From the NCBI RefSeq assembly GCF_900130035.1, contig NZ_FQXQ01000006.1, positions 1 through 64,000 on the forward strand: 64,000 nt of DNA, read 5' to 3'. A program made the position numbers and the translations under genes. Source of the stretch: Wenyingzhuangia marina (GTDB taxonomy: Bacteria > Bacteroidota > Bacteroidia > Flavobacteriales > Flavobacteriaceae). A model generated the notes under the pieces. The model was given only the letters and a program-made list of their open reading frames with translations, searched no databases and was not told the origin of the DNA. Shown here one piece after another: positions 1 to 64,000 of the stretch. Positions within the stretch are counted from its first letter, which is position 1. Every line of letters starts with the position of its first letter.

Positions 1-30
1 TTTGGTTTTCATTCAAATCAACACAAATAA

Positions 31-64
31 AAAAACCTTATAAACATAGCGTTTATAAGGTTTT
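31..64. terminator. Intrinsic hairpin terminator
   Basis: A perfect inverted repeat (AACCTTATAAAC, five-base loop, GTTTATAAGGTT) is flanked by A and T runs on both sides, so it could stop transcription from either direction. It lies just past the 3' end of the tRNA-Ser gene and probably ends that transcript. It may also serve a gene left of the window. Confidence 0.75.
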
Positions 65-87
65 GGGCACTTTTGTGATAAAAGTTG

Positions 88-172
88 CGGAGAAAGAGGG
101 ATTCGAACCCCCGGACCTGTTACAGTCAACAGTTTTCAAGACTGCCGCATTCGACCACTCTGCCATTTCTCC
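88..172 (-). tRNA. tRNA-Ser (anticodon UGA)
   Basis: The minus strand folds as a class II tRNA. The acceptor stem is GGAGAAA/TTTCTCC, the anticodon loop is CTTGAAA with anticodon TGA, a long variable arm is typical of tRNA-Ser, and the T-loop is GGTTCGAATCC. The discriminator base is G and the CCA end is not encoded. A consensus promoter lies upstream and a hairpin terminator downstream, so it looks like a single-gene transcript. The open reading frame across it on the plus strand is spurious. Confidence 0.95.
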
Positions 173-203
173 TGAGCGTCTCACGATTTCTCGTTTGCGA
201 GTG

Positions 204-234
204 CAAATATAGGATTAATCTACATTATCACAAA
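204..234 (-). promoter_or_regulatory. Bacteroidota-type promoter of tRNA-Ser
   Basis: On the minus strand TTTG (231-234) is followed after 19 nt by TATATTTG (204-211). This matches the -33/-7 consensus of the primary Bacteroidota sigma factor exactly. The tRNA 5' end lies about 32 nt downstream. Confidence 0.8.
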
Positions 235-355
235 AAAATAATAAAGTTTTTTTCATCAGCAAATCACTTCTTTTATTAAGATACTCATTTCCAGTAATTA
301 ATTTAATTAAATAACTTATTTCAATTTATTTAAAGAACAATCTTTCAAATTTCCG

Positions 356-363
356 TAAATTCG
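356..363 (+). promoter_or_regulatory. Possible -7 element of aroC
   Basis: TAAATTCG differs by one base from TAnnTTTG and lies 17 nt before the aroC ATG. No clear TTTG is visible at -33, so this is a weak call. A second match, TATTTTTG (372-379), abuts the start codon and would give a leaderless transcript. Confidence 0.35.
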
Positions 364-380
364 CACAAACTTATTTTTGT

Positions 381-1442
381 ATGGCAAATAAATTTGGAAA
401 GCTATTTACCATCACCACTTTTGGTGAATCTCATGGACCTGCAATCGGAGGGGTTATTGACGGATGTCCTGCTGGGATTGAATTAGATCTTGAAGCAATT
501 CAAAAAGAACTTGATCGAAGAAAACCTGGACAATCTAAAATTGTAACTCAACGTAAAGAACCAGATACTGTTGAATTTATGGCGGGGATTTTTGAAGGAA
601 AAACCACAGGAGCTTCTATTGGCTTTAGAATTGTAAATACCAATCAAAAATCAAAAGATTATTCACATATTAAAGATCAATATCGTCCATCACACGCTGA
701 TTATACTTATAGTCAAAAATATGGACATAGAGATTATAAAGGTGGTGGAAGAACCTCTGCTAGAGAAACTGCCAATTGGGTAGTTGGTGGAGCAGTTGCC
801 AAACAAGCTATCCCTGAAATTAAAATCAATGCTTTTACTTCTTCAGTAGGAAATATACATTTGGACACTCCTTACCAAGAGTTAGATTTTTCTTTAATAG
901 AAAGTAACATCGCTCGTTGTCCAGATGCTAAAAAAGCAGAGGAAATGATTGATTATATAGGTGAAATTAAAAAACAAGGAGATACTGTTGGTGGTGTGGT
1001 TACTTGTGTCATTCAAAATGTACCAGTAGGATTAGGTGAACCTATTTTTGATAAATTACATGCACAATTAGGAAAAGCCATGTTATCAATCAATGCTGTA
1101 AAAGGTTTTGAGTTTGGTAGTGGTTTTGAAGGTGCAGCGATGACAGGTAGCCAACATAACGATATTTTTAATGCTGATGGTTCTACCAAAACAAACTACT
1201 CTGGAGGAATTCAAGGTGGAATTAGCAACGGAATGGACATTTACTTTAAAGTAGCTTTTAAACCAGTTGCCACTGTAATTCAAAAACAAGAAACTATTGA
1301 TAAGGATGGGAATATTGTAAAAATGATGGGAAAAGGTCGTCATGATCCTTGTGTGGTTCCTAGAGCCATTCCTATTGTAGAAGCTTTAGCTGCCATGGTT
1401 ATTGTTGATAATATCATGTTAGACAAAGCAAGAAGAATATAA
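381..1442 (+). CDS. aroC: Chorismate synthase
   Basis: Catalyses the last shikimate-pathway step, the trans-1,4 elimination of phosphate from 5-enolpyruvylshikimate-3-phosphate to chorismate, using reduced FMN in the cytoplasm. The 353 residues match the usual family length. The N-terminal signature [10 protein letters not shown] (about residues 12-21), the conserved His at about 18 and 105, the [11 protein letters not shown] block (121-131) and the C-terminal [13 protein letters not shown] block are all visible. Chorismate feeds aromatic amino acids, folate and menaquinone; folP, menC and menA are elsewhere in this window. The gene appears to be transcribed alone and converges on murA, with a shared hairpin terminator between them. 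Confidence 0.97.
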
Positions 1443-1500
1443 TTACTAGTTATTGGTTTTCAGGCAACATGCCATAATTCAATACTTCTCAATAAAAACA

Positions 1501-1534
1501 AAAAAATCGAAACATTTAAATGTTTCGATTTTTT
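1501..1534. terminator. Bidirectional terminator between aroC and murA
   Basis: The perfect stem ATCGAAACATTT/AAATGTTTCGAT is flanked by A6 on the left and a T-run on the right. It sits between the convergent aroC and murA genes and can end both transcripts. Confidence 0.85.
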
Positions 1535-1575
1535 TATTGGGTCAATACCAAAAACCATGAACAACGAACTAACAA

Positions 1576-2883
1576 CTAATCAATTCTTTCAATTTTAGCT
1601 CCAACTGCTTGTAGTCTTTCAACAATATTTTGGTAACCTCTGTCTATTTGTTCTACATTATGGATGATACTTGTTCCTTTTGCAGATAATGCTGCAATCA
1701 ATAAACTAATTCCCGCTCTAATATCAGGAGAAGTCATGGTAGTAGCTTTTAAACTATGCTTGTGATTCATTCCTACAACATTGGCTCTGTGTGGATCACA
1801 AAGAATTACCTTAGCTCCCATGTCAATCAATTTATCAACAAAGAACAAACGGCTTTCAAACATTTTTTGATGAATTAACACCGTTCCTTTTGCTTGTGTC
1901 GCAATGACCAATACAATACTCAGTAAATCTGGAGTGAATCCAGGCCAAGGAGCATCAGAAACGGTTAACATAGATCCGTCTATATAACTTTCTATTTCAT
2001 AAGAATCTTGCTGAGGAATGTAGATATCATCTCCTTTTTGCTCTAATTTGATTCCTAACTTTCTAAAGACACGAGGAATTTGCCCTAAGTTTTCCCAAGA
2101 AACATTCTTAATGGTCAGTTCAGATTTGGTCATAGCTGCCATTCCAATCCAAGAACCAATCTCAATCATATCAGGTAATACTCTATGATCGGTTCCTCCT
2201 AATTTTTCAACTCCTTCAATAGTTAACAAGTTAGAACCAACTCCAGAAATTTTAGCTCCCATTCGGTTTAACATATTACACAACTGTTGCAAATAAGGCT
2301 CACAAGCAGCATTGTAAATAGTTGTAATTCCTTCGGCCAAAACAGCTGCCATTACAATGTTTGCTGTTCCAGTTACAGAAGCTTCATCTAACAACATATG
2401 AGCTCCTTGTAAACGAGAAGATTCTACTCCGTAAAAATGTTCTTCTTTATTATATCTAAACTTAGCTCCAAGGTTGATAAATCCTTCAAAGTGTGTATCT
2501 AATCTTCTACGTCCAATTTTGTCTCCTCCTGGTTTAGGAATGTATCCTTTTCCAAAACGAGCTAACATAGGTCCTACCAACATAATAGATCCACGAAGTT
2601 TTTTACCATCTTCTTTAAAAGCTGCAGAACTTAAATAATCAATATTTACCTCATCAGCTTGAAATTCATAAGTATGCTCATCTAATTGATTCACTTTTAC
2701 TCCTAAATCTCTTAAAATATCAATTAGTTTATTAACATCAATAATATTGGGAATGTTCTCTATCTTAATTTTTTCTGGGGTAAGTAAAACAGCACACAAA
2801 ATCTGTAATACTTCGTTTTTTGCACCTTGTGGGGTAATTTCACCTCTTAGCTGGTGCCCTCCTTCTACTTTAAATGTTGCCAT
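1576..2883 (-). CDS. murA: UDP-N-acetylglucosamine 1-carboxyvinyltransferase, Asp-type active site
   Basis: Transfers enolpyruvate from PEP to UDP-GlcNAc, the first committed step of peptidoglycan synthesis. The 435 residues have the EPSP-synthase-like two-domain fold. The PQGAKNEVLQ motif near residues 18-27 carries the conserved Lys-Asn. In the catalytic loop the usual PGGC is replaced by PGGDKIGRRRLD, so the PEP/fosfomycin-reactive Cys (Cys115 in E. coli) is Asp at residue 121. Known Asp-type MurA enzymes, such as that of Mycobacterium tuberculosis, stay active and resist fosfomycin. The C-terminal part contains the typical DIRAGISLLIAALSAKG segment. The gene lies 9 nt downstream of the DUF4290 gene and is probably co-transcribed with it. 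Confidence 0.96.
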   Translation of the reverse strand: MATFKVEGGHQLRGEITPQGAKNEVLQILCAVLLTPEKIKIENIPNIIDVNKLIDILRDLGVKVNQLDEHTYEFQADEVNIDYLSSAAFKEDGKKLRGSIMLVGPMLARFGKGYIPKPGGDKIGRRRLDTHFEGFINLGAKFRYNKEEHFYGVESSRLQGAHMLLDEASVTGTANIVMAAVLAEGITTIYNAACEPYLQQLCNMLNRMGAKISGVGSNLLTIEGVEKLGGTDHRVLPDMIEIGSWIGMAAMTKSELTIKNVSWENLGQIPRVFRKLGIKLEQKGDDIYIPQQDSYEIESYIDGSMLTVSDAPWPGFTPDLLSIVLVIATQAKGTVLIHQKMFESRLFFVDKLIDMGAKVILCDPHRANVVGMNHKHSLKATTMTSPDIRAGISLLIAALSAKGTSIIHNVEQIDRGYQNIVERLQAVGAKIERID

Positions 2884-2892
2884 GTAGTAAAA

Positions 2893-3564
2893 TTATTTGC
2901 GGTTTTTATGATTGTTGTTATTGTGTTTTCTACCGTTATTTCGGTTATTATTCGATGTTTTTCCTTGCTGAATATTCATTCTCCCTGAATTACTCTTACG
3001 CAATAAAGTAGCGCTTTGAGCCAACTCCTCTTCAGAGCCTCTTAAATCTATTTTTCCTTTAGATAGTTCATTTAAATGGCTGTAGATTACAGCATCTTCA
3101 ACTGTGTCTTTGTTCCAATTTAAATAACACTTTTTCATATGGTTGGCGATATTTAAAATTAGAGCTTCTCTTAATTCTCCTTCATCCCAACTTAAAGCCA
3201 CATCAATCATAGTCTGAATATTGTTTCCATAAAAACGATACTTAGTTGCTGACTTAGGATAATTTAATCGTTCAGGCTTTGCATTAACCTCTTCAACAGT
3301 CAACTTTTCATATGGAGGATCTACCTCTAATTGAAATTGCGACATGATGAATAACTGATCCCATAATTTGTGCTTAAAATCTGGCACATCTCTTAAGTGG
3401 GGTTGTAAATTCCCCATGACATCTATAATGGCATAAGCCATTTTTTCTCTTTCTTCTTTATCTTCTAGTGCTACACAATGATCTACTAACTTTTGTACGT
3501 GTCTTCCATATTCTGGAATAATCAAAGTGCTTCTTTCAGAATTGTATTCTAAATCAAAACCCAT
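2893..3564 (-). CDS. DUF4290 family protein
   Basis: This 223-residue protein matches the DUF4290 family known from Bacteroidota. The N-terminal half holds the conserved block beginning FDLEYNSERS and continuing through PEYGRHVQKLV and LRDVPDFKHKLWDQLF. It is predicted soluble, with no signal peptide. The last ~35 residues are a low-complexity Asn/Lys/Arg tail (NNNRNNGRKHNNNNHKNRK), which is basic and could bind nucleic acid or membrane; that is inference. It is the first gene of an operon with murA (9-nt gap), suggesting a cell-envelope or growth link, but no biochemical function is known to me. Confidence 0.85.
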   Translation of the reverse strand: MGFDLEYNSERSTLIIPEYGRHVQKLVDHCVALEDKEEREKMAYAIIDVMGNLQPHLRDVPDFKHKLWDQLFIMSQFQLEVDPPYEKLTVEEVNAKPERLNYPKSATKYRFYGNNIQTMIDVALSWDEGELREALILNIANHMKKCYLNWNKDTVEDAVIYSHLNELSKGKIDLRGSEEELAQSATLLRKSNSGRMNIQQGKTSNNNRNNGRKHNNNNHKNRK

Positions 3565-3699
3565 AGTTTTATTTAAGTATTTACTTGTTGTTTTTTGTGA
3601 ATTCAGATGAATAGACCATTACAACAATTGGTCTTACAATAAACAATTATTTCCTTTAAAAGGAAAATATATTCACAGTTAGTTTTATTTAATAAAGTT

Positions 3700-6045
3700 T
3701 TAAGAGTCTATAATGTTCAACTTGGCAAATTGAAGCAATATCTTTTTGGTTCCAACATTTTCAAACTTTACCTCAGCTTTAACATTTACGCCAGCACCTT
3801 CTACACTAATTACTTGTCCCACTCCGAATTTAGCATGACTTACTTTATTTCCTGCTGCTAACTTTTGAGCAGGTTTATTTGTGTTCATTTTTTGTGCCAA
3901 TTGTGGTGTTACCTTTCTTAAATTTTGAGGTTGTTTAAACGGTGTTTTCTTTTCTGGTGTTTCTTTATTTCTAACCGAACGTGTTACTGGTTTTCTAAAA
4001 CGAATTTTATCTCTAGGAATGTCATCATCATCAAACAAACCACTATCTACAAAACGATTGGCTACGACTTTATTGCGTTGCGGAGCCAAATGTTCTATAT
4101 AACGTTCGTCTATTTCTTCTAAAAATCTACTTGGTTCACAATCTATTAATTTTCCCCATCGGTAACGCGTGTGGGCAAAACTTAAATAACATTGTGTTTC
4201 TGCTCTAGTTAAAGCCACATAAAACAAACGTCTTTCTTCTTCTAACTCACTACGAGTATTCACACTCATGGCCGATGGAAATAAAGTTTCTTCCATCCCC
4301 ACAATATACACATAAGGAAATTCCAATCCTTTTGCCAAGTGAATGGTCATTAAAGAAACCATAGGTGTATCATCTTCATCTTTATTATCAAAAGTAGAAG
4401 CCAAAGCAACATCTTCTAAAAAGGCTGTTAAACTACTATCTAAATCTTGTTCTTTTCTTTCTTCAATAAAATCTTTCATTCCGTTCAGTAATTCCTGAAC
4501 GTTTTCTACCCTACTTACTGCTTCTGGAGTTCCATCAACTTGTAAATCTTTAATTAAACCTACTCTTTTTACCACCTCATCAGCTACTTCAAAAGCATTA
4601 TTTGCTTGGGCAGATATTTGTAAACTCTGAATTAAAGTTGAAAAATTATTCAACTTGGTTTTGGTAAGGCCTTGAATTTTAATATCGGTACTTTCTATGT
4701 CTGATATAATTTCAAATAACGATTTATTATAATGATTAGCCGCTACCGATAATTTATCCATAGTCGTTTCTCCAATTCCTCTTGCCGGATAATTGATGAT
4801 TCTTTTTAACGCTTCCTCATCATTTGGATTGATTAACACACGCAAATAAGCCAGTAAATCTTTGATTTCTTTACGTTGATAAAAAGACAATCCTCCAAAT
4901 ATTTTATACTTGATTCCTTTTTTACGTAAGGCATCTTCCATAGCACGAGATTGTGCATTGGTTCTGTAAAGAATTGCAAAATCATCATAAGTTTTTTGAA
5001 GATTCATGGCATTTTCAAAAATAGAATTGGCCACCCAACGTCCTTCCTCACCATCAGAAAGGGTTCTCATTATTTTTATTTTACCACCTTCATCATTGGC
5101 TGTAAAAATAGTCTTATCTAAACGTGTTTTATTTTTCTCAATCAAACTATTGGCAGCTTCTACAATATTACTAGTAGAACGATAATTTTGCTCTAGCTTA
5201 AATGTTTTTACATCAGGATAATCTTTTTGAAAATTTAAAATATTATTGATATTGGCTCCACGGAAGGCGTAAATAGATTGCGAATCATCTCCTACCACAC
5301 AAATATTCTGAAAACGATCGGCCAAAGCACGAACAATTAAATATTGTGAATGGTTGGTATCTTGGTACTCATCTACCATCACATATCTAAATCTATCTTG
5401 GTATTTTGATAAAACATCTGGAAAGCGAACCAACAACTCATTGGTACGCAACAATAAATCATCAAAATCCATGGCACCTGCCTTAAAACATCTATCTACA
5501 TATTCTTTGTAAATAGCCCCCATTTGTGGTCTCATAGCCATGGTATCGGCTTCAATCAACTCGGGATTATTTCTATAGGCTTTTACGGTGATTAAATTAT
5601 TTTTAAACTGAGAAATTCTACTTAAAATAGCTTTAGATTTATACTGATCTTTACTCAATCCCATTTCTTTAATAATGGAATTCATCAAACGAACGGTGTC
5701 CTGAGAATCGTAAATGGTAAAACTTGACGGGTACCCCAATTTATCTGCTTCAGAACGTAAAATTCTAGCAAATACGGAGTGAAAAGTTCCCATCCAAAGA
5801 TTTTTAGCTTCGCTTTGACCAACCACAGCAGCAATACGCTCTTTCATTTCACGAGCAGCCTTATTGGTAAAGGTTAAAGATAGTATCTGAAAAGAATCTA
5901 CTCCATTTTTTAACAAATGGGCAATTCTATAAGTTAATACTCTTGTTTTTCCAGATCCTGCACCGGCAATAATAATCATTGGCCCTTCCATTTGCTCAAC
6001 GGCTGCACGCTGTGGAGGGTTTAATCCTTCTAAATAATCTGACAC
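3700..6045 (-). CDS. uvrD: UvrD/PcrA-type superfamily 1 DNA helicase
   Basis: ATP-dependent 3'-5' helicase for nucleotide excision and mismatch repair and for clearing recombinases or stalled polymerase. The SF1A motifs appear in order: Walker A AGAGSGKT near residues 27-34, motif Ia with TNKAAREMKER, Walker B DEYQDTN, motif III VVGDDSQSIYAFRGA, motif IV LEQNYRS, motif V MTIHLAKGLEFPYV and motif VI YVALTRAE. The 781-residue length fits. The C-terminus is a Lys/Pro/Gln-rich linker followed by a small Tudor-like domain (AKFGVGQVISVEGAG...), as in PcrA, where it contacts RNA polymerase. It appears to be transcribed alone. Confidence 0.95.
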   Translation of the reverse strand: MSDYLEGLNPPQRAAVEQMEGPMIIIAGAGSGKTRVLTYRIAHLLKNGVDSFQILSLTFTNKAAREMKERIAAVVGQSEAKNLWMGTFHSVFARILRSEADKLGYPSSFTIYDSQDTVRLMNSIIKEMGLSKDQYKSKAILSRISQFKNNLITVKAYRNNPELIEADTMAMRPQMGAIYKEYVDRCFKAGAMDFDDLLLRTNELLVRFPDVLSKYQDRFRYVMVDEYQDTNHSQYLIVRALADRFQNICVVGDDSQSIYAFRGANINNILNFQKDYPDVKTFKLEQNYRSTSNIVEAANSLIEKNKTRLDKTIFTANDEGGKIKIMRTLSDGEEGRWVANSIFENAMNLQKTYDDFAILYRTNAQSRAMEDALRKKGIKYKIFGGLSFYQRKEIKDLLAYLRVLINPNDEEALKRIINYPARGIGETTMDKLSVAANHYNKSLFEIISDIESTDIKIQGLTKTKLNNFSTLIQSLQISAQANNAFEVADEVVKRVGLIKDLQVDGTPEAVSRVENVQELLNGMKDFIEERKEQDLDSSLTAFLEDVALASTFDNKDEDDTPMVSLMTIHLAKGLEFPYVYIVGMEETLFPSAMSVNTRSELEEERRLFYVALTRAETQCYLSFAHTRYRWGKLIDCEPSRFLEEIDERYIEHLAPQRNKVVANRFVDSGLFDDDDIPRDKIRFRKPVTRSVRNKETPEKKTPFKQPQNLRKVTPQLAQKMNTNKPAQKLAAGNKVSHAKFGVGQVISVEGAGVNVKAEVKFENVGTKKILLQFAKLNIIDS

Positions 6046-6162
6046 TTGGCTATTCTTTTTTAAGTAGGCTAAAAATAAGAATTATTTAGGGAATGATGAG
6101 TGCTATCTTTTTGTTTTCTAACGTTAAGATTAAACGATGTAGATAGACTGCATTAAAGAAAA

Positions 6163-6369
6163 TCAATCTTTCCCATATTCCAAGATATCTGCGGGTTGGC
6201 AATCTAGAGCTTCACAAATAGCTTCCAAAGTAGAAAAACGAATGGCTTTGGCTTTGTTATTTTTTAAAATGGATAAGTTTGCCAAGGTAATTCCTACTTT
6301 TTCTGCAAGTTCAGACAAAGACATTTTCCTCTTTGCCATCATTACATCTAAGTTTACAATAATTGCCAT
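6163..6369 (-). CDS. Xre-family HTH regulator (YozG type)
   Basis: This 68-residue protein is essentially one Cro/CI-type helix-turn-helix. The segment MSLSELAEKVGIT forms the first helices, LANLSILKNNKAKAIRF the recognition region, and LDCQPADILEY is the typical C-terminal end. It starts 2 nt after the stop of the DUF2975 membrane protein, so the two are translationally linked. Such small Xre proteins next to DUF2975 membrane proteins recur across bacteria. They are thought to form a membrane-protein/repressor pair, but the signal and targets are unknown. Confidence 0.85.
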   Translation of the reverse strand: MAIIVNLDVMMAKRKMSLSELAEKVGITLANLSILKNNKAKAIRFSTLEAICEALDCQPADILEYGKD

Positions 6370-6371
6370 CG

Positions 6372-6983
6372 TTATACAGTTAGTTTATTTTCTTCCTCTA
6401 AATTATTTCCTTCTTTAAAAATCTCAGCCATAATATATGCCAGTAAAGATAGAATTAAAAGATTTGGGGTAATGTTAATTCCATTAATTCCACCTCTTTG
6501 AAATACATGATAATAAAAGGATGTTAATACACAAATAATTAACAAATACTTACCTATTCTTCTAAATGACAATACATTATTTTCTTGAAATGTTTTTACT
6601 TCCTTAACAGATTCCATCACTTTTTGAAATTCACCGAAACATAAAAAACCAAGAAATAATACGACAGAGTATTTAATAAAACTAACATATAGAGAAGTTT
6701 TCTTTAACTGGTCTAATGTAAACACTTCAGAATCTTTTTGCTCACCTTCATATTTATAAGTTCTACGTGTATTTATATGTATCCCATTAGAAACCTTATA
6801 TGAAGTTACAAAGGAATTATTCTTAAAATCCAACTTATTACTTAAATCTATTTTATTGTAATATGATGGGTTTATTTGCAAATGCACAAAGAAACCTGTA
6901 AAAATCAAAAAAGTCAAAACATATAACACACGAATAAATTTACAAATAACAATAGCAATACTAAGGAGGGTGTTCTTTTTCAT
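6372..6983 (-). CDS. DUF2975 family membrane protein
   Basis: This 203-residue protein has about four hydrophobic segments: near the N-terminus (VLYVLTFLIFTGFFV), around 105-120 (SVVLFLGFLCF), around 145-160 (YLLIICVLTSFYYHVF) and around 170-190. A soluble loop at about 40-95 should lie outside the membrane. The size, topology and tight link to a downstream YozG-type regulator match DUF2975. No enzyme motif is visible. A role in sensing or in modulating the partner regulator is inference from the gene pairing. Confidence 0.75.
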   Translation of the reverse strand: MKKNTLLSIAIVICKFIRVLYVLTFLIFTGFFVHLQINPSYYNKIDLSNKLDFKNNSFVTSYKVSNGIHINTRRTYKYEGEQKDSEVFTLDQLKKTSLYVSFIKYSVVLFLGFLCFGEFQKVMESVKEVKTFQENNVLSFRRIGKYLLIICVLTSFYYHVFQRGGINGINITPNLLILSLLAYIMAEIFKEGNNLEEENKLTV

Positions 6984-7010
6984 AACAATTTATTTTTTTT
7001 ATTAGTACAG

Positions 7011-7044
7011 CAAATATACTAACAAAAAACTATTAAACAACAAA
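7011..7044 (-). promoter_or_regulatory. Promoter of the DUF2975/Xre operon
   Basis: On the minus strand TTTG (7041-7044), 22 nt, then TATATTTG (7011-7018). The start codon of the membrane protein lies about 28 nt downstream. Confidence 0.6.
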
Positions 7045-7184
7045 TATTTATTGTATTTCAATAAAAATAAAATCCTTATCAATAAATATAGAAAGATTCA
7101 GTTAACTATCACATAAAACATCAAAACAAACATATCGCAGCATAGCAACAAAGTTTTTACCCTATCTATAAAAAACACTATTAG

Positions 7185-7192
7185 TATATTTG
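7185..7192 (+). promoter_or_regulatory. -7 element upstream of the YCF48-like lipoprotein gene
   Basis: TATATTTG matches the -7 consensus and lies 20 nt before the start codon of the gene at 7212. A TTTG at the right distance upstream is not evident, so only half of the promoter is supported. Confidence 0.45.
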
Positions 7193-7211
7193 GCCATAAA
7201 TTAACCTTCCC

Positions 7212-8255
7212 ATGAAACATGTTTTATTTGTAACCATTTCTGTTTTACTATTTTCCTGCAACCCTAAAAATCAAGAAAAAATTATAAATTTTAATAAAGT
7301 AGAAGTCGAAAACATTTTACAAGATTCTTTATTAAGCATTAGAGCTATTGAAATATTAAACAACAAAAATGTAGCTTTTGCTGCCAATAATAGTGCTTAT
7401 GGATTTTACAACCCTAAAACAAAGATGTGGGATATAGCTATTCAAAAATACAATTCACTAAATCTACATTTTAGAGCCATCGCTCATACAAATAAAGATT
7501 TTTTTATGATTACCATTGAAAACCCTGCTTTGTTGTTTAAGTCTACAGACACCGAAAACATGGAATTAGTGTACAAAGAAGAAAGCAATGGTGTTTTTTA
7601 TGATGCTATGACTTTTTGGAATGACAACGAAGGGATTGCGGTTGGAGATAGTATGAATGGGTGCTTATCTATTATTATTACTAGGGATGGTGGACAAACA
7701 TGGAAAAAAATAGCTTGTGAAAATTTACCTAAATCAGAAACCAACGAAAATGCTTTTGCTGCCAGCAACACCAATATTAAAACCATCGGAAATAAAACAT
7801 GGATTGCTACTTCAAGCGGTAATGTATATTATTCAAAGAACAAAGGGGTTTCTTGGCAAGTTGTAAAAACCCCCATCATTCAAAATAAAGAAACAGAAGG
7901 CATTTATAGCATTGATTTTTATGATGAAAATAACGGATTTGCTATTGGTGGAGATTACACTAAACCAAAAGAAAACAATTCTAACAAAATAAAAACAACA
8001 GATGGAGGAAAAACATGGAATTTAGTAGCTAAAAATGAAACTCCCAATTTTAGAAGTTGCGTACAATACATACCAAACAAAAAAGGAAAAGAATTGGTTG
8101 CTATTGGTTTTAACGGAATTGATTTTAGCAATAATGCTGGGGAATCTTGGAAACACATAAGTGATGAAAGTTTTTATACCATTCGTTTTTTAAATGATAG
8201 CACAGCCTATGCTTCAGGAGCAGGAAGAATTTCAAAACTTACTTTTAAAGAATAA
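7212..8255 (+). CDS. YCF48/BNR-repeat beta-propeller lipoprotein
   Basis: This 347-residue exported lipoprotein has a short signal peptide ending in LLFSC at residues 12-16. The body is built from repeats with the Asp-box/YCF48 pattern, such as TRDGGQTWKK, SKNKGVSWQVV, TTDGGKTWNLV and SNNAGESWKHI, alternating with GIAVGD- or GFAIGGD-like strands. This predicts a single beta-propeller similar to plant HCF136 and bacterial photosynthesis-assembly factors. Here it probably binds a partner protein or glycan at the outer membrane, and no catalytic residues are claimed. It lies 38 nt upstream of an M13 peptidase lipoprotein and is probably co-transcribed with it. Confidence 0.8.
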   Translation: MKHVLFVTISVLLFSCNPKNQEKIINFNKVEVENILQDSLLSIRAIEILNNKNVAFAANNSAYGFYNPKTKMWDIAIQKYNSLNLHFRAIAHTNKDFFMITIENPALLFKSTDTENMELVYKEESNGVFYDAMTFWNDNEGIAVGDSMNGCLSIIITRDGGQTWKKIACENLPKSETNENAFAASNTNIKTIGNKTWIATSSGNVYYSKNKGVSWQVVKTPIIQNKETEGIYSIDFYDENNGFAIGGDYTKPKENNSNKIKTTDGGKTWNLVAKNETPNFRSCVQYIPNKKGKELVAIGFNGIDFSNNAGESWKHISDESFYTIRFLNDSTAYASGAGRISKLTFKE

Positions 8256-8293
8256 AAAAACTATCAATATATTTATCATAAAACAACCTATCT

Positions 8294-10348
8294 ATGAAAT
8301 ATAAAGTAAAACTACTAAGTCTTGTTACCGTTGCTCTAAGTATCTCCTGTAAACAAAAACAATCTTTAGAAAAACAATACGCTGATATTAATTTAATTTA
8401 TGTTGATTCTACCATAAGTCCCAACCAAAATTTTTTCCGATTTGTAAATGGAAAATGGCTAGACAGTGTTACCATTCCCGATGATAAAACAGTTTGGGGA
8501 GGATTTAACGAATTAGGAGAACAGACTGACAAAAATGTACTATCAGTCATTAAAAAAGCTATTGATTTAGACACCTTAAATCCAACTTCTGATGAAGCAA
8601 AAGCCATTAATCTATATAAAACAATTATAGATATAGACGCTAGAAACAAGTTAGACATTAAACCTATTACAGATAACATTAAAAGAACTTATGACATTAA
8701 AGATTTAAAAAGTTTGCAAAACTATATTTCCGAATCACAAGTAAAAGGTTCTTCTAATTTTTTTTCTATTTATGTGGATGCTGATGCAAAAGACAGTAAC
8801 AAAAACGTGCTATATGTTAGTCCTGGACAATTAGGATTGCCAGATAGAGACTATTATATTTCTGAAGAAAAAGATTCTAAATACAAAAAAGCTAAATACG
8901 AAACTCATATTGCTAAAATGCTTCAATTTTTAGATATTAAAGATCATGATGCCAAAATAATGGCTACAAATATCGTGGCATTAGAAACTGAAATGGCCGC
9001 TGCAAGATTAGACAAAGTAGCTCGCAGAGATCCTAAAAAGACTTATAATCCTATGAGTGTTGCCGATCTTCAAAAATTATCTCCATCAATTAATTGGAGT
9101 GAACATTTTAAAAAAGTTGGTATTCCAAAATTAGATTCAGTTGTTGTTTCAGACGTTCAGTACTTAAAAGATTTAACTACCATTTTAAATAAGAACCAAA
9201 TTGATAGCTGGAAAGCTTATTCACAATGGCTTATCTTAAGAAATGCTGCCTCGAAATTGTCTGAAAAAATTGAGAAAGAAAACTGGAATTTTTATAGCAA
9301 AACACTTAACGGAGCTGTAAAACAAGAGCCTAAAGAAAAAACAGCTGTAAGAGTAATTAATAACGCTATAGGAGAAGCTCTAGGTAAACTTTATGTGAAA
9401 GAATATTTTCCGCCAGCAGCAAAAAAGATTACCGAAGAAATGATTCAAACATTAATTGAAGCATACAAGGTTAGAATTGATGCTTTAACTTGGATGGATG
9501 ATACTACCAAAGAGAAAGCAAAAGAAAAGTTAGAAAAAGTAACAATTAAAGTAGGATATCCTAATAAATGGAAGGACTATGGCCAAGTGGAAGTTAAATC
9601 ACCAGAACAAGAAGGAGATTTTTATACCAATATTCAAAATATTACAGAGTGGAATTTCAAAGAAGACTTATTAAAATTAAACAAGCCTGTTGATAAAAGT
9701 ACCTGGTACATGGCTCCACAAGTAGTAAACGCTTATTATAACCCACCATATAACGAAATTGTGTTCCCAGCAGCAATTTTACAACCTCCTTTCTTTGATT
9801 TTAATGCAGATCCGGCTATTAATTATGGAGGAATTGGAGCTGTTATAGGCCATGAAATTTCTCACGGATTTGATGACAGCGGTGCTGATTTTGATGCCGA
9901 TGGAAACTTGGTCAATTGGTGGACAGACAATGATTTAGAACAATTTAATGCTTTAGGTGATAAATTAGCGGAACAGTATAGTGCTATTGAAGTTTTACCT
10001 GGAACTTTTATCAACGGTAAATTTACTTTGGGAGAAAACATCGGTGACTTAGGCGGCATAAATGCAGCTTTTGATGCTCTGCAAATTCACTTACAAAAAC
10101 ACGGAGCACTAGGTAAAATTGATGGATACACTCAAAATCAGCGTTTTTTCATGAGTTGGTCAAATGTTTGGAGAACTAAAATGAGAGATGATGCTTTAAA
10201 AACGAGAGTAAAAACAGATCCACATTCACCTGGAATGTATAGAGCTACTCAACCTCTTTTAAATATTGATGCATTTTACACTGCTTTTAATATTACAGAA
10301 AAAGATAGTATGTATTTACCTATAGATAAGAGAGTAAAAATTTGGTAA
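8294..10348 (+). CDS. M13 family zinc metallopeptidase (neprilysin/PepO-like) lipoprotein
   Basis: This 684-residue periplasmic or surface peptidase has a lipoprotein signal (VALSISC) near residues 13-19. The N-terminal half is the helical M13_N domain that caps the active site, and the C-terminal half is the gluzincin domain. Zinc-binding HEISH is at 520-524 and the third ligand Glu lies in GENIGDLGG (Glu about 581). The substrate-binding motif NAYYNPPYNEIVFPA precedes it. The family cleaves small peptides on the amino side of hydrophobic residues. It follows the beta-propeller lipoprotein gene in the same direction, with a strong terminator after it. Confidence 0.93.
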   Translation: MKYKVKLLSLVTVALSISCKQKQSLEKQYADINLIYVDSTISPNQNFFRFVNGKWLDSVTIPDDKTVWGGFNELGEQTDKNVLSVIKKAIDLDTLNPTSDEAKAINLYKTIIDIDARNKLDIKPITDNIKRTYDIKDLKSLQNYISESQVKGSSNFFSIYVDADAKDSNKNVLYVSPGQLGLPDRDYYISEEKDSKYKKAKYETHIAKMLQFLDIKDHDAKIMATNIVALETEMAAARLDKVARRDPKKTYNPMSVADLQKLSPSINWSEHFKKVGIPKLDSVVVSDVQYLKDLTTILNKNQIDSWKAYSQWLILRNAASKLSEKIEKENWNFYSKTLNGAVKQEPKEKTAVRVINNAIGEALGKLYVKEYFPPAAKKITEEMIQTLIEAYKVRIDALTWMDDTTKEKAKEKLEKVTIKVGYPNKWKDYGQVEVKSPEQEGDFYTNIQNITEWNFKEDLLKLNKPVDKSTWYMAPQVVNAYYNPPYNEIVFPAAILQPPFFDFNADPAINYGGIGAVIGHEISHGFDDSGADFDADGNLVNWWTDNDLEQFNALGDKLAEQYSAIEVLPGTFINGKFTLGENIGDLGGINAAFDALQIHLQKHGALGKIDGYTQNQRFFMSWSNVWRTKMRDDALKTRVKTDPHSPGMYRATQPLLNIDAFYTAFNITEKDSMYLPIDKRVKIW

Positions 10349-10370
10349 TAATTAATTATTTATTATAACA

Positions 10371-10409
10371 AAAAAGCGAGAATATCTATATAAACATCCT
10401 CGCTTTTTT
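10371..10409. terminator. Terminator between M13 peptidase and folP
   Basis: AAAAAGCGAG and CTCGCTTTTTT form a stem around an 18-nt AT-rich loop, with A and T runs suited to both directions. It lies between convergent genes. Confidence 0.75.
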
Positions 10410-10448
10410 TATAAATATTCTATAGTTTCCTATTTCTCTAATTCAAAA

Positions 10449-11285
10449 CTAGTTATTCATCAACCCAAAAATCTTCACAGTTTCTACCGCTTCTTTTACA
10501 TCGTGAACTCTTAAAATTTGTGTTCCTTTTTGCAAGGCAATAGTATTCACAATGGTCGTTGCATTCAAAGCTTCTTGTGGCGTAATATCCAAAGGTTTGT
10601 ATAACATAGATTTTCTTGAAACTCCTGTTAACACAGGCAATTCCATTTGTTGAAAATAATCTAAGTTTTTTAGCAGTTCATAATTATGGACTACTGACTT
10701 TCCAAAGCCAAAACCTACATCTAAAATCACATCATGAACGTGTAAAGCATTTAATTTTTCTACTTTTTTAGACAATTCATAAAAAACTTCAGTTACAATA
10801 TTATCATAAGCGGGAGCTTCTTGCATATTTTGAGGATTTCCTTGCATATGCATTACAATATAAGGCACTTGTAAACTAGCAACTACATCAAACATTTTAT
10901 CATCTAAATCTCCTCCTGAAATATCATTAATCAATGCTGCTCCAGCTTCTATACATTTTTGGGCTACTTTACTACGAAATGTATCTATAGAAATTAAAAT
11001 AGTTGGAAAATGGCTAACCAATAATTTTACCACAGGTACAATACGATTGATTTCTTCTTCTTCAGAAATATGTTTGGCTCCAGGTCTTGAAGAATAAGCA
11101 CCCACATCAATAAAAGTAGCGCCATCTATCAACATTTTTTCTACTTGTAATAAGATGGCTTTTTCATCTTTATATTTCCCTCCATCAAAAAAAGAATCTG
11201 GGGTAATATTTAAAATCCCCATGACCTTAGGCGTAGATAAATCGATTAGATTTCCCTTACAATTGATGCTAGTTTTGATTTTCAA
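10449..11285 (-). CDS. folP: Dihydropteroate synthase
   Basis: Condenses p-aminobenzoate with hydroxymethyl-dihydropterin diphosphate to dihydropteroate in folate synthesis; it is the sulfonamide target. The 278 residues form a TIM barrel with both family signatures: VMGILNITPDSFFDGG at about 21-36 (diphosphate-binding Asn26) and DVGAYSSRPGA at about 60-70. INDISGG and the C-terminal IVNTIALQKGTQILRVHDV (pterin/diphosphate Arg-His) follow. It is divergent to the DUF1599 gene. In many Bacteroidota the diadenylate cyclase gene sits beside folP; here it lies about 52 kb away. Confidence 0.96.
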   Translation of the reverse strand: MKIKTSINCKGNLIDLSTPKVMGILNITPDSFFDGGKYKDEKAILLQVEKMLIDGATFIDVGAYSSRPGAKHISEEEEINRIVPVVKLLVSHFPTILISIDTFRSKVAQKCIEAGAALINDISGGDLDDKMFDVVASLQVPYIVMHMQGNPQNMQEAPAYDNIVTEVFYELSKKVEKLNALHVHDVILDVGFGFGKSVVHNYELLKNLDYFQQMELPVLTGVSRKSMLYKPLDITPQEALNATTIVNTIALQKGTQILRVHDVKEAVETVKIFGLMNN

Positions 11286-11376
11286 AATACTTTTATGTTT
11301 ATATAATCGTTAAGATTCGTAATTGTTTATTAAATTCGTTTTCGATATCGAAAATACTGAAAAAAAAATACCCACA

Positions 11377-11913
11377 ATGTCTAACACAGCCAAAGAATAC
11401 GATAAAATAATAGTAACCTGCCAAAGTTTATTCACAAAAAAAATGAGTGATTACGGGAGTGCATGGCGAATTTTAAGATTACCGAGCTTAACAGATCAAA
11501 TTTTTATCAAAGCGCAACGCATTAGACAACTACAAGAGAACGAAATCAGAAAGGTTGATGAAGGAGAAGTTTCTGAATTTATTGGAATTATTAACTACTG
11601 TGTAATGGCTTTAATTCAGATAGAAAAAGGCATTGCAGACCAACCAGATATTAACACCAAAGAAGCGGTTGAATTATACGAGAGACATATTAAAATCACC
11701 AAAGAATTAATGATGAATAAAAATCATGATTATGGGGAAGCATGGAGAGATATGCGTGTAAGTTCTTTAACTGATTTGATTTTACAAAAATTATTACGTG
11801 TTAAACAAATAGAAAACAACAAAGGAAAAACATTGGTTTCCGAAGGAATTGATGCCAATTACCAAGACATGATTAATTATGCTGTTTTTGCTTTAATTCA
11901 CTTAACTTTATAA
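11377..11913 (+). CDS. DUF1599 protein with two tandem domains
   Basis: A cytoplasmic protein of about 178 residues. The ATG at 11377 is preferred over the upstream TTG at 11323 because homologues begin just before KEYDKII. Two copies of the DUF1599 unit are visible. The first carries MSDYGSAWRILRLPSLTDQIFIKAQRIRQL and ends in GIINYCVMALIQI. The second carries HDYGEAWRDMRVSSLTDLILQKLLRVKQI and ends in DMINYAVFALIHL. The family is classed as nucleotide-modification associated, but no reaction is established that I know of. The gene lies 4 nt before the DoxX-like gene and is divergent from folP, an arrangement I recall as common in Bacteroidota. Confidence 0.85.
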   Translation: MSNTAKEYDKIIVTCQSLFTKKMSDYGSAWRILRLPSLTDQIFIKAQRIRQLQENEIRKVDEGEVSEFIGIINYCVMALIQIEKGIADQPDINTKEAVELYERHIKITKELMMNKNHDYGEAWRDMRVSSLTDLILQKLLRVKQIENNKGKTLVSEGIDANYQDMINYAVFALIHLTL

Positions 11914-11917
11914 TGCT

Positions 11918-12880
11918 ATGAAATACATCACACACCTTTTTAGACTTTTTACAGGAGCCCTGTTTATTTTTTCAGGTTTTGTAAAATTGGTAGATCCTTT
12001 AGGTTCTGCTTATAAATTTGAAGAGTATTTTGGTGCAGATGTATTAAACTTAGAGTTTTTAATTCCCTTTGCCTTGCCTTTTGCCATTATACTTATTATT
12101 GTAGAATTGGTATTAGGAGTTGCCTTACTTATTGGTTACAAAACCAAAATAACACTATGGAGTTTGTTAGCAATTACCACTTTATTTTTATTCTTAACAT
12201 GGTATTCCGCTTTTTATGATAAAGTTACCGATTGTGGTTGTTTTGGTGATGCTGTAAAACTAACTCCTTGGGAAACATTTTATAAAAATGTGGTGTTTAT
12301 TGTTTTGATTCTTTGGATGTTATTTACTAAAAAACACATCAAACCTTTGTTTGGTAAGAACATCAATCAGTGGTTGGTTTTTCTATCTGTTTTTTCTTCT
12401 TTATATGTAGTTTATCACGTATTGACTTATTTACCGCTTATTGATTTTAGACCTTATGCGATTGGGAAAAACATCAAAGAAGGAATGCAATATAATAAAG
12501 ACGGTGACATTCCTCCTGTACATGATTTTTATTTAGAATCGGATACTGAGGAGTTATCCGAAACCATTTTAAATGCTCCAAAAGCACTTTTAATAGTAAC
12601 CAATAATTTAGAACAAACTGATAAAGAATCTTGGAAAAGCATTATTGAATTGGCTAATAAAGCCAAAGAAAAAGGATATTTGGTTTATGGAATTTCTAGT
12701 AGCAGTTCTGTTTTAATAAAAGAAACCGTTAACACCTACAAACTTCCTTTTGAAATTTTATTCTGTGATGGGACTACTTTAAAAACCATGGTAAGAGCTA
12801 ATCCTGGAATTTTGGTTTTGAAAAACGCTACTGTTACCGCTAAGGAAAGCTGGAAAAATAGTGATAAAATAAAACTTTAA
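11918..12880 (+). CDS. BT_3928-type membrane protein: DoxX-like domain plus thioredoxin-like domain
   Basis: This 320-residue protein has about five membrane segments. The N-terminal ~145 residues resemble DoxX/MauE (FSGFVKLVDPLGSAYKFEEYF, then several hydrophobic helices). A redox-type DCGCFGDA motif sits in the loop at about residues 107-114. The C-terminal ~130 residues (after DIPPVHDFYL) look like a degenerate thioredoxin fold without a CxxC motif. The CxC motif suggests disulfide exchange at the membrane, as in MauE- or VKOR-like proteins; the partner is unknown. It is co-directional with the DUF1599 gene, 4 nt apart. Confidence 0.8.
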   Translation: MKYITHLFRLFTGALFIFSGFVKLVDPLGSAYKFEEYFGADVLNLEFLIPFALPFAIILIIVELVLGVALLIGYKTKITLWSLLAITTLFLFLTWYSAFYDKVTDCGCFGDAVKLTPWETFYKNVVFIVLILWMLFTKKHIKPLFGKNINQWLVFLSVFSSLYVVYHVLTYLPLIDFRPYAIGKNIKEGMQYNKDGDIPPVHDFYLESDTEELSETILNAPKALLIVTNNLEQTDKESWKSIIELANKAKEKGYLVYGISSSSSVLIKETVNTYKLPFEILFCDGTTLKTMVRANPGILVLKNATVTAKESWKNSDKIKL

Positions 12881-12896
12881 ACATATTTTAAATTAC

Positions 12897-12949
12897 ATTC
12901 AATAAAAAAGCCTTTCATAATATACTCTGAAAGGCTTTTTTATTGAATG
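12897..12949. terminator. Bidirectional terminator
   Basis: TTCAATAAAAAAGCCTTTC pairs with GAAAGGCTTTTTTATTGAA around a 13-nt loop. This strong stem between convergent genes serves the DoxX-like gene on the left and the small secreted protein and pectin operon on the right. Confidence 0.85.
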
Positions 12950-12961
12950 AATAGAATTCTA

Positions 12962-13276
12962 TTATTGCACCACAACTTTTACAGCGGCTATATTTTTATC
13001 CTTAGATATTTTAACAATATAGATTCCAGCCTTTAAATCTCTGTTTTTTACATCTTGTCCTGTAAGATCATATACCGCTTCTAAATGTGCACCTTCAACC
13101 TTAATCACTCCATTCTCTACGGCTATTTTTACCCCTGGTATTTTATTTAGCAACTGATTTTCTATAGTGTTAACCTGTATTTCTTTTATATTATTCGGTT
13201 GTATGTAAGAAATTGATTTTGCATTTGCGAATGCTATTGAAAAAATAAAAGCAGCAATAAGTGTATTTTTTTTCAT
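12962..13276 (-). CDS. Small secreted protein consisting mainly of a T9SS-like C-terminal domain
   Basis: A 104-residue protein with a clear Sec signal peptide (MKKNTLIAAFIFSIAFANA) and about 85 mature residues. The C-terminal ~60 residues resemble the type A T9SS sorting domain, with VYDLTGQDVKNRDLKAGIYIVKI followed by a terminal VKVVVQ strand. No passenger domain is present. It lies 78 nt downstream of the CE12 gene on the same strand and could be the last gene of the pectin operon, or independently transcribed. The function is unknown: it could be a truncated remnant or a small surface-exported peptide. Confidence 0.7.
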   Translation of the reverse strand: MKKNTLIAAFIFSIAFANAKSISYIQPNNIKEIQVNTIENQLLNKIPGVKIAVENGVIKVEGAHLEAVYDLTGQDVKNRDLKAGIYIVKISKDKNIAAVKVVVQ

Positions 13277-13354
13277 GTATCTAATTTTAAAAGTTATTAC
13301 ATTGTTAAAACTAATACAGTTTAGCTAGCAATTTCCCTACCATAAATTATATTT

Positions 13355-14128
13355 TTATTTTAAATAAGATATTAATGGATGATCTTTATACTTTAAATCT
13401 TCTATAAATAATTTAGAAACTTCTGTAGCACCTAATTTTGACAAATGTGTATCATCAGATTTCCCATTTGGATAATAATCTATCTCTCCTGGCTCAAAAT
13501 GTAGGTGTAATTTTTCCGAACCTTCTACTCCGTAAGATTCTTCTAAAACCTCTGTTAAATACTGTAAATCTACCAAAGGAACATTGTACTCTTGAGCAAC
13601 TAAACGCACTACTAAAGGATAATTTCCATGAGTATCAATCAACGTTCCATACTCATTAAAATTTCTTCTTACAATAGAAGTTAACAAAATAGGATTTGCT
13701 CCTTTTTTTCTAGTTTCTTCTACAAACTTAATCAAGTTGTGTCTATATCCTGTATAAGGATTTGTATAACGATCTGGAGATTTAAACTTTTGATCATTGT
13801 GCCCAAATTCAATCAATACATAATCTCCTTTCTTTAATTTTTCATAAACTTTACTCCACCTTTTTTCACCAATAAAACTACGTGAACTTCTTCCATTTAC
13901 GGCATGGTTTTCAATCGTTACATTTTCATTAAAAAAATCGGGTAATACTTGCATCCAACCATGTTCGGGGTTGATTTCTGGGTTCTTTTTATCAGCCATA
14001 GTAGAGTCTCCAATTCCATAAATTGTAATATGTGAGGTTCCTTTACTTTCTAATTTATTTCCCTCTGATTCTTTACAAGATTGCAAAACAATAAAAAATA
14101 CTATCAAACAAATTTTATAAACTTTCAT
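13355..14128 (-). CDS. Rhamnogalacturonan acetylesterase, CE12-like SGNH hydrolase lipoprotein
   Basis: Predicted to remove O-acetyl groups from pectin, mainly rhamnogalacturonan I, so that lyases and hydrolases can act. This 257-residue lipoprotein (IVLQSC near residue 18) has the SGNH blocks in order: block I GIGDSTMAD with nucleophile Ser42, block II NGRSSRSF, block III EFGHNDQK and block V DDTHLS with the catalytic Asp and His. Its start overlaps the end of the CE8 gene by 14 nt, so the two are translationally coupled. It is the last clear enzyme gene of the leftward pectin operon. Confidence 0.9.
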   Translation of the reverse strand: MKVYKICLIVFFIVLQSCKESEGNKLESKGTSHITIYGIGDSTMADKKNPEINPEHGWMQVLPDFFNENVTIENHAVNGRSSRSFIGEKRWSKVYEKLKKGDYVLIEFGHNDQKFKSPDRYTNPYTGYRHNLIKFVEETRKKGANPILLTSIVRRNFNEYGTLIDTHGNYPLVVRLVAQEYNVPLVDLQYLTEVLEESYGVEGSEKLHLHFEPGEIDYYPNGKSDDTHLSKLGATEVSKLFIEDLKYKDHPLISYLK

Positions 14129-15050
14129 ACCATTTATGATTTATAGATTTTTTATGCTCTCCTAAAATATTTTCTCTGCTATATTTTTTAGCTGCTGATT
14201 TTTTTAATTGATGAGACCAGTTAACTCTTTTATCTGTATTAGACCCTTCTCCAAAATTTTTATATTCACCATAAAACGTAGTTTCTTCAGCCTCTTTTTT
14301 AGACCAATTATGCCACCCTTCAGGTAAAATATGCTTACCCAATTCACAATTGATAAAAATGGTTTTAGCATAAATTCTCCATGGTCTACCTAAATACATC
14401 TTTGTAACCTCTTTGGCTGCAGTTAATTTACAATTCTTAAACACAAAACCATAATTGGCATCTTGTGTAGTAGAAGCAGCTGTTATATAAGAATTTTTTT
14501 TGCTGTATATTTCACAATTTTCAAAAAGAGCAGTAGCTTCTCCAAAAATATAATCTGTAGTCCCCTCTATATAACAATCTTTATAATATTGTTTTCCTTC
14601 TCCAGAAGCATATAAAGTATCTTGATTCCCTAATAGTTTGCAATTAATAATAGCTACTCTATCAGACACCACAGACAACGCAATAGCTTGCCCTACATTT
14701 CCTGATGAATTTTCTACTGTAATATTTTTCATCACAAAATCATTGGCTTCAACCAACATTGTCCAAGTAAAAAAAGTGCTATTTCTACCTAGATCTATCT
14801 TTCCAAAAAAATCATTGTAAGTAATAATTGTTTTATCCTTACTCTCTCCTATTATAGTGATTTTTGTATTCCATTCATGGACTTTTATCTTTTCATGATA
14901 CACTCCATTTTTAACAAAAATGTTTACTCTTTTATAAGGAAAAGATTTTGAATGATTAATGGCTTCTTGAATGCTTGTATAATTTCCGCTACCATTTTTA
15001 GCTACTACAACATTATACTCATCAGTTGGTTTTAGTCTTTTTTTTTTACG
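14115..15050 (-). CDS. Pectin methylesterase (CE8) reading frame, probably the C-terminal half of a PL10-CE8 fusion
   Basis: Hydrolyses methyl esters of homogalacturonan. CE8 motifs are clear: GQAIAL, GNQDTLYA, EGTTDYIFGEA with the catalytic Asp, and LGRPWR with the conserved Arg. The frame is open from the stop at 15051-15053. The beta-helix N-terminus (YNVVVAKNGSGNYTSIQEAI, about 15 codons in) lies upstream of the first possible start, a GTG at 14901-14903. There is no ATG, no ribosome-binding site and no signal peptide. A gene call from that GTG (262 residues) would cut off part of the fold. The frame joins the end of PL10 within a run of ten A residues (minus strand, 15038-15047). One extra A, or a -1 ribosomal slip, would yield a single secreted PL10-CE8 protein of about 673 residues. 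The other options are a recent inactivating indel or a sequencing error. Confidence 0.85.
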   Translation of the reverse strand, partial: RKKKRLKPTDEYNVVVAKNGSGNYTSIQEAINHSKSFPYKRVNIFVKNGVYHEKIKVHEWNTKITIIGESKDKTIITYNDFFGKIDLGRNSTFFTWTMLVEANDFVMKNITVENSSGNVGQAIALSVVSDRVAIINCKLLGNQDTLYASGEGKQYYKDCYIEGTTDYIFGEATALFENCEIYSKKNSYITAASTTQDANYGFVFKNCKLTAAKEVTKMYLGRPWRIYAKTIFINCELGKHILPEGWHNWSKKEAEETTFYGEYKNFGEGSNTDKRVNWSHQLKKSAAKKYSRENILGEHKKSINHKWYESL

Positions 15051-16135
15051 TTATACTTGGCACTCCATCTATCATACTTTTTTATCACCTCTTTTGGCTC
15101 ATTTACATACCAAGCATATCCATTTCTACGCTCTTCTCCAATTTCTGAAATATCGTATTTTTTAATTCCATCTCTATCACAAAAGAAGGGTCTATTATTA
15201 TCTAATTCCATGAAACGAGCCCAGATAGGCTTTGCATCAGGATCTTTTACCATTGTTTTTTTACTAACCTTACCTTTATCATTATACTCTCTATCTTCTC
15301 TTAATCCAGTAATCATCACTTTTTTAAACCAAGTATGAGCAGCATTTATCGCGCTTATAACTTCTTTTGATGGATTTTCTATAGACATTAACAACAATAC
15401 AATTTTAGCAGATTCTGCTCCACTCAATGATGGTAATTCATAAGCTCTTGCTTTTGCTGGTTTAAAAGTATTTTCATCATGTTGTGCACACCATGCTGTT
15501 AATACTCCATTTTGCTTGTATTGAGTTTTTATAATACAATCCACTCCTTTATCAAACGCAACTTTAATTTTTTCTATAGTTTCTTGATCTGGTTTAATTG
15601 CATACACTCCAGAATTATCTCTAAGTTCTTTTAACAATTCCATAATATTAACCATTGAATTGTCATTATAAGTAATGTGCGTATAATATCCTTTTTTTAC
15701 AGGATAAAACTGAGGCCACCCTCCATTATCATATTGTGCTTTTAACAAATAATCTACTCCTTTTAAAAAGGCTTTTTTATAAACTTCATTTTGAGTTTGA
15801 CGATATATTTTAGACAAAAACACCATTTCTTGAATAGTAGCTCCATTGTCTGTTGTAGCTCCTTTACCAATATTTTTTAAAGATTGTAACTCTTGTTTTT
15901 TTTCTCTTGAAAGAGGCTTTTGCATCTGAATGTTTTTAGGCCATCCACCAACTTCTCTTTGATAAAGTAGTACATTTTCTGCAACCGCTATGGCTTCATC
16001 AGAACCAAACCACTCTCCATCCTCCATTCTTGTAATATTTTTCCAAGACTTTTTTAAAACTTGTGCAGAGGTTAACGTAGACACAAATAATGAAAGACAA
16101 AAAGTAATAATTGATAATTGTTTAAAATGTTTCAT
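15032..16135 (-). CDS. Pectate lyase, family PL10
   Basis: Cleaves polygalacturonate by beta-elimination, using Ca2+. The ATG at 16135 (MKHFKQLSIITFCLSLF...TSAQ) gives a normal signal peptide; an upstream start at 16180 would only lengthen the N-terminus. The mature part is an (alpha/alpha)-barrel with PL10 motifs: REVGGWPKNI, TTDNGATIQEM, NGGWPQFYP, ITYNDNSMVN, WCAQHDENT, RAYELPSLSGAES and NRPFFCDRDG. The protein is 367 residues and ends KYNVKKKD. The codons for the last three Lys form part of an A10 run, right where the CE8 frame takes over. It starts 34 nt after the PL9 stop, in the same operon. Confidence 0.93.
   Translation of the reverse strand: MKHFKQLSIITFCLSLFVSTLTSAQVLKKSWKNITRMEDGEWFGSDEAIAVAENVLLYQREVGGWPKNIQMQKPLSREKKQELQSLKNIGKGATTDNGATIQEMVFLSKIYRQTQNEVYKKAFLKGVDYLLKAQYDNGGWPQFYPVKKGYYTHITYNDNSMVNIMELLKELRDNSGVYAIKPDQETIEKIKVAFDKGVDCIIKTQYKQNGVLTAWCAQHDENTFKPAKARAYELPSLSGAESAKIVLLLMSIENPSKEVISAINAAHTWFKKVMITGLREDREYNDKGKVSKKTMVKDPDAKPIWARFMELDNNRPFFCDRDGIKKYDISEIGEERRNGYAWYVNEPKEVIKKYDRWSAKYNVKKKD
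15038..15047 (-). repeat. A10 homopolymer, putative slippery site joining PL10 and CE8
   Basis: The coding strand reads GT, ten A, GACTAA. In the PL10 frame this is GTA AAA AAA AAA GAC TAA. With a -1 shift it reads on as AAA AGA CTA AAA CCA and enters the CE8 fold without interruption. Long A runs are known sites of RNA-polymerase slippage (Thermus dnaX) and of -1 ribosomal slippage (A AAA AAG in E. coli dnaX). Which applies here cannot be decided from sequence. Confidence 0.6.
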
Positions 16136-16169
16136 ATTGTATGTTTTATTAAATAATAAACGTGGTATT

Positions 16170-17627
16170 CTACAACTCAAAAGCTCCTAAATCTGGTGCT
16201 GTTCCATTAAAAGGTAAACCTACATCAACTCCTGCATTTATTAAATCACTTCCAGTATTTAAATGAAAAAATGTAACATCGGGTAGGCTACCATCAGCCT
16301 TTCTTTCATTCAATAACTGACTATAGTCTATACTTACAAAATCATCTTGACTAGTTGTAATTCCATTCTGCCAACTGTTATTAGTTTCTTCAACACTGGT
16401 AGCTCTAATAGTTCCATAATCCCCTAAATAATTACAATTTTTAATGATTAATTTTTCTAGTGGATTGGTATTGCTAAACGAAAAATTTCTTCCATTATCA
16501 TACGCCGAGCAGTTATATATTGTAACAATCCCTCTATTACTATTATGATCAAAACCATCGGCAGTATTTCCTACAGCAATACAATTTGTATATTTTGCAT
16601 TATGTTTTAAGTCTTTACCATCACTTCCTCCAGTTTTAAAACCATTTCCATCACCTATACCTTTTTGTCCCAACTTATTGTAACCATTTTTTATAGCCCA
16701 ACAATTTTCATAGGTTGTTAAAATATTATCCGAACCTCTTAAATAACCATCCCAACCATCATCTAAATTTTGCCAAGCTCTACAACCTATAAATTTATTC
16801 CCAGTTCCTGCTGTTAGTTTACAAGCAAAACCATCAGCATTTTCATTAGTAGAATCCGCATTATAATAAGAATCACAGTTTAAAATAGTATTATTTGCTG
16901 CTCCATTATCTATTTGTAAACCTGTATCAGAACACTCAGAAAAAGAACAAAACTCTATAAGATTATTATTTCCTCTTACCTGTAATCCATTATCACCTGC
17001 TTTAAAAACATCAATTCCTTTAAAATGCCAATAATCTGCATTTAATATAATTCCTTGATTTGATGAATTTTCTGACATCGAAGAAAAATCTAATTTTACT
17101 CTTCCTGTTCCTTCTTTTGCAATCAATTTTATCTTGTTATTCTCGGTTCCAGATACTGTTAATGTAATTCTAGAGTTCATTACATAAGTACCTCCTTTTA
17201 CTAAAATTGTTTCTCCTGCTTTTACTGATGATAGTGCACTTTTTAATTGTGTAACATTTTCAATTAAATTTTCTTCTGGATTAAAACTAGATATTACAAT
17301 CTCTTTGATTCCTTTTACAATTCCTTTATCTAAAGCGGTTGCTGTTACTGTAACGGTTCCATTTTTTTTTGCCGTGATTAAACCTTCTGAGGAAATATTA
17401 GCTATTGAAGCATCCGAGAGACTCCAAGAAATCGATTTATTTGTAGCATTTTCAGGAATTACAACTGCATTCATTTGACTAGTTGTACCTTCAGTAATAT
17501 CAGCCCCTGTGATGTTAACAGTCGTTACAAATACCTCAACCTCTTTAGTATCCTCCCCAACACTATCTTTTGAACATGCAAATACAAAAAGAAGTAATAG
17601 TAAGTAATTTAATTTAATAATTTTCAT
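16170..17627 (-). CDS. Pectate lyase-like lipoprotein, family PL9, with BIG2 domain
   Basis: Predicted surface or periplasmic lyase on homogalacturonan or rhamnogalacturonan. This 485-residue lipoprotein (LLLFVFAC near residues 11-18) has a BIG2-type immunoglobulin-like domain at about residues 32-112 (NITGADITEG... SDASIANISSEGLITAKKNG). A right-handed parallel beta-helix follows. PL9-type features are NADGFACKLTAGTGN, carrying the likely catalytic Lys and Ca2+-binding Asp residues, then CRAWQNLDDGWDGY and GDGNGFKTGG. The protein ends APDLGAFEL, typical of secreted beta-helix enzymes. It lies between the GH105 and PL10 genes on the same strand. Confidence 0.88.
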   Translation of the reverse strand: MKIIKLNYLLLLLFVFACSKDSVGEDTKEVEVFVTTVNITGADITEGTTSQMNAVVIPENATNKSISWSLSDASIANISSEGLITAKKNGTVTVTATALDKGIVKGIKEIVISSFNPEENLIENVTQLKSALSSVKAGETILVKGGTYVMNSRITLTVSGTENNKIKLIAKEGTGRVKLDFSSMSENSSNQGIILNADYWHFKGIDVFKAGDNGLQVRGNNNLIEFCSFSECSDTGLQIDNGAANNTILNCDSYYNADSTNENADGFACKLTAGTGNKFIGCRAWQNLDDGWDGYLRGSDNILTTYENCWAIKNGYNKLGQKGIGDGNGFKTGGSDGKDLKHNAKYTNCIAVGNTADGFDHNSNRGIVTIYNCSAYDNGRNFSFSNTNPLEKLIIKNCNYLGDYGTIRATSVEETNNSWQNGITTSQDDFVSIDYSQLLNERKADGSLPDVTFFHLNTGSDLINAGVDVGLPFNGTAPDLGAFEL

Positions 17628-17669
17628 GAGTATCTACCTATTTTTTAAAATTCTTCTAAGCTTATTTTT

Positions 17670-18902
17670 TTACTTGTTTAACTCTAAAGCAGCTAAAATA
17701 AAAGGACCTGTTGCTTTTGGATCATTGTCTTTTTTACGTTCGTTTACGTAATATTCAAAAGATCCATCTCTATAAGGATTTCCTCCTAAACCAGCCACCG
17801 CACAAGCTTGAGTAATTACCACTTCTCCTTCCTCGTTAACTTTTACCAAATCTCTTGTCATTCCGTCAAAAGCTTTTAACGCAACTTCTTTATATTTTTC
17901 TGGTAAATATCCTTTGTTCACTCCTTTTGCCAAAGAATATGCAAACATTGCAGTTCCAGAAGCTTCTAGATAATTTCCTTCTTTATCTCCCATATCAGTA
18001 ACCTGATACCACAATCCAGACGTATCTTGTTGTTTTACCAACGCTTCTGCCAATTGATTTAAATATCCAACCAATTCTTTTTGCTTTGGATGATCTTTAG
18101 GGAAATAATCCAAAACATCTACCAAAGCCATTGCGTACCACCCTAAAGAACGAGACCAAAAATTAGGAGATGTTCCAGTTTTTTTATCTGCCCAATCCAT
18201 TTTTTTACTAGCATCCCAACCATGATATAACAAACCTGTTTTTTTATCTCGAGCGTGTTGTTGAATTAATTCAAACTGCTTGGCTACATCATTTAATTTT
18301 TCTCCATTTTCAAATTTGGTAGTGTAATGCGCATAAAAAGGCTCTCCCATATATAAGCCATCTAACCACATTTGATTTGGATATATTTGTTTATGCCAAA
18401 ATCCTCCCTGTGGGGTTCTTGGTTGTTCTGCCAGTTGTTTTCTAATTAATTGTAGTACTTTTAAATACTTTTCATCTTTAGTTCTGTCGTACAAATTAAA
18501 CAGGATGTTTCCTGCCACAACCATGTCAATATTATACTTTTCAAATTTATATGTTGGCACTGTACCATCTTCTTCAATAGTAGCATCCGCATATCCTTTT
18601 ATATAATTGTAATATTTTTCATCGTTGGTTTTTTCGTATAATTTTTCAATTGAAAAAAGTACCAATCCGTGAACATAATCCCATTTTGGTGTATCTCTAT
18701 CATCTATTTGAAAAGATTCTGGATGACGCTTCATTAAAGTTAAAGCTAGTCTTTCTGACCATTTTAAACTAGCCGGAATAGCCATTTCTTTAACAACTTC
18801 TGTTTTTTCTTCTTTTTTCTTTTCTGATTTACAACTGCTAACTGTACCTAAAACGATTAATAATCCTGCAGATGCTTTTGCGATGGTTTTTAATTTATTC
18901 AT
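17670..18902 (-). CDS. GH105 unsaturated rhamnogalacturonyl/galacturonyl hydrolase lipoprotein
   Basis: Removes the terminal 4,5-unsaturated galacturonate left by pectin lyases, through hydration of the double bond. This 410-residue lipoprotein (VLGTVSSC near residues 18-25) has an (alpha/alpha)6-barrel with WDYVHG, the substrate-site motif MWLDGLYMGEPFYA carrying the catalytic Asp, and FWSRSLGWYAMALVDVL. The C-terminal ACAVAGLGGNPYRDGSFEYY is also typical. Its product would be a keto-uronate for uptake. It lies downstream of the DUF4861 gene (20-nt gap) and upstream of PL9. Confidence 0.93.
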   Translation of the reverse strand: MNKLKTIAKASAGLLIVLGTVSSCKSEKKKEEKTEVVKEMAIPASLKWSERLALTLMKRHPESFQIDDRDTPKWDYVHGLVLFSIEKLYEKTNDEKYYNYIKGYADATIEEDGTVPTYKFEKYNIDMVVAGNILFNLYDRTKDEKYLKVLQLIRKQLAEQPRTPQGGFWHKQIYPNQMWLDGLYMGEPFYAHYTTKFENGEKLNDVAKQFELIQQHARDKKTGLLYHGWDASKKMDWADKKTGTSPNFWSRSLGWYAMALVDVLDYFPKDHPKQKELVGYLNQLAEALVKQQDTSGLWYQVTDMGDKEGNYLEASGTAMFAYSLAKGVNKGYLPEKYKEVALKAFDGMTRDLVKVNEEGEVVITQACAVAGLGGNPYRDGSFEYYVNERKKDNDPKATGPFILAALELNK

Positions 18903-18922
18903 GTTTGTCTATTGTTGTTATT

Positions 18923-19915
18923 TTAGTTTAATACGTTATTGGTATTTAAAAGTTCCAATTGATTGTCTAAATACTTTAAAAATTCTTCTTGAGTTTTAAT
19001 TCCGTCTTTTTCTTGTTCCCAAGCTCCTAAAAAATAGAATGTAACGGGGTTTGTTGTTGGCTTAAATTTTAATAAATAATCAAATTCACCTTCTTTAACC
19101 TCTGCTGTAGCCTTTTCATAAAAAATAGCCATTCCTAAATTATCTGGCACTAAAGTTTGCACTCCATAAGTAGCAATATATCCCCATTTGTCGTTTTCAC
19201 TATCTTTTTCAAAATAATTAACTCCATGATTGATAATTCCTGTACAAACTCCTTCTAAAGCTGTTGAAGTTTGAATGGTATGTTTGGTGTATCTTTTATC
19301 TGGATAAATTTCTAATTCAGATGTCAAATCTACTTTTTCACCGGCTGTTTTCCATCCGTAATAATTCACTAATACAGATGAACTTTTTTCAGTGTTTTTT
19401 ACAGAAGCAAAAGTTGAATCTACTTCTCTAAAGTGAAACATTTTATGATCAACTTCTCTTCCTATAGATCCAATTCCTAACCCTTTTCCTACTTTTAAAA
19501 TATCTGTTCCCCAAGATTGTTTTTCATGGTAAGAATCAAAACCATCTAATCCCACTTTTGACAATACCAAACTATCTGTTGTTTTCCCAAAAATATCAAT
19601 GGCATTTCTCCAATCTAAATACAATCTATATCCAACTTTATTACTCTCCCAACCTGGACCTTCATATCTAATATACCATGAATGATCTGTATGTTCTTTT
19701 GGTACCTTTAACGAGGTTACATTTTTAAAATGCCCATCAATATATTCTTTATGTCCTCTTGGTCCATCTACCCATTCTCCTCCTTCTGCAATTGAAATTT
19801 CTGCATATGTTTTTATAGAAGTATCTTTTTTATCTTCTGTTGATTTTTTCTCTTTACAAGCAATAATTAACGTTGCTAAAAAAGCAAAACCAAGAGCTAT
19901 TTTTATTCTTTTCAT
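18923..19915 (-). CDS. DUF4861 family lipoprotein
   Basis: A 330-residue lipoprotein (FLATLIIAC near residues 12-20) of the DUF4861 family. The conserved core includes GPGWESNKVGYRLYLDWRNA, IDIFGKTTDSLVL, SYHEKQSWGTDILKVG and a later segment with INHGVNYFEK. The fold is probably a beta-sandwich like carbohydrate-active lyases or epimerases, but this is inference. Members often accompany GH105 genes in uronate-polysaccharide loci. Here it sits directly between an esterase gene and GH105, 8 and 20 nt away. A role in processing or binding unsaturated oligogalacturonides fits the context; the activity is not known to me. Confidence 0.8.
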   Translation of the reverse strand: MKRIKIALGFAFLATLIIACKEKKSTEDKKDTSIKTYAEISIAEGGEWVDGPRGHKEYIDGHFKNVTSLKVPKEHTDHSWYIRYEGPGWESNKVGYRLYLDWRNAIDIFGKTTDSLVLSKVGLDGFDSYHEKQSWGTDILKVGKGLGIGSIGREVDHKMFHFREVDSTFASVKNTEKSSSVLVNYYGWKTAGEKVDLTSELEIYPDKRYTKHTIQTSTALEGVCTGIINHGVNYFEKDSENDKWGYIATYGVQTLVPDNLGMAIFYEKATAEVKEGEFDYLLKFKPTTNPVTFYFLGAWEQEKDGIKTQEEFLKYLDNQLELLNTNNVLN

Positions 19916-19923
19916 TTTTATTT

Positions 19924-20877
19924 TTATTTAAAAGTTCTATCTAAAAATTTAATAACATAGTCTATTGTTTTATCAAACCAAGGATGCAACAACCAAAATG
20001 GATGAGGAGAATTTGGAATATTTTTAACTTCACTATAAATTCTATGCTCGTCTAGTATTTTAATCATATCGTCTCTACCTGCATGAAATCTTGTGTACTG
20101 ACTATTAATAAATAATATAGGTGGTGTGTTTTTATCTGTTTGATATAAAGCTGAAGCTTCATTCCATATTTTAGGTATTTCTTCATAAGTTCCTCCTAAC
20201 CACCAGATAGCCATATCACCTTCCTTTGATTCTGGATGTTTAAAAGCCAAAATACCATCAATATCAATAATAGCTTGCACTGATGCTGAAGGCATTCCTT
20301 TTTTTATTGTTTCTAATTTCTGATGCCCATTTGTTGTTCCAACCAGTGCTGCCATTTGTCCCCCTGAAGAACATCCTAAAACCGCTACTTTAGTAGTATC
20401 TATATGGTATTTTTTTGCATTTGATTTTAGAAATTGAATGGCATTTTTAACATCAATAATTCCTGATGGATAAGTAGCTTCATCAGACAAGCGATATTCA
20501 ACCGTAAAACAAGTATATCCTTTTGAGGCTATTTTAGCTGCCATAGGCTGCATATGCTCTTTACTTCCAGACTTCCATCCTCCTCCGTGCAGTAATATTA
20601 CCGCTGGATTTAATTTTGACATATTATAAAAAGCATCTAAATGTAAATTTCTATTTTCTAAACCTTTATAAACAATGTTTTTTTTTACCAGCACATTCTT
20701 GTATTCCTTAAGCTTTACTAGAGTTATTTTAGGATATTTTTTTTTCTCTTTTATAAAAGTACTGTAGACTGTATAAGCAGTATCTTTTTTTATTTCTTGA
20801 CCCAGCATAGATTCCGTAAAAAATATGTTTAGAAGACAAAAGAAAAAAAGAAAAGATTTTAAAAAAAACATCATCAA
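19924..20877 (-). CDS. Secreted alpha/beta-hydrolase, probable pectin acetyl- or feruloyl-type esterase
   Basis: This 317-residue protein has a hydrophobic signal peptide (FLKSFLFFFCLLNIFF) and an alpha/beta-hydrolase fold of the BD-FAE/acetyl-esterase type. The oxyanion motif is LLHGGGWKSGS, the nucleophile elbow GCSSGGQMAAL, an acidic residue lies near the segment with FINSQYTRFHAGRDDM, and the His is in the C-terminal NSPHPFWLLHPW. It probably removes ester substituents from pectin oligosaccharides in the periplasm. The exact ester is unknown. It is the second gene of the operon, 92 nt after GH28 and 8 nt before DUF4861. Confidence 0.85.
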   Translation of the reverse strand: MMMFFLKSFLFFFCLLNIFFTESMLGQEIKKDTAYTVYSTFIKEKKKYPKITLVKLKEYKNVLVKKNIVYKGLENRNLHLDAFYNMSKLNPAVILLHGGGWKSGSKEHMQPMAAKIASKGYTCFTVEYRLSDEATYPSGIIDVKNAIQFLKSNAKKYHIDTTKVAVLGCSSGGQMAALVGTTNGHQKLETIKKGMPSASVQAIIDIDGILAFKHPESKEGDMAIWWLGGTYEEIPKIWNEASALYQTDKNTPPILFINSQYTRFHAGRDDMIKILDEHRIYSEVKNIPNSPHPFWLLHPWFDKTIDYVIKFLDRTFK

Positions 20878-20969
20878 TTATTGAGTTTATTTAAAAAGTA
20901 GGCCTGTAAATAACCAGACCTACTTTTATTACTAACTTGAACTATAGAAACTAGAAACAATTTTTAATA

Positions 20970-22415
20970 TTATTCAAGGTTCTTCATTAAAGAACCATTT
21001 ATGTACGTATTTATATATTTTAAATTTGCTACATTCTCTAAAGAACTTATTTTATCTACCTTTTTAATATTTACATTTTTAAGCGTAATATTTTTAACTG
21101 GAGATTGCTCATATCCTTTTGCTAAAACCCCATACTTCCCTCCGTCTTCTACTTCTATATCTTCTAACAAAACATTCCTAATAACTGGCATAAAATCACC
21201 TTTTTGATCACCATAAATAGCATAATGCATATTTAATTTTAACACTGCTTCTCTTACCTGACCTACTTGAATTTTTCTTACATAGACTCCATCTACAACA
21301 CCACCTCTTCTTGTATTTGTTTTAATTCTAATGGCTCTATCTAAATTAGGACTGTTCATTTCACAGTTCTCCACATAAACATTGCGAACTCCTGCAGACA
21401 TCTCACTACCAATTACAACTCCTCCATGTCCATCTATCATTTTACAATTTTGAACAACAATGTTTTCACTTTTAATTCCTACTCTTCGTCCATCAGCATC
21501 TCTACCTGCTTTTATAGCAATACAATCATCTCCTGTATTAAAAACACAATTTTTAATGATTACATTCTTAGAGTACTCAGGATCACAACCATCGTTGTTA
21601 GGACCATGGCTGTTTACTGTAACTCCATCAACAATAACATTTGTACATCTAGTTGGATGTATTACCCAAAAAGGTGCATTTATTATTTTTACTCCTTGAA
21701 TCATAACTGTTTCACAATTAAAAGGCTCAAAAAAAGTTGGTCTTAAATAATGTCCATCTCCAAAAATTCTTTCCGTTACTGGAACTCCTCTATCAGACAA
21801 ATCCATTAACATAGGAATTCCTAAACTATCTTTTTGTCTCGGTTTTCCTTCTTCCCATCCATACTTTTTACTACCACACCAAGACCACCAATATTCATTA
21901 CTTCCTTGTCCGTTTAAAACACCTTTACCTGTAACAGCAATATTCTTCTTATCCTTTGCATAAATCAAAGGAGAGTAATTCATAATTTCAACTCCCTCGT
22001 AAGAAGTCATCACTATTGGATAATCTTTTACATCTGTACTAAAAAGAATTTCCGTTCCTTCTTCTAAATGTAAATTCACATTATTTTCTAAATGAATAGG
22101 CCCTGTTAAATATTTTCCTTTAGGAACTAAAACAACCCCTCCTCCGTTGTCTGAACAAGTATTAATTGCTTTTTTAAAAGCCTCAGTGTTTTTAGTAGTT
22201 CCATCAGGAACCGCTCCAAACTCAACAACATTATATGTTTTATCTAAAAAAACAGGCTCTTTAACATTTTTAATAACTTCTGCCATTTTATCCCAAGGAG
22301 TATGTCCTTTTTCTTTCTTCTTTGAAACATTTACACAAGACAACGCAGAAAGCAATAATACGACCAACAACAATCCTTTTTTTCTAAAAAAACCCAAAAT
22401 TAGTACTCTTTTCAT
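20970..22415 (-). CDS. GH28 polygalacturonase-type lipoprotein
   Basis: Inverting glycoside hydrolase that cleaves alpha-galacturonosyl bonds in homogalacturonan or rhamnogalacturonan. This 481-residue lipoprotein (VLLLSALSC near residues 19-27) has the DGTTKNTEAFKKAI block typical of exo-acting GH28 enzymes at about 70-83. The right-handed beta-helix carries the catalytic motifs: PNNDGCDPE (catalytic Asp), TGDDCIAIKAG (two catalytic Asp), GHGGVVIGSE (His) and RIKTNTRRGG. It is the first gene of the leftward pectin operon, preceded by a predicted promoter and a palindromic LacI-type operator. Confidence 0.94.
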   Translation of the reverse strand: MKRVLILGFFRKKGLLLVVLLLSALSCVNVSKKKEKGHTPWDKMAEVIKNVKEPVFLDKTYNVVEFGAVPDGTTKNTEAFKKAINTCSDNGGGVVLVPKGKYLTGPIHLENNVNLHLEEGTEILFSTDVKDYPIVMTSYEGVEIMNYSPLIYAKDKKNIAVTGKGVLNGQGSNEYWWSWCGSKKYGWEEGKPRQKDSLGIPMLMDLSDRGVPVTERIFGDGHYLRPTFFEPFNCETVMIQGVKIINAPFWVIHPTRCTNVIVDGVTVNSHGPNNDGCDPEYSKNVIIKNCVFNTGDDCIAIKAGRDADGRRVGIKSENIVVQNCKMIDGHGGVVIGSEMSAGVRNVYVENCEMNSPNLDRAIRIKTNTRRGGVVDGVYVRKIQVGQVREAVLKLNMHYAIYGDQKGDFMPVIRNVLLEDIEVEDGGKYGVLAKGYEQSPVKNITLKNVNIKKVDKISSLENVANLKYINTYINGSLMKNLE

Positions 22416-22461
22416 ATCGATAGATAAAACATAATTATAATTAGATCACTACAACACTTTG

Positions 22462-22475
22462 TGCAATCGATTACA
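22462..22475. promoter_or_regulatory. LacI-type operator palindrome
   Basis: TGCAATCGATTACA is a 14-nt palindrome with a central CpG and one unmatched symmetric base pair (C/A). A central CG within ATCGAT is the hallmark of LacI/GalR-family operators. It covers the predicted transcription start of GH28 and lies in the gap shared with the divergent LacI gene, so repression of the pectin operon by that protein is the simplest reading. Confidence 0.7.
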
Positions 22476-22482
22476 ATAATAT

Positions 22483-22513
22483 GAAATATAGTTAAGAAGA
22501 ACAAGTACATCAA
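22483..22513 (-). promoter_or_regulatory. Predicted promoter of the pectin operon
   Basis: On the minus strand TTG (22511-22513), 20 nt, then TATATTTC (22483-22490), one base off the TAnnTTTG consensus. The operator at 22462-22475 begins 7 nt downstream of this element, so a bound repressor would cover the start of transcription. Confidence 0.5.
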
Positions 22514-22640
22514 TAATAATATTTAGCTTTCTGTTATTATCCCTCAATAAAACAATCTATATTTTATTAAAAACACATTACAACAAAAAAATATTCTATA
22601 TTTTTAGCAACAAGCATTCCTTTATTGACAAACAATAATT

Positions 22641-22675
22641 TTTGTTTATTTCTTTAAGCAACAAGCGTATATTTG
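22641..22675 (+). promoter_or_regulatory. Promoter of the LacI-type regulator gene
   Basis: TTTG (22641-22644), 23 nt, then a perfect TATATTTG (22668-22675). The start codon lies 29 nt after the -7 element. Confidence 0.6.
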
Positions 22676-22704
22676 CAATAACTTAAAAAAATTAAACCTC
22701 TAGA

Positions 22705-23724
22705 ATGACAAAAAAAACAACAATATATGATATTGCTAAAAAACTCAATATCACAGCTGCTACAGTCTCTAGAGCTTTGAATAACAATCCTAAAATAAGC
22801 AAATCTACCAAAGAAATTGTTTTAAGAACCGCTGCTGAAATGAATTATGAGCAAAACAAACTTGCTCAAGCTTTAAAAAATGGAAAAAGTTTTAATGTTG
22901 GTGTTATTATTTCTCGTATTGACTCTAACTTTTTTGCCTCTATTATCAGAGGGATAGAAGAAGAACTATTCAATCATGGATATCATGTTATTATTTGTCA
23001 AACGAATAATAATGAAAACATGGAAGCAGAAAATATTAACACTTTATTAAACGCTCAAGTAGATGGAATTTTGATGTCTATTTCTAATATTGATATTGAT
23101 AAAAATGATGCCTTTAAAAGAATCCTAAATAAAAAAATCCCTCTTTTATTTTTTGATAGAAAAAAATCTATTCCAGGAATTAGCTCAATTACTATAGATG
23201 ATTTTTCTGCTGGATATAAAGCCACACAACATTTAATTGATGAAGGTTGTAAAAGAATATCTCATTTAACTGTTGATAGAAATTTTGAAATTTTTAGGGA
23301 TCGTTTTTTAGGTTATCAAAAAGCATTAAGCGATAACAACATCTTGTTTGATGAAAGCCTAGTTATTGAAACTAAAAGTAATATTGAAGCAGGTAAAGAT
23401 GCTGCTAAAAAATTATTAAAATTAAAAAATCCGCCAGATGCTATTTTTTCTTCAAGTGATTTTAGTGCCTTAGGAGCCATACAGGAAATAAAAGCTCAAG
23501 GAATTAGAATTCCACAAGACATCTGTGTTGTTGGATTTAGTAATGAACCTTTTACAAAGTTTATGGAGCTTTCTATTAGTTCTATAGATCAATCTCCTAT
23601 TGAAATGGGTAAAACAACAGCACGTGTATTTATTGAACAAGTAAAAAACAAGGAAAAATATATTGAACAAAAGGTGGTTCTAGATCCTACGCTTATTGTT
23701 AGAAAATCTTCCTCAAGAAAATAA
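22705..23724 (+). CDS. LacI/GalR-family transcriptional regulator of the pectin operon
   Basis: A 339-residue regulator. The N-terminal helix-turn-helix and hinge are typical: TIYDIAKKLNITAATVSRALNN at about residues 6-27, then KISKSTKEIV and the hinge-helix region NKLAQALKNGKS. The periplasmic-binding-protein-like effector domain follows, with FNVGVIISRIDSNFF and PDAIFSSSDFSALGAIQEIKAQG. It is divergent from the GH28-led operon, with a matching operator between the two. The likely inducer is an oligogalacturonide or keto-uronate breakdown product; that is inference from context. Confidence 0.93.
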   Translation: MTKKTTIYDIAKKLNITAATVSRALNNNPKISKSTKEIVLRTAAEMNYEQNKLAQALKNGKSFNVGVIISRIDSNFFASIIRGIEEELFNHGYHVIICQTNNNENMEAENINTLLNAQVDGILMSISNIDIDKNDAFKRILNKKIPLLFFDRKKSIPGISSITIDDFSAGYKATQHLIDEGCKRISHLTVDRNFEIFRDRFLGYQKALSDNNILFDESLVIETKSNIEAGKDAAKKLLKLKNPPDAIFSSSDFSALGAIQEIKAQGIRIPQDICVVGFSNEPFTKFMELSISSIDQSPIEMGKTTARVFIEQVKNKEKYIEQKVVLDPTLIVRKSSSRK

Positions 23725-24165
23725 GATATACCCTATTTTGGATATAGTATAAAGTAAATTATCTTCTTTTATCAACCCATAACTAATACATCTTATTTAT
23801 TACAAAAATTAATAAGAAAAACTCATTTACTAAAACGTATGTTCTTAAATCAGCTATTATAAAACATTCACATAGACCTACTTTTAAACTTTAATTGCTC
23901 AATTACTCTTTGTAATATTTTTATACATCAAAAACGGTATACTTATTTATAAAAATCTTAAAAAAGCATCTTTGTCAATTCAACAATAATTTTAACAATA
24001 TGATGATAGTTTTCATCATAAATCACGACAATATCAATAAATAACACACAATATTTAATAATTAATTGATTTAACCCTCATTGTTAACAGATTTACCCCC
24101 TATGTGATAAAAATATCATACATATATTTGAAATATATTTTTTAACTGATTACTATCTAAGATTT
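23725..24165. other. 441-nt intergenic region with two inverted repeats
   Basis: No gene is supported here; the DNA is AT-rich with many stops in all frames. Two inverted repeats stand out. TATGATGA/TCATCATA lies at 23999-24020 with a six-base gap. TATGTGATAAAAATATCATACATA (24101-24124) is imperfect and overlaps a TATATTTG element (24123-24130). The second could be an operator controlling the downstream glycoside hydrolase gene. No clear terminator for the LacI gene was found. Confidence 0.4.
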
Positions 24166-27100
24166 ATGATTTACAAACTACTTAAAAAACAACTCATTTG
24201 TGGAACTTTTTTCACAAAAAATAAAATAAACTCAGGCTTGAAAAGCCTAAAAATCATGCTGTTTTTTATAGCATTTTACACAAATACTCATGCACAAGAT
24301 ATAGACGTAACTCAAACTTATTTAAATAATGCAGGCTTTGATATTAATTGCAACTATTTAACAGGTGGAAATGAAACTATTTCAATTTCAACACCACCTA
24401 ATACTAATGTGGTTGACGGATGGTCATTAGCTGATGTTGAAGTTAAAGGTTGGGGAGCAGCATCAACTTTTGAGTTTGGTTGGAACGGAAGTTTTAATGG
24501 AGCTTCTCTGCCAGCTACTGACTCTAAAGGGCTGACTGGATCAGGTCAAGGAGCTCTTGGAATTAGTATTGGATTGAGTGGAGACCTTATATACAAACAA
24601 GAAACTACTTTGCCTGCTGGATTATATTCTATAGAGGTTAGTAGTGCTTTTGAAGGAAATAATACTATTGAAGCTAATTTAACAGGTTGGGTTGGAAACA
24701 ATGGAAAATCAGTTTTTTCTGATTACACAAATAGCTCAACATTAGGAACCTGGCACACAACTACTATTCCTTTAAGACTTACCTCTGAAACTACTGGAAA
24801 CATTCAGGTAGGTTCAAGAGCATCAAATTTAAACACCCGTCTTAATGCAAAAATTTTTACTGATTATGTTAAAATTATTAGTCACCCTGTAACAAAGGCT
24901 AATCTTCAAAAATTAGTAGACTCAACTCAAGTAATGATTGCAGATCCTAAGCCAGTACGTGAAGGATCAACAGTCTATGCTGATTTACAAGTAGCCATGA
25001 CAAACGGACAAACTGTTATTGATAACGAAACAGCTACTGTAGAAGCTATTTTAACCAATGAAGATAATTTAAAAATGGCTATTGACGCAGTAAACACTGC
25101 TATTTACAAAGCTAATTTTACTCTATACAACAATCACGTAGCGACTTATTCATCACTAGACAACCTGAGTTTAGAATTAACTGGTAAAGGTCAAGTAACC
25201 CTTACCTCACCAACGAGTCCTATAATTAATGGTGCAATTGACCTAGCCTCTCCAGACATCTGGATTTATTTTCAAAATGTATTACCTTCTGAGGTAGCAA
25301 ATAAGTATTTATCAAATATTACTGTTAATACTCAAGAAGCAATAATAGGTTCTAATATTAGAATAACCAATTATTTAAAAGGAGCTATGGTTATGGCACA
25401 TTCAAACGACTACAAAGCTCTAACTGCATACGGTCAAAAAAATCAGAATGGAACATCCATGGATTTTACTATTAATAAGCATTATAAAAGTAGTGAGCTT
25501 AGTGATATGGAAGATAACATTGAGTCTTTTATATTAAAAAAAGGATACATGGCTACATTTGCTGTAAATCAAGATGGAACAGGAGGTAGTAGAGTTTACA
25601 TTGCAGATGATACTGACGTTGTTATAGATGAAATGCCAGAAGGATTATCAAACAGTATCTCTATGGTAGTAGTAAGACAATGGAGATGGACAACAAAAAA
25701 AGGGTGGAGAGGTAGTCCATCTGGTGCCACTAGATTTAATGCTAGTTCTAGTTATGATTACAACAATGCAGATTACGGTACGCTTGATGTAGAATATGTA
25801 CCAATGAGACACAATCCAAGATGGAATAGCTATGGGAATTTTATGGATAAATTCAGTAGTACACATGCTTTAGGTTACAATGAACCTGATAACTCAGTTG
25901 ATGATGGTTTTAGTACCGTAGCAGATGCCTTAAGAGAATGGCCAAAAATGATGGAGTCTGGACTAAGATTGGGTGCTCCTGGAACTACTGATGGTGGACT
26001 GAATTGGACATACGATTTTATAGATAAATGTGATGCTTTAGGATACAGGGTTGACTTTGTGCCTTGGCATTTTTACAGAGCTAACAATACAGCCCAACAA
26101 TTATATAATCAATTACTAGCAATACACAACAGAACTGGTCGTCCTATATGGATTACTGAGTTTAATAATGGTTGTAATTGGACATATAATGGAAATGAAC
26201 CGACAACGCAAAGAAACGGAGAAGTTATTAAAGAATTTATAGCCATGCTAGAAGATGCTCCTTTTGTAGAAAGATACTATGTATGGGATGGTTGTAATGA
26301 AACCTTGAGAATGACAAACTCTGGTAATGGTGCTTTATATCCAGCAGGTATTGCTTATCGTGATCAAGAATCTACAATGGCTTACACAGAAGACTTCTAT
26401 AATTCTGTAGCAACAAAAACAATTCAAGAAAACGAATCTGGTTTTTGTGGATTAGACGGTAGTATCGATACCAACTACCCTCATACAGGGACAGGGGTTT
26501 CAAATACTACAGACGAAATAGGAAGTGGTATCGACTATAAGCTTAACTTTATGTTTGACGGTACAGAAACTTTAACAATAAGATATGCCTCACCTGTTGA
26601 TTGTACTGCTAATATTTTAATAAATGGCTCTATAGTGGCAGAGGCTCCTCTTCTTACTACAGGTGGGTTTGAAACTTACTCAGAAGTATCTATAAATATT
26701 CCTGTGACTAGTGGAATATCAGATCTTAGAATAGAAGCCAATACCAATGCTGGTATAGGAAATATAGATTACATAACTATAACTGATGGTTATCCTGCAA
26801 GCTGTGAGCCTAACCCATCCTATCCGCTTGTCTTATCTGCTTCAGATGAGGAAGCTGGGAATACAGCAACAAAAATGTTTGATGACAGCACTGCTGATAA
26901 CTCAAGATGGTCTGCTTATGGTTTTCCACAAACAGCAGTAATTGATTATGGTGAAAATAAATCCATTATTGGAACTAGACTTTCAACCTTTCAAAATAGA
27001 GCCTATAAATACACTATTGAATTATCAGACAATTTATATTTTACCAATTCATATGTTGTAGATCGTAGTACAAACACAAGTACCTCACAACCAATCTCTG

Positions 27101-27471
27101 ATGACTTTGATAAAGTAACAGCAAGATATGCTAGGATTACGATAACTGGTGCCTCAGGATATATAGGTGAATGGTCTAGTATTACTGAGTTTAAAATAGT
27201 TGAAGAGGGTGGATTATCAAGTAAAAAAATTACAGATGAAATTAGAATACATCCAAATCCTGTTAGTGATTACTTAAATATTGATTTTGAAAATGATCAT
27301 ATTGGTTACATCGTTAATATTTTTAATCTAACGGGAAAGTTAATAATGGAAACTAGCATACAAAACCAAAACAATAGATTAAATTTAAGTAATTTAAACT
27401 CTGGCGTATACTTGCTAAAAATTACAGACAAAAATCAATCAACAAAAGTTGTAAAAATTATAAAATTATAA
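24166..27471 (+). CDS. T9SS-exported multimodular glycoside hydrolase (Asl1/GH128-like catalytic domain)
   Basis: A 1101-residue secreted enzyme. A signal peptide ends near residue 44 (FYTNTHAQ); an internal Met at 31 is an alternative start. An N-terminal jelly-roll-like domain spans about 45-240, followed by a helical linker. The catalytic (beta/alpha)8 domain of the glyco_hydro_cc type (about 500-760) has the likely acid/base in HALGYNEPD (Glu573) and nucleophile in WITEFNNG (Glu665). A CBM6/35-like domain (about 765-880), an F5/8-type discoidin domain (about 885-1020) and a T9SS type A signal (IHPNPVSDYLNI... to the end) follow. GH128 members act on beta-1,3-glucan, but the substrate here is not certain. 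It appears to be a single-gene transcript ending at a strong hairpin. Confidence 0.85.
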   Translation: MIYKLLKKQLICGTFFTKNKINSGLKSLKIMLFFIAFYTNTHAQDIDVTQTYLNNAGFDINCNYLTGGNETISISTPPNTNVVDGWSLADVEVKGWGAASTFEFGWNGSFNGASLPATDSKGLTGSGQGALGISIGLSGDLIYKQETTLPAGLYSIEVSSAFEGNNTIEANLTGWVGNNGKSVFSDYTNSSTLGTWHTTTIPLRLTSETTGNIQVGSRASNLNTRLNAKIFTDYVKIISHPVTKANLQKLVDSTQVMIADPKPVREGSTVYADLQVAMTNGQTVIDNETATVEAILTNEDNLKMAIDAVNTAIYKANFTLYNNHVATYSSLDNLSLELTGKGQVTLTSPTSPIINGAIDLASPDIWIYFQNVLPSEVANKYLSNITVNTQEAIIGSNIRITNYLKGAMVMAHSNDYKALTAYGQKNQNGTSMDFTINKHYKSSELSDMEDNIESFILKKGYMATFAVNQDGTGGSRVYIADDTDVVIDEMPEGLSNSISMVVVRQWRWTTKKGWRGSPSGATRFNASSSYDYNNADYGTLDVEYVPMRHNPRWNSYGNFMDKFSSTHALGYNEPDNSVDDGFSTVADALREWPKMMESGLRLGAPGTTDGGLNWTYDFIDKCDALGYRVDFVPWHFYRANNTAQQLYNQLLAIHNRTGRPIWITEFNNGCNWTYNGNEPTTQRNGEVIKEFIAMLEDAPFVERYYVWDGCNETLRMTNSGNGALYPAGIAYRDQESTMAYTEDFYNSVATKTIQENESGFCGLDGSIDTNYPHTGTGVSNTTDEIGSGIDYKLNFMFDGTETLTIRYASPVDCTANILINGSIVAEAPLLTTGGFETYSEVSINIPVTSGISDLRIEANTNAGIGNIDYITITDGYPASCEPNPSYPLVLSASDEEAGNTATKMFDDSTADNSRWSAYGFPQTAVIDYGENKSIIGTRLSTFQNRAYKYTIELSDNLYFTNSYVVDRSTNTSTSQPISDDFDKVTARYARITITGASGYIGEWSSITEFKIVEEGGLSSKKITDEIRIHPNPVSDYLNIDFENDHIGYIVNIFNLTGKLIMETSIQNQNNRLNLSNLNSGVYLLKITDKNQSTKVVKIIKL

Positions 27472-27500
27472 TTTTACCTATTTCTAATAATAACACTATA

Positions 27501-27533
27501 AAAGCCCTTAATATTTCACTTTAAGGGCTTTTT
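27501..27533. terminator. Terminator after the GH128-like gene
   Basis: AAAGCCCTTAA pairs with TTAAGGGCTTT around a 9-nt loop and is followed by a T-run, 30 nt after the stop codon. Confidence 0.85.
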
Positions 27534-27590
27534 TTATTTTTAACATAACATCAATAAAAAAACTATCTTGTGTTTGACATAATATTCAAG

Positions 27591-30149
27591 ATGAAAAAAA
27601 TATATTCTATTTTAATTTTAACCGTTCTCTTTTCTTGTAATCTAAAACCTAAAGAAGATGTATTGTTAAAAAATGGTATTTCTATAGACCTAGCCTCTTA
27701 TAGAAAAAAACAAATTTCAAATATTATTTATCACTTAAAGTTTAATATTCCTTTAAAAAGGGAAGAACCTATTGTGTCTGAACTAAAAATTAATTTAGAG
27801 ATAAACGATTTTGAACATCCTTTATATTTGGATTTTAATGAAGATAAATCTCTTCTAAAAAAAGTTTTGGTAAATGGTAATAGTGTTTTAATCAACCATC
27901 AGAAAGAGCACTTAATTATAGATAAAGACTGCCTAAAAAAAGGAGTAAATTTTATCACAATTAAATTTAATGCTGGAGAATTATCTCTGAATAGAAGTGA
28001 TGATTATTTATATACTTTATTGGTTCCTGATAGAGCAAGCACATTATTCCCTTGTTTTGATCAACCAAATCTTAAGGCCAAATACACATTAGACATTACA
28101 ACTCCCAAAGACTGGAAAGTCTTATGTGGATCCCCATTACAATTAAAAGAAAATCAGGGCGATTACACCAGACACTTGTATAATAAAACATCTGACAAAA
28201 TGAGTACCTATTTGTTCTCTTTTGTTACAGGTATATTTAACGAAAGTATTGATGAACTGGGAGCCATGAAAATGAAATTATTATACAGAGAAAATAATAA
28301 AAGTAAAATCAATGCAAGTTTGAATGAGATTTTTAAATTACATCAACAGTCTATTGATTTCTTAGAAGATTATACCCAGCAGAAATTTCCTTTTCAAAAA
28401 ATAGATTTTGTTAGTATTCCGGGGTTTCAATATGGAGGTATGGAACATGTAGGGGCTATTCAATATAGAGAAGCCTCTCTTTTTTTAGATTCAACCGCTA
28501 CACAAAGTCAAAAGTTAAACAGAGCAAAATTAATTGCTCATGAAACTTCACATATGTGGTTTGGTAACTTAGTTACGATGGAATGGTTTAATGACGTTTG
28601 GTTAAAAGAAGTATTTGCCAACTTTATGGCTGATAAAATTGCATCCCCATATTTCCCTAATATCAATCATGACTTACAGTTTATGGTTACCCATTACCCT
28701 AGTGCCTATAGTGAAGATCGAACAAAAGGAACGAATTCAATTCGTCAGAAATTAGACAATTTAAAAAACGCAGGCTCATTATATGGAGCAATTATTTATA
28801 ACAAAGCCCCTATTATGATGCGTCAACTAGAAGCTATTATAGGAAAAGATAAATTTAAAAAGGGAATTAGAAATTACATAAAAACTTATGCTAACGATAA
28901 TGCCAACTGGAATGATTTAGTAGCATTGTTAGATAAAGAAACTAATATTAATTTAAAACAATGGAGTTCTGTATGGGTTAATGAACCTAGCCGACCTATA
29001 ATAACCGATGATATTGAATATTTTGATGATAAAATTACCTCTTTTCAAATTAGTCAGAAAGCTGAAAATGGTAGTAACAATATCTGGCCTCAATCTTTTG
29101 ATATTGGCTTGGTTTATAAAGATTCTGTACACATTACTAACGTTCAATTAAAAGATCAAAATACAAATCTAAATACTCTTATTGGTCTCCCTAAACCAGA
29201 GTCAATTATTTATAATTATAATGGTATTGGCTACGGTATTTTCCCCTTAGAAAATTCAAAATTAAAGATCTCTCACATTAATAATGATATTGCTAGAGGA
29301 TACTCATACATTAATCTATATGAGAACATGTTAAATAACAGCATTTCTCCACAAAAAGCATATAACGAACTTTTAAATGGACTTGAAAGTGAAAAAAATG
29401 AACTTATTATTAGATTGATCACAAATGAAATATCTAGCGTATTTTGGAAATATTTTACTAATGAACAACGAAAAAATATTTTGCCTTTTTTTGAAAAATC
29501 ACTAAGAAATTTATTGCACAAAGATTTAGCCCCTGGAATAAAAAAAACAATATTTAATCTATATAAAAATGTAGCATATTCAGAAAAAGGGAAAAATTAC
29601 TTATATGATATATGGAACAAATCTGAAACTTTGATCAATTTAAATTTAAACGAAGTTGATTATACAAGTATTGCTAGCAAACTAGCCATTTATAAACATG
29701 AAAAAATTGATGAAATTTTAGAAAAAACAAAATCTAACATTACAAATATAGATAGACAAAAAGAGTTTGATTTTATATTACCATCACTATCTAATGATGA
29801 ATCTGTTAGAGATGCTTTTATGAATTCCTTAACCAATCCGGTAAATAGAGAAAAAGAATATTGGACACTAGTGGCCTTAGACAATATACATCACCCACTA
29901 CGACAAAAAACAGCAATAAAACATTTACCCTTATGTTTAAATTTGTTAGAAGAAATATTTTTAACCGGTGATATATTTTTTCCTAAAAGCTGGCTAAACA
30001 GTTCTATAGCTAATTATTCATCGGAAGAAGCATTGCAAATTGTTGAAATATTTTTAAAGGAAAATCCTAATTTAAATCCTGTATTAAAAAACAAACTACT
30101 ACAAGCTACGGATGGATTGTATAGATTTCAAAAAATAAATAATAATTAA
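27591..30149 (+). CDS. M1 family aminopeptidase lipoprotein
   Basis: A zinc aminopeptidase of 852 residues counted from the ATG at 27591, whose signal peptide is MKKIYSILILTVLFSC; the GTG at 27570 would add seven unlikely residues. After the N-terminal beta-domain, the exopeptidase motif GGMEHVGAIQYR is followed by HETSHMWFG (zinc His at 317 and 321, Glu318) and the third ligand Glu in KEVFANF (about 340). The long C-terminal helical domain is HEAT-like. It probably trims peptides in the periplasm or at the cell surface. It lies downstream of a terminator and ends at a hairpin shared with tRNA-fMet, so it is transcribed alone. Confidence 0.93.
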   Translation: MKKIYSILILTVLFSCNLKPKEDVLLKNGISIDLASYRKKQISNIIYHLKFNIPLKREEPIVSELKINLEINDFEHPLYLDFNEDKSLLKKVLVNGNSVLINHQKEHLIIDKDCLKKGVNFITIKFNAGELSLNRSDDYLYTLLVPDRASTLFPCFDQPNLKAKYTLDITTPKDWKVLCGSPLQLKENQGDYTRHLYNKTSDKMSTYLFSFVTGIFNESIDELGAMKMKLLYRENNKSKINASLNEIFKLHQQSIDFLEDYTQQKFPFQKIDFVSIPGFQYGGMEHVGAIQYREASLFLDSTATQSQKLNRAKLIAHETSHMWFGNLVTMEWFNDVWLKEVFANFMADKIASPYFPNINHDLQFMVTHYPSAYSEDRTKGTNSIRQKLDNLKNAGSLYGAIIYNKAPIMMRQLEAIIGKDKFKKGIRNYIKTYANDNANWNDLVALLDKETNINLKQWSSVWVNEPSRPIITDDIEYFDDKITSFQISQKAENGSNNIWPQSFDIGLVYKDSVHITNVQLKDQNTNLNTLIGLPKPESIIYNYNGIGYGIFPLENSKLKISHINNDIARGYSYINLYENMLNNSISPQKAYNELLNGLESEKNELIIRLITNEISSVFWKYFTNEQRKNILPFFEKSLRNLLHKDLAPGIKKTIFNLYKNVAYSEKGKNYLYDIWNKSETLINLNLNEVDYTSIASKLAIYKHEKIDEILEKTKSNITNIDRQKEFDFILPSLSNDESVRDAFMNSLTNPVNREKEYWTLVALDNIHHPLRQKTAIKHLPLCLNLLEEIFLTGDIFFPKSWLNSSIANYSSEEALQIVEIFLKENPNLNPVLKNKLLQATDGLYRFQKINNN

Positions 30150-30154
30150 AAAGA

Positions 30155-30192
30155 AAACACCAAAAATAAATATATTATTTTTGGTGTTTTTA
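30155..30192. terminator. Bidirectional terminator between aminopeptidase and tRNA-fMet
   Basis: AAAACACCAAAAATAA pairs with TTATTTTTGGTGTTTT around a short loop. It sits between the M1 peptidase stop and the 3' end of the tRNA gene. Confidence 0.8.
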
Positions 30193-30193
30193 G

Positions 30194-30266
<73 letters not shown>

Positions 30267-30276
30267 ATTTGGATTG

Positions 30277-30307
30277 CAAAGATAAGGGATATTAATGATT
30301 CTCACAA
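30277..30307 (-). promoter_or_regulatory. Promoter of tRNA-fMet copy 1
   Basis: On the minus strand TTG (30305-30307), 20 nt, TATCTTTG (30277-30284). The tRNA 5' end lies 10 nt downstream. Confidence 0.7.
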
Positions 30308-30744
30308 CTGAAAAACAAAAAAATATTTTGCCTAAAAAAAGTTACCATAGTTAAAATATTATTGCCAAACTCTCAACAAAGTAAAAAACGCTAATTTTTA
30401 GTTAAAATGGAACGCTACACATTTAAGTATTCATTAATCATCGTTACAAAGAAACCATTCAACTTCAAATAAAGTCAATTTACCGAACAATAGAACTTAA
30501 CATATCATCTAAGCATAAATTTGCACTAGTACAAAAAAAACATCAACACTGTTTACAAACACCAAAATTTTTCCTTATACAACTATCAGCTGTAAGACAA
30601 TAAATTATCTCTTTTTTTAATAAAGTAATCTACGAAATATGTCACTTCATCGATATTAAAATTCTGACAACACAAAAACCATATACATTTGTTAATAGTT
30701 ACAAAAAAATTGATTACCTAAATGTATTTTGCAAAAATAAAAAA
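30308..30744. other. 437-nt AT-rich gap before the LytTR regulator
   Basis: No coding region, RNA or strong hairpin is supported. The DNA is rich in A and T runs and has stop codons in every frame. It may hold the promoter of the regulator gene, but no full -33/-7 pair was found. Confidence 0.4.
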
Positions 30745-31452
30745 ATGAAAATTCATAATACAATAATCATAGACGACGATAAATCTACCATTGAAATAAT
30801 GAATAAACTCTGTTCCAAACATTATTTTTTAAAAATAGAGAAATCCTTTACCGAATCTGTAGAAGCATTTGAATATGTAAATAAAAACGATGTTGATTTA
30901 ATTTTTTTAGACATTGAGATGCCGAGTTTAAATGGTCTTGATTTTATAAAAAATGTAAATAAAAACATTAACTACATAATTATTTCATCAAAAAAAGATT
31001 ATGCTTTTAATCTTATAGGAAATCAAAATATAGTAGGCTATATACACAAACCTATAAATGAAGATTCATTTAACAAAAAGGTAGATAGTTATATAAATAG
31101 TTACAGAAACAAAAACACTGTTTTAATACCGCACCAAGACTCGGACTTTATATTTGTTAACTACAATAGAAAAATTGTAAAAATAAATGTTGATGGTATT
31201 CTTTTATTAGAATCTAGGGGAGATTATGTTATCATAAAAACAACGTGTAAAAAAAATTATTTGACAAAAAATACTTTAAAAAATTTCATCGTAAAACTCC
31301 CTGGTTGCTTTATTAGAGTTCATAAATCATACATAATTAACATCAGTAAAATAGATGAAATTGAAAACAATATTATAGTAATGGGCAAAGAACATATTCC
31401 AATAAGCAAAACATATAATAAAATACTTAAACAAAATATAAATACAATTTAA
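30745..31452 (+). CDS. LytTR-family response regulator
   Basis: A 235-residue two-domain regulator. The receiver domain (1-120) has the acidic pair at 10-12 (IIDDDKS), the phospho-acceptor Asp56 in FLDIEMP, the switch Ser81-82 and the conserved Lys102 in HKPINEDSF, so phosphorylation looks intact. The C-terminal LytTR DNA-binding domain (about 132-233) includes ILLLESRGDYVIIKT, LPGCFIRVHKSYIIN and ISKTYNKIL. LytTR proteins often pair with LytS/YehU-type kinases. The only kinase-like gene here is the degenerate one at 32648. It is the first gene of an AT-rich cassette between two tRNA-fMet copies. Confidence 0.92.
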   Translation: MKIHNTIIIDDDKSTIEIMNKLCSKHYFLKIEKSFTESVEAFEYVNKNDVDLIFLDIEMPSLNGLDFIKNVNKNINYIIISSKKDYAFNLIGNQNIVGYIHKPINEDSFNKKVDSYINSYRNKNTVLIPHQDSDFIFVNYNRKIVKINVDGILLLESRGDYVIIKTTCKKNYLTKNTLKNFIVKLPGCFIRVHKSYIINISKIDEIENNIIVMGKEHIPISKTYNKILKQNINTI

Positions 31453-31523
31453 AAGTCTAACCTTTGAGAGTTGTAGAGTTGTTATAGGTTCTCTATCATA
31501 TTTCATATTAGTGTTAGGCTTTT
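31451..31523 (+). terminator. Long-loop hairpin after the LytTR gene
   Basis: AAAAGTCTAAC (31451-31461) pairs with GTTAGGCTTTT (31513-31523) with one G.U, and a T-rich tail follows. The loop of about 50 nt contains a smaller GAGA/TCTC pairing. It may be a terminator or attenuator separating the regulator from the next three genes. Confidence 0.45.
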
Positions 31524-31538
31524 ATTTTTTAAAAAAAC

Positions 31539-32135
31539 ATGAATAAAACAATTATTATTTTACCTCTTGATATTAATACAAATAAAAGAGAACTAAAAAC
31601 TCTAAAACAAATTCTAATTAGCAGCACCGGTGAACTAGTTTTCTCAATTCCGGCACATATTAACCATCCTTTATATAATGATATACAAAAATTACAAATT
31701 AAATATATTGGTAGAATAATAATTCTTCCTCTTTATAAGGAGATCAATACTATTCAAATGAGTATTCATGCACACAAAAGTCTTTTAAAAGAAACAGATG
31801 TACATTATTTTGCTAATTATACTTTTAAAGATTTAAAAAACATTAACATCATGTACAATAACATAGACACAATAAACAACAACCCTCAACTAAAGGTTGT
31901 TTTTTGTGAAAAAGAAACTACAAGAAAAAAATCAAGCTATAAAAAAGTAATACATAAAATATTAAATATTAACATATTTGACTTTAATATATGTAAAAGA
32001 GTAATTTCAAAAGATATTGCAGAATACATATATGAAGACTGTAATTTAAAAAACAAGTATTACTTTAAAATCTATTTTATTAAAAAGCTATATATCTTAT
32101 TAGGTAAAGAAAATTTACCTCTATCAATATATTAA
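31539..32135 (+). CDS. Unknown 198-residue protein, possibly a degenerate glycosyltransferase-2-like fold
   Basis: I do not recognise a family with confidence. The protein is cytoplasmic, basic and has no signal peptide or membrane helix. Parts run parallel to dolichyl-phosphate-type GT2 enzymes: an early strand with PAHINHPLYNDIQKL, a middle block IHAHKSLLKETDVHYFANYTF where GT2 enzymes have the GDxxxxxDADL region, and a late block with FNICKRVISKDIAEYIYED resembling their CGFKxFxRxAA motif. The metal-binding DxD is missing, so catalysis is doubtful. It is followed after 4 nt by a small beta-barrel gene and probably forms an operon with it and the kinase-like gene. Confidence 0.45.
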   Translation: MNKTIIILPLDINTNKRELKTLKQILISSTGELVFSIPAHINHPLYNDIQKLQIKYIGRIIILPLYKEINTIQMSIHAHKSLLKETDVHYFANYTFKDLKNINIMYNNIDTINNNPQLKVVFCEKETTRKKSSYKKVIHKILNINIFDFNICKRVISKDIAEYIYEDCNLKNKYYFKIYFIKKLYILLGKENLPLSIY

Positions 32136-32139
32136 AATA

Positions 32140-32640
32140 ATGAAGCTGTTTGTATTTGTTCTTTTTTTTATGATGACGATAAATAACTATTCACAAAAAA
32201 AAACAAACTTATCTATTTATATAGATCCTAAAATGTTGATTTATGGCCCTTACATGAATGATAAAAAAGGTGCCCTTGATATACTATCTAGATTTTATAT
32301 TTCAAAAAACAAAAATGAATATGGACTTGAACTAGAATATTTTAATCGTATTCATTATTTAGCATCAGGACTGTTTTACAGTCGACAAATTTTAAAAATT
32401 AAAAAAACATATATCTACACAGGTGGTAATATTGGATTCATTTTTAGAACATCAAAATACAACACAAAGACTCCTTCTTTTTCTATTAATTGTAGAATTA
32501 AATACAAATTAACCAACAAACTTAGTATTTCTTTATTAGCAAATTATAAACACCGAAGTGATTTAGTAAAATTATACAACAATAAAAAAATACTATATTT
32601 TAATGGTTATATAGGTCTAAACTACTTAATACATTCCTAG
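32140..32640 (+). CDS. Small predicted outer-membrane beta-barrel protein
   Basis: A 166-residue protein with a signal peptide (MKLFVFVLFFMMTINNYS). The mature part alternates short amphipathic strands with polar turns (for example YGLELEYFNRIHYLASGLFYSRQ, GGNIGFIFRTS, LSISLLANYKHRS, YFNGYIGLNYLIHS). It ends in an aromatic/hydrophobic strand, as expected for an 8-stranded outer-membrane barrel. No specific family is recognised. It lies 4 nt after the preceding gene and 7 nt before the kinase-like gene, so it could be the surface component of the same small system. Confidence 0.55.
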   Translation: MKLFVFVLFFMMTINNYSQKKTNLSIYIDPKMLIYGPYMNDKKGALDILSRFYISKNKNEYGLELEYFNRIHYLASGLFYSRQILKIKKTYIYTGGNIGFIFRTSKYNTKTPSFSINCRIKYKLTNKLSISLLANYKHRSDLVKLYNNKKILYFNGYIGLNYLIHS

Positions 32641-32647
32641 ATAAATT

Positions 32648-33337
32648 ATGATATATAATACTGAAAATATTAATAAAGATAATAATTATTTAAATTTAGA
32701 TTCACAAGATTATAACTATATCTTTTCTCATATATTACGTACACCTTTATATAATTTACATGCTCTAATTAATTGGTTTGAAAAAGACAACGAAGACCTA
32801 CTAGATAATGTTAATCGACATAAATTAAAACTTATTAATGCCTCAATCGAAAGATTAAATTTTATAGTGACAGACATTACAAACTTTTTAAACATTGAGC
32901 AAAATATTGAAAAAAACTACCCTATAAGTTTAGATTACATATTTCAAAAAATTCAAACTAAACTAGAAAAACCATTACGAATTGAAATAAAAATATTGCA
33001 AAAACTCCCTGTTATATATAGCAACAGTCCAGCAATGGAAATCTTGTTTAATCATTTACTCATTAATTCTTTTCAAAATATTAAGAACAACTCTGGAAGT
33101 ATTACAATTGATTATGAAGAAGATGAGAATAATTACAAATTCATATATACGGAAAACTGGAATACTCTTGACAATACATTTCATGACATTTTAGCTTTTA
33201 AATCATATTACGTCCCCTCTAATAATTATCATTTATCAATAATTAAAAAAATTATAGAAAGTCTACACGGAGATATAAAATTTTACAAAATATTAAACAA
33301 GGGAATTAAAATAGATTTTACAATTCCAAGATACTAA
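32648..33337 (+). CDS. Degenerate histidine kinase-like protein
   Basis: A 229-residue cytoplasmic protein with no sensor or membrane part. A HisKA-type dimerisation domain is recognisable: the H-box reads FSHILRTPL with His28 intact. The ATPase domain keeps the N-box Asn (about 140, in FNHLLINS) and a G2-like segment NYHLSIIKKIIESLHGD. However, the G1 box is YTENWNTLDN instead of DNGxGI, and G2 has lost its glycines. ATP binding is probably impaired, so it may act as a phosphatase, scaffold or phospho-relay for the LytTR regulator. It is the last gene of the three-gene run starting at 31539. Confidence 0.75.
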   Translation: MIYNTENINKDNNYLNLDSQDYNYIFSHILRTPLYNLHALINWFEKDNEDLLDNVNRHKLKLINASIERLNFIVTDITNFLNIEQNIEKNYPISLDYIFQKIQTKLEKPLRIEIKILQKLPVIYSNSPAMEILFNHLLINSFQNIKNNSGSITIDYEEDENNYKFIYTENWNTLDNTFHDILAFKSYYVPSNNYHLSIIKKIIESLHGDIKFYKILNKGIKIDFTIPRY

Positions 33338-33516
33338 TTAACGGTACAAATCTTTAGTATCATTTTAGGTAAATCAAATTCGAAAATCTATTTTCCTTTA
33401 ATAAACGATTAGAAAAAGCCATTCATCTTCTAAAAAAAACCTTTTACCGAAAAAAAAAAAATGTCATGTATGCTTAACTATATATTTGATGATATAATCG
33501 TTAAAAATCTAAAAAC

Positions 33517-33600
33517 ATGTCTTGGTTAAAAACAATCACCTGGATATCAATCACTTTAACAACAGTGTTGATTTGGTATAGTATTATTCTTTATTATTAA
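33517..33600 (+). CDS. 27-residue predicted membrane peptide
   Basis: ATG at 33517 opens a 27-codon frame beginning MSWLKTITWIS and ending SIILYY. A short polar/aromatic start is followed by a single transmembrane helix ending in aromatic residues. A TATATTTG -7 element lies at 33481-33488, giving a short leader, though no clear TTTG at -33 was seen. Because such short frames arise by chance in AT-rich DNA, this is tentative. The strong terminator at 33655 could end its transcript. No function is known. Confidence 0.4.
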   Translation: MSWLKTITWISITLTTVLIWYSIILYY

Positions 33601-33654
33601 GATCGTTCATTATAATTTTTAAAAACTAAAACATTTTAATAATATTTTTTCAAA

Positions 33655-33689
33655 TAAAAAAGGCTTCACATTTCTGTGAAGCCTTTTTT
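33655..33689. terminator. Terminator before tRNA-fMet copy 2
   Basis: AAAAAAGGCTTCACA pairs with TGTGAAGCCTTTTTT around a 4-nt loop. It is the strongest hairpin in this part and can serve the cassette on the left and the tRNA on the right. Confidence 0.85.
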
Positions 33690-33695
33690 ATTTAG

Positions 33696-33768
<73 letters not shown>

Positions 33769-33778
33769 ATTTGGATTG

Positions 33779-33808
33779 CAAATATACGAGATATCAACAA
33801 TTCCCAAA
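33779..33808 (-). promoter_or_regulatory. Promoter of tRNA-fMet copy 2
   Basis: On the minus strand TTTG (33805-33808), 18 nt, TATATTTG (33779-33786). The tRNA starts 10 nt downstream, as in copy 1, but the spacer sequence is different. Confidence 0.7.
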
Positions 33809-34021
33809 ATAATTTCACATAAAATATTCATAAAAAAGTTAACTTACTATTGAACAATATTTTAAGATAACAACTCATGTTAATTCTAATAAATACACAA
33901 AAAAACATAAATCATCAACTTTTGTACATTTTTAAACAACAAACACTACAATCAATTAAACTTAATTTAAAAATTAAAGTCATATCATAAATAAAAACTA
34001 AAACTAACAAAAGATTACCCC

Positions 34022-35389
34022 ATGAAAAACAAACACATTATACACTTATATAACAGGGTGGGTTTTGGAATTCTTCCTCAAAACTTAGACAAATTAAGTC
34101 GTTTTTCTATGAAAGAAAACGTTAATTATCTTTTTAAAAAATCTAAAACCATTACTCCTATTATTGTTGATACTTCTAAATTGGAAAACATCAAGTCTCT
34201 TGATAAAAATGACGAAAAAAAACGTATGCTCCAAAAAGAAAACAGACGTTTGTTGGCTAATTTAAATTCTGAATGGTATTATCAACTAAATCATTCAACC
34301 GAATTACTAAGAGATAAAATGACTTTATTTTGGGCAAATCATTTTGTTTGTGCTGAAAATGATGTTTTACAAACCCAGCAATATCTTTTGGTTTTAAAGA
34401 AAAACGCTTTGGGAAACTTTAGAGATTTTGTACTAGAAATCTCCAAAACCCCTATGATGATTAAATATCTTAACAATCAGCAAAACCGAAAAGAAAACCC
34501 TAACGAGAACTATGCCCGAGAATTAATGGAGCTATTTACTTTAGGAAATGGACATTATACAGAAACAGACATTAAGGAATCTGCAAGGGCTTTTACTGGT
34601 TGGTCATCAAATAAAACTACATTTATTTTTAGAGCAAAACATCATGATTTTGGTAGCAAAACATTCTTAGGTAAAACGGGTACGTTTAATGGTACAGATA
34701 TCATTGATATCATTTTAGAACAGCCGCAATGTGCTTTGTTTATCTCAAAAAAAATATACAAAGAGTTTGTTAACCCTACACCAAATCAGGAACATATTAC
34801 ACAAATGGCTAACGTGTTTAGAAAAAATTATGATATTTCTGATTTGATGGAATTTGTGCTTACTTCTGATTGGTTTTATGAAGATAAAAACATAGGTGTT
34901 AAAATAAAATCTCCGGTAGAACTATTGGTCGGAATTCAAAAAGTAATTCCTTATACTTTTAATAAAACCAAATATTTTCAATACCTACAATTTAATTTAG
35001 GTCAAAAATTATTATATCCACCAAACGTTGCAGGTTGGCCTGGAAACAAGCAATGGATTGATGCCAACACCATTATGTTAAGATTAAAACTAACCTCTAC
35101 CATTGCCCAGCAAAAAGAAATAGAACTAGAACCCGAAGTAGCTTTTGAAGATGATTTTGAAACCTTTAACAAACGTAAAAACAATAAGAATAAATTATTA
35201 TTTACAACAGTTGATTGGCAAGAATTTAACCAACAAATAAAAAACACAAACGCTACAGATTGGCAAGAAGTACTTATTGGTTCTAGCTTAAATCAAAACA
35301 CCGTAGATTTTATTAAAAAAATAAACACTAACAACATCAAAGAATTCTGTATTGCCCTTATGTCTTTACCAGAATACCAAATGTGCTAA
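34022..35389 (+). CDS. DUF1800 family protein
   Basis: A 455-residue protein of the DUF1800 family, without a recognisable signal peptide. Family blocks are IHLYNRVGFGILP at the N-terminus, MTLFWANHFV, KNPNENYARELMELFTLGNGHYTETDIKESARAFTGW and the later LYPPNVAGWPGNKQWID. The protein is mostly helical. In many bacteria a DUF1800 gene directly precedes a DUF1501 gene, as here (12-nt gap), so the products probably act together. The function is unknown; roles in surface or secreted complexes have been suggested only from context. Confidence 0.9.
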   Translation: MKNKHIIHLYNRVGFGILPQNLDKLSRFSMKENVNYLFKKSKTITPIIVDTSKLENIKSLDKNDEKKRMLQKENRRLLANLNSEWYYQLNHSTELLRDKMTLFWANHFVCAENDVLQTQQYLLVLKKNALGNFRDFVLEISKTPMMIKYLNNQQNRKENPNENYARELMELFTLGNGHYTETDIKESARAFTGWSSNKTTFIFRAKHHDFGSKTFLGKTGTFNGTDIIDIILEQPQCALFISKKIYKEFVNPTPNQEHITQMANVFRKNYDISDLMEFVLTSDWFYEDKNIGVKIKSPVELLVGIQKVIPYTFNKTKYFQYLQFNLGQKLLYPPNVAGWPGNKQWIDANTIMLRLKLTSTIAQQKEIELEPEVAFEDDFETFNKRKNNKNKLLFTTVDWQEFNQQIKNTNATDWQEVLIGSSLNQNTVDFIKKINTNNIKEFCIALMSLPEYQMC

Positions 35390-35401
35390 ACTCCACCTAT
35401 T

Positions 35402-36595
35402 ATGAAAAGAAGAGATTTTTTAATTAACAGTTCTTTGGCTAGCGGAATGTTTTTTGTTCCAAGTTTTGTTTCCGCTTTCGAAAAAATTCCGACAAATCTT
35501 ATTGGTCATAAAAAATTAGTAGTCATTCAACTTTCTGGAGGAAATGATGGTTTAAACACTGTAGTGCCTTACAGAAATGATTTGTATTATAAAAACAGAC
35601 CTAATATTTCTATTCCAAAATCAGAGATTTTAAATTTGAATGGGGAACTTGGTTTACCTCCCTCTATGTCATCTCTCAAAAATTTATATGATCAAGGATA
35701 TGTAAGCATTATTAACAATGTTGGATATCCCAACCCCGTAAGATCACATTTTAGATCGGCAGACATTTGGCAAACAGCCAGTGACGCTAATGAATATAAA
35801 TCTTCAGGATGGTTAGGGAATTACTTAGATATTTACAATCAAGAATCTCACATGGCAATTGATGTAGACAACAAACTTTCTTTGGCTTTAAAAGGAAATG
35901 ACAAGAGTGGAATTGCCGCTTTTGATCCTAAATTATTATACAAAAATGCTAGTGATCCTTTTTTTAATAAAGTGATTAACAAACATCATATGGATGAACA
36001 TTTGAGTGAAGAAAACTTAGGCTATTTATACAAACAAATGATTCAAGCAGAATCATCCGCTTCCTATATTTTTAACAAATCAAAGACGTATGAATCTAAA
36101 GCTAATTATCCTAAAAATGCTTTTGGTAAACAATTAAATACAACTGCTAGTTTTATTAACTCTCATTTAGAAACCAAAGTTTATTATGTTTCTATGGGTG
36201 GTTTTGACACACATTATGCCGAAACCAACAGACATAAAAGGTTGATGAATATTTTATCTGAAGGCTTAGAAGTTTTTGTGAATGATTTAAAACAAAATAA
36301 CACTTTTAAAGATACTTTAATTATGGTTTTTTCTGAGTTTGGAAGACGTGTAGAAGAAAATGGAAGTAAAGGAACAGATCATGGAGCTGCTAACAATTTA
36401 TTTTTAATTACAGAAAATCTAAAAAAACCTGGAATTTATAACAACCATCCAAACTTAGCAGATTTAGATGATAATGGAGATATTAAATATGAAATAGATT
36501 TTAGACAAGTATATGCTACAGTTTTAGAAAAATGGTTAAAGGCAGACCCTAAAAAAGTATTAGGAAAACCTTTTAATCATTTAAATTTTATATAG
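35402..36595 (+). CDS. DUF1501 family protein with twin-Arg-like signal
   Basis: A 397-residue protein of the DUF1501 family, related to the alkaline phosphatase/sulfatase superfamily. The N-terminus (MKRRDFLINSSLASGMFF) looks like a Tat signal with RR. The conserved core includes VVIQLSGGNDGLNTVVPY, VRSHFRSADIWQTA, YYVSMGGFDTHY and VFSEFGRRVEENGSKGTDHGAA, which hold the likely metal-binding Asp and His. Tat export would fit a cofactor-bound exported protein. It follows DUF1800 by 12 nt and ends at a terminator. Confidence 0.9.
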   Translation: MKRRDFLINSSLASGMFFVPSFVSAFEKIPTNLIGHKKLVVIQLSGGNDGLNTVVPYRNDLYYKNRPNISIPKSEILNLNGELGLPPSMSSLKNLYDQGYVSIINNVGYPNPVRSHFRSADIWQTASDANEYKSSGWLGNYLDIYNQESHMAIDVDNKLSLALKGNDKSGIAAFDPKLLYKNASDPFFNKVINKHHMDEHLSEENLGYLYKQMIQAESSASYIFNKSKTYESKANYPKNAFGKQLNTTASFINSHLETKVYYVSMGGFDTHYAETNRHKRLMNILSEGLEVFVNDLKQNNTFKDTLIMVFSEFGRRVEENGSKGTDHGAANNLFLITENLKKPGIYNNHPNLADLDDNGDIKYEIDFRQVYATVLEKWLKADPKKVLGKPFNHLNFI

Positions 36596-36616
36596 ACAGA
36601 ACTGTACAAAAAACTT

Positions 36617-36655
36617 AAAACTGCATTATGAATTATTTTATAATGCAGTTTTTTT
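36617..36655 (+). terminator. Terminator of the DUF1800-DUF1501 operon
   Basis: AAAACTGCATTAT pairs with ATAATGCAGTTTT and is followed by T7, shortly after the DUF1501 stop. Confidence 0.85.
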
Positions 36656-36756
36656 ATCCCCCTGAATGAATACCCTTTTATATGATAATTTTTGTATCAT
36701 ATCTGTAATTATTAAAGCATCATTTCGACAATAGTGATGAAATTAAAATAAAATTC

Positions 36757-37197
36757 ATGAAACTTTTAGTTAAACTTTTACTTACCATTATTTTATCTAC
36801 TAGCGCATTTGCACAAGACAAAACCAAAGCGGTATTCACAACCGAAAAGGGAGCTATTAACGGATTTGATCCAGTAGCTTATTTTACAGAATCTAAACCC
36901 GTAATAGGGAAAAAAGACATCACCTACAAATGGAACAATGCTACATGGCATTTTAGCTCAAAAGAAAACATGACCCTTTTTAAAGCAAAACCTAATAAAT
37001 ATGCTCCTCAATATGGAGGATGGTGTGCCTTTGGTTGGTCAAGAGGATACCCAGCAAAAATAGAGGCTGATGCATGGAGCATTGTAAATGGTAAACTTTA
37101 TTTAAACTACAATAAAGAAGTCCAAGAAACTTGGTCTGAAAAGAAAGAAGAGTTTATTATAAAAGCCGATAAAAATTATAAAGAAAAAGGATTTTAA
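36757..37197 (+). CDS. Exported YHS-domain protein
   Basis: A 146-residue protein with a signal peptide (MKLLVKLLLTIILSTSAFAQ). The mature part is a single YHS-like domain: INGFDPVAYFTESKPVIG, TYKWNNATWHFSSKENMTLFKAKPNKYAPQYGGWCAF and a C-terminal helix. YHS domains occur in metal-handling proteins and in sensors; the single Cys in GGWCAF may bind metal. It is probably periplasmic. The gene stands alone, 90 nt before the LLM oxidoreductase. Confidence 0.88.
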   Translation: MKLLVKLLLTIILSTSAFAQDKTKAVFTTEKGAINGFDPVAYFTESKPVIGKKDITYKWNNATWHFSSKENMTLFKAKPNKYAPQYGGWCAFGWSRGYPAKIEADAWSIVNGKLYLNYNKEVQETWSEKKEEFIIKADKNYKEKGF

Positions 37198-37287
37198 CTC
37201 TCCAAATCTTTATCATTTTCACATATATTTTAACCATCAACGTAATTAAAATTTGATTACCGTTAATTACATTTTATAAAATTCAAC

Positions 37288-38292
37288 ATGACAAATAACA
37301 AACCTACCCACTATTCTATTTTAGATTTGGCCGTTGTAGCCAATGGAACCAGTATCCAGCAAACTTATAAAAACACGCTTCGCCTAGCCCAAAAAGCAGA
37401 ATCTTACGGGTACAAACGTTTTTGGTTAGCAGAACATCATAACATGGCAACCATTGCCAGCAGCGCTCCTAGTATTTTAATAGGATATGTTGCTCAGGGA
37501 ACCACAAGTATTAGAGTTGGTTCTGGTGGAATTATGCTCCCAAACCATGCTCCTTTAATTGTGGCTGAACAATTTGGAACTTTGGGATCCTTATACCCTA
37601 ACAGAATTGATTTAGGTTTGGGAAGAGCCCCAGGAACCGATCAAGAAACTGCACATGCCATTCGTTCTGATTTTATGGATGCGGCCCATTCTTTTCCTAA
37701 AGAAATTGATAAAATTCAAACTTTTTTTTCTGAAGAAAATGCCAGTTCTAAAGTAAGAGCTACGGTTGCTGAAGGTGTTGATGTCCCTTTGTACATTTTA
37801 GGTTCTAGTACAGACAGTGCTCACTTGGCTGCTAAAAAAGGATTGCCTTATGCTTTTGCTAGTCATTTTGCCACAGCAATGCTTTTAGATGCCTTAGACA
37901 TTTATAGAAACGAATTTAAAGCTTCAAAAGCGTTAAACACTCCTTATACAATTGCAGGTGTTAACGTAATTATTGCAGATACTGATGAAGAAGCTGAAAA
38001 CATTTCTACTTCCTTCTTTAAATTGATTGTTGGAATTTTAACTGGAAAAAGACAACCTTTATCTGAACCTACAGAAATGACAAATGACTTAAAAGAAATT
38101 TTACAACATCCTTCTGTACAACAAATGATTAAATATTCTTTTATAGGAAGTAAAGAAACTGTGAAAAAACAAATTCAGGCTTTTTTAGAAAAAACAAAGG
38201 TTGACGAAATTATTGTCACAACCAATATTTATAGTATTGAAGACAAAATACACTCCTACAAACTGCTTTCTGAAATTATGAAAGAAATATAA
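37288..38292 (+). CDS. LLM-class flavin-dependent oxidoreductase
   Basis: A 334-residue bacterial luciferase-like TIM barrel of the MsnO8/YhbW type. Typical segments are YSILDLAVVANG at the start, AQKAESYGYKRFWLAEHHNM, VGSGGIMLPNHAPLIVAEQFGTL, RIDLGLGRAPGTD and the C-terminal FIGSKETVKKQIQAFLEKT. It should bind reduced FMN and act as a monooxygenase or oxidoreductase on an unknown small molecule. A terminator follows directly. Confidence 0.92.
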   Translation: MTNNKPTHYSILDLAVVANGTSIQQTYKNTLRLAQKAESYGYKRFWLAEHHNMATIASSAPSILIGYVAQGTTSIRVGSGGIMLPNHAPLIVAEQFGTLGSLYPNRIDLGLGRAPGTDQETAHAIRSDFMDAAHSFPKEIDKIQTFFSEENASSKVRATVAEGVDVPLYILGSSTDSAHLAAKKGLPYAFASHFATAMLLDALDIYRNEFKASKALNTPYTIAGVNVIIADTDEEAENISTSFFKLIVGILTGKRQPLSEPTEMTNDLKEILQHPSVQQMIKYSFIGSKETVKKQIQAFLEKTKVDEIIVTTNIYSIEDKIHSYKLLSEIMKEI

Positions 38293-38297
38293 GTATC

Positions 38298-38337
38298 AAA
38301 AAAAAGTGCCTTACATTTTATGTTAAGGCACTTTTTA
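38298..38337. terminator. Bidirectional terminator
   Basis: AAAAAAAGTGCCTTA pairs with TAAGGCACTTTTT around a 10-nt loop, between the convergent LLM gene and the large esterase gene. Confidence 0.85.
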
Positions 38338-38387
38338 AACAAACTATAATTAAACTACTAAAACTTTCTTTTTCTACTTGATTGGAT

Positions 38388-40961
38388 TTATTTCCATTCA
38401 AAATCTCCCTTCTCTACAGACCAATCATTTCCAAAAAAACCTGAAGCTTTTACAGCAGACATTCCATTTTCTAAAACATCATCATCAAACAATAAAACAT
38501 CTGGAAAAGTGGTTCCATTTACCAAATAATGATTCATATATGCTGCTTTCATTCCTTTGCTTCCTGTTGCAGTTACTACTCCAACACAAGCTATATCACT
38601 ATCTGTTCTTGGTACAATAAAATACATTCCCCATTGGTTTCCTGTAATTGATTTTCCATCAAAATCAATCTTATTATTTTCTACCTGAATAGGTGATTTC
38701 TTCAACAACGTTTTCCATGCAGCGTTATTACTTTTATTTCCATAAATCACCACATTTCTATCTGCATATTTCTTAGGCGAAAAATCTACATCTTTCACCA
38801 ATTCAATTTTTCCATTGGCACGGTACCAAAACGTTTCTGCATCAAACCTAGCTCGGTTTAAATACCATTCATTTTCTTCATCAGTTCCTTTGGTTGCATA
38901 TACAAAAACTACATGGTGTCTAAAAGCATCTTTAAACCCTCCATTTCTATGAGGTCCTTTTTGCGCTAAACTAGGAACTGATGTATTTTTCCATACTCCA
39001 TCAACTTTTTGAAAGTACATTTTAGCTCCTTTATTAATTGTGATGATACGCTCATCTATTTTAATTTCATTTTTATCAGTAACTAATTTTGAAAAATCAA
39101 CCAATAACAAAGCCGCATTATTTGTTTTGATAGACAAATCTCCCTCTTCTTTAGAAAAGTTGAATGAACTGGTTTTAAAAGGAATTTCTTGCTGGTATAT
39201 GGTAACAAAATGTGAACTTGCTGATACTCCTGGTGAACCTGTATAGAATTCTAAGTTTTTAATTTCATCATCTTTTTTAATAGTATGTCTTTTAAAGAAA
39301 TTAAAAAGAGGTTCCCAGTCTATACTATGATCTCCATACCAATGCGTTCCATCAGGATATTCATAATACACAAAATCATTATGAAAAGTTCCCAATCGTT
39401 GTCTCATTCCTCTAGCGATAGAAGTTGGCACTACATTGTCTTTTTCTCCATGTAGCAAATACACACCAACATGTAAATAATTACGAATCAACTCCAACGT
39501 TCTACTAGGGGTTCCTGCTCTTTCAATCATTTTTTCGACAGGAGTCAATTCTTGAGACTGATTAAATTTTAAACGACTCACTATTTCTGGTGTCATTCCT
39601 AATTTTGTTAATTCTGTTTGCGGTAATTCTAAAGTACTTTTTAAAAATCCATCTCTGTATAACAACAAATCTGGGTAACCAGCACAAGGAGCAATGGCTG
39701 CAAATTTATCTGGATAAGTAGCTCCTAAATACCAAGTTCCATGTCCTCCCATGGAATGACCTGTTAAATATATTTTTTGAGGATCTGGTTGATAAATGTT
39801 TTTAGCATCTGCCATTACTTCTAAAGCATCTAATCTTCCCCAGTCTTCCCAAGCAAATCCAAAAGGACGTCTATTGGTTGGTGCCACCAAATCACCCCAA
39901 TCTTTTTGTTTATAGGCATTGGCTTGATTTACGGCTTCTACCGAAGCTCCGTGAACAGATAAAAAGAAAGCTCCGTTTTTTAAATCTTTGTTGCTTGATG
40001 GAGCAACACTATAATATTGTACACTTCCATCAATATCACTAATAAAAGTACGTTTGATTTTTTGGTGTTTAGACTTTACTTGAATTTCAACTTCTTTGGT
40101 GTCTAAAACACTGTTCTTATTTTTTAAAATAATATTTAACTTTTCTGCTCCAACTTTGCTATTATTAGATACTGCAGCAATAGAAAAAGGCATTTTTAAC
40201 ACACTCATAGGAGCTATATCAGGAACGATAGTTTCTAGTTTCTTACCTTTTAATTCTGATTCTAAACTATATCCTTTTATCCAAGTATTGGTGCTATTCA
40301 CCACTCTAATTCCACCAGTATAGTTTTTAGATTCATCAAACAAAACATCAGGAACCAAAACATCTCTTGTGGTTAATTGTACCTCCATTTTGGGCTCTAT
40401 TAACCTTGCTCTAATTCTAGGAAAACGTCCTACTTTTAGTACAAAAACATTCATTCCTTTTTTTAACTCTAGAGGAATTAAATTCCATCCAAAATCGTAA
40501 TGATCTCCTTCGTGTGGCAATCCATTAATCAAAACAAGTGAATGCCCCGATGCTTCAAACAAAACCGTTTTTACTTTGTTAGATTTGTATTTTAACAATA
40601 CATAACTTGATGATAGATTTTCATCATTAAAACTATTGGTTTCATCTACTTTTATGGTTTTCCAAACCATTGGATTTCCAACAAAATCAATATCAAAAGT
40701 TTCTTTGTTATTAGGCAAGTAATTTTCCTCTTCTAAAAACCTAGCATAAACAGGATCTTTAGGAAAAGAAGAGGAATTAAAATGATGGGTAGGTACTTTT
40801 AATGTTAAAGCTTTTTTAAAAACATGAATTAATTTTCCTTCTTGAATCGTTTCTATTTTTTCTTTTCCAAAATACTCAACAATATTTCCTGTTTTTTGTT
40901 GTGCAAAAAGACAACTTTGTATAAAAACTAACAGTAAAATAAGAGGTTTTATTTTTCTCAT
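38388..40961 (-). CDS. Large secreted prolyl-oligopeptidase-like esterase/peptidase
   Basis: An 857-residue exported protein with a signal peptide ending near LFAQQ. The N-terminal ~340 residues hold beta-sandwich regions (ligand-binding-like HEGDHYDFGWNLIPLELKKGMN). The alpha/beta-hydrolase domain (about 345-580) has the nucleophile elbow YLTGHSMGGHGTWYL, a later acid residue near LLHGEKDNVVPT and the His in YPDGTHWYGDHSIDW. A further ~280-residue beta-rich part follows. It could be an S9-type peptidase, or a carbohydrate esterase acting on pectin side chains. Being divergent from GH2 and GH95 genes favours an esterase. Confidence 0.75.
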   Translation of the reverse strand: MRKIKPLILLLVFIQSCLFAQQKTGNIVEYFGKEKIETIQEGKLIHVFKKALTLKVPTHHFNSSSFPKDPVYARFLEEENYLPNNKETFDIDFVGNPMVWKTIKVDETNSFNDENLSSSYVLLKYKSNKVKTVLFEASGHSLVLINGLPHEGDHYDFGWNLIPLELKKGMNVFVLKVGRFPRIRARLIEPKMEVQLTTRDVLVPDVLFDESKNYTGGIRVVNSTNTWIKGYSLESELKGKKLETIVPDIAPMSVLKMPFSIAAVSNNSKVGAEKLNIILKNKNSVLDTKEVEIQVKSKHQKIKRTFISDIDGSVQYYSVAPSSNKDLKNGAFFLSVHGASVEAVNQANAYKQKDWGDLVAPTNRRPFGFAWEDWGRLDALEVMADAKNIYQPDPQKIYLTGHSMGGHGTWYLGATYPDKFAAIAPCAGYPDLLLYRDGFLKSTLELPQTELTKLGMTPEIVSRLKFNQSQELTPVEKMIERAGTPSRTLELIRNYLHVGVYLLHGEKDNVVPTSIARGMRQRLGTFHNDFVYYEYPDGTHWYGDHSIDWEPLFNFFKRHTIKKDDEIKNLEFYTGSPGVSASSHFVTIYQQEIPFKTSSFNFSKEEGDLSIKTNNAALLLVDFSKLVTDKNEIKIDERIITINKGAKMYFQKVDGVWKNTSVPSLAQKGPHRNGGFKDAFRHHVVFVYATKGTDEENEWYLNRARFDAETFWYRANGKIELVKDVDFSPKKYADRNVVIYGNKSNNAAWKTLLKKSPIQVENNKIDFDGKSITGNQWGMYFIVPRTDSDIACVGVVTATGSKGMKAAYMNHYLVNGTTFPDVLLFDDDVLENGMSAVKASGFFGNDWSVEKGDFEWK

Positions 40962-41195
40962 GATGATGATTTCTTTACTTAAATATGATGGTTGAAAATA
41001 AAACTACATCAAAACTAGCCTGCTAAAAACATATTTCGACAAATAACAAATTACACAAGCTAAATAACTTATGTAATGAATACTTTATTACAATGATTCC
41101 TCACTAAAAATGAATGTCACCTTGATTTTGTACGATAATAACACCTCTTATTTTTTTAATAATCTGTATTTTCATCATCTCATTTAAACCCTTAA

Positions 41196-44303
<3,108 letters not shown>

Positions 44304-44314
44304 AAACAGAAATA

Positions 44315-46735
44315 ATGAATTTATTACAACCCCAAAAAACCATCATAAGAATCTGTGCTATTCTTATGATGGTTAATCCCTTAGCACTTTTAGCCCAATC
44401 TACAAATACCTTATGGTTTGACGAACCCGCCAACTATTTTGAAGAAACACTAGTTTTAGGAAATGGTAAAATGGGAGCTTCCGTTTTCGGTGGTGTAAGT
44501 ACAGATCAAATATATTTGAACGATGCTACTTTATGGTCTGGAGAACCTGTAAACCCATACAACAATCCAGATGCACATCAATATGTTACTCCTGTTAGAG
44601 AGGCTTTACAAAACGAAAATTATAAAGCTGCAGATTCTATAAATCGTTTTTTACAAGGACCATATTCTCAATCATATGCTCCATTAGGAACTATGATGGT
44701 TCACTACAAAAATCAAAGTGACTTTAAAAACTATCATCGTGAACTAGATATTAGTAAAGCGATTTCAACAGTTACTTACCAAAGTAATGGAATCAATTTT
44801 AAAAGAGAATATTTTGTTTCTCATCCAGACAAAATTATGGTTATTCGCTTAACAAGCGATCAAAAAAACAGCATTAACTGTAGCATTGATTTTAATAGTC
44901 TTTTAAGATATAAAATCACCAATACTAAAGATGTCTTAAATATTAGCGGTTATGCTCCTTATCATGCAGAACCTAGCTATAGAGACAACATAGAAAACCC
45001 TATTCTTTTTGATGAAAATAGAGGAACAAGATTCTCAACACTATTCAAAGTAAAAAACACTGATGGAGAGATTATAGCAACAGATAAAACTTTAGAAATA
45101 AAAAACTGTAGTCAAGCTACCATTTACGTTTCTATAGCAACTAGTTTTAATGGTTTTGATAAAAATCCAGCTACAGATGGACTTAACCATCAAAAAATAG
45201 CTTTTAAAAATTTAAATAAAGCTTATAAAAAATCTTTTGAAGAGCTAAAAAACAATCACTTAAAAGATTATCAAAGCCTATACAATAGAGTAACATTAGA
45301 CCTAGGACCAACTAAGGCGACTAAATTATCTACGGACAAGAGATTATTACGTTATAGTGACGAAGGAATTGAAGATAAAAACCTAGAGATTTTATACTTT
45401 AACTATGGTAGATACTTATTTATCTCGTCATCAAGAACCAAAGGAGTTCCAGCCAATTTACAAGGTATTTGGAATCCTTACATGAGACCACCTTGGAGTA
45501 GTAACTACACCTTAAATATAAATGTTGAAGAAAATTATTGGTTAGCAGAAACTGCCAATCTTTCTGAACTTCACACTCCACTTTTAGAGTTCATCAACAA
45601 TATTTCTAAAACAGGAGCTATTACCGCTAAAACTTACTATGGAGTAAACGGTTGGGCTGCTTGTCAAAATTCAGATATTTGGGCACTTAGTAACCCTGTT
45701 GGTGATTATGGTGAAGGAGATCCTAATTGGGCTAACTGGAACATGGGAGGTACATGGTTAGCTACTCACTTATGGGAACATTACATTTATACACAAGACA
45801 AAAAATATCTAAAAAAAGATGCATATCCTGTGATGAAGGGAGCTGTAGAATTCTGTTTAGATTGGATGATAAAAGACAAAAACGGAAAATGGATTACTTC
45901 TCCTAGTACATCACCAGAGAACAAATATATTACTGCTGATGGATATCACGGTGCTACATTATACGGAGCTACTTCTGACTTAGCTATGATTAGAGAATTA
46001 TTTAATGATTTCATAAATGCTTCAGCAGAGTTAAATATAGATAATGACTTCTTAGCTCGTGTAAAAGATGTAAAAGATAATTTATATCCTTATCAAATAG
46101 GTAAAAAAGGAAACTTACAAGAATGGTATTATGATTGGGAAGATGAAGAACCTAAACACAGACATCAATCTCACCTTTTTGGTCTATACCCAGGTCATCA
46201 TATTAACGTGAATGATACACCAGATTTAGCCAATGCAGCTCGTAAAACTTTAGAAATAAAAGGAGATGAAACCACTGGTTGGTCTAAAGGATGGAGAATT
46301 AATCTTTGGGCTAGGTTGCAAGATGGAAATCATGCATACAAAATGTATAGAGAGTTATTAAAATATGTTGATCCTGATAAATCTGATGGAACTCATAAAG
46401 GACATGGAGGAACATATCCTAATCTTTTTGATGCCCACCCTCCTTTTCAAATTGATGGTAATTTTGGAGGAGCTGCTGCAGTTATTGAAATGTTAATGCA
46501 ATCTTACGAGGGTAATATATATTTACTACCTGCACTACCAGATGTTTGGGACCAAGGAAGCATTAAAGGTATTAAAGCTAAAGGTGGTTTTGAACTTGAA
46601 ATGGAATGGAAAAACAATACATTAATCAAAACCAAAATTAAAGCTACAAATACAGGAAAAACCACTTTGATTTATGGAAAAATTAAAAAAGAGGTTTCAT
46701 TAAGGAAAGGTGAAACAAAAGAGATTTTGTGGTAA
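44315..46735 (+). CDS. GH95 alpha-L-fucosidase / alpha-L-galactosidase
   Basis: An 806-residue exported inverting enzyme with an N-terminal signal (ILMMVNPLALLAQ). The N-terminal beta-domain has LGNGKMGASVFGGVSTDQIYLND and TLWSGEP; the catalytic (alpha/alpha)6 barrel has LQGIWNPYMRPPWSSNYTLNIN, EENYWLAETANLSEL, ENKYITADGYHGAT, HRHQSHLFGLYPGHHI and FQIDGNFGGAAAVIEM. Members hydrolyse alpha-1,2-L-fucose in xyloglucan and related glycans, or alpha-L-galactose in rhamnogalacturonan II. The latter would fit a pectin lifestyle. It is co-transcribed with GH2. Confidence 0.93.
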   Translation: MNLLQPQKTIIRICAILMMVNPLALLAQSTNTLWFDEPANYFEETLVLGNGKMGASVFGGVSTDQIYLNDATLWSGEPVNPYNNPDAHQYVTPVREALQNENYKAADSINRFLQGPYSQSYAPLGTMMVHYKNQSDFKNYHRELDISKAISTVTYQSNGINFKREYFVSHPDKIMVIRLTSDQKNSINCSIDFNSLLRYKITNTKDVLNISGYAPYHAEPSYRDNIENPILFDENRGTRFSTLFKVKNTDGEIIATDKTLEIKNCSQATIYVSIATSFNGFDKNPATDGLNHQKIAFKNLNKAYKKSFEELKNNHLKDYQSLYNRVTLDLGPTKATKLSTDKRLLRYSDEGIEDKNLEILYFNYGRYLFISSSRTKGVPANLQGIWNPYMRPPWSSNYTLNINVEENYWLAETANLSELHTPLLEFINNISKTGAITAKTYYGVNGWAACQNSDIWALSNPVGDYGEGDPNWANWNMGGTWLATHLWEHYIYTQDKKYLKKDAYPVMKGAVEFCLDWMIKDKNGKWITSPSTSPENKYITADGYHGATLYGATSDLAMIRELFNDFINASAELNIDNDFLARVKDVKDNLYPYQIGKKGNLQEWYYDWEDEEPKHRHQSHLFGLYPGHHINVNDTPDLANAARKTLEIKGDETTGWSKGWRINLWARLQDGNHAYKMYRELLKYVDPDKSDGTHKGHGGTYPNLFDAHPPFQIDGNFGGAAAVIEMLMQSYEGNIYLLPALPDVWDQGSIKGIKAKGGFELEMEWKNNTLIKTKIKATNTGKTTLIYGKIKKEVSLRKGETKEILW

Positions 46736-46750
46736 CAACAAAATATATTT

Positions 46751-46784
46751 ATAGCGCTAAAGCATTCATGTTTTAGCGCTATTT
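46751..46784. terminator. Terminator after GH95
   Basis: ATAGCGCTAAA pairs with TTTAGCGCTAT around a short loop, and a T-run follows. It overlaps the stop codon of the convergent HxlR-type gene (46779-46781). Confidence 0.8.
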
Positions 46785-47126
46785 TTTCATCTCCATCATA
46801 TGGTCATTTGCCCAAGAAACTAAGTTCTTTAAATTTGGCAATAAACTTTGTCCTCTTTCTGTTAAATTATATTCTACTTTAGGTGGAATTTGAGGATATA
46901 CCTCTCTGTGAATTAAATCATCTGCCTCTAACTTTTTTAGAGTAACAGTAAGCATTTTTTGAGAAATGGTTCCAATGTACTTATGAATTTCATTAAAGCG
47001 TAAAGTATCTGCATCTCCTAATAATAAAATTACCAAAACAGACCATTTATCTCCAATTCTATCTAACACATTTCTAACCGGACAATTATCGGCATCCAAA
47101 TATATTTCTAAATTATTTTTGTTCAT
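46779..47126 (-). CDS. HxlR-family transcriptional regulator
   Basis: A 115-residue winged-helix regulator. The typical start CPVRNVLDRIGDKWSVLVILLL carries the single Cys (about 14) that in several HxlR members senses electrophiles or quinones. RFNEIHKYIGTISQKMLTVTLKKLEADDLI is the DNA-binding helix pair, and YNLTERGQSLLP forms the wing. It is divergent from an NmrA-like oxidoreductase gene with GTAAG-type inverted repeats between them, matching the ytfH/ytfG arrangement of E. coli. It is likely to repress both genes until a reactive compound is present. Confidence 0.9.
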   Translation of the reverse strand: MNKNNLEIYLDADNCPVRNVLDRIGDKWSVLVILLLGDADTLRFNEIHKYIGTISQKMLTVTLKKLEADDLIHREVYPQIPPKVEYNLTERGQSLLPNLKNLVSWANDHMMEMKK

Positions 47127-47149
47127 AACCCACTCATTTCCAATATTAA

Positions 47150-47172
47150 TTACCTTAAGGTAAGTGTCTTAC
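47150..47172. promoter_or_regulatory. Candidate HxlR operators, site 1
   Basis: TTACCTTAAGGTAA (47150-47163) is a perfect 14-nt palindrome. It merges with GTAAG-TGT-CTTAC (47160-47172), a second perfect inverted repeat. The shared half-site is GTAAG/CTTAC. Confidence 0.6.
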
Positions 47173-47186
47173 TTTCTTTTCAGTTC

Positions 47187-47217
47187 TTGTATAAACAACA
47201 AATCCCTTTTATCTTTG
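47187..47217 (+). promoter_or_regulatory. Promoter of the NmrA-like oxidoreductase gene
   Basis: TTG (47187-47189), 20 nt, then TATCTTTG (47210-47217), a full match to the consensus. The start codon lies 57 nt downstream, after the second operator. Confidence 0.6.
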
Positions 47218-47234
47218 ACTTACCAAAAGTAAGT
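47218..47234. promoter_or_regulatory. Candidate HxlR operator, site 2
   Basis: ACTTAC-CAAAA-GTAAGT is a perfect inverted repeat that starts immediately after the -7 element, over the expected transcription start. It uses the same half-site as site 1. Confidence 0.6.
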
Positions 47235-47274
47235 AAAAAACTTTTATTACCATATAATATAAAATATATTCAAA

Positions 47275-48162
47275 ATGAAAAAAACATTGATTACAGGAGC
47301 TACAGGTGGTTTAGGAAGTACCGTTGTAGACTTTTTAAAAGCAAAAAATAAAATTGAAAACTTAGTTGTATTGGTTAGAAATACAGAAAGTGATTTAGCC
47401 AAACAATATAAAAAAGAAGGTATTGAATTTAGAATTGCAGATTATGACAATGTAGATGCTTTAGAAAATGCTTTTAAGAACATTGAAGTATTATACTTTG
47501 TTTCTGGAAGTGATATTAACAATCGTTTACCACAACATAAAAATGTAGTGGCAACAGCTAAAAAAATGGGAGTTAAGCATATTTTATACACCAGTACTGT
47601 TAGAAAAGATGAAAGCGCTTCGGCACCATTATTTCCTGTAGTAGATTCTCACAAACAAACAGAAGAACTCATCATTGCTTCAGGAATTAATTACACCATA
47701 TCAAGACATAGTTTGTATGCAGAAGTAATTCCAATGTTCATAGGAGACAAAACTCAACTATTACAAACAAAATCTATTTATTTACCAACAGCCAATGGAG
47801 CAACAGCTTTTGTTCCTAGAAAAGATTTTGCCGAAGCAGAAGCAAATATTCTGAGTAATCCTGAAACCTATGAAAATAAAATTTTAGAGTTTAACGGAAG
47901 TGAAACCATTACATTCTCTAAAATTTCTGATTTATTATCTAAAATATTAAATGAACCAATCACATATATTTCACCTGAAGAAGCTGAGTTTAAAACTAAA
48001 ATGACAGAAGTTGGTTTACCCGATTTTATTATTGATATGTTAATCATGTTTAGTTTAGGAATTGCCAACAATGAGTTTGATCAACAAACAAATGATTTAG
48101 AAACTGTTTTAGGAAGAAAAACTCAATCATTAGAAGAATTCTTATCCGAAGTTTATCAATAA
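47275..48162 (+). CDS. NmrA/QOR2-like NAD(P)-binding oxidoreductase
   Basis: A 295-residue atypical short-chain dehydrogenase. The nucleotide-binding motif GATGGLGSTVVDFL opens the protein (ITGATGGLG at residues 6-14), VVLVRN follows at the end of the second strand, and LYTSTVRKDESA lies in the expected active-site strand. The C-terminal part is a small NmrA-type substrate domain. The nearest role model is E. coli YtfG (QOR2), an NADPH quinone reductase. It is divergent from an HxlR regulator, so it is probably induced by quinones or electrophiles. Confidence 0.88.
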   Translation: MKKTLITGATGGLGSTVVDFLKAKNKIENLVVLVRNTESDLAKQYKKEGIEFRIADYDNVDALENAFKNIEVLYFVSGSDINNRLPQHKNVVATAKKMGVKHILYTSTVRKDESASAPLFPVVDSHKQTEELIIASGINYTISRHSLYAEVIPMFIGDKTQLLQTKSIYLPTANGATAFVPRKDFAEAEANILSNPETYENKILEFNGSETITFSKISDLLSKILNEPITYISPEEAEFKTKMTEVGLPDFIIDMLIMFSLGIANNEFDQQTNDLETVLGRKTQSLEEFLSEVYQ

Positions 48163-48186
48163 ATTTTACCCCAAAAAACAATCTAT

Positions 48187-48217
48187 AAAAGGCTTACATA
48201 TTTTGTAAGCCTTTTAT
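48187..48217 (+). terminator. Terminator after the NmrA-like gene
   Basis: AAAAGGCTTACA pairs with TGTAAGCCTTTT around a short loop, with a T-rich tail. Confidence 0.8.
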
Positions 48218-48273
48218 TTTACTACCTTTATAATTCTTCCTCTCCACATTATCATTCTTAATGTTGGTTTGTG

Positions 48274-48281
48274 TAACTTTG
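48274..48281 (+). promoter_or_regulatory. -7 element upstream of era
   Basis: TAACTTTG fits TAnnTTTG and lies 17 nt before the ATG of era. No good TTTG at -33 was found. Confidence 0.4.
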
Positions 48282-48298
48282 CAGTTCAATTAATACCC

Positions 48299-49180
48299 AT
48301 GACACACAAAGCAGGTTTTGTAAATATTATCGGAAATCCCAATGTTGGGAAATCTACTTTAATGAATGCCTTTGTTGGTGAAAAGTTATCTATCATCACC
48401 TCTAAAGCGCAAACAACCAGACATCGTATATTAGGAATTGTAAACGGAGATGATTATCAAATCATGTTTTCTGATACTCCAGGGATTATTAAACCGGCTT
48501 ATGAAATGCAAACTTCTATGATGGATTTTGTGAAGTCTGCTTTTGAAGATGCTGATATATTGATTTATATGGTGGAGATTGGAGAGAAAGAATTAAAAGA
48601 CGAAGCTTTTTTTAATAAAATTCAAAACTCTAAGGTTCCTGTGATGTTGTTAATCAACAAAATAGACACATCTAACCAAGAAGAAATTGAAGAAAAATTG
48701 GCTTATTGGGAAGCAAAAGTACCTAAGGCAAATGTGTATTTAATTTCTGCTTTGGAAAACTTTAACATTGAACCTGTTTTCGATAAAATTAAAGAACTAC
48801 TTCCTGAATCTCCAGCTTTTTATCCTAAAGATCAATTAACAGATAAGCCAGAACGTTTCTTTGTAAACGAAGCCATTCGCGAAAAAATATTATTAAACTA
48901 CAAAAAGGAAATTCCTTATGCAGTAGAAATTGAAACAGAGGAGTTTTTTGAGGATGATACAATCATTCGTATTCGTTCTATTATTATGGTAGAGCGTGAA
49001 ACACAAAAAGGAATTATTATTGGTCACAAAGGAGCTGCTCTAAAAAAAGTAGGAATGGAAGCCAGAAAGGATTTAGAAATATTTTTTGATAAAAAAGTAT
49101 TCCTAGAACTTTATGTAAAAGTGAATAAAAATTGGCGTTCTAACGATAGACAGTTAAAACGTTTTGGATATAAAGACTAA
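48299..49180 (+). CDS. era: GTPase Era
   Basis: Essential GTPase that binds the 3' end of 16S rRNA during small-subunit assembly. The ATG at 48299 (MTHKAGFVNIIGNPNVGKST) is preferred; an upstream start at 48269 would overlap the predicted -7 promoter element. The protein is 293 residues. G motifs are GNPNVGKST (G1), DTPG (G3), NKID (G4) and the SAL region (G5). The C-terminal KH domain has the RNA-binding loop GIIIGHKGAALKKVG. It is flanked by terminators on both sides, so it forms a single-gene unit. Confidence 0.97.
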   Translation: MTHKAGFVNIIGNPNVGKSTLMNAFVGEKLSIITSKAQTTRHRILGIVNGDDYQIMFSDTPGIIKPAYEMQTSMMDFVKSAFEDADILIYMVEIGEKELKDEAFFNKIQNSKVPVMLLINKIDTSNQEEIEEKLAYWEAKVPKANVYLISALENFNIEPVFDKIKELLPESPAFYPKDQLTDKPERFFVNEAIREKILLNYKKEIPYAVEIETEEFFEDDTIIRIRSIIMVERETQKGIIIGHKGAALKKVGMEARKDLEIFFDKKVFLELYVKVNKNWRSNDRQLKRFGYKD

Positions 49181-49181
49181 C

Positions 49182-49211
49182 AAAAAAGCCACTCAATGAG
49201 TGGCTTTTTTT
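49182..49211. terminator. Bidirectional terminator
   Basis: AAAAAAGCCACTCA pairs with TGAGTGGCTTTTTT with almost no loop. It lies between era and the convergent DinB gene and touches the latter's stop codon. Confidence 0.85.
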
Positions 49212-49725
49212 ATTTATTAAAATATCTTTCATGCAATACATTTACATGATGTTGAACATGCCCCACACATATAAATCCAAAAATTAAAGGACTTACATGT
49301 ATTCCAGAACATTCTCCTTCTCTTAAAAGCATTTCATCACTAAAGCTTTTAAACAATGCTATTGTAGAAGTTCTTACCAAAGAAAATTCTTGTAATAAAT
49401 CTTTTACAGATCTATTACTCGCGTCGGTGTGTTTGGCATATTTTTGCTCTTCAAAACCAATCAGCTCTTGTTGTTCTCCTCTAGCAATTGCCAAAGCTCT
49501 GTAAGACATAATTCTTTCGGTATCTATTAAATGCTGTAAAATATCTTTGGGAGTCCATTTTCCTTGTTGATACTGATAATCCTGTTGTTTAACTAATAAT
49601 TCTTTTAAATTTTCTAAAATGTTTTGTGAACTAGTTAAAGCTTCTAAAACTGTTTCTTTTTCTGATACTAAATCTATATACCTATCATAAAAGAAAGGCA
49701 TCTCTTTTATATTAGTTTTTTTCAT
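49210..49725 (-). CDS. DinB-family protein
   Basis: A 171-residue four-helix bundle of the DinB/YfiT-like superfamily. The metal-binding His residues appear in QHLIDTERI (His at about 66) and in GHVQHHVNVL near the C-terminus. The KWTPKDILQHL block is typical. Family members act as thiol-dependent transferases (for example with bacillithiol) or are of unknown activity; the substrate is not predicted. It lies 6 nt after the remB-like gene and is probably in that transcript. Confidence 0.85.
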   Translation of the reverse strand: MKKTNIKEMPFFYDRYIDLVSEKETVLEALTSSQNILENLKELLVKQQDYQYQQGKWTPKDILQHLIDTERIMSYRALAIARGEQQELIGFEEQKYAKHTDASNRSVKDLLQEFSLVRTSTIALFKSFSDEMLLREGECSGIHVSPLIFGFICVGHVQHHVNVLHERYFNK

Positions 49726-49731
49726 TTGGTA

Positions 49732-51429
49732 TTAATAATCTCTATAGTTGTTAAATAAATCGGCTTTTACCCCTACCACAAACCACTGGGTATTTTCCAC
49801 ATTAAAAGTATAACCAGTAGATTCTGGTACAATTCCTATTCTGGTAATAGGACTGTCTGATTTAAAATTACGAATTAAAGCTCCAGCAAACAATTTAAAA
49901 TTATTAGATGGGTTGATTAAATAACTTACTTCCATATCTACATTTAAAGTAGTGGCTACATTTCCCTGTAAAAACTTCTGATTGTAATCTCCATTTCTTT
50001 CTGTTGCCAACACAAATATATTTCCTCCATATGAGATGGAATCTCCATCTATATCAAACCCTTTTTTACCATATACTACTTTTGCATGTGCTCCCCAACG
50101 GTTTTTATGATACCTAGCAATAAACACTGTTTCCCAAAAGTTAGCTCCCCATAAATGAGCCAATGGCTGTCCAAAATGAGCGTAATTATGTTGCTGCTCG
50201 TGCGAATAAGTAAATCTTGTTACTTTGTTATATTCAGCTTGTAATTGTAAGCCTTTCACTTTAAAAGCATCAAAAAATTTAGCTCCAATTTGAATGGCAT
50301 TTTTATTTGCCCAATATCGATTTTGAGGTTTAAAAAATTCAGCTGCTTTAAAATCATCTAATAAAAATTGTCCGTAAAAAATATTATTTTCTCCTAATCT
50401 ATATTTCATATCCATTCCTACAATTCCGTTCCCAGAATCTTCACCATTGGCAAATTCTAAATTTTTATAAAAAATAATAGGATTTAAATATTCTGCAGGA
50501 TAAGCTCCAGAACCTCCTGCATTGTCGGTAATAATTCCTTCAAAAATACCCAAATTAAATTTAGGAGTTACATTCCAACTTAAGTGATGTAATGTTCCAT
50601 ATTTTCTTTTATGACCATAATTCATTCCCGCCGAAGCATCATCAATAGAATAATTAAAATCTTTTAGCCACATATACATATTTGTGTATTGCACCTTTCC
50701 TACAGTGGTGGTAATTCTTGCATAGGTGCTTGGAGCAGAAACATCAGACAAAAACAAAGAACGATATCCATCTCCTATAAAATTTTGTCCATGACCAAAT
50801 TGCACATTAAAAAATTTACTGGGCGTATAAGAAACATATCCTGTGGAAATTCCGTAATCCATTCCATAAGCTCCAAAACCTTTGGCTTTCCCTCTTCCAG
50901 GTACCAACCCACTTGCATCTTCTGGTTGATTGATTTTTATATAATCGTAAATAAATTGTGTGTATTCAGTTTGACTTTCAAAAGCCGAGGCACTATAAGA
51001 AAACTTACTTCCCAATTGTCCTTCAATTTTTAAAATTCTTGTGTTATTAATTGTGGTTCCAACATCTGTATTATCTACTCCTGCATCTACATCTAAAAGT
51101 ATATCCAGATTAAACCAATAGTCGTTTCCTCTAACAGCTACCAAATGTTCATTCCATAACTTTCTTCCTCCCCAAGATTTTTTATCTCTAAGTAAATTAG
51201 TCTTATACTTATCTAAATCTGCAACCTTGCTCACTGCATGATAAACATATGGTTTTATAGCTGTATGACTATTTTCAGCCTGATAAATTCCTTGCTCAAA
51301 AACACTATAACTAGCATGATTAAATGGAATTCTTAACTGACTTTCATGTTCTGGAAAGAATGTTTCTTTTTCTTGAGCATTTAAAATATTTGCTCCTAAT
51401 AATAATCCCCAAATAATTTTTTTCATCAT
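49732..51429 (-). CDS. remB: RemB-like outer-membrane gliding motility protein
   Basis: A 565-residue protein with a signal peptide (MMKKIIWGLLLGANILNAQ). After a short N-terminal region the rest is a long series of amphipathic strands with aromatic belts (GYVSYTPSKFFNVQFGHGQNFIGDGYRS, GVDNTDVGTTINNTRI, WFVVGVKADLFNNYRDY), as in large outer-membrane barrels. The length and order match RemB of Flavobacterium johnsoniae, which contributes to gliding. A Wzi-like capsule-assembly barrel is the alternative. It overlaps the acyltransferase gene by 4 nt, so the two are translationally coupled. Confidence 0.65.
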   Translation of the reverse strand: MMKKIIWGLLLGANILNAQEKETFFPEHESQLRIPFNHASYSVFEQGIYQAENSHTAIKPYVYHAVSKVADLDKYKTNLLRDKKSWGGRKLWNEHLVAVRGNDYWFNLDILLDVDAGVDNTDVGTTINNTRILKIEGQLGSKFSYSASAFESQTEYTQFIYDYIKINQPEDASGLVPGRGKAKGFGAYGMDYGISTGYVSYTPSKFFNVQFGHGQNFIGDGYRSLFLSDVSAPSTYARITTTVGKVQYTNMYMWLKDFNYSIDDASAGMNYGHKRKYGTLHHLSWNVTPKFNLGIFEGIITDNAGGSGAYPAEYLNPIIFYKNLEFANGEDSGNGIVGMDMKYRLGENNIFYGQFLLDDFKAAEFFKPQNRYWANKNAIQIGAKFFDAFKVKGLQLQAEYNKVTRFTYSHEQQHNYAHFGQPLAHLWGANFWETVFIARYHKNRWGAHAKVVYGKKGFDIDGDSISYGGNIFVLATERNGDYNQKFLQGNVATTLNVDMEVSYLINPSNNFKLFAGALIRNFKSDSPITRIGIVPESTGYTFNVENTQWFVVGVKADLFNNYRDY

Positions 51430-52004
51430 GATATTCTAGTCACTGTATCGTTAGTCAACTTATATTCTTGCAAACTTTCTTTACAAACAGCCATGCCGTC
51501 TGCATCAAATTTTAACCTATGTCCGTATTCACTTACCCATCCTATTTGCTTTGATGGATTTCCAACCACTAAAGCATAAGATTTCACCTCTTTTGTTACT
51601 ACAGCACCTGCTCCAATCATGGCAAACTCTCCAATGGTATTTCCACATAAAATTGTAGCATTAGCTCCAATACTAGCTCCTTTTTTTACCGAAGTAACTT
51701 TGTATTCATCTTTTCTAATAATAGCACTGCGGGGATTGATAACATTGGTAAATACCATAGAAGGCCCTAAAAAAACATCGTCTTCACATTCCACACCGGT
51801 ATAAATAGAAACATTATTTTGCACTTTTACGTTTCTACCTAATTTTACAAAAGGTGACACCACTACATTCTGACCAATGTTACAAACCTCTCCTATTTCT
51901 GAATGAGGCATAATATGACTAAAATGCCATATTTTGGTTCCTTTTCCAATCTTAGCTCCCTCATCTATAACTGCTGTTTCGTGGACAAAAAATTCTTGAG
52001 ACAT
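51426..52004 (-). CDS. Left-handed beta-helix acyltransferase (WbpD/WlbB-like)
   Basis: A 192-residue hexapeptide-repeat acetyltransferase. Repeats of the [LIV]-G-x-x form are visible throughout (IGKGTKIWHFSHIM, IGQNVVVSPFVKLGRNV, IGANATILCGNTIGEFAMIGAGAVV). The catalytic His is probably in KIWHFSH. The ending VGNPSKQIGWVSEYG is typical of enzymes that N-acetylate UDP-3-amino sugars for O-antigen or capsule. Its stop overlaps the start of the RemB-like gene by 4 nt, suggesting a link to a surface polysaccharide or glycan. Confidence 0.85.
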   Translation of the reverse strand: MSQEFFVHETAVIDEGAKIGKGTKIWHFSHIMPHSEIGEVCNIGQNVVVSPFVKLGRNVKVQNNVSIYTGVECEDDVFLGPSMVFTNVINPRSAIIRKDEYKVTSVKKGASIGANATILCGNTIGEFAMIGAGAVVTKEVKSYALVVGNPSKQIGWVSEYGHRLKFDADGMAVCKESLQEYKLTNDTVTRIS

Positions 52005-52032
52005 ATTATCTAATATTTTTATTTATCAACTT

Positions 52033-52947
52033 TTATATTAATTTTTCTTTCCAAGATTTCCATTTGTATTTTTTAGAAAACACAAACAATAAAACAGGAT
52101 ATAAAATTGCTATGGCAACTAATTCCATTATTAAACTTGGTGAAGATGTATCTTTGAAAATAGCGGCTGTTTGAAAAGCTGTCCAATCTGTAGTGACCAA
52201 CAAAGCTGATATTAAATTGTTTGCTGCATGAAAACCTAAAGACAATTCCATTCCTTCATCCATTAAAGTCATGACTCCTAATAAAAATCCAGTTCCTATA
52301 TAAAAAACCATGATTCCGTAACCCAATTCCTTTACTTCAGGATTTGCATAATGTAACAGTCCAAAAATGACTGATGTAACTACCAAAGGCATCCACTTGG
52401 TTCTAGTGCTTACTCCTAAAGCTTGCATTAAATAACCCCTAAACACATACTCTTCAAAACTTGTTTGAATAGGAATTAGTATGATAGATAATAGAAGTAA
52501 TACTGCAAATTTCTTTGCATCAAAATTCCAAACAATACTTTCTGGACTCAGAAAATAACTGATTCCATTCAACAAAACAATCATACTTCCCCAGAAGAAA
52601 AAAGAAAAAAACACACGTTTAAAATCTATTTTAGTTCTACTAGTAGTTAAATTTATCCAACTTTGTTTGTGTATTTTTTTTATAACCAAATACAATGTAA
52701 TCATCCCTCCAACAAAAGGTAACATCATATAAAACATAGACAGATTACTGTCCATTAAAGTATATAAGTAATTTAAATCTTCAACTCTTGAAGCATCGGC
52801 TGTTCCTTCAGCAATTTTATTAGCAACTACTATATTATAAGGTAAAGAAAATACTAAAGCACCAATCACCACTAAAATGATTCCCAACACGTAATTCCAA
52901 ATACTGTGATTTGCTTTATATGCTTGTGCTAAAAATCTATTTTCCAT
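52033..52947 (-). CDS. CPBP-family intramembrane protease
   Basis: A 304-residue membrane protein with about seven to eight hydrophobic segments. The CPBP (Abi/Rce1-like) motifs are SFEEYVFRGYLMQ (Glu165-Glu166, Arg170), IFGLLHYANP (His199) and a third His in LGFHAANNLI. It is likely an intramembrane metalloprotease or a CaaX-like enzyme with an unknown substrate. It overlaps menC by 19 nt, so the pair is coupled. Confidence 0.9.
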   Translation of the reverse strand: MENRFLAQAYKANHSIWNYVLGIILVVIGALVFSLPYNIVVANKIAEGTADASRVEDLNYLYTLMDSNLSMFYMMLPFVGGMITLYLVIKKIHKQSWINLTTSRTKIDFKRVFFSFFFWGSMIVLLNGISYFLSPESIVWNFDAKKFAVLLLLSIILIPIQTSFEEYVFRGYLMQALGVSTRTKWMPLVVTSVIFGLLHYANPEVKELGYGIMVFYIGTGFLLGVMTLMDEGMELSLGFHAANNLISALLVTTDWTAFQTAAIFKDTSSPSLIMELVAIAILYPVLLFVFSKKYKWKSWKEKLI

Positions 52948-53963
52948 GCTTTGTCTTTGTTGTATTTAATATTTCCATTTACAACTTCTAAAGGACTTTC
53001 AATATTATTGGTAAACAAACTACCTGTTCCCAAACCTTGAGGCATTGTTACCCCCAAAGTATAGGTATATTGACTAATGGCGTTTAACCCAATATTACTT
53101 TCCAAAGCAGAGGTAATCCAATAGGGAATATTTAAAGAATTGGCAATTTCAATCCACTCATTACAACCTCTAAAACCACCTACCAAACTAGGTTTTAAAA
53201 TAATATATTGTGGATGAATATTTTTTAACAGGGCTACTTTCTCTTCATATTTAAAAACACCGATCAATTCTTCATCTAAAGCAACTGGTACTGGAGATTT
53301 AGAACACAAATCTCTCATTGCATTTAGTTCTCCTTGTTTAATAGGCTGTTCAATAGAATGAATTCCTAACATGGCTAAACGCTCTAATTTACGTAAGGCA
53401 TTTTGTGGATCAAAGGCCCCATTAGCATCTACTCTTAATGTGATTTCTTTAGGGGTAAATCTTTCTCTAATACTACTTAGTAATTTAATTTCTGTATCAA
53501 AATCTATCGCTCCAATTTTCATTTTGATGGTAGAAAACCCAGCTTTAATTTTATCAGCAACTTGCTCTTTCATAAAAGCTTCACTCCCCATCCAAATCAA
53601 TCCATTGATAGGGATAACATCTTCTCCATTTGTAAATTCTGAAGGAAACAAATCAAATCCATTAGAACTTTCTAAGGACAAAAAAGCTTGTTCTAATCCA
53701 AATTGAATAGATGGAAACTCAATTAACTCCTTCCATAAAACATCTATTCCTAAATGAATATTTTGACAAGCCCATTTTAAATTGGCCTCATAATCTGGTC
53801 TATCATCTGCACTTAAACCTCTAAACACACCTGTTTCTCCGTATCCTATTTTTCCATCCTTTTCTAAAATAATAAAATAGGTTTCTTTGGTTTTTAAAAT
53901 CCCTCTTGAAGTCCCCGAAGCTTGCTTAAAATCAAGGATGTATTTTTTATAATTTGCTTTCAT
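52929..53963 (-). CDS. menC: o-Succinylbenzoate synthase
   Basis: Enolase-superfamily enzyme that dehydrates SHCHC to o-succinylbenzoate in menaquinone synthesis. In 344 residues the key groups are STIKMKIG (catalytic Lys149 of the KxK motif), the metal ligands Asp179 (LRVDANGAF), Glu205 (SIEQP) and Asp230 (ALDEELIG), and Lys257 in ILKPSLVGG. It lies in one direction with CPBP downstream, and near menA. A terminator separates it from the SRPBCC gene upstream. Confidence 0.93.
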   Translation of the reverse strand: MKANYKKYILDFKQASGTSRGILKTKETYFIILEKDGKIGYGETGVFRGLSADDRPDYEANLKWACQNIHLGIDVLWKELIEFPSIQFGLEQAFLSLESSNGFDLFPSEFTNGEDVIPINGLIWMGSEAFMKEQVADKIKAGFSTIKMKIGAIDFDTEIKLLSSIRERFTPKEITLRVDANGAFDPQNALRKLERLAMLGIHSIEQPIKQGELNAMRDLCSKSPVPVALDEELIGVFKYEEKVALLKNIHPQYIILKPSLVGGFRGCNEWIEIANSLNIPYWITSALESNIGLNAISQYTYTLGVTMPQGLGTGSLFTNNIESPLEVVNGNIKYNKDKAWKIDF

Positions 53964-53968
53964 ACACT

Positions 53969-53998
53969 AAAAAACCTTTTGGATTTAACCAAAAGGCT
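53969..53998 (-). terminator. Terminator after the SRPBCC gene
   Basis: On the minus strand GCCTTTTGG, a short loop, CCAAAAGGTTTTTT: a stem followed by a T-run. It ends 6 nt before the menC start. Confidence 0.7.
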
Positions 53999-54020
53999 TT
54001 GATTTTATTAAACATGATAA

Positions 54021-54551
54021 TTATTCTTCTAATATTGATTTGGCGTTTTGCAAACCTTTTTCTAAATCAGAGCCTTTTAACTTATTTACATCAACGAGCA
54101 TCATAAAAACACTTTGTAAGGCTCCATAGTATAAATCTTGTCCCCATATAACTTTGGTATCAGTTCCATTGTCATCAAACTTAAAAAATGTGGTTGAGTT
54201 GAATTCAACAGGTTTTTCAATTCTTAACTCAGAAATAATTTCTTTATTAGGGATCATTTCTATAATTTCCTGTTCTCCAACTCCAACTCGCTTATGTTCT
54301 GATTTCCATGCGCGAACAGAACCTACAGTGTTCCCAACTCCTCTATATTCATGTACTGTATTTGGATCTAAAGTTTGTAAAACATCATATTCCTCTATAT
54401 TTTGTAAAGAGGCAAAATAAGGGTAAACTACATCTATTGGTTTCTCTATAATAATTGATCTCTGAATCGTTTCAGATTTAGGAGCAATCATTATCAAAAT
54501 TAAAAGTATTGCAATAATGACTACAGATCCATATAGGAAAAATTTTTTCAT
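54021..54551 (-). CDS. Membrane-anchored SRPBCC (START-like) domain protein
   Basis: A 176-residue protein. One N-terminal hydrophobic helix (VVIIAILLILIMIA) is followed by a START-like lipid-binding fold, beginning IQRSIIIEKPIDVVYPYFASLQN, with VGSVRAWKSEHKRVGVGEQEI and a C-terminal helix ending LQNAKSILEE. It resembles polyketide-cyclase/dehydrase-type proteins that bind small hydrophobic ligands. It could be anchored to the inner membrane, facing either side. The ligand is unknown. It is followed by its own terminator. Confidence 0.8.
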   Translation of the reverse strand: MKKFFLYGSVVIIAILLILIMIAPKSETIQRSIIIEKPIDVVYPYFASLQNIEEYDVLQTLDPNTVHEYRGVGNTVGSVRAWKSEHKRVGVGEQEIIEMIPNKEIISELRIEKPVEFNSTTFFKFDDNGTDTKVIWGQDLYYGALQSVFMMLVDVNKLKGSDLEKGLQNAKSILEE

Positions 54552-54582
54552 TTTTATTAGTTTTACAAGTTCCTTAAAAGTA

Positions 54583-55476
54583 TTAAATAATTAATCCTAA
54601 ACCAAAAAGGAGCGAAAACAAAAAAGTACTTAAAGCCACTTTTTTTAATTCAGGATCTAATAATACTGCTTCTTTATTGGTATAAACTGTTTTGATGTGT
54701 TTTAGTAAAGGAACAAAAGCTATTAAAAATAAATATGCTTTAAAAGAATACCCCATAGCAACTACATAATAAATAGTCGATAACATTCCAACAATCAATA
54801 ATATATAATGATAAATCTTTGCTTTATTAGCCCCTAGTTTTACTGCCATTGTGTTTTTGTTGGATTGGATGTCAGATAATCTATCTCTCATATTATTCAA
54901 GTTTAATACTCCAACACTAAACAGTCCAATCGTAATAGCGGGTAAAAACGATAAAGTAGAAACTTCTTGAGTATATAAAAATTCACACCCAACTACTCCT
55001 AGCAATCCAAAAAACAAAAAGACAAAAAGATCTCCAAAACCTGAATATCCATACGCTCCTTTTCCCATGGTATATTTCATAGCTGCTCCAATAGAAGCCA
55101 AGCCAAGTAAAAAGAAAACAATAGATAACATAAAGTTTTCACTACCAAAAGAAACATAAATTAACAACAAAGCTATTATTAGAGTAATTGCAATGGTTAC
55201 ATAAATACCTTTTAACATTTGCTTTGGAGAAATAGCTCCACTTTGTAAGGCTCGTTGTGGGCCTACTCTATTTTCGTTGTCTGTTCCCTTTACTCCATCT
55301 CCGTAATCATTAGCAAAGTTAGACAGCACCTGAAATCCAACAGTTGTTAACAAAGCCAACACACAAATATCCCAACGAAAAACTCCTTTTGAAACTGCTA
55401 AAAAACTTCCGGTAATTACTCCTGACAACGACAATGGCAAAGTTCTAAGTCTTGCCGCTTGAATCCAATGTTTCAT
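54583..55476 (-). CDS. menA: 1,4-dihydroxy-2-naphthoate polyprenyltransferase
   Basis: UbiA-superfamily membrane enzyme that attaches the prenyl tail to DHNA in menaquinone synthesis. In 297 residues with about eight membrane helices, the Mg-diphosphate motif NDYGDGVKGTD is at about 56-66. The second acidic motif DRLSDIQSN lies further on. RTLPLSLSGVITG near the N-terminus is typical of MenA. It serves the same pathway as menC nearby and lies downstream of the electron-transfer genes, separated by a large hairpin. Confidence 0.93.
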   Translation of the reverse strand: MKHWIQAARLRTLPLSLSGVITGSFLAVSKGVFRWDICVLALLTTVGFQVLSNFANDYGDGVKGTDNENRVGPQRALQSGAISPKQMLKGIYVTIAITLIIALLLIYVSFGSENFMLSIVFFLLGLASIGAAMKYTMGKGAYGYSGFGDLFVFLFFGLLGVVGCEFLYTQEVSTLSFLPAITIGLFSVGVLNLNNMRDRLSDIQSNKNTMAVKLGANKAKIYHYILLIVGMLSTIYYVVAMGYSFKAYLFLIAFVPLLKHIKTVYTNKEAVLLDPELKKVALSTFLFSLLFGLGLII

Positions 55477-55487
55477 ATTTTATTCAT

Positions 55488-55532
55488 AAAAAAAATGACT
55501 ATAAAACACTTATAAAGTGTGACATAGTCACT
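55488..55532 (-). terminator. Two-tier hairpin terminator after the CCG-domain gene
   Basis: A nested stem with outer arms TGACTAT/ATAGTCA and inner arms ACACTT/AAGTGT around a 3-nt loop. On the minus strand it is followed by T8. It ends transcription of the FeS genes before menA. Confidence 0.75.
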
Positions 55533-55555
55533 TTTAAAATTTTTGTTTTTTAATA

Positions 55556-56341
55556 TTATAACCCCAAAGATTCTGCTAATAACTCAGCAATGTCTTTTAC
55601 TTCCACTTGATTTTCTTTTTTATGGTGTTTTACTCCATCTGTCATCATGGTATTACAAAAAGGACATCCTGTAGCAATTACATCTGGCTTGGTTTGTAAT
55701 GCATCTTCGGTTCGTAAATCATTAATATCTCTATCACCTTTTTCTGGCTCTTTAAACATCTGTGCTCCTCCCGCACCACAACATAAAGAATTATTTCTTG
55801 ATCGTTTCATTTCAACCAAGCTAGTTCCTTTGATAGATTTTAATAAAGTTCTTGGTGCCTCATATTCATCATTCGCTCTTCCTAAATAACATGGATCGTG
55901 ATAAGTGATGGTATTGATATCTAGTTTGGCATCAGAAAGATCTAATTTTCCTTCCTTTACCAATTGCTCTATAAATTGGGTATGATGAAAAACCTCATAT
56001 TTTCCTCCTAACTCAGGATATTCATTTTTAAGGGTATTAAAAGAATGTGGACAGGCTGTTACAATTTTTTTAACATTGTATGCATTCATCACCTCAATAT
56101 TAGTCATGGCTTGCATTTGAAACAAAAATTCGTTTCCAGCTCTTTTAGCAGCATCACCACTAGAGCTTTCTTCCGTTCCTAACACCGCAAAATTCACCTC
56201 AGCTTTGTTTAATATTTTAACAAAAGCTCTGGTTATTTTTTTAGCTCTATCATCAAAACTTCCTGCAGAACCTACCCAAAACAAAATATCTGGTTCTTTT
56301 CCTTCGGCAAACAAGTCTGCCATTACTGGTACTGTTATCAT
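55556..56341 (-). CDS. CCG-domain (HdrB/LutA-like) iron-sulfur electron-transfer subunit
   Basis: A 261-residue soluble protein with two cysteine-rich CCG-type domains. The first carries ACPHSFNTLKNEYPELGG, and the second has LCCGAGGAQMF with ATGCPFCNTMM. Such domains hold [4Fe-4S] clusters in HdrB, GlpC and LutA. It follows a membrane/ferredoxin protein gene on the same strand (76-nt gap). The two together match the layout of EMO, the membrane ETF:menaquinone oxidoreductase, split into two polypeptides. The donor (ETF, lactate or another dehydrogenase) is inference. Confidence 0.85.
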   Translation of the reverse strand: MITVPVMADLFAEGKEPDILFWVGSAGSFDDRAKKITRAFVKILNKAEVNFAVLGTEESSSGDAAKRAGNEFLFQMQAMTNIEVMNAYNVKKIVTACPHSFNTLKNEYPELGGKYEVFHHTQFIEQLVKEGKLDLSDAKLDINTITYHDPCYLGRANDEYEAPRTLLKSIKGTSLVEMKRSRNNSLCCGAGGAQMFKEPEKGDRDINDLRTEDALQTKPDVIATGCPFCNTMMTDGVKHHKKENQVEVKDIAELLAESLGL

Positions 56342-56417
56342 ATCTAATTACGAATTTTGAAATTACGAATTACGAGTTTGGTGAATTTGTAATTCCTAAT
56401 TGATAATTGTTAATTGA
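56342..56417. repeat. Short AT-rich repeat stretch
   Basis: The 76-nt gap contains repeated AATTACGAATT-type units (three partial copies in a row) and a degenerate AATTGTTAATTG. It looks like the short repeats seen between genes in flavobacteria. No function is proposed. Confidence 0.4.
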
Positions 56418-57731
56418 CTATTCCTCGTTTACCCAATTCAACCTATCCATTTGACTATATTGCCATGGTGCACCATTGTTTTCTACATTGGTCATCATTG
56501 CATTTAATTCTTGAGGAGCTGCAGATTGTTCCATCACTAAATATTGTCTCATATCCATAATAATAGATAATGGATCAATATTTACAGGACATTCCTCTAC
56601 ACAAGCATTACAACTTGTACAAGCCCAAATTTCTTCTTGAGTAATATAATCATCTCCCAACAATTGCTTTCCATCATCTTGAAAAGTCCCTTTATTAGCA
56701 TCTATATTTCTACCAACTTCTTCTAACCTATTACGAGTTTTCATCATAATAGCTCTAGGCGATAATTCTTTACCCGTTAAATTTGCTGGACAAACCGAAG
56801 TACAACGTCCACACTCTGTACAAGTGTAGGCATTCATTAACTGTACCCAATTTAAATCTGTAACATCACTCGCTCCAAATTTTTCTGGTTCTCCTTCATC
56901 TTCAGCAGGAGCAGCATATGGATCTGCATTAGGATCCATCATTAATTGTACCTCTTTTGTTACATTTTTATTATTTGGAAATTGACCTTTTGGTTTTAAA
57001 TTGGCATAAAACGTATTTGGGAATGCTAATAAAATGTGTAAATGTTTTGAGTAATATAAGTAGTTTAAGAACACTAAAATTCCACAAATATGTAACCACC
57101 AAGCAGTACGCTCAATAAGATGTAAACCTTCAAAAGAAATATTTTGGAACAATGGTACAAAAAACTGACTAATGACATTTCCGGTTCCAGATTGTTGTAA
57201 GTGTACATCAGTCGTATTCATAATTAAGAATAAGGTCATCAATACCATTTCAAAATACAGGATGTAATTCCCATCATTTTTAGGCCAATCAGTCATTTCT
57301 TTGTTCCAAAAACGTTTAATTTTAAGCACGTTTCTTCTTAACCAAAAAATAGTTACCGACACAAATACTAATAAAGCTAAAACTTCAAAAGTTCCGATTA
57401 AAAATCCGTAAAAAGCTTTACCTAAAATGGGTAAGAACAAACGATGTGTTCCTAACAATCCATCTAAAACAATTTCTAAAACTTCAATGTTTATAATGAT
57501 AAATCCTATATATACAATTACGTGTAAAAATCCTGAAACAGGTCTTCTTACCATTTTAGATTGCCCCAAAGCAATACGAATCATATTTGACCAACGTTGA
57601 GATTTTTGATCTGACCTATCTAAATCTTTCCCTAGTTTAATATTACGAATCAACTTTTTTACATTGCTAGCAAAAAAATAAACTCCTACACCTAATAGTA
57701 TTGCAAAAATGATATTTGGGATCAACTGCAT
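56418..57731 (-). CDS. Membrane FeS protein: NarI-like cytochrome-b domain plus dicluster ferredoxin domain
   Basis: A 437-residue protein. The N-terminal ~250 residues have five or six membrane helices with His residues suited to b-heme ligation (GFLHVIVYIGFI, TAWWLHICGILVFLNYLYYSKHLHIL), like NarI/DUF3483-type subunits. The C-terminal part has two [4Fe-4S] ferredoxin motifs, CTECGRCTSVCP and CTSCNACVEECP. It should pass electrons between a soluble donor and menaquinone, with the CCG subunit. It lies 5 nt downstream of the MlaD-like gene and may be part of the same transcript. Confidence 0.88.
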   Translation of the reverse strand: MQLIPNIIFAILLGVGVYFFASNVKKLIRNIKLGKDLDRSDQKSQRWSNMIRIALGQSKMVRRPVSGFLHVIVYIGFIIINIEVLEIVLDGLLGTHRLFLPILGKAFYGFLIGTFEVLALLVFVSVTIFWLRRNVLKIKRFWNKEMTDWPKNDGNYILYFEMVLMTLFLIMNTTDVHLQQSGTGNVISQFFVPLFQNISFEGLHLIERTAWWLHICGILVFLNYLYYSKHLHILLAFPNTFYANLKPKGQFPNNKNVTKEVQLMMDPNADPYAAPAEDEGEPEKFGASDVTDLNWVQLMNAYTCTECGRCTSVCPANLTGKELSPRAIMMKTRNRLEEVGRNIDANKGTFQDDGKQLLGDDYITQEEIWACTSCNACVEECPVNIDPLSIIMDMRQYLVMEQSAAPQELNAMMTNVENNGAPWQYSQMDRLNWVNEE

Positions 57732-57736
57732 AATTT

Positions 57737-58702
57737 TTAGTTTTCTTTAGTTTCTTCTGCCTCTTCGTATTTTCTTTCTTTTTTTCCAAAGATTGAAAAG
57801 TGAACAAATCTTTTTGGATGTTCTTTTACATCTCTTAACAATTCTTCTAACTCCTTACTAGCAGCCTCTAAATTATTGTATAAGTCTTCGTCTTTAGCCA
57901 ACAATCCAATAGTTCCTTGCCCTGCTTGTATTCCTGCTGTAATACTATCTAAGTGAGAAGCAGTTCTATTAATTTTAGCTGAAATTTCTGTTAGCTTTAT
58001 TTGCGCTAAGGAATCAGAAAAAGTTTTTAAGTTTTTGGTTGTACTCTTAATATTGCTAAAAGTAGCATCTAAGTTTTTTTGATTGCTTTGCACCAACACT
58101 TCTACAGATGTCGAAGTATTTTTTAAACTTGCCAAAATTAAATTTAAGTTTTCAAAACTCTCATTTAAATTATCTAAAGTTTGTTTGTTTAATAGCGTGT
58201 TTAAGTTGTGGGTAACAGAGTCTATATTTACAATTACATTTTCTACTTTAGATTGTAAAGGGTTTAATTTATCGGTAATTGATGAAAAAATATCAGATTC
58301 TATTTCTCCTTTTAAATAATCTCCTGGTTCTGCTGTCTCTCCATCATAAGACGGAATAATGGCTAACGATTTTCCTCCCATCAATCCTCCGCTGTAAATT
58401 TTTGCTATGGATTTTTTAGAAAAAGTCACATCTTCTTCAAGAGTAAACTCTACAACTAGCTGACCTTTTTTCTCAGGATCATCACTAAAACGAATGTCTA
58501 TAATTTTACCTACCGTAAAACCGTTCATTGTAACGGCACTAGATTTTTTTAGTCCGTTAATATTCTTGTATGTTGTGTAATAACTATTTAAGCCTCCGTT
58601 AAATAGATTTCTGCCTTTTAGGAAACTAAACCCCCAATAAAACAATGCTAATATTACCAACGCAGCAATACCTGCTTTTAATTCTCTAGAAATTTTTATC
58701 AT
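57737..58702 (-). CDS. MlaD/MCE-domain lipid transport protein
   Basis: A 321-residue protein with one N-terminal membrane helix (IAALVILALFYWGFSF). A single MCE domain follows (residues about 37-120, NINGLKKSSAVTMNGFTVGKIIDIRF and GGLMGGKSLAII), then a long region of predicted coiled coil to residue ~290. It is periplasmic and probably binds phospholipids between the inner and outer membrane. No MlaE/MlaF genes are in this window. It lies between the amidase gene (20-nt gap) and the FeS membrane gene, all in one direction. Confidence 0.9.
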   Translation of the reverse strand: MIKISRELKAGIAALVILALFYWGFSFLKGRNLFNGGLNSYYTTYKNINGLKKSSAVTMNGFTVGKIIDIRFSDDPEKKGQLVVEFTLEEDVTFSKKSIAKIYSGGLMGGKSLAIIPSYDGETAEPGDYLKGEIESDIFSSITDKLNPLQSKVENVIVNIDSVTHNLNTLLNKQTLDNLNESFENLNLILASLKNTSTSVEVLVQSNQKNLDATFSNIKSTTKNLKTFSDSLAQIKLTEISAKINRTASHLDSITAGIQAGQGTIGLLAKDEDLYNNLEAASKELEELLRDVKEHPKRFVHFSIFGKKERKYEEAEETKEN

Positions 58703-58722
58703 AGAACGAAAATACGAAATAT

Positions 58723-60162
58723 TTAATTTGTTTGCCTTTTCAAAGCTTCTTTTAGCGTGATTCTTTCATCATTTAAAAAAGCCACCACAAAAGCGGAACT
58801 ATATTTTTTAGATTTTGCAGCCGCCAAATACCTTTTTGCTTGGTCATAACTACTTGTTTTTCCTAAATAATATTTATAATATTTTCCAACTTTCACAGCT
58901 TCAACCTCATTTAAACCTTTAAAGTTAGAAGGTTTTGTATTGATTTTATTAGTTGAAGAAGCTATTTGAACTTTATAATAAACATTTGAAACCGATTGAC
59001 GAACTGGTTTAGAAACAGAAATTGGTTTTACTACTGCCGCAGTTGGAACGTTTACCTCCTCATTAAAACCTACAATAAAAGCAGTTTTATATCCTTTTGA
59101 TTTTGCCAATTCTAAGCCTGAATTAGCAGCGTTCTTGGAATTATATTTTCCTAAATAATATTTATAAAAACCATCTACAGCAACTCTTTCTACATCTTTT
59201 AATCCTTTAAAATTATAAGAGGAAGGACTGATTCTATTTTTACTAGAAGCCAACTGAACTTTGTAATAAGTTCCAATTTTTTCTGTATCAAGAGCAACAT
59301 TACTTGTACTTGGATTATTAATAACATCTCCATCATAAAAATCGTTTGCAGCCACATTTAACTGTTGATGGTTGTAATATTTCTCTACAGACTTAGCAAT
59401 GGCATTTGCCATTTGTTGTTGCCCAGCTGCTGAATATAAATATTGACCTTCTATTCTGTTTGTTAAAAATCCCGTTTCTATCAACACACTTGGCATATAT
59501 GTTTGATACAATACCACAAAACCTGCTTGTTTTACTCCTCTGTTAACTCTATTCAAAGATTTTTCAAACTCTGTCTGAATTAAACTAGCTAATAATAAAC
59601 TTTGATCTAAATTTTCTTCTTGTTCTAAAGAAAGACCAATAACTGATGTTGGATTACTCGGATCAAACCCTTGATAACGCTCTTGATGATTCTCCTCTTG
59701 TAAAATCACCTCATTCTCCGCTTTGGCTACTCTAAAATTTCTGTCATTTCCTTTTAAAGATAGTACCCATGTTTCAGCTCCTATTGCCTGACTCGTGTGG
59801 GCATTACAATGTACTGACACAAATAAATCAGCATCGGCATCATTTGCAATATCACCTCTTCTCCATAAATCTACAAAAACGTCTGTTTTTCGGGTATACA
59901 TCACTTTCACACCAGGAATGGCAGATAATATTTTACCTGTTTTTAAGACTATATTTAGTGCAACATCTTTTTCCTTTGCTCCTTTATACCCTACTTTACC
60001 TGGATCTTTACCTCCATGACCAGCATCTAACACTACAATAAAACCTTCGTGTTTTTGTGAATAAAGGTCTGTATTCATTGAGCCAAAGAGCACAATAAAC
60101 ACAATACATATGCGTATTATATAAAAGTTCTGATATTTAAATATGGGAATCAATTTCATCAA
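58723..60162 (-). CDS. N-acetylmuramoyl-L-alanine amidase with two SPOR-like repeats
   Basis: Cleaves peptide side chains from peptidoglycan during cell separation. This 479-residue exported protein has an Amidase_3 zinc domain: VVLDAGHGGKDPG (His49), Glu64, VSVHCNAH and VLIETGFLTN with the catalytic Glu. The C-terminal half carries two copies of a SPOR-like repeat (YYKVQLASSKNRI... and YYKVQIASSTNKI...). Each contains FKGL, a YKYYLGK motif and a final helix, which is how such proteins find denuded glycan at the septum. The promoter lies inside the start of lptD on the other strand. Confidence 0.9.
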   Translation of the reverse strand: MMKLIPIFKYQNFYIIRICIVFIVLFGSMNTDLYSQKHEGFIVVLDAGHGGKDPGKVGYKGAKEKDVALNIVLKTGKILSAIPGVKVMYTRKTDVFVDLWRRGDIANDADADLFVSVHCNAHTSQAIGAETWVLSLKGNDRNFRVAKAENEVILQEENHQERYQGFDPSNPTSVIGLSLEQEENLDQSLLLASLIQTEFEKSLNRVNRGVKQAGFVVLYQTYMPSVLIETGFLTNRIEGQYLYSAAGQQQMANAIAKSVEKYYNHQQLNVAANDFYDGDVINNPSTSNVALDTEKIGTYYKVQLASSKNRISPSSYNFKGLKDVERVAVDGFYKYYLGKYNSKNAANSGLELAKSKGYKTAFIVGFNEEVNVPTAAVVKPISVSKPVRQSVSNVYYKVQIASSTNKINTKPSNFKGLNEVEAVKVGKYYKYYLGKTSSYDQAKRYLAAAKSKKYSSAFVVAFLNDERITLKEALKRQTN

Positions 60163-60173
60163 TAAAATTTAAT

Positions 60174-60181
60174 TATTTTTG
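60174..60181 (+). promoter_or_regulatory. -7 element upstream of lptD
   Basis: TATTTTTG fits TAnnTTTG and gives a leader of about 55 nt to the TTG start. The matching TTTG at -33 is poor. Confidence 0.4.
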
Positions 60182-60223
60182 GACTTTTAAATTGGCATCC
60201 ATATTGTTGTCAATTGGACTAGA

Positions 60224-60254
60224 CAAAAATAGAACTTAAAGCATTGCAAACAAA
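60224..60254 (-). promoter_or_regulatory. Promoter of the amidase operon, overlapping the lptD start
   Basis: On the minus strand TTTG (60251-60254), 19 nt, TATTTTTG (60224-60231), a full consensus match. It lies over the first codons of lptD, so transcription of one gene would interfere with the start of the other. Confidence 0.6.
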
Positions 60255-62970
60255 TAGACTTTACATTCTTTTATTAGTTTTATTCATGTGTTTAAGTGGT
60301 TTATCTACTAAAGCTCAAGATAAAACTACAGATACCGATATTATAACGCAAGCTAAAGATTCTATTGTACAAAATGATAACATAGCTGCTATTAAAAATG
60401 ATAGTATTACTATTATCCAAAACGACAGTATTCCCAATATTGCAAATGATAGCATTGCTCTTCCTAAGAAAAAAGAAGCTATAGAATATATTATAGAACA
60501 CTCATCTCAATCTACCGAAGGCTATATTTTAGAAGATGTCCCTAATAAAAAAGTTGAAATATACAATGAAGCTCATGTGGTATATGGAGATAATGATATT
60601 ACCGCTGGACTAATTTTAATTGACTACAATACAAACATTGTACAAGCAAAAGGTATTCCTGATGAAAAAGGAAAATATTCTCAATTACCTGTTTTTAAAA
60701 CTACTGGAAACGAAACCACACAGGACTCTCTAATTTTTAATTATAAAACCAAAAAAGCCATTATTTATGGTTTAGAAACGGAACAGAACGGAATTAACAC
60801 CTTAGGTCAGAAAACAAAAAGAGTAAATGATTCTACCATTTTTGTTCGCAATATTATTTTTACAACCTCTGATCCAAGACATCCAGATTATTATTTAAAA
60901 ACTACAAAAGCAAAAGTAGTTCCAGGTAAAAAAATTATTACTGGCCCAACTAATTTGGTTATTGCAGATGTACCCACTCCAGCCATTTTTCCGTTTGCCT
61001 ATTTTCCTTTAACCAAAAATAGAACTTCAGGTATTATTTTCCCTACCTATGGTGAATCTTTTAATCAAGGATTTTTCTTGCAAAATGGAGGTTATTATTT
61101 AGCATTGAATGATTATTTTGATTTAAAACTTACTGCCGATATATACTCAAACAGTAGCTGGGGTTTTAATGCTTCTTCTAGTTATCGAGTGAAATATAAA
61201 TTTAGCGGAAATTTTAGTTTTAACTACGACAACCTTATCAGTGGAATTGAAGGTTTTTCTAGCTATAGTGTTGCCAAAAACTTTAACCTAAGATGGTCTC
61301 ACAGTCAAGATAGTAAAGCTTCTCCAAACAGTAGATTTTCTGCTTCGGTAAACTTAGGTAGTAGTCAATATTTTAGACAATCTGTAAATGAAACAAATAA
61401 CGGTTTAGGATTAACAAACACCTTAAGTTCTTCTGTTTCTTATTATCAAGATTTTGTAGGAACTCCTTTTAACATGAGTATTTCTGCAAACCATAGGCAA
61501 AACACAAATACAAAAGATGTCTATTTAACATTACCTTCTTTACAGTTAAACATGGATAGACAATATCCGTTTGCACCTAAAAACGGAGCAAAGAAAAATG
61601 CTTTTCAAAAAATTGGTCTTACTTATTCTTTAAAAGCAGACAACCAAGTAACCACCACTGAAGATGAGTTTTTTAGTAGTAAAATGTTTGACAAAGCAAA
61701 AAACGGAGCTCAACATAATGTTAGTCTGAGTACCAACATGAAATTGCTTAAGTATTTTTCTTTATCGCCTAGTATGAGTTATAGAGAAGTTTGGTATTTA
61801 GACAAAATTCATAAAGAATATGATCCTGTAGCAAATAAAGTTGTAACAGATACCATTTCTGGTTTTAATGCCTTTAGAGATTATAGTGCTTCTACTTCTA
61901 TTAGTACTACTATTTATGGAATGTTTAAATTTAAAAACAGTAATTTAAAAGCCATTAGACATACTATGAGACCTTCGGTTTCTTATAGTTACAGACCTGA
62001 TTTTGGCTTTTATTATGAAGAAGTACAAGAAAATGCAGATGCTACAAGCTTTCAAACTTATTCTAGATTTGAGAACGGTATTTATGGAGGTCCCTCTAGG
62101 GGTGTCTCAAACTCATTAGGATTTAGTTTGGCCAATACCTTAGAAGGAAAAGTAGCCAATAAAGATGATTTAGAAGGAGAAGATAAAAAAATCACCATTT
62201 TAAACTCTTTAAACCTAAGTACCAGTTATAATTTCACCGCTGACAGTTTTAAACTTTCTCCTTTAAATGTAACAGCAGGAACCACTATCCTAAAGAAAAT
62301 GAACCTAAACTTTGGTACTTCATTGGATCCTTATGCTTTAAAACAAAATTCAACTACAGGTAAGTTACAAAGAGTAGATGCTTTGAGTTATTTAAATGGA
62401 GGACCATTACTTAGAATGACAAGAGCCAACTTTACCACAGGTTATTCATTTTCTAACAAAGATTTTGAAAAGAAAAAAGAAGGAGTTAACACAGAAGAAG
62501 AGGAAGAGCCAACAGCTTATGATCAGGATTTATTTGGTGCAGATCAACAAAATACTAATGATTTTTCTGTAACCCCAGAAGATGAGGAAAATACTCAAAA
62601 GCAAAAAGAAGAAACTACAGATTTGCCACAATATATTTCTAGCATGCCTTGGAACATACGTTTCTCATTTTCTACAAATTACACCAACAGTTTGGGTGAA
62701 AAGAAAATATCATCTGCTTCTTTGATGTTTTCAGGAGATGTAGAATTAAGTCCAGGATGGAAAGTTGGAGCGTCTTCTGGTTATGATTTCATCAATGGAG
62801 GTATTACTTATACTAATCTAAGATTTACGAGAGATTTAAGAAGCTGGAGTATGAACTTTAACTGGGTTCCTATTGGAAATTATAGTTCTTATTATTTCTT
62901 TATCGGAGTTAAATCATCTGTATTGAGTGATTTAAAATGGGACAAACGTAACGTTAACAGAGATTTTTAA
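60244..62970 (+). CDS. lptD: LPS-assembly outer-membrane protein LptD
   Basis: Outer-membrane barrel that inserts lipopolysaccharide into the outer leaflet with LptE. In 908 residues, a signal peptide (LYILLLVLFMCLSGLSTKAQ) is followed by an NDSI-rich linker, an OstA-like N-terminal domain (PNKKVEIYNEAHVVYGDND at about 98-116) and a long beta-barrel. A very acidic insert (EEEEEPTAYDQDLFG...) lies before the last strands. The start is a TTG at 60244; no ATG or GTG occurs in frame between the upstream stop (60220) and the signal peptide. Its end overlaps that of the convergent cdaA gene by 4 nt. Confidence 0.9.
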   Translation: MQTNRLYILLLVLFMCLSGLSTKAQDKTTDTDIITQAKDSIVQNDNIAAIKNDSITIIQNDSIPNIANDSIALPKKKEAIEYIIEHSSQSTEGYILEDVPNKKVEIYNEAHVVYGDNDITAGLILIDYNTNIVQAKGIPDEKGKYSQLPVFKTTGNETTQDSLIFNYKTKKAIIYGLETEQNGINTLGQKTKRVNDSTIFVRNIIFTTSDPRHPDYYLKTTKAKVVPGKKIITGPTNLVIADVPTPAIFPFAYFPLTKNRTSGIIFPTYGESFNQGFFLQNGGYYLALNDYFDLKLTADIYSNSSWGFNASSSYRVKYKFSGNFSFNYDNLISGIEGFSSYSVAKNFNLRWSHSQDSKASPNSRFSASVNLGSSQYFRQSVNETNNGLGLTNTLSSSVSYYQDFVGTPFNMSISANHRQNTNTKDVYLTLPSLQLNMDRQYPFAPKNGAKKNAFQKIGLTYSLKADNQVTTTEDEFFSSKMFDKAKNGAQHNVSLSTNMKLLKYFSLSPSMSYREVWYLDKIHKEYDPVANKVVTDTISGFNAFRDYSASTSISTTIYGMFKFKNSNLKAIRHTMRPSVSYSYRPDFGFYYEEVQENADATSFQTYSRFENGIYGGPSRGVSNSLGFSLANTLEGKVANKDDLEGEDKKITILNSLNLSTSYNFTADSFKLSPLNVTAGTTILKKMNLNFGTSLDPYALKQNSTTGKLQRVDALSYLNGGPLLRMTRANFTTGYSFSNKDFEKKKEGVNTEEEEEPTAYDQDLFGADQQNTNDFSVTPEDEENTQKQKEETTDLPQYISSMPWNIRFSFSTNYTNSLGEKKISSASLMFSGDVELSPGWKVGASSGYDFINGGITYTNLRFTRDLRSWSMNFNWVPIGNYSSYYFFIGVKSSVLSDLKWDKRNVNRDF

Positions 62971-63740
62971 CTTAAATACATTCTAATTTTTTCTTGTAAC
63001 TCATTGGTTGTGCTATACAATTCAAAAGCACCATCAATAATAAAAGATATTTCTCCTGTTTCTTCAGAAACCACCAAACACATAGCATCTGTTTTCTCAG
63101 TAACTCCAATAGCGGCTCTGTGTCTTAATCCAAACCTACTTGGCAATTTTTTCTCTGACAAAGGCAGCACAACTCTTGTGGCTACCACATAGTTTTCTTT
63201 TACAATAATAGCACCATCGTGTAGTGGACTATTTTTATAAAAAATACTTTCTAGAATAGGAATATTGATTTCAATATTCATGCTATCTCCTTTTTCACTT
63301 AAAAAATCAAGACTATTATTTCTTTCAATTACAATTAAAGCTCCTGTTCTAGAAACACCAAATTTTTCGCAAGCCATTACCAAAGCTTCCACATCTACAT
63401 CAATAGATATTTCTGCTTTTAAAAACTTTAATTGGTTGATAAAATTTCTTTTGCTTTTAAAATTGGTTGACCCTAACATCAGCAAAAATTTACGCATTTC
63501 GGGATGAAAAATAATAATCAACGCAATAGCCCCACCACTTATTAAAGTTCCTAATAAAGAACTAAACATCTCCATATGTAAAGCCTCTGTAACTTTATAT
63601 ATTAAAAAAACAATAGCTATACCAATAAAAATATTAATGGCCACTGTACCTTTTAACAACTTATATACGTTAAATAACAAAAAGGCTACTAAAAGAATAT
63701 CTAGCAGATCAATAAAAGTAAATTCCAAAAAACTGAACAC
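62967..63740 (-). CDS. cdaA: Diadenylate cyclase, CdaA type
   Basis: Makes cyclic di-AMP from two ATP. This 257-residue protein has three N-terminal membrane helices (to about residue 78), the FHPEMRKFL link and a DAC domain with DGA at 175-177 (SPLHDGAIIV) and RHR at 206-208 (FGLRHRAA). The C-terminal ITEKTDAM-like and SEETGEIS strands complete the fold. It controls cell-wall and osmotic balance in other bacteria. It is convergent with lptD with a 4-nt overlap and is not next to folP, unlike many relatives. Confidence 0.94.
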   Translation of the reverse strand: MFSFLEFTFIDLLDILLVAFLLFNVYKLLKGTVAINIFIGIAIVFLIYKVTEALHMEMFSSLLGTLISGGAIALIIIFHPEMRKFLLMLGSTNFKSKRNFINQLKFLKAEISIDVDVEALVMACEKFGVSRTGALIVIERNNSLDFLSEKGDSMNIEINIPILESIFYKNSPLHDGAIIVKENYVVATRVVLPLSEKKLPSRFGLRHRAAIGVTEKTDAMCLVVSEETGEISFIIDGAFELYSTTNELQEKIRMYLS

Positions 63741-63795
63741 AGGCTTGTTTTTATATTGCTTGCCTAAAAGTAATCATTTTTAAAGAAACTCATAT

Positions 63796-63826
63796 TTTGA
63801 CACCTAAAAACTAACATTTATATTCG
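63796..63826 (+). promoter_or_regulatory. Promoter of the gene at the right edge
   Basis: TTTG (63796-63799), 19 nt, then TATATTCG (63819-63826), one base from TAnnTTTG. The ATG lies 13 nt downstream. Confidence 0.55.
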
Positions 63827-63839
63827 CTTAAAATATTTT

Positions 63840-64000
63840 ATGATGGATGAAATTCTAGAAATCCTTAAATACACGCTTCCATCAGTAATTACTGGTGGTG
63901 TAGCTGCTTACTTTTTAAAACAATTTGTTTTTATGGAAAGTAACAAACGAAAGTTTGAAATGCTAAATGATAAAAAGAAACAAAGTTTACCCATAAGGCT
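63840..64000 (+). CDS. Partial gene of unknown function, N-terminus only
   Basis: ATG at 63840 opens a frame that runs off the window (53 full codons). The visible part begins MMDEILEILKYTLPS, followed by a short hydrophobic segment (VITGGVAAYFL) and then a charged stretch with many Lys and Glu. It looks like a small N-terminally anchored protein, with most of it in the cytoplasm. No family can be assigned from this fragment. A good promoter lies directly upstream. Confidence 0.6.
   Translation, partial: MMDEILEILKYTLPSVITGGVAAYFLKQFVFMESNKRKFEMLNDKKKQSLPIR

Follow-up and report, generated by a model that had tools for sequence, protein, structure and literature searches.

A pectate lyase gene of Wenyingzhuangia marina ends just past a run of ten adenines (A10), and a pectin methylesterase frame continues from there in the -1 frame. 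Does this locus encode two products from one gene, a fusion gene that has been broken, or a second enzyme translated from a start of its own? We addressed this question in the window, the whole stretch of 64,000 nucleotides analysed here, and in related loci from other genomes. The features of the locus, in window coordinates, are the following.

15035..16135, minus strand: PL10 pectate lyase, 367 aa, ATG at 16135, Pfam PF09492, with an N-terminal signal peptide recognised by eye
15032-15034, minus strand: PL10 stop codon, three bases past the A10 run
15038..15047, minus strand: A10 slippery run in the context GT-A10-GACTAA, identical in Wenyingzhuangia gilva
15032..15050, minus strand: 19 nt shared by the PL10 frame and the CE8 frame (-1), ten of them being the A-run
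14115..15038, minus strand: frame of the CE8 pectin methylesterase (Pfam PF01095), in the -1 frame with respect to PL10, 307 aa and a stop codon
14901..14903, minus strand: GTG at codon 46, the first possible start in the CE8 frame, too deep in the domain for a whole enzyme
13355..14128, minus strand: GDSL esterase, the next gene downstream, whose ATG end shares 14 nt with the end of CE8

The 3' end of PL10 reads GTA AAA AAA AAA GAC TAA on the minus strand and CE8 follows in the -1 frame, as the first-pass annotation had described. That annotation also placed the beginning of the CE8 frame within the A-run; the frame assignment stands and the start inside the run does not, since the frame is open from position 15050, three bases upstream of the run, to the stop at 14117-14115. 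The two frames overlap only at 15032..15050 and any change of frame must therefore fall there. Reading through with a -1 shift joins 366 and 307 residues into a protein of 673, in agreement with the earlier estimate. PL10 residues 59-351 cover positions 1-292 of the 292-position PF09492 profile (Pfam, E 1.7e-113), a full-length family match, and a PDB sequence match identified 1gxm and 1r76 as solved relatives. Residues 9-292 of the CE8 frame cover positions 1-295 of 298 in PF01095 (Pfam, E 3.4e-79); with the profile covered nearly end to end, the CE8 domain is complete. The solved pectinesterases 1xg2 and 1gq8 match CE8 by PDB sequence, and alignment with 1xg2 revealed QDTLY, D-x-IFG and LGRPW in common, which we take to be the CE8 active-site motifs. 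The neighbouring genes, encoding the GDSL esterase, a Pel9A-like beta-helix protein, a GH88-family protein, a DUF4861 protein and a GH28 protein, suggest a pectin cluster. The 14-nt overlap raises the separate point of possible translational coupling between CE8 and the GDSL esterase gene.

The claim that the CE8 frame lacks a start codon held up. There is no ATG, GTG or TTG in its first 45 codons, and the first to appear, the GTG at 14903, sits 131 nt beyond the PL10 stop and within the conserved CE8 domain. The tryptic peptide LKPTDEYNVVVAK belongs to the part of the CE8 frame before codon 46, ahead of any possible start. The frame is also without a signal peptide of its own. PL10 begins with one, as judged by eye, and is on that ground predicted to be exported. 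A second CE8 encoded elsewhere in the genome has its own signal peptide (by eye), and given that enzyme the loss of the CE8 studied here might be tolerable.

The arrangement was compared across PL10 loci drawn from genome collections, a sample in which genomes were taken evenly from larger groups under strict E-value cut-offs and to which one source contributed the best 80 of its 183 loci. The 237 PL10 records were reduced to 180 distinct loci by merging those with identical trimmed PL10 hits: 132 fused to CE8, 20 split from it, 27 without a CE8 close behind and one disrupted (L195). The last two classes were left out of the set of 152 distinct PL10+CE8 loci, which thus comprises 132 fused in one frame, 20 split at -1 and none split at +1. 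The split loci form a Wenyingzhuangia group (2), the F. sp. KMS group (5), the F. fluvii group (5), a Lutibacter maritimus/HS1-25 group (2) and six single rows. The arrangement is kept across species in W. gilva, the two five-genome clades and the one Lutibacter pair. Recurrence of the -1 split at A9 or A10 in 20 of 152 loci, W. gilva included, is more than chance. PL10 alone exists as a gene in its own right: four genomes (G141, G190, G820 and G831) each carry one PL10-alone gene together with one fused gene, and five of the 27 PL10-only loci are distant (38-48% identity).

Run-length indels are a common type of mutation and a common sequencing error, which would fit a fusion gene broken by a recent indel, with CE8 decaying, or an artefact of sequencing. 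L195 looks like such a case: its PL10 is also interrupted upstream, as by indel error or decay, and its shift is 1 relative to the truncated PL10 hit, although CE8 is in the -1 frame relative to the last part of PL10, beside an A10. The split in the window does not resemble this. In W. gilva, at 88% DNA identity, the A10, the stop and the split are all the same; PL10 of this kind is present in only 2 of 7 Wenyingzhuangia genomes, so that conservation within the genus amounts to one pair. Between the two, CE8 has a dN/dS of 0.064 (83 synonymous and 32 non-synonymous differences), and is about as constrained as PL10 of the same pair (0.080). CE8 values in other split groups were 0.047-0.069 for 10 pairs of the F. 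sp. KMS group, 0.089-0.154 for 6 pairs of the F. fluvii group (computed on four members) and 0.18 in one Lutibacter pair, like those of fused-locus controls, where 23 of 24 pairs gave 0.039-0.168 and the remaining pair 0.295. The constraint on CE8, the same split state in W. gilva and in the two five-genome clades, and the lack of any +1 split among the 152 loci contradict the broken fusion gene that the first-pass annotation had offered as its alternative, and we regard decay or error as extremely unlikely.

Selection also reaches the part of CE8 that lies ahead of any start. In the Wenyingzhuangia pair, the 38 aligned codons of this stretch have a dN/dS of 0.076 (10 synonymous and 4 non-synonymous differences), and over nine pairs the stretch before the first possible CE8 start ranged from 0.055 to 0.341. 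Purifying selection on these codons indicates that they are very probably translated, and translation of a stretch with no standard start points to entry from PL10. A second frame without its own start and under purifying selection is found in both the window and W. gilva. These data bear on whether CE8 might be made separately, by re-initiation or from an unconventional start close to where PL10 stops. The overlap of the PL10 stop with the CE8 frame would suit such a route, as would the ATG, GTG or TTG found within 35 nt of the PL10 stop in 5 of 19 split loci (in the CE8 frame, L031 has an ATG 26 nt beyond that stop, and L026, L033, L039 and L105 have a GTG or TTG). The other 14 have none of these codons in the CE8 frame within 90 nt, the window has none before codon 46, and the pre-start stretch is constrained. 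A separately made CE8 would moreover be without a signal peptide, whereas the other CE8 of the genome has one (by eye), and 132 of the 152 loci are fused. Independent synthesis of CE8 is therefore very improbable.

The reading in which a slip at the A-run joins the two frames is consistent with where and at what run length the splits occur. At the junction of every one of the 20 split loci, which count the window and W. gilva among them, the longest run of A is A9 (7 loci) or A10 (13 loci). It lies in or touches the frame overlap in each of the 19 loci of an earlier set, which comprised all but L271 and also served for the comparisons of start codons and of RNA structure. Splits were found in 20 of the 69 loci with a run of at least nine and in none of the 83 with shorter runs. 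Set against A7-A8 alone, the comparison is 20/69 versus 0/30 (Fisher p 3e-4), a modest contrast given that longer runs also mutate more and that the rows are related. A split locus need not have one A fewer than its fused relative: Lutibacter flavus L024 is split at A9 with a fused relative, L016, at A10, whereas Mariniflexile L031 is split at A10 with a fused relative, L014, at A8.

On the tree of 152 protein rows, built with the linker left out by a quick method under LG+G4 and with some long branches, the state changed between fused and split 10 times, and the starred branches alone force 10. A smaller tree of 131 rows also gave 10 changes, 9 of them forced by starred branches. All 10 changes are in one frame, which has p 0.001 if indels are equal both ways and 0.056 with 75% deletions, so the bias could partly reflect deletion bias in A-runs. 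Taken alone, the frame bias is suggestive; together with the selection data it makes a stronger argument for decoding across the run. A9-A10 tracts are prone to slippage in replication, and fused and split states interchange over evolution, both of which would be expected if the run length in DNA differed among cells and toggled the fusion by phase variation. Random phases should then also give +1 splits, of which there were 0 in 152, and within each split clade the run length does not vary (A10 in 5/5, A9 in 5/5, and A10 in 2/2 and 2/2). Phase variation is accordingly hardly to be expected here.

Is the run itself maintained by selection? Among the linkers of an earlier set of 112 fused loci, A-runs were not enriched, with runs of at least nine in 46 against 43.3 expected from synonymous-codon resampling. 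Since the runs match expectation, lysine-rich linkers explain them and they need not be selected. Within the four split clades, the chance of three all-AAA codons was 0.45, 0.30, 0.40 and 0.67, so conservation of AAA over AAG in the runs provides weak evidence for selection on the run, and such selection is at most a possibility. A more modest account is plausible: A-runs would arise in lysine-rich linkers, indels would come after them, and slippage would make those indels tolerable.

The decoding that we propose is as follows. The mRNA read straight would give the PL10 pectate lyase alone, in exported form, and slippage at A10 would give a 673-residue PL10-CE8 lyase-methylesterase that shares the PL10 signal peptide. 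The slip would most likely be RNA polymerase adding one A, with a ribosomal -1 shift on A_AAA_AAA as a close alternative or a contributor. The sequence, its conservation, the selection on CE8 ahead of any start, the restriction of splits to one frame and to long A-runs, and the matching dnaX are observed, whereas the occurrence, level and mechanism of slippage and any benefit of having both products are inferred. Frameshifting by the ribosome, rather than slippage by the polymerase, is a less likely reading but one to be taken seriously. The direction of the split, -1 in 20 of 20 loci, agrees with it, and the run holds slippery heptamers known from PMC3711429, such as A_AAA_AAA and A_AAA_AAG. 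No conserved structure follows the run: considering nested structures only in the 70 nt after it, 17 of 19 split loci had |z| below 2 (window -0.1, W. gilva -0.6), and only L031 (-3.2) and L058 (-2.1) exceeded it. A heptamer would also suffice for the ribosome, yet there are no splits among the 30 loci at A7-A8 as opposed to 20 of 69 at A9 or more, the modest contrast described above. Insertions prevail among transcription errors in A/T runs, and deletions are rarely tied to such runs, according to the survey in PMC5574713; polymerase insertions would rescue only the -1 class. That survey states that no case of an error restoring a reading frame was detected (PMC5574713). Cassettes with 11, 9 and 7 A are reported to give 63, 40 and 10% frameshifting (PMC3711429). 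With no shared downstream structure, splits only at A9 or more and a published insertion bias, slippage by the polymerase is favoured over the ribosome, and both may act.

A second gene of the same genome is built alike. Its own dnaX (L246/L247, contig C9 near 100017) has GT-A10-G and a -1 split, as in the pectinase gene. The genome has 30 runs of at least ten A, and only at the pectinase and dnaX does a long open reading frame end just past the run while another long frame continues. The dnaX run is exactly A10 in all 24 genomes searched, which included six of the seven Wenyingzhuangia genomes. The gene is split in 6/6 Wenyingzhuangia and 11/11 Flavobacterium and in a single frame in 5/5 Lutibacter and 2/2 Mariniflexile; the latter two genera keep A10 in a single frame, so it is the coding phase that differs and the run that stays. 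If cells need tau, the long dnaX product, then an A10 of this very form is already read through in the cell studied here. The proposal of the first-pass annotation, that one gene may yield two products by slippage or a -1 frameshift, thus gains support from the sister species and the 10 state changes with every split in the same frame, and further from selection on CE8 before any start and from the dnaX split alike. We consider it highly probable that slippage at A10 yields both PL10 alone and the 673-residue PL10-CE8 from one gene.

Other A-runs were noted in the same genome. An A10 lies in an open frame with no split in L221 (glycosyltransferase-like) and L237 (a large protein with a signal-like N-terminus), both named by eye, and these are possible sites of truncating slippage. 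The two A10 runs L229 and L240 have the same flanks and, by eye, seem to lie in a terminator repeated next to a ribosomal RNA operon. Across the window (1-64000, both strands), A9 is scarce, with 11 overlapping matches in 7 runs; 100 shuffles averaged 31.3 matches, and 98 of them gave 11 or more. Within one open reading frame (19924-20877, minus strand; alpha/beta-hydrolase-like by eye), a pair of A9 runs lies at 20678-20745 with a spacing of about 60 nt, and slippage there would truncate the frame.

The decoding mechanism is already known; the pectinase would be a new gene for it, one whose evolutionary record is well replicated. Antonov et al. 2013 (PMC3711429) reported dnaX genes in two ORFs with 10 A. 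Such genes, including Thermus thermophilus dnaX as recounted there, resemble the pectinase in having a run of 9-10 A and two products with a common N-terminus, and the two-ORF form is likewise a -1 split and present in the same genome. They differ in that dnaX encodes a DNA polymerase subunit, whereas the pectinase is a predicted exported bimodular enzyme whose short form would be without the second catalytic domain. In tssM1 of Citrobacter rodentium, a long run (A11) precedes a premature stop, again as in the pectinase. Its transcripts carry 10-15 A, the frame is restored by slippage of the polymerase, and both length variants and their ratio are reported to be needed (Gueguen et al. 2014, PMC4256274). 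tssM1 is a secretion-system gene in which this was shown by experiment, whereas slippage in the pectinase is proposed from sequence; unlike tssM1, the pectinase split turns up repeatedly in an enzyme that in most loci is a plain fusion. The plain PL10-CE8 fusions of Flavobacteriaceae, such as that described for a Maribacter lineage in PMC8072126, have the same domains in the same order in pectin-related clusters, and being in one frame they give one product unless an A-run slips. Among the open-licence PMC papers listed, some dealt with PL10-CE8 fusions and others with slippage in different genes, and none reported slippage in a PL10-CE8 enzyme.

For annotation, a single-frame approach would show two genes in 20 of the 152 loci, of which the downstream one would have an uncertain start and lack a signal peptide. 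Where an intact catalytic domain continues beyond a shift of frame at an A-run, it should be tested before it is labelled a pseudogene. If slippage is confirmed, the fused and split homologues would form a replicated set in which adaptation can be tested against tolerated mutation, and a single transcript would set the dose of two pectin enzymes. Tentatively, Flavobacteriaceae may repeatedly, given 10 state changes in 152 loci, have converted a plain fusion into a gene under slippage control, by which the ratio of PL10 to PL10-CE8 would be set, with the A-run allowing moves between the fused and split states in which neither product is lost, as dnaX appears to do in the family.
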